A stretch of DNA of 33,827 nt from an uncultured cyanobacterium (GTDB lineage Bacteria; Cyanobacteriota; Vampirovibrionia; Gastranaerophilales; Gastranaerophilaceae). The notes below the pieces were generated by a model. It saw only the letters and a program-made list of their open reading frames with translations. It was not told the DNA's origin and searched no databases. Shown here one piece after another: positions 1-33,827 of the stretch; positions within the stretch are counted from its first letter, which is position 1, and each line of letters begins with the position of its first letter. The stretch lies in the NCBI GenBank assembly GCA_945487905.1, contig CALYTW010000011.1:1-33827 (forward strand), written 5' to 3'. The position numbers were made by a program, and so were the translations under genes.

Positions 1-410
1 ATATCAACGCTGATTTCTAAAATATCCGGTGCTATATATTCAAAAACATCTTTTCTCGCTGACATAAATTTAGAAAGTTCTTCTCTGAATTGAGACAAAT
101 CAGCTTTTGAAGCATCAAGACCGAGTCTGTAGCCTTCTTCAAATGCAGATTTTTTAATATTTTCGGATTCTTCCTGAGCTCTTGAAACAAGATTTCTGTC
201 GTCTATTCTTCTGTACCCTCTGCGTCTTGAACCTCTACGTCTTTCCTTTTTTTGATTAAAATCGATGTTTTCAATGTCAAATAAATCGGTTTCTTCTTCA
301 TTTTTTCTTACAGATTGAGTCTTTTCTTCGTTATGAGAGGAAGGTATTGTATTTTCTTCGGCAGAAATCGAACCGTCATTAATTTGCGGTTCATTTTCTT
401 TTTTATTCAT
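1..410 (-). CDS. fliH: Flagellar assembly protein FliH, N-terminal part (cut by window edge)
   Basis: The frame is open from an ATG at 408-410 to the window start, giving about 136 residues of an incomplete protein. The first 55 residues are acidic and low in complexity, then comes a strongly basic stretch (RRRGSRRRGYRR). After that is a FliH/YscL-like segment containing EEGYRLGLDAS and then ILEISVDI, which matches the E-x-G-x-x-x-G helix entry and the start of the conserved C-terminal domain of the family. FliH is the cytosolic stator-like regulator of the export ATPase FliI. It follows the protein in the fliG slot by about 40 bp in an fliE-fliF-X-fliH order, which supports the call. An in-frame ATG 30 bp upstream (at 440) is an alternative start; neither start has a clear ribosome binding site. 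The C-terminal ATPase-binding domain lies outside the window. Confidence 0.75.
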   Translation of the reverse strand, partial: MNKKENEPQINDGSISAEENTIPSSHNEEKTQSVRKNEEETDLFDIENIDFNQKKERRRGSRRRGYRRIDDRNLVSRAQEESENIKKSAFEEGYRLGLDASKADLSQFREELSKFMSARKDVFEYIAPDILEISVD

Positions 411-450
411 TATTTTTTGATTTCTTTTTTTTATAATCATTTTGTTTTAA

Positions 451-1530
451 TTAAATACTTTCCTCAATATACTCTGTAATTATTCCTGCAACTTTTAGCG
501 GTAAATCGCTGTACTCTCCGTCATAAGCTTTCGATGCAAATCTTTTAACAAGAGGTCTCTCGTTTTTGATAGCTTTTTCCACTTTTTCTCTCGGGTTTGT
601 TGCATAAACAGTCATTAAAGCTTTTACAAGATTTTCTTTTGTCAATTTTCTCTTTGTCGGCAGAAAATCTTTTATTTCTTTGAGGCAGTCAGACACCAAA
701 TCGCTATCTAATTGTGATTCCAAATTAGCCATATTCATATACTGGGAAATTCTTAAAGAATCGTTCGAATTAAATTTGTTTAATATCGTGGTAACTTTAT
801 CCTGTGAAAGAATTTTCAGGACAAGCGCAAGAGTCATAAGCTTCAAATCTTTATTTGTATAACCTTGCGGTGTGGAAACATCTCTTTTTGCCCTTTTGGA
901 TTGTCTTTTAGCCGCAAAATCTTCATCTTTGCGTTTTTGGTTTTCTTCGGCTTGCCTCATAGATTCTTCAGCAACAGCTCGCTGCCGGTTTTGCCGTTCT
1001 TGTTCAGCCTGTGCCTGCTGAACCATCTGGTCTATATTTGATTGATTTTCGGCTCTATTTTTTGTCTCCTCATCAATAACACCTTTTTGCTGAAGTTCTT
1101 CTATACTTTGATTATAAACCTTGACAACATGGTGTTCGACAGCCTGTAACAACTGGTCTTGAGGAATTTTTTTAATATAACCCTGCTTTGCAACTTCAAA
1201 AATCGTAAATGCAATTTTTTGCATTATACTATCCCAATATTGGGGTAAAATTCCCGAATGAACCAAATCTATAGACTTGTGGAAAGACCATTCCGCTATT
1301 ATTTGGGTAATAAAGATTGCAGCTTCGGCATTCAAATTCAGAGAAGAATCATTGTATAAAGCTTCTCCGGCAAGCATTGTAAAGTTGCCGAGAGTTTTTA
1401 CGATATACTCTTTCTCAAAATCTTTTAAATCGGCAGGAACAAGCTGAACAGCCTGGTCAGCCATATTCTGCGCAAATCCTTTATAATCAAATCCTTCTAT
1501 TGGCATTTTATTAACACTCTCTTTTTTCAA
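451..1530 (-). CDS. Divergent protein in the fliG position of the flagellar operon
   Basis: A 359-aa cytosolic protein between fliF and fliH, where most operons carry the rotor switch gene fliG. Residues 1-150 are helical. Residues 150-215 are a Q/E/R-rich coiled coil. Residues 225-359 are a helical domain starting near LMTLALVLKILSQDKVTTIL, which loosely recalls the ALVLxxLxxEKAAxIL pattern of the FliG middle domain. The FliG EHPQ motif and the charged C-terminal torque helix are not visible. The start is probably TTG at 1530: AGGAGG lies 3 nt upstream, which is closer than usual. The alternative is ATG at 1506 (MPIEGFDYKG) behind a GAGAG. FliF in this operon keeps its usual FliG-binding tail, so a FliG-equivalent is expected. 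I infer a highly divergent FliG or a lineage-specific substitute; sequence alone does not settle it. Confidence 0.55.
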   Translation of the reverse strand: MKKESVNKMPIEGFDYKGFAQNMADQAVQLVPADLKDFEKEYIVKTLGNFTMLAGEALYNDSSLNLNAEAAIFITQIIAEWSFHKSIDLVHSGILPQYWDSIMQKIAFTIFEVAKQGYIKKIPQDQLLQAVEHHVVKVYNQSIEELQQKGVIDEETKNRAENQSNIDQMVQQAQAEQERQNRQRAVAEESMRQAEENQKRKDEDFAAKRQSKRAKRDVSTPQGYTNKDLKLMTLALVLKILSQDKVTTILNKFNSNDSLRISQYMNMANLESQLDSDLVSDCLKEIKDFLPTKRKLTKENLVKALMTVYATNPREKVEKAIKNERPLVKRFASKAYDGEYSDLPLKVAGIITEYIEESI

Positions 1531-1571
1531 CTACCTCCTAGTGACTTAATGCCCTAGTAACTTATTCGCCC

Positions 1572-3242
1572 CTACCCCTGTTCTATCCAGCTTCTGATTT
1601 TTTCTCCCGCTTCGGATTCATCAGCACCGTCAAATTCTTTTTTTAATTCTCTCAGGGCATCTCTTATATCGGCACCGGTTGTGGTAATCGTTGGTCTGTT
1701 CTGCTGTTCAAGAAGCCCCTGTTGTAATTGTGACTGTTTAGCGATTAAATCGGCTGCATTCATGCTTAAATCTTTAAGCTGTTTATCCTGAGCTTCATTT
1801 TGCTCTTTTAGTTTTATCATTTCTTCTTCTTGAGCTTCTTTGGCTGCATTAATTTTTTGAGACAAAGCCTTGTGACCGAATATCAGTCCGAAAGCTATCA
1901 GAACTATTGCTAACCACCACGGATTTCCGTGTTCCGGCTTAATTGGTGCTTTAACATTTTTATCGCCTGCCATAAACGGATTCAGGGACTCTGCAAATGC
2001 AATTGTTACATTATCCGGACTGGCTTTTGGGCTTGCAGCGTGTGCAATCAGCTCTTTTAATTCTTCAAGCGTTAATTCAACAGGCAATGCATCTTTTTCA
2101 AGCGTTACGGCAATTGAAATTTCTTCTAATGTCCCGGGAGAAAGATATTCGCTTGTTTGAACTTTTGCTACGCCGTATTGTGTTTCTCTTGCGGTTCTTG
2201 TATAGCTTCTGTTCTGCGAAGAATCCGAGCTTCCAGTAGGTAAACCGTTTGGAAGGTATACACTGACTGCATTAGTATTTTTATTAACATCTTGTGTCTG
2301 GTCGCCCAAACCTTCCGAGAAAGTTTGTTCGTTCAATGCGATTTTCGTATTCGGGTCATAAGAAATGGTATGTTTTTCAACAGGTGCTTGCTTCAAGAAC
2401 GTAGAAACCGTAGCAACGTATTTACCTGAACCTATCAAGCGGTTCAATTGTGCTTGAACTTTTTCCTGCATATATTTATCGTTTTCCTGAATTCTTGCAA
2501 GCATTTCTGATGAAGCATCCATAACGCTGTTATATACATGACCGTTTGTATCTGAAACAGAAATGTTTTCTGCTTTTAAGTCATCTCCAACTGCGCCCAT
2601 TACAAGGTTTATTACAGCTTTGATTTTTGACATATCAAGAGTTCTGCCTAAGGGAACGGTTAATTGAACTGTAACCGTAACAGGTTTTTGCATTGATGCA
2701 AACATAGATTTTTCAGGGATGGAAATAAACACCGAAGCATTGTCTATGCCTTCGATTCTCTTTATTAATCTTGATAATTCGCCGTTCATAGCACGAACAA
2801 GACGAATCCTTTTATCTTCTTTTGTTGAGGTAAAGTCGCCTTTATCAAATACTTCCAGCCCTACATTCTGGTCATACAAACCGCTTTCAACGATTCTTAC
2901 TATGGCTAAATCACGTTTTTCAGCTGTACATTTTCCGGGGGCGGTTGTACAATTTTTAGCTTTAAGTTTTAAAATTGACTTTGTACCGTCTTCGGTTCTT
3001 GAAACAACAATTCCTTCTTTTGCAAGCAACGATTGAATTTCTAGGGCTTTTCCGAGATTGTCTGTTTTTAATAAATCAACATCTTCTTTCAACGGTTCAT
3101 TTGAAACGTCAACTCCTTGTTTATCGGCTTTGTTTGAAGCGGAAATAGTACCGCAAATTATAAAAACAACAAGCAGTAAAACTATACCGCCGATTACGGA
3201 TGCTAAGAGAACTTTATTTTGCAGTAATTTATTAAAATCCAT
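1572..3242 (-). CDS. fliF: Flagellar MS-ring protein FliF
   Basis: 556 aa, the usual length of FliF, which forms the inner-membrane MS-ring on which rotor and export gate assemble. A transmembrane helix covers about residues 13-32. Then come the secretin-like ring-building motifs (RIVESGLYDQNVGLEVFDKG, LVRAMNGELSRLIKRIEGID, ASVFISIPEKSMF, VTVQLTVPLGRTLD). A second membrane helix lies near residues 440-458 (WWLAIVLIAFGLIFGH). The cytoplasmic tail ends with EAGEKIRSWIEQ, the short helix that in this family binds the N-terminal domain of FliG. A ring insertion has an unusual CTTAPGKC cysteine pair near residues 98-105. The start ATG is preceded by GGGAAGGA at good spacing. It is transcribed after fliE, with about 48 bp between them. 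Confidence 0.93.
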   Translation of the reverse strand: MDFNKLLQNKVLLASVIGGIVLLLVVFIICGTISASNKADKQGVDVSNEPLKEDVDLLKTDNLGKALEIQSLLAKEGIVVSRTEDGTKSILKLKAKNCTTAPGKCTAEKRDLAIVRIVESGLYDQNVGLEVFDKGDFTSTKEDKRIRLVRAMNGELSRLIKRIEGIDNASVFISIPEKSMFASMQKPVTVTVQLTVPLGRTLDMSKIKAVINLVMGAVGDDLKAENISVSDTNGHVYNSVMDASSEMLARIQENDKYMQEKVQAQLNRLIGSGKYVATVSTFLKQAPVEKHTISYDPNTKIALNEQTFSEGLGDQTQDVNKNTNAVSVYLPNGLPTGSSDSSQNRSYTRTARETQYGVAKVQTSEYLSPGTLEEISIAVTLEKDALPVELTLEELKELIAHAASPKASPDNVTIAFAESLNPFMAGDKNVKAPIKPEHGNPWWLAIVLIAFGLIFGHKALSQKINAAKEAQEEEMIKLKEQNEAQDKQLKDLSMNAADLIAKQSQLQQGLLEQQNRPTITTTGADIRDALRELKKEFDGADESEAGEKIRSWIEQG

Positions 3243-3290
3243 ATATCCTTCCCTACATTATTATACACATATTTCTTGATTATGAGAAGA

Positions 3291-3632
3291 CTAAATCTGT
3301 AATTGCATAATTTTATCATACGCTTGGATGACTTTTCCGACAGCGGTCGTCGCAATTGAAACACTCATTTCCGCCTTCGCCATTGCAGTCATAACGTCGT
3401 GTACATCCACGTTTTCGTTACCCATCATTGCATCTTTTAACAAGTTATCCGGCGCATTCAATTCCGTATTAAGATTTTCTACTAAACCTGACATTACACT
3501 TGAAAAATCTGCCGTATCCGTACCTTCTACTCTGCTCATTCTTGCTCCGGGAAGGTCATAGCCCCACGAATCAATTTTTGAATGCTGAATTCTTGCTTCC
3601 AAATCGTACCTTGGTACAAAACCGTTAAACAT
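3291..3632 (-). CDS. fliE: Flagellar hook-basal body protein FliE
   Basis: 113 aa, close to the family norm. The C-terminal half carries the FliE signature VDVHDVMTAMAKAEMSVSIA followed by a KVIQAYDKIMQLQI-type ending, which is nearly invariant in FliE. FliE is the adaptor that joins the MS-ring and export gate to the proximal rod and is itself exported. It is the first gene of the leftward fliE-fliF-X-fliH unit. AGAGG precedes the ATG by a normal distance. A sigma-28-like promoter sits about 27 bp upstream of the start codon, giving a short leader. The N-terminal half (about residues 1-45) is poorly conserved, as usual for the family. Confidence 0.92.
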   Translation of the reverse strand: MFNGFVPRYDLEARIQHSKIDSWGYDLPGARMSRVEGTDTADFSSVMSGLVENLNTELNAPDNLLKDAMMGNENVDVHDVMTAMAKAEMSVSIATTAVGKVIQAYDKIMQLQI

Positions 3633-3658
3633 ATTTTTTACCTCTTTATTTGTTAGTT

Positions 3659-3685
3659 TTATCGGATGATTCTCGGATTTTTTTA
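3659..3685 (-). promoter_or_regulatory. Sigma-28 (FliA)-type promoter for fliE operon
   Basis: Read on the minus strand, TAAA (3685-3682), exactly 15 bp, then TCCGATAA (3666-3659). This matches the flagellar sigma-28 consensus TAAA-N15-GCCGATAA at all but one base of the -10 element. The predicted transcription start is about 20 nt before the fliE ATG, leaving room for its AGAGG. The match is read directly; use by FliA is inference from the consensus. Confidence 0.6.
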
Positions 3686-3788
3686 ATATTTACCCTAAAA
3701 ATCATCTGTTTGTACTATCGTTTTAATTTTTTTTAAAGAAAAGTCAATTTATGTCGTTTCAATACCCGTCAGCTTTGCGAGGTTATTT

Positions 3789-3956
3789 ATGAATTTGCAC
3801 GAAGAATGTTTGTTAAAATATCTTTTAAATCCGCTGGGTGTTTCTGTTTCAACGGAATTATTGAAAAAATATAACGATATGATTTTAAAAAATTCATTAA
3901 ACGGAAATTTTCTTGCAAAGACTTCGCAATTAAGCTATAGTACAAATAGGACTTAA
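3789..3956 (+). CDS. Possible 55-aa small protein, doubtful
   Basis: An ATG at 3789 with GCGAGG 7 nt upstream opens a 55-codon frame (MNLHEECLLKYLLNPLGVSV..., ending NRT). I recognise no family. It lies in the 339-bp gap between fliE and the cyclase gene, and its 3' end overlaps the likely promoter of the cyclase gene. That makes it more likely chance or the remnant of a lost gene. Apart from this and the two promoters, I see nothing else in the gap. Confidence 0.2.
   Translation: MNLHEECLLKYLLNPLGVSVSTELLKKYNDMILKNSLNGNFLAKTSQLSYSTNRT
3913..3941 (+). promoter_or_regulatory. Sigma-70-like promoter of diguanylate cyclase gene
   Basis: TTGCAA (3913-3918), 17-bp spacer, TATAGT (3936-3941). The predicted start near 3948 gives a leader of about 24 nt that contains the GAGGGAG ribosome binding site of the next gene. 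Confidence 0.5.
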
Positions 3957-3971
3957 TTTGAGGGAGTTAAA

Positions 3972-5792
3972 GTGAATAAGATTATTAATTCCAAATGGTT
4001 TATTCTTGCCGCATATATTTTGTTGTTGTTGGCAATTTTTCTTGTGGGGTTTGTATTTTTACAAAACAATAAAACCTTGAATAATGTATTAACATCATTC
4101 TTTCATGTTGCGGAGAACAGAACTTTTGACTACAGGCAATTTATAAAGATTGTGCATAAACAGCCTGTGCCGAACAAAGATATTCTTATACTTGCAATTG
4201 ATGATGCGAGTTTGGAATACCTTTGGGATAAATACGGAGAGTGGCCGATTCCGAGAGATGTTTATGCTGATGTTGTAAATTATATTGAAAAAGATAAACC
4301 GCAAGCGGTCATTTTTGACTTATTATTTATTAAATCTATTCGTGCAGAAAAGAATGCAGACAAATTATTAACGGATACTCTCAATAAGTATAATAATACG
4401 TATGTCGGAATGAATTTTGATAATTTAGCTTCGGATGTCAGACTTCCTGCTGGTCTGCCTGAAAGGTTAAGTGTTGAGCTTGTGAATCATTCTGATATTG
4501 ACTTAAAGAAAAAATATGAATTCGCAAATTGCAGAACGATTTTACCTGAGCTTTTAAACGGAAATGTAAATATAGGTTTAACAAATGTAATAAGAAGCGG
4601 GGACGGAATAATAAGAAAAGTTGCTCCGCTTGCAGTTTATAAAGATAAATATTATCCGTATCTTTCATTCCTTGCCGGAAGCAAATATGTTGCAGATTCG
4701 GATATAAAAAGTTATACAATTAATCAACACAGAATAATGAAAGTTAACGATACGGAGATTCCGTTAACAAAAGAAGGCGAAGCTATTTTAAATTGGTACG
4801 GAATAAGCGGTACACATTCTGTCTATCCGATGTATAAATTGATTCGTGATATGGAAAATCCTTCAAGAAACATCAGAATGAATTTCAAGGATAAAATTGT
4901 AATAATAGGAACAACTGCAACAGCACTTCATGATACAAAAAGTGTTCCTGTTCAGGAAGGTGTTTATCCGGGGGTGGAAGTACATGCGACATTTTTTAAC
5001 AACATGCTGGATAACAATTTTATAAAACAATCCGGTGTTGTTGCGAATGTTTTGATTATAATCTCAGTCATAGTTTTGACGGTCTTAATAGTGGCTTATT
5101 CGGCATCGACTGTTTTTGCAGTGCTTTCAACAATGTTATTTATACTTGGATATCTTTTTATTTCATATTATGTAATGGATATATTTAATTTGTGGATTCC
5201 GGTAGTAATGCCTGCAATGTTTGTAATAGGAGCTTTTGCGTTTACATATATAGCAAAATATCTTATAAAATCAAGAGACTTTGAATACCAGTATAAACTT
5301 GCCACAATAGACGGTTTGACGGAATTGTACAATCACAGATATTTTCAGGACATGTTAAGACAGCAGATAGAATTATCCAAGCGTTATGAACAACCGTTTT
5401 CGCTGATTATAATTGATATTGACTTGTTCAAAAACTTTAATGATACATACGGACATCAAGCCGGCGATGCTGTTCTGAGGCAGGTTGCACAAACCTTGAA
5501 ACGAAATTCCAGAACGACCGATTACGTATGCAGGTACGGCGGGGAAGAAATGAGCATAATTCTTCCGAATACGTCTGCGGAAGAAGCTTTGTTCAATGCA
5601 AACAGACTCAATAAAGCGGTTGCGGAAGGCGATTTTCAGGTAAACTCAAACGAGACAAGCAAGGTAACGATAAGTGTCGGAGTTTCAACCTATCCTGACA
5701 ACGGAGAAACTTCGGAGGCGTTGATAGAATATGCGGACAAGTGTTTGTATTACGCCAAGGAACACGGGCGAAATCAAGTTGGGAAAATATAA
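3972..5792 (+). CDS. CHASE2-GGDEF membrane diguanylate cyclase
   Basis: 606 aa. A membrane helix at about residues 8-30 is followed by an extracytoplasmic CHASE2 sensor domain (about 45-345). Its hallmarks are DDASLEYL, EWPIPRDVYADV, KIVIIGTTATAL and GVYPGVEVHATFFNNML. Three helices follow (about 350-430), then a GGDEF domain (about 440-606). The active-site loop reads RYGGEEM, an allowed GG[DE]E form, so c-di-GMP synthesis from two GTP is expected. RTTD five residues upstream is the RxxD inhibitory site, so feedback by product is likely. The metal-binding DIDLFKNFND motif is intact. The start is GTG with GAGGGAG at normal spacing. The gene is divergent from the fliE operon, which suggests, but does not prove, a role in the switch between swimming and a sessile state. 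The CHASE2 ligand is unknown. Confidence 0.9.
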   Translation: MNKIINSKWFILAAYILLLLAIFLVGFVFLQNNKTLNNVLTSFFHVAENRTFDYRQFIKIVHKQPVPNKDILILAIDDASLEYLWDKYGEWPIPRDVYADVVNYIEKDKPQAVIFDLLFIKSIRAEKNADKLLTDTLNKYNNTYVGMNFDNLASDVRLPAGLPERLSVELVNHSDIDLKKKYEFANCRTILPELLNGNVNIGLTNVIRSGDGIIRKVAPLAVYKDKYYPYLSFLAGSKYVADSDIKSYTINQHRIMKVNDTEIPLTKEGEAILNWYGISGTHSVYPMYKLIRDMENPSRNIRMNFKDKIVIIGTTATALHDTKSVPVQEGVYPGVEVHATFFNNMLDNNFIKQSGVVANVLIIISVIVLTVLIVAYSASTVFAVLSTMLFILGYLFISYYVMDIFNLWIPVVMPAMFVIGAFAFTYIAKYLIKSRDFEYQYKLATIDGLTELYNHRYFQDMLRQQIELSKRYEQPFSLIIIDIDLFKNFNDTYGHQAGDAVLRQVAQTLKRNSRTTDYVCRYGGEEMSIILPNTSAEEALFNANRLNKAVAEGDFQVNSNETSKVTISVGVSTYPDNGETSEALIEYADKCLYYAKEHGRNQVGKI

Positions 5793-5845
5793 GCGTTAAT
5801 CGAAAGCATAAAAAGCAGCCCCACCCTATCCACCCCTATTGTGAA

Positions 5846-5870
5846 GGGTGTCTGAAGGACGGGAGTGGGA
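5846..5870 (+). repeat. Dispersed intergenic repeat, family B, copy 1
   Basis: A 25-bp G-rich element with core GAAGGACGGGAGTGGG lies just upstream of trmFO. Close relatives occur at 26850-26873 (same strand) and 8621-8643 (opposite strand). A CACCC/GGGTG inverted pair (5830-5850) forms a small hairpin at its left edge. Confidence 0.6.
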
Positions 5871-5891
5871 TGGTAATATGGAAGGATAGAA

Positions 5892-7232
5892 ATGGAAGTC
5901 AAGATAATAGGAGCGGGGCTTGCCGGTTCGGAGTCAGCTTTACAGCTTGCAAAAAGGGGGATAAAGGTCAAGTTATATGAAATGAGGCCTGCTAAAACTA
6001 CAGGTGCGCATGTCAGCGGAGATTGTGCCGAATTTGTTTGTTCAAACAGCCTTGGCTCTCTTGATATAATGAATGCGAGCGGTCTTTTGAAAGCTGAGAT
6101 GGAGATTTTGGGAGGGGAGTTAATAAGGATAGCAAAGGAGAACTCTGTTCCGGCGGGGAACGCTTTGGCTATTGCAAGAGAAGATTTTTCTTTATCGGTT
6201 ACAAAAGAAATAAATAATAATCCAAATATTGAATTAATCAGAGAGGAAATTACTGAAATTCCTGACGGTAATGTAATAATTGCGACAGGGCCTTTGACAA
6301 GTGAAAAATTTGCGCAAAGTATTCAGAAATTTACTCAGACGGAGCATTTACATTTTTATGATGCAATAGCGCCGATAGTTGAAGTGGATTCGATTAATTT
6401 TGATAAAGCGTTTTGGGGTGCGAGATATGGCAAGGGGGAAGCTTCATACATAAATTGTCCGATGAATAAAGAGGAATACGAGAACTTCTATAATATATTA
6501 ATTAACGCTCCGAGAATAGAAAATCACGAAGTTGATAAAAAAGAGTTTTTCGAATCCTGCTTGCCGGTTGAAGTGCTTGCATCAAGAGGTGTTGATACTT
6601 TAAGGTATGGGCCGATGAAGCCGGTGGGGCTTGTTGATAAAAGAACCGGTGTTGAAAATTATGCTGTAGTTCAGTTGAGGCAGGATAATTCTGCGAAAAC
6701 GCTTTTTAATCTTGTCGGGTTTCAAACGAACTTAAAATGGGGGGCGCAGAAAGAGCTTGTGCATTCAATTCCCGGGCTTGAAAATGCGAATATTGTACGA
6801 TATGGAGTAATGCACAGAAATACGTTCATAAATTCTTCTGTTGTACTCAGTCCGACTTTTGAAGCAAGAAACAGAGAGGGGCTGTTTTTTGCCGGACAGA
6901 TTACGGGTACGGAAGGTTATACCGAATCAATAGCAGGAGGTCTTTTGGCTGGAATAAATATGTATCGCAGAATTAAGGGGAAAAAATTATTTACTCCCCC
7001 AAGGGAGACTATGCTCGGGGCGTTGACAAATTATATAACAGATAAGGCTCATCTTGAGCATATAAGCAAGCGTGACGGCACTTTAAGGTATTTGCCACCC
7101 CAGCCGATAAATTCTAATTGGGCGATTGTAGCACCGATTGAACTCGCAAAACAGGAGAGAAGGAATAAAAAGTTAAAGACTGAAAAGCTTGCACTACGCT
7201 CAATAGAGGTAATGAAAAAGGTATTCATATAA
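5892..7232 (+). CDS. trmFO: Methylenetetrahydrofolate-tRNA (uracil-5-)-methyltransferase TrmFO
   Basis: 446 aa, the family length. TrmFO is a cytosolic flavoprotein that makes ribothymidine at position 54 of the tRNA T-loop, taking carbon from methylenetetrahydrofolate. The N-terminus has the FAD-binding VKIIGAGLAGSESA loop. The EMRP and EFVCSNSLGS motifs follow; the cysteine of the latter is one of the two catalytic cysteines. The second is in ESCLPVEVLASRG near residue 222. The GQITGTEGYTESIAGGLLAG motif and the PPQPINSNW C-terminal region are also present. GGAAGGATAG precedes the ATG. It is about 100 bp downstream of the cyclase gene; a shared transcript is possible but not evident. GidA/MnmG, a relative, is about 180 residues longer and is excluded by length and motifs. 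Confidence 0.95.
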   Translation: MEVKIIGAGLAGSESALQLAKRGIKVKLYEMRPAKTTGAHVSGDCAEFVCSNSLGSLDIMNASGLLKAEMEILGGELIRIAKENSVPAGNALAIAREDFSLSVTKEINNNPNIELIREEITEIPDGNVIIATGPLTSEKFAQSIQKFTQTEHLHFYDAIAPIVEVDSINFDKAFWGARYGKGEASYINCPMNKEEYENFYNILINAPRIENHEVDKKEFFESCLPVEVLASRGVDTLRYGPMKPVGLVDKRTGVENYAVVQLRQDNSAKTLFNLVGFQTNLKWGAQKELVHSIPGLENANIVRYGVMHRNTFINSSVVLSPTFEARNREGLFFAGQITGTEGYTESIAGGLLAGINMYRRIKGKKLFTPPRETMLGALTNYITDKAHLEHISKRDGTLRYLPPQPINSNWAIVAPIELAKQERRNKKLKTEKLALRSIEVMKKVFI

Positions 7233-7246
7233 ATAAGGCTTGAAAT

Positions 7247-7276
7247 CTGTCAAGCTTGTATATGCTTGTATATAAT
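7247..7276 (+). promoter_or_regulatory. Promoter-like sequence after trmFO
   Basis: CTGTCA (7247-7252), 18-bp spacer and a perfect TATAAT (7271-7276). The spacer contains a near-tandem GCTTGTATAT repeat. It overlaps a small hairpin (GCTTGA/TCAAGC, 7238-7255) behind the trmFO stop. It points at the degraded gene at 7337. Confidence 0.4.
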
Positions 7277-7278
7277 AT

Positions 7279-7317
7279 GTTACGAAATGTAACGAAATTT
7301 ACAAAATCTTACAAAAG
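7279..7317 (+). repeat. Helically phased ACRAAA direct repeats with an inverted repeat
   Basis: Four short units (ACGAAAT, ACGAAAT, ACAAAAT, ACAAAAG) begin at 7282, 7292, 7301 and 7311, so one falls on each helical turn. The first two overlap a GTTAC-5-GTAAC inverted repeat (7279-7293). They lie immediately downstream of the TATAAT box, where a repressor array or a curved A-tract region could sit. Confidence 0.45.
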
Positions 7318-7336
7318 GCTGAAACCCTTGATATAA

Positions 7337-8319
7337 TTGCTATATGATGCTGAAAATGATGCAAACTTCGGTAAAGCAAGTATTTTGACGCAAGTAATGA
7401 ATACATTTAAAGCTGATGGAGCAGAAAGTACTATTAGTCATAACGGAAAAATAAAAAGCATAGGTTCTGAATGGGATACATTGAAAAAGAATGTAATTGT
7501 ATATACGGGTGATGTGATAAAGATTGCTACGGCAACGTGGAAAAAATATTGGAAATTTTTGGAGTCAATGTACAAACATCAGGCGGCGGGGATTCCACTG
7601 TTGTGAAGGGTCATGGACAAGGAGAAGGTTCATTGAATGCCGAAGATGATGGAAATGTGCAAGGCTCTAAAGAAAAAGTAGAAGAGAGAGGAACTGTATC
7701 AGTTGTGGAAGAATTTCAAGGAAATTCGGCAGGTAATGTTTCGCAGAATTTGAGCACTTCCTCAGTTGAAGAATTACCAGCTAAAACGCCTTCCATTGTG
7801 CAAGTCCCGGTAACACCTGTAACAGAGGAAAAAGATGCCGTTTCAGCGGATTCGGACCCTGTAGTCGACCCAGAAAGCATTGTCGATAATAATGTGTATG
7901 ATAGAACAATAAGTCTGCCGGATAACAAGAACAAGATATATTATACGGTACAAGAGGGCGGAGAAATAGATTATAACGACAATATTACAAATTTGCAGAA
8001 TAATGATACATACAAAGCTTTTATGGACGGTTTTGCTTGGGCAACTCGCATGCCAAAAGACACACTAACGTTTCGTGGTATAACGAAGGAATATACTCTT
8101 GATACGTGGCCTGAAAAGGAAAGCGACTTTGGTTCTATAGCTACAGAAGTTGCAATAAAGAAATTCATATATGATGATTTGCTCGAGAAACGGAAAAAGG
8201 GTGTATCTCTAACGGAAAATGAGAATACATTTGTATCACAATTTCCTGTAACTCTCAACGAGTACGGATTGCAATTGAATGAATCCGGCAAAGTTGTAAA
8301 CAAACCTAAAGATGCGTAG
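7337..8319 (+). pseudogene. Degraded gene: truncated start and one internal frameshift
   Basis: Two overlapping frames read as one protein. The first (7337 to about 7548) gives LYDAENDANFGKASILTQVM... through GDVIKIATATWKK. The second, in the next frame, continues naturally as ILEIFGVNVQTSGGG and runs to 8319. Adding one A to the A6 tract at 7541-7546 would fuse them into about 327 residues. A TAA stop sits immediately before the first frame and no ATG with a ribosome binding site is near, so the 5' end looks lost too. The second part has a low-complexity acidic and Ser/Thr/Pro/Val-rich linker (about 90 residues), then a globular tail (KNKIYYTVQEGGEIDYNDN ... VNKPKDA). I recognise no family. 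A second-frame protein starting at GTG 7537 (260 aa) is possible but lacks a ribosome binding site. The alternative is programmed -1 slippage on the AAAAAA tract. Confidence 0.55.
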
Positions 8320-8352
8320 GTCTGGATTTACTAATGCGACCTGCGTAACTAC

Positions 8353-8579
8353 GCTCAAAATGACGAAGGCTGGGTTTGTCATCCTGAGGGTTTTTTCTTT
8401 TTTTGTCATCCTGAGGGAGTGAAACGACCGAAGGATCTCCTTTATTTTAAAGAGATTCTTCGGCTAAAGCCTCAGAATGACGGGGAAATTTAAGCAAAAG
8501 AGATTCTTCGGCTAAAGCCTCAGAATGACGGGAAAATTGAAGTAAAAGAGATTCTTCGGCTAAAGCTCAGAATGACGGG
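8353..8579. repeat. Array of palindromic intergenic repeats (family A)
   Basis: Three units of about 34 bp, with core AGATTCTTCGGCTAAAGC and ending CTCAGAATGACGG, start at 8451, 8499 and 8547, an exact 48-bp period; the third has lost one C. Upstream are opposite-orientation arms with GTCATCCTGAGGG at 8378-8390 and 8405-8417, the latter running to GAAGGATCTC at 8439. A decayed arm lies at 8353-8365. The inverted arms can pair with the direct units. No reading frame crosses them. A related arm lies at 26926-26951. Confidence 0.75.
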
Positions 8580-8620
8580 AGGAGATGGAGGGGCTATACC
8601 TCTCCCAACCCCTTTACACC

Positions 8621-8643
8621 ACCCGTCCTTCGGATACCCTCCC
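8621..8643 (-). repeat. Dispersed intergenic repeat, family B, inverted copy
   Basis: The minus strand reads GGGTATCCGAAGGACGGGT, matching the plus-strand copies at 5846-5870 and 26850-26873. It abuts the family A array. Confidence 0.6.
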
Positions 8644-8941
8644 TTAGCCCATCCCTGCCAAAAGGATGCTACAGAAGATGGAGCATAATTTGCTGAAAAC
8701 TTTAAACTTAAGTTGTAGAAACTTCCATCTTATTTAGAATTTTATTTATTGATAACATCCCTTATGATGTTAATGTAAAAAAGCACAACTGGAAAAACTG
8801 TACAAAACCCTATCACAAGTTGTTCAGAGTTTGTGACGATTCTCGCAATGCACTTCTGTCTTGAATTGCAGAAGCTTTAATTCGTGAAAATTGAATAAAA
8901 ACATATCATGGAAGAACTTAAGAAGAAAAGGAGATTAGATT
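8644..8941 (+). other. Flagellin upstream region
   Basis: A 298-bp non-coding stretch before the flagellin gene. It contains a 10-bp palindrome AACTTAAGTT (8705-8714), a possible hairpin CTTCTG-10-CAGAAG (8853-8874) and an AAGGAG ribosome binding site just before the ATG. A flagellin gene would be expected to have a sigma-28 promoter. I searched for TAAA-N15-NCCGATAN and found no convincing match, so the promoter is unassigned. Confidence 0.4.
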
Positions 8942-9979
8942 ATGGCTTCAATTTCAATTAACACCAACCTTGCGTCTCTGACGGCGCAAAGAAACCTCTC
9001 TCAGGCAACTACAGGTATGAATACCGCTATGGAAAGATTGACAACAGGTTTCAAAATTAATTCTGGTAAAGACGATGCAGCAGGTTCAGCAGTATCAACA
9101 TTAATGGAAGCTCAAATTTCAGGTTACGATGTGGCTGAATCAAATGCAACAATGGGTTTATCACTATTAGATACGGCAGAAGGCGTTCTTGATATCGTAG
9201 ACGGATACCTTCAACGTATCAGGGACTTGACCGAACAAGCAGCCAACGGTACTTACGGTACTTCTTCGATGAAAGCTATAAGAACCGAAGTTGAACAAAG
9301 AATGTTAGAAATTAACCGCCTGTGCGAAGTTATCGATTTTAACGGCATACAATTGCTCGATGGTACAAGCATTGCAGTTACTTCTCAAAAAGGTATTAAC
9401 CTTCAGGTTAGCAACAATGCAGGAGATTCAAACATTATTAACTTGAAATATACATTATTTGAATCAGCAAAATGTACTTCACTTTTTGTTGACAAAAATG
9501 AACACGCAGGTTCGGGCAATACTTGGTATACAAGAAGCAATACAAACGAAGAAACTAATGCTCTTAAGGCAAGAATTACTGGTACTGCATCAGGCGGCTA
9601 CGATTACAGCGCTAAATACGGAGCGCTCAATGCTTCTGACTATGCTGACGGTAAGTTGTCCTGTATAACTGCAATCTGTGAGGCAGTATACACAGATGAT
9701 AACACTGCACGTGAATTCCTCTACTTCATTGACGATGCAATCGAAAATGTATCTAACAGAACGGCATTAATCGGTGCTTATATGAATCGTGTTGAATCAG
9801 CTGTAGATGCAATAAGTGTACAGAAAGAAAATATCGTTTCAGCTCATTCCTCAATCAAAGACGCTGATGTTTCAACTGAATCTTCAAATTATATTAAATA
9901 TCAAATATTACAGCAATCATCAGCAACACTGTTGGCTACGGCTAACCAACAGCCAAGCATAGCTCTGAATTTGGTATAG
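8942..9979 (+). CDS. fliC: Flagellin
   Basis: 345 aa. Flagellin is the filament subunit, exported through the flagellar type III pathway. The N-terminal D0/D1 helices are clear: SINTNLASLTAQRNLSQATT, then ERLTTGFKINSGKDDAAG, then GLSLLDTAEGVLDIVDGYLQRIRDL. The C-terminal D1/D0 helices are NRTALIGAYMNRVESAVDAI, then DADVSTESSNYIKYQILQQS, ending in ANQQPSIALNLV. The middle (about residues 140-260) is short and variable with no recognisable domain, giving a compact flagellin. AAGGAG precedes the ATG at good distance. It is a single gene, closed by a hairpin at 10022-10046, and lies outside the basal-body operon as flagellin genes often do. Confidence 0.94.
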   Translation: MASISINTNLASLTAQRNLSQATTGMNTAMERLTTGFKINSGKDDAAGSAVSTLMEAQISGYDVAESNATMGLSLLDTAEGVLDIVDGYLQRIRDLTEQAANGTYGTSSMKAIRTEVEQRMLEINRLCEVIDFNGIQLLDGTSIAVTSQKGINLQVSNNAGDSNIINLKYTLFESAKCTSLFVDKNEHAGSGNTWYTRSNTNEETNALKARITGTASGGYDYSAKYGALNASDYADGKLSCITAICEAVYTDDNTAREFLYFIDDAIENVSNRTALIGAYMNRVESAVDAISVQKENIVSAHSSIKDADVSTESSNYIKYQILQQSSATLLATANQQPSIALNLV

Positions 9980-10021
9980 ATTCATATATATAATTACCAC
10001 ATACACAGATTTAAAGTAATT

Positions 10022-10046
10022 GAAGCCCCCGCGAAAGCGGGGCTTC
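10022..10046. terminator. GC-rich hairpin between convergent flagellin and methyltransferase genes
   Basis: A GAAGCCCCCGC arm, GAAA loop and GCGGGGCTTC arm form a strong stem with one bulged C. The following plus-strand sequence (TATTATCTAATT) has only a weak U tract. It lies between the ends of two convergent genes and probably serves both. Confidence 0.7.
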
Positions 10047-10052
10047 TATTAT

Positions 10053-10772
10053 CTAATTGAATACTTCGTACATTACTATTGATGCCGAGACGCTTAAATT
10101 TAACGATTCCACAGAGTTATTCATCTCTACAGTTATACTTTTATCAGCAATCTGCTTTAATTCTACGCTTAGTCCCTCAGCTTCCGATCCAAACATTATT
10201 ACCGTTTTATCCGCAGGTTTAAAATCCCTCAAATTTATTACATTGTTACCTTTGGGAAGAGTTGATACTAATTCATACCCGTTTAGTTCTCTAATATCTT
10301 TGATTTTAATTACGGGTATTTTCCATAAATTCCCGACAGCAGAGCGTACGCATTTCGGATTATACATATCAACCGTATTGCCGTACAGTATTACGGCATC
10401 AACAGAAAACGCAGAAGCTGTCCTCAGAATTGTTCCTAAATTCCCCGGATCTTTTATACCCTCCAGTAAAATTACCCGTTTATAGCTGTTTGACCATTTG
10501 TGAATATGCTGTTTCGCAACTGCTACAACCGTCGGGGCGGATTTTGCATCAGAAATCTTTGATATTACAGCATCCGTTACCTCAATTCTTTGCGGATATT
10601 CTTCAAATCCTTCTGTTGAAAATATATGTACAACTTCTAATTCCGAATCTATTGCTTCTTTTACGCATTTCACACCTTCAAGAAGAAATAATCCGGTTTC
10701 GTCCCTATATTTACCTCTCAAAAGTTTTGATGCTTCTTTGATTAACTCATTGTTTACGGATGTTATTTTCAT
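10053..10772 (-). CDS. SpoU/TrmH-family RNA 2'-O-methyltransferase
   Basis: 239 aa. The C-terminal SPOUT domain carries the three family motifs: LEGIKDPGNLGTILRTASAF (about residues 102-121), MFGSEAEGLS (about 192-201) and ESLNLSVSASIVMYE near the end. These build the knotted AdoMet site. The N-terminal part (LRGKYRDETGLFLLEG) is the L7Ae-like RNA-binding SpoU_sub_bind segment seen in RlmB and TsnR-type enzymes. The target is probably a ribose 2'-OH in 23S rRNA or tRNA, but motifs do not identify the nucleotide. Its start overlaps the stop of the upstream aminopeptidase gene by 4 bp (ATGA), so the two are translationally coupled. Confidence 0.85.
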   Translation of the reverse strand: MKITSVNNELIKEASKLLRGKYRDETGLFLLEGVKCVKEAIDSELEVVHIFSTEGFEEYPQRIEVTDAVISKISDAKSAPTVVAVAKQHIHKWSNSYKRVILLEGIKDPGNLGTILRTASAFSVDAVILYGNTVDMYNPKCVRSAVGNLWKIPVIKIKDIRELNGYELVSTLPKGNNVINLRDFKPADKTVIMFGSEAEGLSVELKQIADKSITVEMNNSVESLNLSVSASIVMYEVFN

Positions 10773-12244
10773 AAAATCTCAAATTCCTTTAACCACTCTT
10801 TTTCTTTGTCGTTTAGCATATTATAGTCAATCAATTTGCCTTCATATCCCATTTTGACAAAGGAATGAATTTTTCCGTCCTTCATATAACAAGAATTTTC
10901 AAGTCTTATACCGAAATGTTTCGGATTATACAACCCCGGCTCTATTGTAAAAGTCATATTATCAAGTATTTCCGTATGTGCAATTTCCGTTTTGTTCAAT
11001 GCCGGAGGTGCTTCGTGAACATTGATTCCAATTCCATGCCCGAGTCCGTGAATAAATTCAAAATCCTCAATGTCCGCATCCAAAATCGTATGTGCAAGCG
11101 AATCAACCTCATAACCTGTCTTAAAACCCGAATTGAAACAGTTTAAAAATGCTTTTAAAACTTTTGTATAAATTCTCTTTTGCGTAGAATTCGGACACCC
11201 TTTTACAAAAACCCTTGTTATATCCGTCGCCAAACCGCTTTCATAATAAGCTCCACAATCTATCAACACCAAATCGCCGTCTCTTAAAACTGTATTTTTG
11301 TCATTTTTTGCGTAGTGTGCAAGTGCTGAATGTTCGTTTATGGCAACAATAGAATTGAAACTCAAAGCTTTTGCCCCGTATTTGATGAATTCTTCTTTCA
11401 GGCGAGTTGAAATATCGTATTCCGATAAATTGCCGGTGTTTTCTATATAATCACGAATCGCCATCACTGCTTTATCCGTTTTTAAAAATGCATCCTTGTA
11501 TGCGTTTATTTCTTCCTCTGTCTTTACGGATTTCATCATCTTAATTTCAGAATCCTTATGTATCGGATGCTTAATCAGATTGTAATCATAAGCACTTATT
11601 GCTGTTTTATCCACTACAATTTTACCATCGTATTTTTTCAAAAACCGTTCTGATTCATCATTGTTTTTAAAAAGAATTTTGTTTCCTCTTTCGTCAATAA
11701 AAAGTTTTGCCCAAATTTTTGACGAATTATCCTGAGAACAATCTCTGAGTCCGGTAATGTAGGAAACTTCTTCAAGATTTGTCACGAATACAGGAATTTT
11801 AGGATTATATTGTTTTTCGTCAAATGCTTTATCATAATTTGTGTTATGACGTTCGGTAAAATTATTTATCGGGTCTTTATCCAGTAATTTAATGCGGTAT
11901 TCTTTAAAGGTTTCCAATCTTTTTTGAGATATTTTTTTTGCAACAATCCCGAGTGTTTTAGAAGGATTAATAAGTTTTTTAATTTCTTCATCCTGATTTT
12001 GCCCCAACTGTAGTTTTACAACAGTAACACCTTCTTTTGCCTCATTATCAGCCTGTATATGGTATCTTCCGTCGACAAACAGGTAAATATTGTTCTCCGT
12101 AATCAAGGCATCGCCGGTTGAACCGGAAAATCCGGTCAAAGTATAGCGTGCATTTTCCGACAAAGCAGAATATTCCGTCAAATACTCATTTGTGGAATTA
12201 ACCAAAAGATAATCAATGTCTAATTTACTGAGTAATTCGTTCAT
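10769..12244 (-). CDS. Xaa-Pro aminopeptidase-like M24B metallopeptidase
   Basis: About 491 aa from the preferred start. An N-terminal creatinase-like domain is followed by a pita-bread M24 domain. All five metal ligands are visible: the two aspartates in LVLIDCGAYYESGLATDITR, the histidine in HGLGHGIGINVHE, and the glutamates in FTIEPGLY and IRLENSCYM. It is expected to cleave N-terminal X-Pro bonds in the cytosol. I prefer ATG at 12244 (MNELLSKLDIDYLLV) because family members begin there. ATG at 12283 would add 13 atypical residues and overlap the parvulin gene by 8 bp. Neither has a good ribosome binding site. The gene is in a leftward unit parvulin-aminopeptidase-methyltransferase. Confidence 0.87.
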   Translation of the reverse strand: MNELLSKLDIDYLLVNSTNEYLTEYSALSENARYTLTGFSGSTGDALITENNIYLFVDGRYHIQADNEAKEGVTVVKLQLGQNQDEEIKKLINPSKTLGIVAKKISQKRLETFKEYRIKLLDKDPINNFTERHNTNYDKAFDEKQYNPKIPVFVTNLEEVSYITGLRDCSQDNSSKIWAKLFIDERGNKILFKNNDESERFLKKYDGKIVVDKTAISAYDYNLIKHPIHKDSEIKMMKSVKTEEEINAYKDAFLKTDKAVMAIRDYIENTGNLSEYDISTRLKEEFIKYGAKALSFNSIVAINEHSALAHYAKNDKNTVLRDGDLVLIDCGAYYESGLATDITRVFVKGCPNSTQKRIYTKVLKAFLNCFNSGFKTGYEVDSLAHTILDADIEDFEFIHGLGHGIGINVHEAPPALNKTEIAHTEILDNMTFTIEPGLYNPKHFGIRLENSCYMKDGKIHSFVKMGYEGKLIDYNMLNDKEKEWLKEFEIL

Positions 12245-12275
12245 TTTAAAAAAGTACAATACCTTTAATTTATCC

Positions 12276-12554
12276 CTACTCATCTATACCGGTACATTTA
12301 ATCAAATGCCAGCCGAATTGAGTTTCAACGGGTTGAGAAATTTCACCTTCTTTTAATGCGAATGCTGCATCTTCAAACGGTTTAACCATCATTCCTTTTC
12401 CGAACCATCTCAAATCTCCGCCGTCACGACTTGAAGGACATTTGGAATATTCTTTTGCCAAATCTTCAAAAGAAATTCCGTTTTCAATATCCAACAAGAG
12501 ATTTTCAGCTTGTTCTTTTGTTTCAACAAGAATATGGCTTGCTCTTATTTTCAT
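12276..12554 (-). CDS. Stand-alone parvulin (PpiC-type peptidyl-prolyl isomerase)
   Basis: 92 aa, a bare parvulin domain. The ASHILVET start, FEDLAKEYSKCPSSRDGGDL, WFGKGMMVKPFEDAAF, LKEGEISQPVETQFGWHLIK and the paired histidines are typical of the active family. No signal peptide or SurA-like chaperone domain is present, so it should act in the cytosol, like E. coli PpiC (parvulin 10). It has an excellent AAAGGAGAT ribosome binding site. It is the first gene of the leftward unit and is divergent from the ABC exporter across an inverted repeat. Confidence 0.92.
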   Translation of the reverse strand: MKIRASHILVETKEQAENLLLDIENGISFEDLAKEYSKCPSSRDGGDLRWFGKGMMVKPFEDAAFALKEGEISQPVETQFGWHLIKCTGIDE

Positions 12555-12613
12555 AATATATCTCCTTTATTTTCAATATCCTTGTAAATTTTAACATTAA
12601 ATATCCATTAAAT

Positions 12614-12737
12614 AAAGTTGTTAATTTAGTTTTTACATAATGCCTAATATGTAAATGACTTTTGTATTATTTTTAATGGTGTCTTTTTTAAAATACACAA
12701 ACAACGTACGTTATGTAAAAACTAAATTAACAACTTT
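12614..12737. repeat. Perfect 27-bp inverted repeat, arms 70 bp apart
   Basis: The left arm 12614-12640 and right arm 12711-12737 are exact reverse complements (starting AAAGTTGTTAATTTAG...). The 70-bp centre contains a TTTACATA/TATGTAAA pair partly using the left arm and a 10-bp palindrome AACGTACGTT next to the right arm. The element fills most of the 222-bp gap between the divergent parvulin and ABC genes. I see no clear target-site duplication. Confidence 0.85.
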
Positions 12738-12744
12738 TTATTTA

Positions 12745-12753
12745 TGATAAAAT
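12745..12753 (+). promoter_or_regulatory. Extended -10 promoter element of ABC exporter gene
   Basis: TGATAAAAT (TGn-TAAAAT) lies directly outside the right arm of the inverted repeat, 24 bp before the ATG. No good -35 box is visible. Confidence 0.35.
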
Positions 12754-12776
12754 GTTTTTAGATTAGGGAGTGTTTT

Positions 12777-14612
12777 ATGGAAACAGAAAATAAATTAAAA
12801 TTAAAAGATACAAATTCACAGGATGCTTTCAGGTACGGACACCTTATGAAAAGGATGTTTCCGTATATAAGAACTGTTCTGGGAAGAACAATTTTGCTTA
12901 TTTTGCTTGCTATACCGCTTGGACTTTTGGATGGCGTAATCGCATATTCTCTCCGTCCTTATATGGATTATGTTGTAAACGGTAACGAAACTCAAGTGTT
13001 TGAATATCAAGGTTTTAAGATACAACTGCAGGCATTCCTGATACAATTTATTCCGTATGCAATAGTATTCTTTGCTTTGTTACAAGGTGTTCTGAGATAC
13101 ATTTGCAACTACCTTTCGGAATGGACAGGAAATAAAATGTCCAATAACTTAAAAATAGACCTTTTTCATAAACTAACCGCAATGGATACAAAATTTTATG
13201 ATGTAAATTCATCAGGACTTGTATTGAGCCGTTTTTGGACTGACCCTGAACAAGCCTCAAGAGCTTTGATAGATACTATTAAATCTTTTATTCTTTCAAT
13301 TTTTGAACTGGCCGCACTTGTTATTGTTTTGCTGGTAAACTCATGGAAGCTTGCGGTAATAGGTGTCAGTGTTATGGCAATCGCACTTACTCCGGTTTTG
13401 ATTATCAGAAAGAAAATAAAATCCGTTTCAAATGCAAATATGGTTATTATCGGCGATATGACAACCAATTTTAACGAAACTTTTGCCGGAAACAAAATTA
13501 TAACTGCATATAATTTGAAAGAACACCAAAATCAAAAATTTGAAGGTCAAATAAGAACTCAATTCGGACTTTTAATGTCACTGGTTAAGAGAGTCGGCTG
13601 GATGTCGCCTATTATGTACTTTTTCTGCTCGATAGGTATTGCAATAGTTATGAACTACGGTAACAGTTTGATTATTTCCGGAGACATGACGGCAGGAGCA
13701 TTTGCATCATTTATTACATCGTTGTTATTGCTATATAAACCGACAAAAAGTCTAGGTTTGACACTAACATCTTTGCAAAATATTTTTGTAGCAATAGCCC
13801 GAGTATTCGAATTGTTTGATTTGATGCCTGAAATCAAAAATACTGAAAACCCAAAACCGTTTAACGGATTGGGTTCGGGGATAAGATTCTCTCATGTCAA
13901 TTTTGAGTATGAAGAAGGTCAACCTGTATTGAAAGACTTCTCTCTGGATGTCGGTGTGAATGAAACCATAGCTCTTGTAGGAAATTCCGGTGGTGGTAAA
14001 TCTACAATTGTCAATTTAATTCCGAGATTTTATGACATAAATTCAGGGGCAATTACTATAAATGGTACTGATTTGAGAGATTTTAATATAGCTGATTTAA
14101 GAAATAATATAAGTTTCGTTTTTCAGGATAACTACCTGTTTACGGGTTCAATTAAAGAAAATATTTTAATGGGCAAGCAAAATGCTTCGGAAGAAGAAAT
14201 CAGCGAAGTGTTGAAACTGGCGCATATAGATGAATTTGTGGGAACACTGCCTGAAGGAATAAATACGGTGGTTGGAGAAAGAGGGGCATCTCTATCCGGC
14301 GGACAGAGACAGCGGGTTGCTATAGCAAGAGCTATGATAAAAAATGCTCCGATTGTAATACTTGATGAAGCAACTTCTGCTCTTGACAATGAATCTGAGG
14401 CAGTTGTACAAAAAGCTCTGGACAATTTAATAAAAAATAAAACGGTTTTTGTTATTGCACACAGGCTTTCTACAATTCAAAATGCGGACAGAATTGCAGT
14501 CATAAACGAAGGTGAACTTGCCGAAATTGGAACGCATGACGAACTTATTTCTATTCCAAACGGCAAATACAAACATCTATATGAAATGCAATTTGCACCG
14601 GCAGGAGTATAA
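12777..14612 (+). CDS. ABC exporter, MsbA-like half transporter
   Basis: 611 aa. An N-terminal transmembrane domain of six helices (about residues 35-325) is fused to an ATP-binding domain (about 365-611). The nucleotide-binding motifs are complete: Walker A GNSGGGKST (about 402-410), Q-loop VFQDNYLF, signature LSGGQRQR (about 507), Walker B IVILDEATSALD (about 525) and the switch histidine in IAHRLSTI. It should work as a homodimer in the inner membrane. The nearest type is the lipid A/multidrug MsbA group, but motifs do not fix the substrate. TTAGGGAGTG precedes the ATG. purB follows 3 bp after its stop, so the two are cotranscribed. Confidence 0.9.
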   Translation: METENKLKLKDTNSQDAFRYGHLMKRMFPYIRTVLGRTILLILLAIPLGLLDGVIAYSLRPYMDYVVNGNETQVFEYQGFKIQLQAFLIQFIPYAIVFFALLQGVLRYICNYLSEWTGNKMSNNLKIDLFHKLTAMDTKFYDVNSSGLVLSRFWTDPEQASRALIDTIKSFILSIFELAALVIVLLVNSWKLAVIGVSVMAIALTPVLIIRKKIKSVSNANMVIIGDMTTNFNETFAGNKIITAYNLKEHQNQKFEGQIRTQFGLLMSLVKRVGWMSPIMYFFCSIGIAIVMNYGNSLIISGDMTAGAFASFITSLLLLYKPTKSLGLTLTSLQNIFVAIARVFELFDLMPEIKNTENPKPFNGLGSGIRFSHVNFEYEEGQPVLKDFSLDVGVNETIALVGNSGGGKSTIVNLIPRFYDINSGAITINGTDLRDFNIADLRNNISFVFQDNYLFTGSIKENILMGKQNASEEEISEVLKLAHIDEFVGTLPEGINTVVGERGASLSGGQRQRVAIARAMIKNAPIVILDEATSALDNESEAVVQKALDNLIKNKTVFVIAHRLSTIQNADRIAVINEGELAEIGTHDELISIPNGKYKHLYEMQFAPAGV

Positions 14613-14615
14613 ACT

Positions 14616-15908
14616 ATGATTGAAAGATATTCAAGAGAAGAAATCTCAAAAATATGGGAGCAGGAATCAAAGTTTAGATATTACCTTGATGTAGAACTTG
14701 CTGTTTGCAAGGCATATAATTTGCTTGGAAAAATTCCAAATGAAGCGTTGAACCATATACAAAATAAGGCAGATTTTTCTATTCAACGAATTGACGAAAT
14801 AGAGGCTGAAGTTAAACACGATGTAATCGCTTTTTTGACTAATGTGAATGAAAATGTCGGATGCGAATATTCCAAATATATTCATATGGGTTTGACAAGC
14901 TCGGATGTCATTGATACGGCTTTTGCTTTGCAAATTAAAAATTCTTCAAAAATTATATTCAAAGATTTTGAAGATTTGTTGAAGGTAATAAAAGAGCTTG
15001 CTTTTAAGTATAAAAACACAATTTGTATCGGGCGTTCTCATGGCGTACATGCCGAGGTCATAACCTTCGGCTTCAAGCTTTTAAACTGGTATGATGAATT
15101 AAATCGTGCTAAGAAAACATTTATTAACGCTCTTGATGATGTTACGGTTGGGCAGATTTCAGGCCCAGTCGGAACATACAGTAATGTTCCGGTAGAGGTC
15201 GAAAAATATGCCTGCGGTTATTTGGGATTAAAACCTGCAAAGATTTCAACACAAATAATTTCACGGGACAGGCATGCTAAATTTATGTTTTCGCTTGCAT
15301 TAATTGCTTCTTTGATAGAGCAATTCGCAACAGAAATCCGGCATCTTCAGAAAACAGAGGTGCGTGAAGTTGAAGAAGGATTTAGCATCGGTCAAAAAGG
15401 TTCTTCTGCAATGCCTCATAAGAAAAATCCTGTTTTATGTGAAAATCTTTGCGGTTTATCAAGGGTGGTTCGTTCAAATATGATAACCGCTTTTGAAAAT
15501 GTTAATCTCTGGCATGAAAGAGATATTTCTCACAGTTCTGCGGAAAGAATAATTTTCCCGGATTCGCTTATTTTGGTTGATTTTATGCTAGTAAGATTTA
15601 AAAATGTTATGGAAAACCTTGTTGTACACGAAGACAATATGCTTAAAAACACAAAATTATACGGCGGGGTCATATATTCTCAAAAAATAATGCTTAAACT
15701 TACAGAAAGAGGTTTCGCAAGAGAAGATGCATACAGGCTTGTCCAAAAATACGCACTCTCAGCATTAAACGGAGGGGATTTTAAAAACGGTTTGCTGAGA
15801 GATTCCGAAGTAACAGCTAAATTATCCGAATCTGAAATCGAAGAATGTTTTAATCCTAAAGACTACCTGCAAAATATAGAAACGATTTTTGAAAGGTTTG
15901 AAAACTAA
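14616..15908 (+). CDS. purB: Adenylosuccinate lyase
   Basis: 430 aa, the short bacterial PurB class. It makes AICAR from SAICAR and AMP from adenylosuccinate in purine synthesis. The MIERYSREEISKIWEQESKF start is characteristic. The superfamily active-site blocks are all present: HMGLTSSDVIDTA, IGRSHGVHAEVITFG with the catalytic histidine (about residue 141-144), GPVGTYSNVP, and the flexible signature loop GSSAMPHKKNPV (about 260) with the catalytic serine. Its GGAG ribosome binding site lies inside the end of the ABC exporter gene. The stop overlaps the end of the convergent fliI gene by 4 bp, and no terminator hairpin is seen between them. Confidence 0.95.
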   Translation: MIERYSREEISKIWEQESKFRYYLDVELAVCKAYNLLGKIPNEALNHIQNKADFSIQRIDEIEAEVKHDVIAFLTNVNENVGCEYSKYIHMGLTSSDVIDTAFALQIKNSSKIIFKDFEDLLKVIKELAFKYKNTICIGRSHGVHAEVITFGFKLLNWYDELNRAKKTFINALDDVTVGQISGPVGTYSNVPVEVEKYACGYLGLKPAKISTQIISRDRHAKFMFSLALIASLIEQFATEIRHLQKTEVREVEEGFSIGQKGSSAMPHKKNPVLCENLCGLSRVVRSNMITAFENVNLWHERDISHSSAERIIFPDSLILVDFMLVRFKNVMENLVVHEDNMLKNTKLYGGVIYSQKIMLKLTERGFAREDAYRLVQKYALSALNGGDFKNGLLRDSEVTAKLSESEIEECFNPKDYLQNIETIFERFEN

Positions 15909-17251
15909 ATATCGACATTTGCCATCATATTAACCAGAGTATCAATTGTATTCTGCATATTTACGCTGTCCGATGTTCTTTGCTGCAAAAATGCGTTAAT
16001 TTGCGGCATCATATCTATTGCTATATCAAGTTTCGGATTAGTACCTTTCTGATACATACCAACATCAATTAAGTCTTTATTTTCTCTGTATAAAGCAAGT
16101 ATTTTTCTCATTTTCGCTGCGGCATCTTTATGTTCCCGTGAAGCTATAGCAGACATTAAACGGGAAATACTTCCTAAAACATCAATTGCAGGATAATGGT
16201 TAGCCTCTGCAACTTTTCTTGATAAGAAAATGTGTCCGTCGGTTATACCACGCACTGTGTCTACAATCGGGTCATTAATGTCATCGCCTTCCATCAGCAC
16301 TGTATAAAAAGCAGTTATTGATCCCTTAGAACTGTTTCCGGCTCTTTCAATTGCTCTTTGTATCCAAGAAAAAATTGACGGCGGATAACCTTTCATTGTA
16401 GGAGGTTCTCCGACAGACAGCCCTACTTCACGTCCTGCCATTGCACAACGGGTAATCGTATCTGTCATTAAGAAAACTTTTTTCCCTTGATCTCTAAAAT
16501 ATTCGCAAACAGAAGTTGCTGCAAGCAGGCATTTTTGTCTTATCAAAGGAGGCTGGTCTCCTGTCGAACATACAATAACAGATTTTTTCATGCCCTCTGT
16601 TCCTAGAGAATCTTCAATAAATTCTTTAACCTCTCTTCCACGTTCGCCTATAAGAGCAACTACGTTAACATCAGCATCGGAGTTTCTTGCAATCATTCCC
16701 AAAAGCGTGCTTTTGCCTACCCCTGAACCTGCAAACAGTCCCATACGCTGACCGCATCCGAAGGTCATACATGAATCTATGGCACGTACACCGGTAGAAA
16801 ACATTTCCGTAATAATCGGCCTTTCAAAAGGATCCGGTGCTGCACCCTCTATGGTACGCCAGATTGCACCTTCCGTATTTAACGGTTTTCCATCAATCGG
16901 TTCTCCCATAGGGTTAATCAATCTTCCCAAAAGAAAATCTCCGACCGGAATTGTAATAGGCTTACCCGTAGTTTGAACCAAACTCCCTTGACCTATTCCC
17001 GTTCCGTCATAGAGCAAAAGTAATTGTGCCGCATCTCCTTTAAAAGCTACAACTTCTGCAGGTTTTCTTTCCCCTGTCGCAGCTTCTATATAGCACAAAT
17101 CGCCAATCTTAAGTCCAGGAAGTTTTACTTCCACTGTCAAACCTAAAAGTTTTGACACGCTTCCTTTGTATTGGTACAGCTCCGCTTTCTCAATCTTTTC
17201 ACGGGCATCTGCTTTCAGTTCATCTAAATATTCCTGATTAACTCCGTCCAT
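15905..17251 (-). CDS. fliI: Flagellar export ATPase FliI
   Basis: 448 aa from ATG 17251 (MDGVNQEYLD). FliI is the hexameric F1-beta-like ATPase that powers substrate unloading at the flagellar export gate. Motifs: LFAGSGVGKSTLLGMIAR (Walker A), VALIGERGREVKEFIEDSLG, VFLMTDTITRCAMAGREVGL (Walker B region), and GEPPTMKGYPPSIFSWIQRA. The last is followed by AFYTVLMEGDDINDPI, typical of the FliI/YscN group rather than ATP synthase beta or Rho. The frame stays open 43 codons further upstream, but that extension (rich in I, Y, F and C) does not resemble FliI. The gene stands alone, about 12 kb from fliE-fliF-X-fliH. No other export gene is nearby, so flagellar rather than virulence use is inferred from the rest of the window. 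Confidence 0.92.
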   Translation of the reverse strand: MDGVNQEYLDELKADAREKIEKAELYQYKGSVSKLLGLTVEVKLPGLKIGDLCYIEAATGERKPAEVVAFKGDAAQLLLLYDGTGIGQGSLVQTTGKPITIPVGDFLLGRLINPMGEPIDGKPLNTEGAIWRTIEGAAPDPFERPIITEMFSTGVRAIDSCMTFGCGQRMGLFAGSGVGKSTLLGMIARNSDADVNVVALIGERGREVKEFIEDSLGTEGMKKSVIVCSTGDQPPLIRQKCLLAATSVCEYFRDQGKKVFLMTDTITRCAMAGREVGLSVGEPPTMKGYPPSIFSWIQRAIERAGNSSKGSITAFYTVLMEGDDINDPIVDTVRGITDGHIFLSRKVAEANHYPAIDVLGSISRLMSAIASREHKDAAAKMRKILALYRENKDLIDVGMYQKGTNPKLDIAIDMMPQINAFLQQRTSDSVNMQNTIDTLVNMMANVDI

Positions 17252-17257
17252 ATCTGA

Positions 17258-17263
17258 ATTGTA
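17258..17263 (-). promoter_or_regulatory. Possible -10 box for fliI
   Basis: The minus strand reads TACAAT ending 6 nt before the fliI ATG, with no ribosome binding site between. This would give a leaderless message. The -35 region (TACACT at 17 bp) is poor. Confidence 0.25.
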
Positions 17264-17495
17264 ACATGTATGTAAAGAAAAGTGTAGTATGTATATATAA
17301 AAGGCTTTACAAATTATATCGTTTATTGTAAACTTTAGACACAGAAATTGTGCATAATTCGTGTCAAGTATGTGTGTCATTTTAATAGGTGCTATGGTTA
17401 TGTCGCAGTATTAAGAAAAATAAACGGTTGTTTCGTTTTTTGTTGCTGTTTTTAACAGATATAAGCGGATATTTATTAGAGATAAGGGGTATTGC

Positions 17496-19154
17496 ATGAA
17501 AATTAACAGTATTAATTCGGTAGTCGGACTAAATCAAACTAACAATCGACACGAATATTTACCTGCTTTTAAAACAGTTCCAAAACAATTTAACAAAGAA
17601 TTATTAATTATTCTTGACGGATACGGAATTAAAAAAGGCGGGGCAAAAAACCCGTTTGATGTCGCAAGGATGCCTTTTTATAAATCATTGATTCACAATT
17701 CATACGGAGATACTTTATTCAGACCGATTGAAGCATCCGGATCTTTTGTAGGGCTGCCTGCTAAACTGGCAGGGAGTTCGGAAGTCGGACATAATAATCT
17801 CGGTGCGGGAAGAATGATTCCTCAAGACTTGATGGTTATTGATAATGCAATTAAAGACAGAACTTTCCATGTAAACAAAGCGTTCAAGGATTGCATGGAT
17901 CATGTAAGAAACAACAATTCAACCTTACATTTGATGACGTTGCTTAGCGACGGTTATGTACACAGTTCAACGGAACATCTGCATGAATTGATTAAAATGG
18001 CATCAAGCAGATGCATCCCAGATTTAAAAGTTCATGCATTTTTAGATGGCAGAGATTGTTTGGAAGGTACTGCAGTTGACTTTGTTGCAAGAACGAATAA
18101 AGTATTAGAAGACTGCGGTTACGAAAAAATTGCTTCCTTTATCGGTATGAAATACCCGATGGACAGATCCAGAAACTGGGAAAAAACCGGTGTTGCATAT
18201 AATCTTCTTGTAAACGGCAAGGCAGATTATCAAGCTGAAAAATTTGAAGATATCTTTGAAAAACTTCATACTTTTAAAAATGAACCCGGAAAATTCCTTG
18301 AAAAAGACATGCCTCCGGTTATTTTAAGCGGATTTAAACCTATACAGGATAACGATGGTGTAATCTTTACAAATTACAGAAATGACAGAACTCGTCAATT
18401 AACGGATGCAATTACCCAGCTTGAATGCTCAGCACCATTCTTAAACGAACAAAGAAGGCTTCAAAACCTGAACTTTGTCTGTATGACAGAGTATGATCCT
18501 TCGTATCATCTTCCTGTCGCATTTCCGGCTCAAGTACATTCAAATACTCTTACTCAGGTATTGAATGACCAGAAATACAATCCTTGGATTGCTGCCGAAA
18601 CAGAAAAACAAGCTCACGTTACCTTCTTCTTTGACGGTAAAAAACATGTAAGATTTTCTGATACAAGTTATTTCTTTCCTTCATCGGATCATCAAAAATT
18701 ACATCCGGCAATGGAAGCTCCGACTTTAAGGGATTTGATTATGAGCTGGATGGATAATAAAAAGTCAAAAGCAATGGTTGTTAATTTTGCGAATCCGGAT
18801 ATGATAGGGCATGACAATAACTTCCAAAAAGGTGTAAAAACCTTAAACTTCCTTGACAGAGTGTTATTCCGTATTGTTGATACGGCAAGAGAAAACAAAA
18901 TAGCAACCATTATTACAGCTGATCACGGAAATATTGAAGACATGACTCATGGTGGTCATACAAGTAATCCTGTTCCTTTCATAGCTGTTCTTCCGGGTTT
19001 TGAAAGATTCATTCAGTCAGGCAAAGTATTCCTTGATGATGCTAAAGATGCGGCGATCAACAGAGTTGCACCGTCATTTTTGGATTTGCTCAAGGGTGCT
19101 GAAAAACCTGACGTTATGTATGACAGTATGATTAAGACTAACGGTATGAAGTAA
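17496..19154 (+). CDS. Diverged cofactor-independent phosphoglycerate mutase paralogue 1
   Basis: 552 aa in the alkaline phosphatase superfamily, closest to GpmI. After a 34-residue N-terminal extension (MKINSINSVV...) the catalytic domain starts at LLIILDGYG. The metal/phosphoserine core is complete: D41, the nucleophile S95 in GSSEVGHNNLGAGR, D435 and H439 in NPDMIGHD, D476 and H477 in TADHGN, and H488. The insertion domain keeps VHSSTEH and DGRD (184-187). The next substrate motif, GRYYAMDRD in true mutases, reads GMKYPMDRS (217-225), so one phosphate-binding arginine is missing. It may still be a mutase, or an altered phosphotransferase. AAGGGG precedes the ATG. It heads a rightward group of three genes; a second paralogue lies 1.6 kb downstream. 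Confidence 0.8.
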   Translation: MKINSINSVVGLNQTNNRHEYLPAFKTVPKQFNKELLIILDGYGIKKGGAKNPFDVARMPFYKSLIHNSYGDTLFRPIEASGSFVGLPAKLAGSSEVGHNNLGAGRMIPQDLMVIDNAIKDRTFHVNKAFKDCMDHVRNNNSTLHLMTLLSDGYVHSSTEHLHELIKMASSRCIPDLKVHAFLDGRDCLEGTAVDFVARTNKVLEDCGYEKIASFIGMKYPMDRSRNWEKTGVAYNLLVNGKADYQAEKFEDIFEKLHTFKNEPGKFLEKDMPPVILSGFKPIQDNDGVIFTNYRNDRTRQLTDAITQLECSAPFLNEQRRLQNLNFVCMTEYDPSYHLPVAFPAQVHSNTLTQVLNDQKYNPWIAAETEKQAHVTFFFDGKKHVRFSDTSYFFPSSDHQKLHPAMEAPTLRDLIMSWMDNKKSKAMVVNFANPDMIGHDNNFQKGVKTLNFLDRVLFRIVDTARENKIATIITADHGNIEDMTHGGHTSNPVPFIAVLPGFERFIQSGKVFLDDAKDAAINRVAPSFLDLLKGAEKPDVMYDSMIKTNGMK

Positions 19155-19207
19155 TATCGGAGTATAAGCGGAGAGAGTTTCAAGTTAATAAATGTAAAGG
19201 AATTGAT

Positions 19208-20728
19208 ATGAAAATCTACGCACTAGCCAATATAAACAGCAACAATAACGGTTTAAGCATGGCAAAATTGCCTGCGAAAGAAACTCCGGCATCGGCATCA
19301 TTTCAACAAACAGAGTTGAGCAATGTATATTACATACATCCGAGTTTTATGGGTGCAAAAGAAGCTCGCCTTTTAAAAAAAGGACCGGTTTTGAACAAAG
19401 GTTATCGTGATATTACGGCGAAATATCCGGAAATGGGTATTTTTGAATATTTAACAGGATGGTATCCGCCGGCAATTGCTTCTTATCGAGAAAAAAGCTC
19501 GCATGAAATGTATAAAGAATTTCTCTATGAGGTTACAGGGAATGAGGCGTTATCAAAATCCTTTATAGAAGAAATTACCCAAAATCCTTTGAATTCAGAT
19601 GAAAATATGAAGCGCCTGCTTGGTTTATTTAATAATGATAAAGACAGTTTTAAGAGCTGGTATTATCACAAAGACGGTTATCAAAGAGCTTATGAAAAAT
19701 ATTTCAAAAAAGAGATTTTTGAAAATGACAAAGTTTCTGTAGAAGATATGGTAAAAATTTCTCCGAATCTTATGATAGAAGCTTTGAAGCTCAAGAGTTT
19801 GAGAACAGCAGGAAGTCAAGATTTTACACTGGGCAAACTTCCTGAAGAAATAGGCAGTGTTGAAGATTTTAGGGCATTAACTCAAGAGGTCAGAAACTCT
19901 GAGCTTGTCAAAGAATTTGTTGAATTCAGAGATTTTATGGAGGATTTGGATGCATTTTCGGCAAAATATCCCGAAGCAAAGAAAAACGCAGTTAATCCTG
20001 CAAGGTTTGCAAAAGATTTCTTGAAATCCAAAATTTCAGGTTATTTGAAAGCTTCAAGCGAAGAAGAAAAAGCTGAGTTGGAAAAACAAGTTCCGTTTTT
20101 ACGGCTGATGAAACCGACAACAGTCAATGTAAACGGCAAAAATTACACGTATTCTCCGATTTTGAGACCTTATTCCACAAAATTACTCTTTGCTCTTGAT
20201 CCGGAAGGTGCAAAACACAGGTATTTTGTAACTATGGAAATGTTTAATCCTGCGGAAAAAACATGCAAAAATGCTGCTGACAAAGAAAATTCCGCAATGC
20301 GTCCGGATTCTCCATATTTGAATGCTGTTGTAGATTACTATCTAAGAGCAAACGGATGTGAAAATGTTCCGGAAATGATATTCTATGATTATGGAGCAAA
20401 TGCTGTAGTAAGACCTTTTATCAAAGGAAAACATATAAAACCCGAAGGCAGAACCGATGATTTGGGTGTAATCTATGAAGATACAGCACTTAAAAACGAG
20501 CTTAAACCGCTTGCCGACAGAGGAGTGTTTATTACAGACTGTTTCTATGAAAACTTTATACAGGAGGAAGGAACTGGAAAAACGCTTGTTGTTGATAACG
20601 GTCATGCTAAATACTCAAATGCTCTCCGCCCTGGAGTTAAGATGATTCATATGGGCTTTGCGGATTTGTACGGCAGGGATTTCGTTTCTTTGGATGCAAG
20701 TATTCAGAGAACCGAAAATATACATTAA
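19208..20728 (+). CDS. Unknown 506-aa protein with possible kinase-like catalytic loop
   Basis: I do not recognise the family. There are no membrane helices or signal peptide. The N-terminus (MKIYALANIN..., with F32 in ASASFQQ) resembles the extensions of the two flanking mutase paralogues. Residues 60-300 are helical and charged. Residues 300-500 contain a pattern like the C-lobe of protein or aminoglycoside kinases: VVRPFIKGKHI (about 400-410, hinge-like), then ITDCFYENFI with D444 and N449 (D-x4-N), then LVVDNGHA with D463 (D-x-G). No clear glycine-rich loop is seen; a beta strand with possible lysine could be KHRYFVTMEMF (336-346). Kinase fold is inference only. AAAGGA precedes the ATG. 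Gaps to the neighbours are 53 and about 49 bp, consistent with an operon. Confidence 0.6.
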   Translation: MKIYALANINSNNNGLSMAKLPAKETPASASFQQTELSNVYYIHPSFMGAKEARLLKKGPVLNKGYRDITAKYPEMGIFEYLTGWYPPAIASYREKSSHEMYKEFLYEVTGNEALSKSFIEEITQNPLNSDENMKRLLGLFNNDKDSFKSWYYHKDGYQRAYEKYFKKEIFENDKVSVEDMVKISPNLMIEALKLKSLRTAGSQDFTLGKLPEEIGSVEDFRALTQEVRNSELVKEFVEFRDFMEDLDAFSAKYPEAKKNAVNPARFAKDFLKSKISGYLKASSEEEKAELEKQVPFLRLMKPTTVNVNGKNYTYSPILRPYSTKLLFALDPEGAKHRYFVTMEMFNPAEKTCKNAADKENSAMRPDSPYLNAVVDYYLRANGCENVPEMIFYDYGANAVVRPFIKGKHIKPEGRTDDLGVIYEDTALKNELKPLADRGVFITDCFYENFIQEEGTGKTLVVDNGHAKYSNALRPGVKMIHMGFADLYGRDFVSLDASIQRTENIH

Positions 20729-20777
20729 TAGCAAAAAATATTTTTAGAGGTTTTTATATATTAGAAAGTGTGTGTTG

Positions 20778-22433
20778 ATGAAAATAAATACAATTAACAG
20801 AGTTTGTTACAATTACAATAATACAGTCTCAGCTTCAAATAAAACAGAACGAAGCGGACAGAATATTAACTTTGAAGCTTTGACAAAGAGTTACAATAAA
20901 ATTATGCATATCGTAATGGACGGAGTCGGAATAAAAGATTCTGTTTCAACTAACCCGATTCTGGGAAATATGCCTTTTCTTACAGGGATGAAACACAATG
21001 CATTTGGAATGACTCTTTTCAGGCCGGTAGAGGCTGCCGGTAGGTTTGTTGGATTGGAAGATGGCGAACCTGGGAATTCTGAAGTCGGCCATGGTGTAAT
21101 GGGAACCGGCCGAAATATAAAACAGGCGATGGTAAGACTTGATGAAGCTCTTGAAGATGGAAGTTTTTTTGAAAATAAAGAATTCTTAAATGCAATGAAT
21201 TATGCAAAAAAGAATAAATCGACTTTGCATATATTGAGCAGTATCGGCTACAGCCATACGCATTCAAAGCTCGAACATATAGAAGCTTTAATAAAAATGG
21301 CAAGAGAAAACGGAGTCAAAAATCTTGCTGTACATGCTTTTCTTAACGGCGACGGGCCTACAAGTTCTTCTTCCATTCAATATTTAAACAAGTTAAATCT
21401 GATATTAAAAGAAAATGGTTATCCCCAAGTTGCAAGTATAATCGGAAGGAGTATTGCACTTGATAAATCAGGAGATTCTAGCAGGATTGAACAGGGATAC
21501 AGAATGCTCGTTGACGGTTCTAATTCACTACAGGTTGACAATATAAATGAAGGTTTAAAAAGGCAGCTGGAAAACCATGTAGGGGTTGAAATTCCGGCGA
21601 CTATTGTTAAAGGTTCTCCAAGAATTTCAGATAATGATGCAGTAATTTTTGCGAATTACAGAACCGACAGACCAAAAGGTTTGACAGCTTCGCTTGCCTA
21701 CAAAGATACTAACTATGAGTTCGTAAAAAAAGGACACAGGCCGGAAAACCTTTATTTTGTTACAATGACAGAGTATGACCCGAAATTTCAACTTCCGACA
21801 GCACTGGATACAATGAAATACAGCGGTACATTAAAAGAAGAATTGCTTGAAAGGGGCTGGCACATAACTTCTTGCGCTCAAAAAGAAAAGCATTCACATG
21901 TGACGTTTTTCTACAACGGTTCAAAAGATATAATACACAAAAATTTGAAGGATATTAAACTCCCTGGATGTGTTGATCCTGAAAAACTTCCGGAAAGTCT
22001 AAGAGAACAGGTTGAAATTCTTGAACAGGAAATGACAAATAACACTGACAAAAAGCATTTTATAGTAGCAAATCTTGCAAACGGAGATATTATAGGACAC
22101 AAGGGAAATCCCAAATTGAGTGTTAAAGCTGCGCAAGATATTGATAAAGCTGTTTTTGATTTGGTTCAGCACGCAATTGCAAATGACTACGCTGTTGTGA
22201 TATCAGCAGATCACGGCAATATTGAAAACGGACTTTCGACCAAACATACCGAAAATCCTGTCCCCTGTTTTGTTATTTTGCCGGAACATGAAACAGAAAT
22301 TAAAAACGGACTGGTAAAGATTGATGAAAGAGCGGAAGCTGCACTAAGAGATATAGCTCCGACAATTCTTGATATAGCAGGGCTTGCGAATGGCAATGCT
22401 ATGACGGGGAAATCTCTCTTGATTGAGGGTTGA
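20778..22433 (+). CDS. Diverged cofactor-independent phosphoglycerate mutase paralogue 2
   Basis: 551 aa from ATG 20778; GTG at 20772 is possible, but ATG gives the MKINTIN start shared with the first paralogue. The extension runs to about residue 40. The core is intact: D48 in IVMDGVG, S101 in GNSEVGHGVMGTGR, the D and H of ANGDIIGHKG, SADHGN, and KHTENPVP. The substrate pocket is altered: DGRD is replaced by NGDG (190-193) and MDR by LDK (228-230), and the SDGGVHS block reads SIGYSHTHS. Loss of DGRD removes residues that hold the glycerate in true mutases. I infer a metal-dependent phosphatase or phosphotransferase with another substrate. Ribosome binding is weak (AGAAAG). No terminator is seen after it. 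Confidence 0.78.
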   Translation: MKINTINRVCYNYNNTVSASNKTERSGQNINFEALTKSYNKIMHIVMDGVGIKDSVSTNPILGNMPFLTGMKHNAFGMTLFRPVEAAGRFVGLEDGEPGNSEVGHGVMGTGRNIKQAMVRLDEALEDGSFFENKEFLNAMNYAKKNKSTLHILSSIGYSHTHSKLEHIEALIKMARENGVKNLAVHAFLNGDGPTSSSSIQYLNKLNLILKENGYPQVASIIGRSIALDKSGDSSRIEQGYRMLVDGSNSLQVDNINEGLKRQLENHVGVEIPATIVKGSPRISDNDAVIFANYRTDRPKGLTASLAYKDTNYEFVKKGHRPENLYFVTMTEYDPKFQLPTALDTMKYSGTLKEELLERGWHITSCAQKEKHSHVTFFYNGSKDIIHKNLKDIKLPGCVDPEKLPESLREQVEILEQEMTNNTDKKHFIVANLANGDIIGHKGNPKLSVKAAQDIDKAVFDLVQHAIANDYAVVISADHGNIENGLSTKHTENPVPCFVILPEHETEIKNGLVKIDERAEAALRDIAPTILDIAGLANGNAMTGKSLLIEG

Positions 22434-22568
22434 TGCTAAGCGGATAAGTTCCGTTATTGAACTCAATAAATATCATTTTCTCAAATTATGCTCCGCTACT
22501 TGCCTGAGCTTTATGTTTATGGTACTTTATAGGTGTTTGGTAACAACTTGTTTTCAAGGAGAGAATAG

Positions 22569-23069
22569 ATGACAGGAATAAGCACGATGATTGATTTTCA
22601 GGTAATTGAGGATATTCTGAAAAAGTATGATTACAAAAAATCTTACCTCATTGCAATGCTTCAAAATGTTCAGGAAGTATACAGGTATCTGCCCGAAGAA
22701 GCTATGACATACATTGGAGAACGTGTTGACGGACTTTCTCCTGCTACGGTTTACGGTGTAGCTACATTTTATGCTCAGTTTTCATTAGAACCAAAAGGTA
22801 AATATGAAATCAGAGTCTGCGACGGTACGGCATGCCACGTTAGAGGTTCTATGCCTGTATTGAATGCTATTAAGAATAAATTAAAACTTAAAGAAGGTCA
22901 AAAAACTTGTGATAACGGTTTGTTTTCACTTGAAATTGTTAGCTGTTTAGGTGCTTGCGGTCTTGCGCCGGTTTGCATGATAAACGACAAAGTTTATCCC
23001 CAAATGACGTCTGATGCAATAAGCGTCATTCTTGACACATTAATGAAAGAAGAAGGGGGGGAAAATTAA
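22569..23069 (+). CDS. hydC: [FeFe] hydrogenase subunit HydC (NuoE-like)
   Basis: 166 aa, thioredoxin-like [2Fe-2S] protein of the NuoE/HndA family. The four cluster cysteines are in VCDGTACHVRG (C-x4-C) and CLGACGLAP (C-x3-C). The upstream helical part includes QNVQEVYRYLPEEAM and SPATVYGVATFYAQF, which are family hallmarks. It passes electrons within the NAD(H)-linked part of a multimeric hydrogenase. AAGGAGAG gives a strong ribosome binding site. The stop and the hydB start overlap (TAATG). The upstream 135-bp gap holds no obvious Rex site or clear promoter. Without other nuo genes, complex I is unlikely. Confidence 0.93.
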   Translation: MTGISTMIDFQVIEDILKKYDYKKSYLIAMLQNVQEVYRYLPEEAMTYIGERVDGLSPATVYGVATFYAQFSLEPKGKYEIRVCDGTACHVRGSMPVLNAIKNKLKLKEGQKTCDNGLFSLEIVSCLGACGLAPVCMINDKVYPQMTSDAISVILDTLMKEEGGEN

Positions 23070-24922
23070 TGACACTAAATACAGATATTAAACAAGAGCA
23101 GGCAAATGCTCAAAAGTATATAAAAGAACAAGGTTTGAGAGTTCTTGTTTGTGCAGGTACGGGCTGTGTCGCAAATGGCTCTTTGAAGGTTATTGAAAAG
23201 TTCAGAGAATTAGGTGCAAATGTTTCTACGCTTACTGATTATGACAAGATGACCGTTGTACCTACAGGATGCCACGGTTTTTGTGAACAGGGCGTTTTGG
23301 TTATTATACCTGACAAACACGTTACCTATGTAAAAGTTCACGAGGCAGATGTTGAAGAAATTTTTGAAAGTCATATCAAAAATGGCCAGCCTGTTGAAAG
23401 GCTTTTGTACAAAGATCCTAAAACCGGTGAAGCTGTTCATAAGAATGACGATATCAATTTTTACGCTAAGCAGACTCGTACGGCTCTTAAAAACTGCGGT
23501 AAAATCAATGCCGAATCTATAGATGAAGCAATTGCAGTAAGAGGTTACGAAGCTTTGTCGAAAGTTATTGAAGAAAATAATCCGGACGGAGTCGTTGATA
23601 CAATTACAAAATCGGGTTTAAGAGGCAGAGGAGGCGGAGGTTTCCCGACCGGTATGAAGTGGAAATTCACTGCCGCAAACAGAGGTGGAAAATCCTATGT
23701 AGTATGTAACGGCGACGAAGGCGATCCCGGTGCATTTATGGATCGTTCAGTTATGGAAGGCGATCCTCATAAACTTCTTGAAGGTATGGCAATCGCAGGT
23801 TTTGCAATTGGTGCTGACGAAGCGTATATCTATGTCCGTGCAGAATATCCTCTTGCAATCAAGAGATTGAGAAAAGCTATTGCAGATGCCGAAGCGAGAA
23901 ATTTCTTAGGAAAGAATATTATGGGAAGCGATTTCTCATTCACAATTCATATCAAAGAAGGTGCAGGCGCATTTGTTTGCGGGGAAGAAACAGCCCTAAT
24001 TGCTTCTATTGAAGGCGAAAGAGGCATGCCTCGTCCGAAACCGCCATTCCCTGCAAATAAAGGTTTGTTTGGAAGACCTACTTTGATTAACAATGTTGAA
24101 ACTCTTGCAAATGTTCCGTTGATTATACTTAATGGAGCTGAGTGGTTCTCGTCAATGGGTTGTGAAACCTCTAAAGGTACTAAAACATTTGCATTGACAG
24201 GCGAAGTTAACAACACCGGGCTTATTGAAGTTCCGATGGGAACAACTTTGAGGCAGATTATATTTGATATAGGCGGTGGAATCCGTGGCGGTAAGAAATT
24301 CAAAGCTGTACAAATCGGAGGCCCTTCAGGCGGATGTTTAACCGAAGAACACCTTGATATATCAATGGATTATGATTCGTTGATTAAAGCGGGTGCAATG
24401 GTTGGTTCTGGCGGTTTGGTTGTAATGGCTGAAGATACTTGTATGGTTGAAGTTGCAAGATTCTTTATGAACTTTACGAAGAACGAATCCTGCGGTAAGT
24501 GTGTTCCTTGCAGAGAAGGTACAAAAAATATGCTTAAGATTTTGGAAAAAATCGTAGCAGGCAAGGGCAATATGGAAGATTTAGACAGATTGGAGCAATT
24601 GGCTTTGACAGTTAAGGACGGCTCTCTCTGCGGTCTTGGTAAAACAGCTCCAAACCCTGTACTTTCAACTTTGAAATACTTTAAGGATGAATATATTGCA
24701 CACATTCGTGATCACAAATGTCCGGCTGGTGTTTGTACTGCGATGAAGAAAATTCAAATCAATCCTGATTTGTGTAAGGGTTGTACAAAATGTGCAAGAA
24801 CTTGTCCTGTAGGTGCTATTGAAGGAACAGTTAAGAATCCTCACAAGATTGATCAATCAAAATGTATTAAGTGCGAGGCTTGTTTGAATGCATGTCCGTT
24901 CAAAGCTATTGTTAAAGAATAA
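23069..24922 (+). CDS. hydB: [FeFe] hydrogenase subunit HydB (NuoF-like, FMN/NADH-binding)
   Basis: 617 aa, the extended NuoF form seen in HydB/HndC. The N-terminal [2Fe-2S] thioredoxin-like domain has CAGTGC and CHGFC. The central NADH/FMN domain has GLRGRGGGGFPTGMKW, CNGDEGDPGAFMDRSVMEGD and GAGAFVCGEETALIASIEG. The [4Fe-4S] site is ESCGKCVPCREG. The C-terminus adds a two-cluster ferredoxin: CKGCTKCARTCPVGAIEG and CIKCEACLNACPFKAI. The additional clusters at both ends distinguish the bifurcating hydrogenase subunit from plain complex I NuoF. It is expected to exchange electrons between NADH, ferredoxin and the HydA clusters in the cytosol. Confidence 0.94.
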   Translation: MTLNTDIKQEQANAQKYIKEQGLRVLVCAGTGCVANGSLKVIEKFRELGANVSTLTDYDKMTVVPTGCHGFCEQGVLVIIPDKHVTYVKVHEADVEEIFESHIKNGQPVERLLYKDPKTGEAVHKNDDINFYAKQTRTALKNCGKINAESIDEAIAVRGYEALSKVIEENNPDGVVDTITKSGLRGRGGGGFPTGMKWKFTAANRGGKSYVVCNGDEGDPGAFMDRSVMEGDPHKLLEGMAIAGFAIGADEAYIYVRAEYPLAIKRLRKAIADAEARNFLGKNIMGSDFSFTIHIKEGAGAFVCGEETALIASIEGERGMPRPKPPFPANKGLFGRPTLINNVETLANVPLIILNGAEWFSSMGCETSKGTKTFALTGEVNNTGLIEVPMGTTLRQIIFDIGGGIRGGKKFKAVQIGGPSGGCLTEEHLDISMDYDSLIKAGAMVGSGGLVVMAEDTCMVEVARFFMNFTKNESCGKCVPCREGTKNMLKILEKIVAGKGNMEDLDRLEQLALTVKDGSLCGLGKTAPNPVLSTLKYFKDEYIAHIRDHKCPAGVCTAMKKIQINPDLCKGCTKCARTCPVGAIEGTVKNPHKIDQSKCIKCEACLNACPFKAIVKE

Positions 24923-24979
24923 ATTAATTTTTTGTTTCAAAATTGAAAATGGAAAATGATAATAATAAGGAAAAAAATT

Positions 24980-26755
24980 ATGTCAGAAGATAAGAAAACA
25001 TTAATAATAGAAGGTAAAGAAGTCGAATTTACTAATGAACCCAATCTGTTGGAAGTAATTAGAAAATCGGGAATGAATGTTCCAACATTATGTTACAGAC
25101 CGGATTTGACATCCTTCGGTGCTTGCAGAATGTGCGTTGTAGAAGTTGAATATCCGAACGGCAGAAAGATGATAAATTCATCTTGTACAATGCCTCCGGA
25201 AGCAAACATTAAGGTTCATTTAAATACAGAAAAGGTCAGAAAAATCAGAAAAATGGTTTTGGAACTACTTCTTGCTAACCATGACAGGGAATGTACTACT
25301 TGTGATAAATCGGGCAATTGCGAACTTCAAAGATATTCTGAAGAATACGGAATCAAGGGGGTTAAACAATATGCACAAAGAGAAGAAATGGCGACGATTG
25401 ATGAATCTTCTTGTGCTTTGGTTCGTGATAATAACAAGTGTATACTTTGCGGAGCTTGTGTAAGAGCTTGTGACGAACACCAAGGTTTGCAGGTATTGGG
25501 CTTTGCTAACAGAGGAAGCAAAACTGTTGTAGAGCCAATGGCTGGGAGACCGCTTGCAAAGAGCGAATGTATTAACTGCGGTCAATGTGCTGCAGTTTGT
25601 CCGACAGGTGCTTTAACAATCAATTCGACACAATTGGATGAAGTTTGGAATGCAATTACAAATCCTCAAAAGAAAGTTGTTGTTCAATTTGCGCCATCTG
25701 TTCGTGTAGCAATTGGCGAAATGTTCGGACTTGAACCGGGGGTAAATTCCACTAAGAAAATTAATGCAGCGTTGAGAAAAATCGGGTTTGATTTGGTATT
25801 TGATACCAACTTTTCGGCAGACTTAACGATTATGGAAGAAGCTTACGAGTTTATCGACAGATTGAAAAACGGCGGAAAGTTACCGATTTTCACATCTTGC
25901 TGTCCGGGCTGGGTAAGATTCCTTGAAACTCAGCATCCTGATATGCTTGAACATCTTTCAAGCTGTAAATCTCCTCAAGGTATGATGGGTGCAGTAATCA
26001 GAGAATATGTTCCTCAATATTATGAAGACATTACTCCTGAGAACCTTGTAAGTGTTTCTATAATGCCTTGTACAGCAAAGAAATATGAAGGACAAAGAGA
26101 GCAGTTCAAGATGGCAGACGGTCGTCAAGAGATTGATTATGTTCTTACAACTCAAGAACTTGGCAGAATGATAAAAGGTGCCGGAATAGATTTTAATGCT
26201 CTTGAAGGCGAAGAACCTAATTCTCCGTTCGGCAAATATACAGGAGCAGGAACAATCTTTGGTGTTTCAGGCGGTGTTGCGGAAGCTGCAGCAAGAACGG
26301 CTTATGAAGTTGCAACCGGAGAAACTCTGAAAGATGTTGTAATTAATGATATGAGAGGAACCAAGAGAGTTAAAACCGTTGAACTTGACCTTAAAGGAAC
26401 TCATATAAAGGTAAAAATTGTTAATACATTGAGAGAGGCAGAAAAATGTATGAGAGAAATCAAAGAAGGCAAAGCTGATTACCAGCTTCTTGAAGTAATG
26501 GCTTGTCCGGGAGGATGTATTAACGGAGGTGGTCAGCCTCAAAGCTGTAACGATTCTAATATCAAAGAGTTGAGAGCGGAAGGTTTGTATCAGGATGACA
26601 GAGAAGTTGAATGGAGAAAATCTCATGAAAACCCTGAAATCAAGGATTTGTATAACAAACATCTTGAAAAACCAAATTCTCATAAAGCACACGAGTTGTT
26701 GCATACAACTTATGTAAATAAGAGAAAAGACTGCTATATCTCGATAGGAGAGTAG
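24980..26755 (+). CDS. hydA: [FeFe] hydrogenase catalytic subunit HydA
   Basis: 591 aa from ATG 24980, which has AAGGA 9 nt upstream; the frame is open 8 codons further, but that start has no such site. Clusters in order: N-terminal [2Fe-2S] ferredoxin (CYRPDLTSFGACRMCVVEVE and a later cysteine), the His-Cys3 site (HDRECTTCDKSGNC), two [4Fe-4S] sites (CILCGACVRAC, CINCGQCAAVCPTGA), then the H-cluster domain. The three H-cluster motifs are complete: TSCCPGW (L1), MPCTAKKYE (L2) and EVMACPGGCINGGGQP (L3). This is a group A, M3-type enzyme. With HydB and HydC it should couple H2 formation to NADH plus reduced ferredoxin. The maturases HydE, HydF and HydG are not in the window. Confidence 0.96.
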   Translation: MSEDKKTLIIEGKEVEFTNEPNLLEVIRKSGMNVPTLCYRPDLTSFGACRMCVVEVEYPNGRKMINSSCTMPPEANIKVHLNTEKVRKIRKMVLELLLANHDRECTTCDKSGNCELQRYSEEYGIKGVKQYAQREEMATIDESSCALVRDNNKCILCGACVRACDEHQGLQVLGFANRGSKTVVEPMAGRPLAKSECINCGQCAAVCPTGALTINSTQLDEVWNAITNPQKKVVVQFAPSVRVAIGEMFGLEPGVNSTKKINAALRKIGFDLVFDTNFSADLTIMEEAYEFIDRLKNGGKLPIFTSCCPGWVRFLETQHPDMLEHLSSCKSPQGMMGAVIREYVPQYYEDITPENLVSVSIMPCTAKKYEGQREQFKMADGRQEIDYVLTTQELGRMIKGAGIDFNALEGEEPNSPFGKYTGAGTIFGVSGGVAEAAARTAYEVATGETLKDVVINDMRGTKRVKTVELDLKGTHIKVKIVNTLREAEKCMREIKEGKADYQLLEVMACPGGCINGGGQPQSCNDSNIKELRAEGLYQDDREVEWRKSHENPEIKDLYNKHLEKPNSHKAHELLHTTYVNKRKDCYISIGE

Positions 26756-26780
26756 TATCGGTTATAATCCTAAATATCAT

Positions 26781-26815
26781 AAAAGAGGTTGGGTTAAAGC
26801 CTGACCTCTTTTTAT
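26781..26815 (+). terminator. Rho-independent terminator of hydCBA operon
   Basis: An AAAGAGGT arm and an ACCTCTTT arm around a GGG/GCC inner stem, followed by a T5 run, 26 bp after the hydA stop. Confidence 0.85.
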
Positions 26816-26849
26816 ATACCCGCTCCAGCGGCATCCATTTAGCAGGGGC

Positions 26850-26873
26850 GGGTGTTCGAAGGACGGGAGGGGT
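26850..26873 (+). repeat. Dispersed intergenic repeat, family B, copy 3
   Basis: Core GTTCGAAGGACGGGAGGGG. It is related to 5846-5870 and to the inverted copy at 8621-8643. It lies between the hydCBA terminator and the next gene. Confidence 0.6.
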
Positions 26874-26925
26874 AATGGTGTAGGAGCGTTATAGGGTATG
26901 GATGTACGGCAAAAAAGCTGGAACC

Positions 26926-26951
26926 ATTTCGTTTCATTCTTTCAGGATGAC
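26926..26951 (-). repeat. Single arm of family A palindromic repeat
   Basis: TTTCGTTTCATTCTTTCAGG followed by ATGAC resembles the reverse complement of the arm at 8405-8439. It is a lone, decayed copy. Confidence 0.45.
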
Positions 26952-26978
26952 AACTTGGTTAGTATGTAGTTATAATAT

Positions 26979-27010
26979 AAAGGCGGAATGAATTTTATTC
27001 CGCCTTTTTT
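26979..27010. terminator. Bidirectional terminator
   Basis: A perfect 11-bp stem (AAAGGCGGAAT / ATTCCGCCTTT) around a 7-nt loop, with T6 on the plus side. It is 6 bp beyond the stop of the leftward EF-hand gene, so its main job is probably to end that transcript. Confidence 0.8.
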
Positions 27011-27015
27011 GCTAG

Positions 27016-29799
27016 TTATGTTATTATATTTTTCGGTTTACCTTTTTGTTTGTAGTTGTCAAACTCTTGTTGTGAAGGATTCATATTTATTTCTCCGTTA
27101 TCGCCTCTTTGGATTGCACGTTGAATTGTTTTTGTCTCGCTTACTTGTCCACGGTTTTTTGTATCCTTTCTGTTATTGCATCTCGGTGCCGGTTTAATAT
27201 TTTCTTTTCGATTGCATGAGTCACCGTTTCTGCGATACAATGTCATTGGTGCTATTATGTTATTATTCTCATCACCCATTGTTGTTGAACACAGTGCTAC
27301 GGCTGCTTGATGATAGTTGTAATTGTAGCCGGCAGGGAATGGGAAGTCTTTAAATGCTTCTTTAAGCTTCTTTTCGGTATATGTTATGTCATATGTTCCG
27401 TCTGCGTTTTTCTTAAATAAACCTTTTGTTTTGAAGGTTATATCTCGTAATGTTTCCAAATCTTCAATATATAGCAACTCGCCACTCATACCTTGCATAA
27501 TTTTCATCATACGAATGTTCTCCCTGTCACTATCGCCAAAACAATCATATAATTTTTCTCGGGACAGATTTTGCCAACTTTGTTTTTGAACATTCATATT
27601 GACATGCTGTGTTATTTTTTCGTCATAATACAACGGTTCATCTACTGGAGGTTCTTTCTTTTTTTCTTTCTTTTCTTCATGTTCTTCTTTTTTTACTTCC
27701 TTTTGTGGCGGTGGCACTTCTACGTCTTTGTAGATTCTGCCGACACATTCTTGAGGATTCAGGCGAGAACCGACACCTGCATCCTGTCTCAGGATATTAA
27801 AGAACATCGCATGATTCCAATTGTTTTCAGCTTTTGGATCTACGTCATCTCCTGGTTTGAATTTTTCCAAAGCACCCTTGAGTTTATCATAATCGCCCTT
27901 GCTTTTTTTGACATAATCAACAAACTCATTATAATTTGTATATCTTCTGTTTGTATTATCATAATCTAATAGTGATACACAAGATGTTTCTGCACCGACA
28001 TCATTTCCGATAAGCCATGTATGCAGTGCACTCATTACCATACCTACAGCAGCACCTGCTATAGCGCCAGTACTTATATTCTTAAGCAAGCTTTCAGCAT
28101 ATTTAATTTTAATTTGGGTTGGATCTGTTACTATATTTATTATTGTGTCAATATCCAGACCCTCCAAATCACCAATATTTTGACTAAGTACATTATTTAT
28201 ATGTATATTGTAATCGTGCGGATCGTAATTAACTACAATGTTTCTTTTTGAAGTAGTCACAGCGCCTGCCACAGCACCGGATGCGGCACCATTCAACAAG
28301 CCTTTGCCAAGTTTTGAAATAGTCACCTCATGGTCTTTATCATAAGTTTCGTAGTCGCATAATTCAATAATTTCCTTTAATTCATCGCTGATATCGTATT
28401 CTACCTTAAATTTTTCATTAAGATCTGTTCTTATATATTCAAGCTCGCTGTCTTTTTGGGAATCTTTGTCTATATTTACAATAAAATCTGCACCTGAGCG
28501 ATACTCAATGATTTCTGATAAATCACTAAGATCATAATATGTATTACCATCTTTATCGCTTCTTTTGTGAGTTTTCAGATAATCATTTTTATCTAATAAA
28601 ACTTTTAATTTTGGAGAAAGAGCGTCATACTGTTCCTGCGTAAAATGTTGGAGTTCTTTTCGCCTGTTAAGCACAATACCGCGTCTTCGGGCTACTTCTA
28701 TAAAGACTTCATTATCTTTTATTGCTTGGTCGAATACTTTGTCCTTTAATGTATCCTCTTCAACATCAAATCTGCTTAAGTCGTAGGTTGTTGCACCCTC
28801 TTGTTTATATTTCTTTATGTCGCCCAGCATTTTTTTTGTACTATCAGAAAGACCCTCATATTGTGTCTCCGTAACATTTTTTAAATCCGGTAACCTTTTT
28901 AATTCGGTTAAAAAGAAATTTAAATTTGTAATATTCTTTTTATGAGCTTTTTTTATTTCCTCAACCAATTCATCTTTGGTTTCAGGCAGTTTTTCTCCTT
29001 CTTTCAAATTTTTCGAACGAGCATCCCCCGAAACACTTACCAAGGTTTCTCTGATTTCGCTCGATATAGTTTGAGGAACTACATTGTCTTTAACGAAATC
29101 AAAAGCTGTTTCATAATAGGATTTATTCCATTTGCCTTCTTCTTTCAATTTTGTTTTTAATTCTTCAAGTTTAGTAGTGTAATTTTCGGATTGTATCTCA
29201 AAAAACATTTTTGAAACTTCATCTACTTCTTTCTGTATCTGCACCTTTTCACAGAATGCCAGTACAGATTCAGCTAAATCTTTATCGTAGCCTTCTATCT
29301 TTTTAAGTTCTTTTTTTAAAGCGTCAATGTCCTCTTTAGAATTAAATTGAGATGCTTGTGCTTTTTCAAAATAAGCTTGCATTTTATCGAAATTTTCGCT
29401 ATATACAGTGTTATTCGAACGCTTTACTATATCCTGCAAAGCGGTCTTTGCCTCACTAAGAGTTTTTATATCTTTATTGGACAGAATTGCTTCGATTTCT
29501 TGTTCAAAATTCTTACGGCTGAGTTTCTTTTCTTTTTTATCCAAATCACGATGCTGTTCTTCAATAACTGTATTTTGTATAGAAGTAGCATTTGTGTCAA
29601 CTTTGCGTTTGATATCCTGAAGTTCTTCTTTTGCTACAACATTATTATCATCACTACTAAAAGCAACAAATCTTGCTTTTTTTATAAAAATACTTACTTC
29701 ATCTTCGTCAAGACGACCATTGCTATTCATATCGTAAAAATATGCTAAGTCTCTAAGACCACTATGTTTTATATTATTAATATCGAAACCATTACCCAT
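27016..29799 (-). CDS. Large EF-hand, coiled-coil, repeat protein of unknown function
   Basis: 927 aa from ATG 29799, chosen because AAGGAGA lies upstream; the frame is open 69 codons further but runs into a hairpin repeat. Residues 23-34 form a canonical EF-hand loop (DMNSNGRLDEDE), and a degenerate second loop is near 48-59. Residues 75-300 are charged coiled coil. Two related segments follow, marked by NVTETQYEGLSDSTKKML and HFTQEQYDALSPKLKVLL, each ending near a YDLS motif. A weaker third copy near DGTYDITYTEKKL is C-terminal. Two glycine/alanine-rich hydrophobic stretches (LLNGAASGAVAGAV and NISTGAIAGAAVGMVMSA) could insert in membrane. A K/E/P-rich linker separates the C-terminal domain. 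There is no signal peptide. Surface, secreted or effector-like roles are possible; I cannot assign one. It is monocistronic with its own terminator. Confidence 0.7.
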   Translation of the reverse strand: MGNGFDINNIKHSGLRDLAYFYDMNSNGRLDEDEVSIFIKKARFVAFSSDDNNVVAKEELQDIKRKVDTNATSIQNTVIEEQHRDLDKKEKKLSRKNFEQEIEAILSNKDIKTLSEAKTALQDIVKRSNNTVYSENFDKMQAYFEKAQASQFNSKEDIDALKKELKKIEGYDKDLAESVLAFCEKVQIQKEVDEVSKMFFEIQSENYTTKLEELKTKLKEEGKWNKSYYETAFDFVKDNVVPQTISSEIRETLVSVSGDARSKNLKEGEKLPETKDELVEEIKKAHKKNITNLNFFLTELKRLPDLKNVTETQYEGLSDSTKKMLGDIKKYKQEGATTYDLSRFDVEEDTLKDKVFDQAIKDNEVFIEVARRRGIVLNRRKELQHFTQEQYDALSPKLKVLLDKNDYLKTHKRSDKDGNTYYDLSDLSEIIEYRSGADFIVNIDKDSQKDSELEYIRTDLNEKFKVEYDISDELKEIIELCDYETYDKDHEVTISKLGKGLLNGAASGAVAGAVTTSKRNIVVNYDPHDYNIHINNVLSQNIGDLEGLDIDTIINIVTDPTQIKIKYAESLLKNISTGAIAGAAVGMVMSALHTWLIGNDVGAETSCVSLLDYDNTNRRYTNYNEFVDYVKKSKGDYDKLKGALEKFKPGDDVDPKAENNWNHAMFFNILRQDAGVGSRLNPQECVGRIYKDVEVPPPQKEVKKEEHEEKKEKKKEPPVDEPLYYDEKITQHVNMNVQKQSWQNLSREKLYDCFGDSDRENIRMMKIMQGMSGELLYIEDLETLRDITFKTKGLFKKNADGTYDITYTEKKLKEAFKDFPFPAGYNYNYHQAAVALCSTTMGDENNNIIAPMTLYRRNGDSCNRKENIKPAPRCNNRKDTKNRGQVSETKTIQRAIQRGDNGEINMNPSQQEFDNYKQKGKPKNIIT

Positions 29800-29912
29800 T
29801 GGAGAAATCTCCTTTCTATTTTCTATAACTGCCTTCTTTGCATGGATAACGGCAATTTTTTTCAAAACTTTAATGTTTTTAGAAGTGTTGTTACAAAAAT
29901 TTACAAAGAGAG

Positions 29913-30069
29913 TTTGCGGAAAAACTTCGTTTTTCTTCGCAAACTTCGGGGTACGGTTTCGAGTCAGGCTATGTGCTATCCCACACCTAGCCTGACTCTC
30001 ACACACCTTGAGTCGGATTTGAAAAAGTTCGAAAAATTGTCATTTTTCGACTTTTTCCGCATCCTCAAG
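29913..30069. repeat. Composite element of three hairpins
   Basis: H1 (29913-29943): TTTGCGG and CGCAAA arms with a TTC loop and 2-nt bulge. H2 (29961-29998): perfect 11-bp stem with arms GAGTCAGGCTA and TAGCCTGACTC. H3 (30021-30057): arms of about 16 bp with a TGTC loop, enclosed by a CTTGAG/CTCAAG pair (30007-30069). The first 49 bp (29913-29961) recur identically at 33777-33825. It sits upstream of the EF-hand gene, 114 bp from its start. The rest of the gap up to 30213 holds a TATAAT at 30188-30193 that may serve the next gene. Confidence 0.8.
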
Positions 30070-30213
30070 AGATGAATTTGTTATACCTCCATACCTCTTT
30101 ACCCTCCCTATTTGCTCTAAAAATTACAAATTGTAAATATTTTTTGGTTATAAACGCAAAAAGTCTTTTCATAAGTTTTAATTTATGTATAATAAAACAA
30201 GAAAGTTTTTTAT

Positions 30214-31068
30214 ATGCTACAAAATATCACAAATACACATAAAATTACCAACAAAGCTCAATACATTTCTAACCCGTCAGAATTGTCTGACGTAATTGAG
30301 AATTATTTGTTTAATATTTTTGAAAAAGAACTGAATACTCCAAATTCAGTTCTTTTGTCATACAAACCGATTGCTATAAAGAAAATTTCGGCATATATTT
30401 CCGGAAAAATAAATATGCCTGCTTCAATAGGAATCACCGGAGAGACTGCGAGCGGGAAATCTACAATAACAAAAGATTTGATAGAGACTATCGAGTCTTT
30501 TGGTTCTGAATTCGGAATCCCTGATATTATTACAAGGGTAAATACAGACGATTATTACTACGACCGTTCAGATATGGTCAAAAAAGCCGGAAGTTTCTCC
30601 GAGTTTGCAAAAAATTACGATTTGGACAGCCCTGATGCTCTTGAATTAGAACTCATGTGCAAGCATATAATGGAGCTTCTTTCGGGCAAAGCCGTTTATC
30701 TTCCGAAATATGATATGAGCGGAACAGCTATCAGGCATGATAATTATACATTTGCAAAACCATCAAAAATCATAATATCGGAAGGTTTATTTACGTTGAC
30801 AAACAAGGTCAGAGATGCGTTTAATTTTAAAATATATGTTGATATTCCCGAAAATATAAAGCGTGACAGGTTCTACATAAGAGCTGCAGAAAGAGGACTT
30901 GGAGATTCTGCGGATATTATTTATTCAAATGCAAATAAAAAAGCGTCGTTCTATATAAGACCATGCAAAGATATTTCGGATATAGTTTTATCGGGAGCTG
31001 CGGACAGAATTAAATACAAAAATTTCCTTAATAAAATAATAGGATTAATACAGGAAATATACTACTAA
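30214..31068 (+). CDS. Uridine kinase/phosphoribulokinase-family P-loop kinase
   Basis: 284 aa. Walker A GITGETASGKSTITKDL is at about residues 73-89. Then come VNTDDYYYDRSDM (the family's D-D-Y-Y catalytic/substrate block), YDLDSPDALE, LPKYDMSGTAIRHD and ISEGLFTL. These match the order in uridine kinase (F-D-x-P-x-A, P-x-Y-D, E-G). The C-terminal lid has IKRDRFYIRAAERGL. An N-terminal helical extension of about 70 residues is absent from typical Udk (about 210 aa). Pyrimidine nucleoside phosphorylation is likely but not proven; another small-molecule kinase of this superfamily is possible. The ribosome binding site is weak (AAGAAAG). Its end overlaps the convergent STAS-like gene by 4 bp. 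Confidence 0.75.
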   Translation: MLQNITNTHKITNKAQYISNPSELSDVIENYLFNIFEKELNTPNSVLLSYKPIAIKKISAYISGKINMPASIGITGETASGKSTITKDLIETIESFGSEFGIPDIITRVNTDDYYYDRSDMVKKAGSFSEFAKNYDLDSPDALELELMCKHIMELLSGKAVYLPKYDMSGTAIRHDNYTFAKPSKIIISEGLFTLTNKVRDAFNFKIYVDIPENIKRDRFYIRAAERGLGDSADIIYSNANKKASFYIRPCKDISDIVLSGAADRIKYKNFLNKIIGLIQEIYY

Positions 31069-31400
31069 ACCAGTTCAAAATGCCTGTTAATAAGCCTTCT
31101 GCTCTGGTTCTCAAAGTCGGATTCAGAAACATAGAGGTTTACAACTTTATCAAGTTTCATAACATTAAACAAAGCAAATATGTCCGAAGGTATGTTAAAA
31201 ATTGCTATTTGTTTGTTTTGAGCGGATTCTTTAAGCGTTTCTATAAAATCTATAGTGCAGTCATACACATATTTTAAGTCTATTCCTACCTGTCTCGTTT
31301 CATGTGCAATTTCTGTCATTAAACGGGCAGATTCTCGTCTGTCCAACTTTTCCCCTAACGGTGCAAATATACAAACTCTGTCATTATCTCGTATTTCCAT
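31065..31400 (-). CDS. STAS-like domain protein
   Basis: 111 aa, one domain. The pattern VCIFAPLGEKLD near the start, a central helix, then QIAIFNIPSDIFALFNVMKL and VVNLYVSESDF resembles the strand-helix order of anti-sigma-factor antagonist (STAS) domains. The serine usually phosphorylated in SpoIIAA-type proteins, just after the third strand (D-S-S/T), is replaced by IPSDIF, whose S is a candidate. The role could be a switch partner of an anti-sigma kinase or a stand-alone nucleotide-sensing domain; no kinase gene is adjacent. It is divergent from the flavoprotein gene at 31570. Moderate confidence in fold, low in function. Confidence 0.5.
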   Translation of the reverse strand: MEIRDNDRVCIFAPLGEKLDRRESARLMTEIAHETRQVGIDLKYVYDCTIDFIETLKESAQNKQIAIFNIPSDIFALFNVMKLDKVVNLYVSESDFENQSRRLINRHFELV

Positions 31401-31428
31401 ACTAATATATTAACTTTAAATATATATA

Positions 31429-31442
31429 ATGATAATTATCGT
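31429..31442. promoter_or_regulatory. Fur/PerR-like palindrome between divergent genes
   Basis: ATGATAATTATCGT, with a perfect GATAATTATC centre (31431-31440), 29 bp upstream of the STAS-like gene start. It resembles half of a Fur box (GATAATGAT...). Regulator identity is inference. Confidence 0.4.
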
Positions 31443-31536
31443 TAATTATGAATATTCTCAAACTAAAGTTTAATGTTTTGCTTAATACACCCAAATGCAT
31501 ATTTCAAATAATACAAAATAAGATTGTTGTCTAATT

Positions 31537-31551
31537 GAAACAAATTGTTTC
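31537..31551. promoter_or_regulatory. 15-bp palindrome before flavoprotein gene
   Basis: GAAACAA-A-TTGTTTC is perfect. An overlapping CAAATTG/CAATTTG pair (31541-31565) reaches to 5 nt before the ATG. This could be an operator or a start-occluding hairpin. Confidence 0.45.
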
Positions 31552-31569
31552 TTAAATAACAATTTGTGT

Positions 31570-32925
31570 ATGAAGATAGTTATAATTGGCGGAGTTGCCG
31601 CAGGTGCAAAAGCAGCCGCTAAAACAAAAAGACTTTTACCTGATTCAGAAGTTGATATTTATACCGCTGATACAAATGTTTCTTATTCCACATGCGGTTT
31701 ACCTTTTTATATCGAAGGTGTATTTGAAGATTATCGAAAATTGATTGTTCGTCCAAAATCAGAGTTTGAAAAATCAGGGGTAAATATTCATCTTGAACAC
31801 TGTGTTACGAAAATAATACCGGATAAAAAAAAGATTGAAGTAAAAAAACTTAAAACCAATGAAATTTTTACTGTCAATTATGACAAGCTTGTAATTGCAA
31901 CCGGCGCCGGACCTGTTACAAAAGGTTTTGAACATGTTATTGATAAAAAGAATTTTTATACCTTGAGAACGCTTGAAGACGGTGTTGCCATAAGAAATAA
32001 AATGCGTGAAATTAACCATATTACCCTCATAGGAGGAGGATATATCAATATTGAACTTCTGGAAGCATTTGTTAAAAACGGAAAAAATGTTACCCTAATC
32101 GAGCGCTCTCCGTTTATTATGCCGATATTAGATGAAGAAATTTCCGCTATAGTGCAAAATTATATTCTGGAAAATTCTAATAAACAGGTCAAAATTTTGA
32201 ATGAAGACAGCGTTGAAAAATTTATCGGAGAGGAAAATGTTACAGGCATACTTACTCAAAAAGGAGTCGGTTTTGAAACAGACATGGTAGTGCTTTCTAT
32301 CGGTGTAAAACCGGTCGTTGACATTGCAGAGGATGCCGGTATAGAAATAGGCTCAACCGGAGCTATAAAAGTAAACAGCCGAATGGAAACAAGTATTCAG
32401 GATATTTATGCCTGTGGTGATTGTGCAGAAAAAGTGCATATAATATCAAATACTCCGGTTTGGATTCCGTTAGGTTCAACCGCAAATAAAGAAGGCAGAA
32501 CCGCTGCCATGAATTTATGCGGAGATAACAAGGATTTTGAAGGAGTTTTGGGTTCTGCGATTACAAGATATTTAGGACTTAATATTTCCAAAACAGGTCT
32601 TACAGAAAGAGAGGCAAGACGGCTTGGATATGACACCGTTTCCACTGTTATAACAAAAAAAGATAAAGCCGGATATATGCCGGAAGTTGAAAATATAACA
32701 TTAAAACTAATTGCAGATATGCGTTCACACAGAATACTGGGCGCACAGGCAATCGGATGCGGAGATGCAGATAAAAAAATCGATAGCATTTCGGTCGGAT
32801 TGGCAAATCATTTGGAGGTTAAAGATCTTCTTGATATCGATTTAACTTATGCCCCGCCGTTTTCTGCAAGCGTTGATATTTTACATTCCGCTGCAAGAAT
32901 TATTCAGTCAAAGATTAAAAATTAA
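31570..32925 (+). CDS. CoA-disulfide reductase/NADH oxidase-type flavoprotein
   Basis: 451 aa. Two Rossmann folds: FAD at the N-terminus (IVIIGGVAAGAKAAAK) and NAD(P)H at about residues 150-180 (ITLIGGGYINIELLEAF). A single redox cysteine, C42, sits in VSYSTCGLPFYI, the S-Y-x-x-C-G-L-P motif of CoA-disulfide reductase, NADH oxidase and NADH peroxidase. The second FAD motif is IYACGDCAE, and a C-terminal dimerisation domain ends in YAPPFSASVDILH. There is no rhodanese fusion. In an anaerobe it probably handles oxygen, peroxide or low-molecular-weight disulfides. The exact substrate cannot be read from sequence. The start is ATG 31570; TTG 31564 is open but not family-like. No clear ribosome binding site, and palindromes occupy the leader. 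Confidence 0.88.
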   Translation: MKIVIIGGVAAGAKAAAKTKRLLPDSEVDIYTADTNVSYSTCGLPFYIEGVFEDYRKLIVRPKSEFEKSGVNIHLEHCVTKIIPDKKKIEVKKLKTNEIFTVNYDKLVIATGAGPVTKGFEHVIDKKNFYTLRTLEDGVAIRNKMREINHITLIGGGYINIELLEAFVKNGKNVTLIERSPFIMPILDEEISAIVQNYILENSNKQVKILNEDSVEKFIGEENVTGILTQKGVGFETDMVVLSIGVKPVVDIAEDAGIEIGSTGAIKVNSRMETSIQDIYACGDCAEKVHIISNTPVWIPLGSTANKEGRTAAMNLCGDNKDFEGVLGSAITRYLGLNISKTGLTEREARRLGYDTVSTVITKKDKAGYMPEVENITLKLIADMRSHRILGAQAIGCGDADKKIDSISVGLANHLEVKDLLDIDLTYAPPFSASVDILHSAARIIQSKIKN

Positions 32926-33091
32926 ACCTTTTTTTGTGAGTTTTTTTAATTGCCAGTTTACGGAATAAATCGGCATAATAAGTTTTTAACAAAATTTTGA
33001 TAAGTTTTATTGCATTGATACTTGATTCTGTAAAGGTTTTGTGGTTATCTTATATTGAACACATCCTTATCCTCTTGGATTTGTTCATGAT

Positions 33092-33114
33092 AAAAAACAG
33101 ACGGCTGGTTTTTT
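33092..33114 (+). terminator. Terminator-like hairpin in rpsP leader
   Basis: An AAAAAACAG arm, ACGG loop and CTGGTTTTTT arm (one bulge), ending about 36 bp before the rpsP ATG. It could be a terminator of upstream transcription or an attenuator. The rest of the 224-bp gap is AT-rich with no other clear signal. Confidence 0.4.
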
Positions 33115-33149
33115 GTCAAACGAAATATAAATAAAAGAAGGAAAAAAGA

Positions 33150-33548
33150 ATGTTAAAAATCAGATTAAAAAGACTGGGTGCTAAAAAAGCTCCAACATAC
33201 AGAGTTATTGTTATTAACTCTACCACTAAAAGAGAAGGTAAACCTATTGAAGAATTAGGTTACTACAATCCTAAAACTAAGGACATGAAGTTAAATAAAG
33301 AAGGTGCTGAGAGCTGGATTAAAAAAGGCGCTCAACCTACGGATACGGTCAAGTACCTTATTGCAAACTGCAATGCTGACGGTTCTTTGAACTATAAAAA
33401 GAAAGAAACGGTTAAGCTTTCGAAGAAGGCTATGGCTAAAAAAGCAGCAGAGGAAGAAGCAAAAGCTGCTGAAGCAGCTAAAGCCGCAGAGGAAGCTGCA
33501 AAGGCTGAAGCAGATACCCCTGCAGAAGAAGCTCCAACCGAAGCATAA
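33150..33548 (+). CDS. rpsP: 30S ribosomal protein S16 with low-complexity C-terminal tail
   Basis: 132 aa. Residues 1-80 are canonical S16: [31 protein letters not shown], and [13 protein letters not shown]16 is an early assembly protein of the small subunit body. The usual length is 80-90 aa. Here a tail of about 40 residues made of A, E and K, ending with [11 protein letters not shown], follows; such tails occur in several phyla. AGAAGGAAAAAAG precedes the ATG. A strong terminator follows 16 bp after the stop, so it is not visibly joined to rimM or ffh as in many bacteria. Confidence 0.96.
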
Positions 33549-33564
33549 CGTAATTTTAGAAAAC

Positions 33565-33597
33565 AAAATGGGTTCATTTGATGAACCCATTTTTTTA
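33565..33597 (+). terminator. Rho-independent terminator of rpsP
   Basis: AAATGGGTTCA and TGAACCCATTT arms around TTTGA, followed by seven T. The following 180 bp hold no gene that I can support. Confidence 0.9.
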
Positions 33598-33776
33598 TTT
33601 AATAAAATAAACACCAAAGAAAAAGCTATGAACGAATCTCGTGCATAGCTGTTGATTAGGGATATGTGTATCGTCGTTTTTTAAGGAGTATAGGTATATA
33701 TTAGCAGTACATCTTTGAAATAAAATCATAAGAACGGAGGATTTTGTTAATAAATCTTAATATTTTGTATTTTGAA

Positions 33777-33827
33777 TTTGCGGAAAAACTTCGTTTTTCT
33801 TCGCAAACTTCGGGGTACGGTTTCGGG
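33777..33827. repeat. Second copy of hairpin element, cut by window end
   Basis: 33777-33825 is identical over 49 bp to 29913-29961 and includes the complete H1 hairpin. The two copies differ at the next base (G versus A). The remainder lies outside the window. Confidence 0.85.

What the first reader, a model, noticed from the sequence alone, without database searches (positions are those of the whole stretch)
17496..22433. Three-gene group: two altered phosphoglycerate mutase paralogues around a kinase-like unknown
Two GpmI-type proteins of 552 and 551 aa, about a third identical by eye, flank a 506-aa protein in the same direction with gaps of about 50 bp. A housekeeping glycolytic enzyme would not be expected twice in tandem. 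Both keep the phosphoserine and metal core and both have changed the substrate pocket, in different places. With a possible kinase between them, the group could form a phosphorylation/dephosphorylation module on an unknown substrate.
Basis: partly seen in the sequence, partly recalled or inferred. Interest (0 to 1): 0.75.

Follow-up and report, generated by a model that had tools for sequence, protein, structure and literature searches.

The report
Leader-tagged, remodelled glycolytic enzymes with kinase-like partner
A gut bacterium carries, besides its normal glycolytic phosphoglycerate mutase, two altered copies of that enzyme flanking a kinase-shaped protein; all three begin with the same kind of unusual N-terminal tag, so they probably do a new, tag-directed job rather than glycolysis.

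Summary
P1 (17496-19154) and P3 (20778-22433) are iPGM (GpmI) homologues, 36% identical, flanking the same-strand 506-aa P2 with gaps of 53 and 49 bp. Both keep the nucleophile serine and all metal ligands. Each has altered a different part of the pocket: P1 R185M; P3 R153D, D154G and R191K. The same genome encodes a separate canonical GpmI. P2 has a protein-kinase-like domain (residues ~300-506), supported by its predicted fold, a sequence profile and its motifs, but its beta-3 lysine is Thr in all four P1-linked orthologues and Lys in 12 distant relatives. Only the P1-P2 pair is conserved, in four Gastranaerophilales genomes with different flanks; P3 was found only here. All three start with an N/Q-rich, acid- and Leu-poor leader (MKIxxIN...F-K/R/G). 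P2 relatives carry it too and sit beside leader-bearing PHP phosphoesterases and 4-alpha-glucanotransferases. Extra leader-bearing ADK, NDK (catalytic His to Tyr) and an independent tandem iPGM pair (one R185A) also exist. Most likely this is a targeted phosphoryl-transfer module derived from a glycolytic enzyme, with a possibly inactive kinase partner. Substrate, mutase loss and the leader's role are untested.

The parts
17496..19154 (+). P1: iPGM (GpmI)-like protein, 552 aa, R185 replaced by Met (codon 18147-18149), nucleophile Ser at 17778-17780
   Evidence: orthologues in three other genomes
17496..17594 (+). P1 N-terminal leader (aa 1-33, MKINSINSVVGLNQ...PAFKT), absent from the canonical GpmI
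   Evidence: 34 residues precede 1EJJ V6 in P1, 9 in the canonical copy; composition
19208..20728 (+). P2: 506-aa protein, leader plus helical region plus kinase-like C-terminal domain
   Evidence: no Pfam match
19208..19384 (+). P2 N-terminal leader (aa 1-59), predicted disordered
   Evidence: pLDDT under 50 for residues 1-59
20105..20725 (+). P2 kinase-like domain (aa 300-506): K325 20180-20182, Thr in place of beta-3 Lys 20231-20233, D444 20537-20539, N449 20552-20554, D463 20594-20596
20778..22433 (+). P3: second iPGM-like protein, 551 aa, R153D/D154G (21351-21356) and R191K (21465-21467), nucleophile Ser at 21078-21080
   Evidence: no orthologue in 383 genomes
20778..20897 (+). P3 N-terminal leader (aa 1-40, MKINTINRVCYNYNN...INFEA)
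   Evidence: 41 residues precede 1EJJ V6

Best explanation
P1-P2 is a two-gene module of ruminant-gut Gastranaerophilales, to which this genome has added a second diverged iPGM paralogue, P3. P1 and P3 are iPGM-derived phosphoryl-transfer enzymes. The phosphoserine/two-metal centre is conserved (shown), so they can probably still take a phosphoryl group from a small phosphorylated substrate (inferred). The transferase-side pocket is altered (shown), so they probably release the phosphate or act on another substrate instead of interconverting 3-PG and 2-PG (inferred). P2 is a kinase-fold partner (fold supported by prediction and profile) that has lost the ATP-anchoring beta-3 lysine in the P1-linked branch (shown), so it more likely regulates or scaffolds P1 than phosphorylates efficiently (inferred). 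The shared disordered leader most likely sends all three to the same place (inferred), away from ordinary cytosolic glycolysis. One of the type III-type export gates encoded in this genome is a candidate route (speculative).
For: Separate canonical GpmI in this genome. Intact nucleophile and metal ligands with different pocket losses; R185M shared by all three full-length P1 orthologues. P2 adjacent to P1 in 4 of 4 genomes with P1 orthologues, with different flanks. Kinase fold: all 50 listed Foldseek hits for the domain are kinase-fold proteins, 35 with E<=0.001; VIA Z about 10 to PRPK/Bud32; family profile hits kinase catalytic loops at E=3e-4; a relative matches RfaY at 2e-6. Lys to Thr at position 342 only in the P1-linked branch. 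P2 relatives neighbour leader-bearing PHP phosphoesterases and GH77. Leader on extra copies of ADK and NDK. Independent leader-bearing tandem iPGMs in G077, one R185A. Leader composition is distinct: D+E 4% versus 10%, N+Q 23% versus 10%.
Against: No activity data. R185 loss alone may not abolish mutase activity; P1 scores above the TIGR01307 cut-off. P3 is found in one genome only and could be decaying, although all its catalytic ligands are intact. K325 of P2, invariant in the family, might substitute for the lost lysine. The leader motif alone is only weakly enriched genome-wide. No direct evidence of export or targeting.
Confidence: 0.4

Rival explanations
1. P1 and P3 are auxiliary phosphoglycerate mutases (isozymes for other conditions), P2 is an unrelated neighbour, and the leaders are lineage-specific N-terminal extensions without function.
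For: P1 passes the TIGR01307 equivalog cut-off; most catalytic residues are intact; leader motif weakly enriched genome-wide.
Against: Pocket residues kept in Geobacillus and in all canonical Gastranaerophilales copies are lost in both; P1 has P2 beside it in 4 of 4 genomes with different flanks; leader-bearing iPGMs arose separately elsewhere, one again with R185 lost.
Confidence: 0.25
2. An active kinase/phosphatase pair: P2 phosphorylates a small molecule or protein and P1/P3 remove the phosphate.
For: Kinase fold with catalytic Asp, Asn and Mg-binding Asp kept; P2 relatives sit beside PHP phosphoesterases.
Against: The beta-3 lysine is Thr in all four P1-linked orthologues while the 12 aligned distant relatives keep Lys.
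Confidence: 0.2
3. Leader-bearing proteins form an exported effector class acting on another cell, delivered by a type III-type system.
For: FHIPEP export gates occur in 110 of 115 genomes searched, two in this one. The window and G059 loci lie on contigs with fliE-F-G-H-like genes; the second gate itself is on the G059 contig. Leader composition poor in D/E and L, rich in N/Q. Other leader proteins have calpain-like and weak PARP-like matches.
Against: No secretion data; the nearby genes also fit an ordinary flagellum (flagellin at 8942-9979). Linkage is not seen in L120 within the stretch read. PARP matches are below the Pfam cut-off.
Confidence: 0.2

Closest known systems
[quoted passage not shown] PDB 1EJJ)
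   Same: Two-domain iPGM architecture, nucleophile Ser62, metal ligands D12, D403, H407, D444, H445, H462, plus H123, R261, R264 and K336
   Different: P1 R185M; P3 R153D, D154G, R191K; 31-36% identity to 1EJJ; 34-41-residue N-terminal leader in the window copies; second and third copies in one genome
Protein-kinase-like superfamily (Bud32/PRPK, RIO, RfaY, CK2)
   Same: Predicted fold, catalytic Asp444 and Asn449, Mg-binding Asp463
   Different: No Pfam match for P2; beta-3 lysine replaced by Thr in the P1-linked branch; large helical N-terminal region
Chlamydia glycogen-metabolism enzymes with type III signals (PMC4829429)
   Same: Housekeeping-type carbohydrate enzymes carrying an N-terminal signal without a signal peptide; MalQ is a 4-alpha-glucanotransferase like the leader-bearing GH77 here
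   Different: In Chlamydia secretion of the N-terminal fusions was shown; here export is only conjectured and the enzymes are extra copies

Membership tests
iPGM (GpmI, TIGR01307) | Model score above the curated cut-off | tested here: inconclusive
   P1 402 bits (met), P3 315 bits against a cut-off of 330.65 (not met)
iPGM (GpmI, TIGR01307) | Nucleophile Ser and two-metal ligands | tested here: met
   all present in P1 and P3
iPGM (GpmI, TIGR01307) | Complete substrate pocket (H123, R153, D154, R185, R191, R261, R264, K336) | tested here: not met
   P1 lacks R185; P3 lacks R153, D154 and R191
iPGM (GpmI, TIGR01307) | Mutase activity on 3-PG/2-PG | not testable with these tools
   needs an enzyme assay
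Protein-kinase-like superfamily | Kinase-like fold | tested here: met
   Foldseek prob 1.00, 35 hits E<=0.001 for the domain model; VIA Z about 10; predicted structure only
Protein-kinase-like superfamily | Catalytic-loop Asp/Asn and Mg-binding Asp | tested here: met
   D444, N449, D463; profile match over this stretch
Protein-kinase-like superfamily (active kinase) | Beta-3 (VAIK) lysine | tested here: not met
   Thr at 342 in P2 and its three orthologues; Lys in the other 12 aligned members
Type III-exported effector | Secretion dependent on the export system | not testable with these tools
   only composition and gene-linkage hints

The most novel reading that the evidence does not exclude
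Gastranaerophilales carry a class of leader-tagged, duplicated and remodelled metabolic enzymes (iPGM, ADK, NDK, 4-alpha-glucanotransferase, PHP phosphoesterase) with kinase-like partners that is exported through a type III-type machine to act on another cell; P1-P2-P3 is one cassette of it.
Probability: 0.18. Interest if true: 0.85.

Novelty: new variant of a known kind. Interest (0 to 1): 0.58.

Why it matters
It shows a glycolytic enzyme duplicated and remodelled more than once in one bacterial order, each time with an N-terminal leader. It also outlines a kinase-like family without a Pfam entry that travels with phosphoester-acting enzymes. If the leader proves to be an export or targeting signal, it would give a sequence handle on what these common, largely uncultured gut bacteria send out or sequester.

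Tried and rejected
Anti-phage defence: no PADLOC match for the three proteins. Phage or plasmid origin: P2 has no match in phage or plasmid records and no relative was confirmed in viral contigs. Trio as a conserved unit: P3 has no orthologue in 383 genomes. Leader as a motif detectable genome-wide: the regular-expression test gives only a weak excess (10 hits against 2.7 expected in the own-genome sample, 5 against 3.2 in G059; 38 against 12-27 in internal windows), so the class rests on family-level recurrence rather than on motif counts. The first association test (p=2e-10) is inflated because P2-family loci were fetched on purpose. Promoter and terminator scans gave no more than chance. 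Literature searches on the order plus secretion or effectors showed nothing on such a class in the papers listed, and Melainabacteria plus type III secretion returned three papers not centred on it. The roles assigned to individual pocket residues rest on memory of the 1EJJ literature; the EMBO J paper I looked up was not held.

Full report
The finding. Three same-strand genes lie at 17496-22433: P1 (552 aa), P2 (506 aa) and P3 (551 aa from the ATG at 20778), with gaps of 53 and 49 bp. Terminator-like and promoter-like matches in the region are at chance level and none of the terminator-like sites falls in either gap, so co-transcription is likely but inferred.

Host. The window is contig 11 of a 1.66 Mb, 115-contig genome estimated 97% complete with 1.7% contamination. 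Most named P2-family relatives found by one scan are Candidatus Gastranaerophilales; the three closest records are from a rumen MAG set, roe deer rumen and yak colon.

P1 and P3. Both are full-length iPGM homologues. Mapped on PDB 1EJJ, both keep the nucleophile serine, all six metal ligands, H123, R261, R264 and K336. P1 has R185M; P3 has R153D, D154G and R191K. R185M is shared by the three full-length P1 orthologues. All 19 canonical Gastranaerophilales iPGMs aligned keep these positions. The divergence is broad: P1 orthologues have all changed 53 and P3 69 of 153 columns that are invariant in 20 canonical sequences. In a maximum-likelihood tree the four P1 sequences form one clade (100/99), and a supported branch separates P1 and P3 from the canonical enzymes plus 1EJJ; the P3 branch is long (2.32), so its exact place is unsure.

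P2. It has no Pfam match. AlphaFold2 on a 16-sequence alignment gives a disordered residue 1-59 stretch, a helical region and a mixed C-terminal domain (mean pLDDT 76.5). Foldseek on the isolated domain lists only kinase-fold proteins in its top 50, 35 with E<=0.001; VIA-align gives Z about 10 to PRPK. Independently, the family profile matches the catalytic-loop to Mg-loop stretch of RSK and CK2 kinases at E=3e-4, and single members match RfaY (2e-6) and Bud32 (4e-4). K325 and D444 are invariant, N449 and D463 nearly so, but residue 342, the beta-3 lysine position, is Thr in P2 and its three orthologues and Lys in the other 12 aligned members. A pseudokinase or weak kinase is therefore the simplest reading for this branch.

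Distribution. Among 383 genomes of the order, P1 orthologues occur in four: this one, G059 (64% identical), G163 (71%) and G402 (57%, partial). P2 follows P1 directly in all four, with different flanking genes. P3 has no orthologue beyond the P1 proteins and canonical enzymes. So the conserved unit is P1-P2, and P3 is an addition.

The leader. All three proteins begin with a 33-59-residue extension of the type MKIxxIN ... F-K/R/G that the canonical GpmI lacks. It recurs at the start of most P2-family members. In a set of 20 such N-termini, D+E is 4% against 10% and N+Q 23% against 10% in 881 background ORFs (the sequences are partly related, so p-values are optimistic). By motif alone the genome-wide excess is small. 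The stronger evidence is that extra copies of unrelated enzymes carry it. Examples are an ADK in G059 beside a canonical ADK, an NDK in G402 beside a canonical NDK and with its catalytic His replaced by Tyr, and GH77 proteins. Another is a tandem pair of iPGMs in G077, a separate clade from P1, one with R185A and one with E335Q.

Module context. P2-family members in L070, L124, L128 and L131 neighbour homologous leader-bearing PHP phosphoesterases; in L123 the PHP domain is fused to GH77, and L124 and L128 have all three genes in a row. Kinase-like protein plus phosphoester-acting enzyme is thus a recurrent arrangement, of which P1-P2 is one version.

Mechanism. Shown by sequence or prediction: intact phosphoserine and metal chemistry in P1 and P3, altered pocket, kinase fold, lysine loss, conserved P1-P2 adjacency, shared leader. 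Inferred: P1 and P3 no longer act as ordinary mutases and instead dephosphorylate or transfer phosphate on another small phosphorylated substrate; P2 assists or regulates; the leader directs the proteins to a common place. A type III-type route is possible. FHIPEP export-gate genes occur in 110 of 115 genomes searched, two distinct ones in this genome. The second gate lies with fliE-F-G-H-like genes, and in G059 the P1-P2 pair is on the same contig. But the window also holds a flagellin, and nothing shows export. Chlamydia offers a precedent: N-termini of its glycogen enzymes, MalQ among them, drove type III secretion in a reporter assay (PMC4829429).

Verdict. iPGM duplication and kinase-like folds are known kinds; their combination, with the leader, is a new variant.

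Noticed in passing
G000:C54:345-2438 (L158) and G000:C81:1112-3202 (L160): Two FHIPEP-type export gates in this genome and in most genomes of the order; the lower-scoring one occurs without the other in G066 and lies with fliE, fliF, fliG and fliH-like genes, suggesting a second, perhaps non-motility, type III-type system.
   Followed up: partly
L119:2458-2886: Leader-bearing extra NDK with its catalytic His replaced by Tyr, directly after P1-P2 in the roe deer rumen genome.
   Followed up: partly
L110:7950-8726: Leader-bearing second adenylate kinase in G059 beside a canonical copy elsewhere.
   Followed up: partly
L123:9938-14421, L124:9668-14287, L128:3-4193: Module of P2-like kinase, PHP phosphoesterase and 4-alpha-glucanotransferase, with a GH77-PHP fusion in L123.
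   Followed up: partly
L065:5978-9844: Tandem leader-bearing iPGM paralogues in G077, one R185A and one E335Q, besides a canonical copy.
   Followed up: partly
L226:11207-15538: Cluster of leader-bearing genes in G079, two with weak PARP-catalytic-domain matches below the Pfam cut-off.
   Followed up: no
L123:14543-16009: Protein with a calpain-family (Peptidase_C2) match next to the kinase/GH77 module.
   Followed up: no
window 8942-9979: Flagellin gene on the same contig as the fliE-H-like cluster at the start of the window.
   Followed up: no
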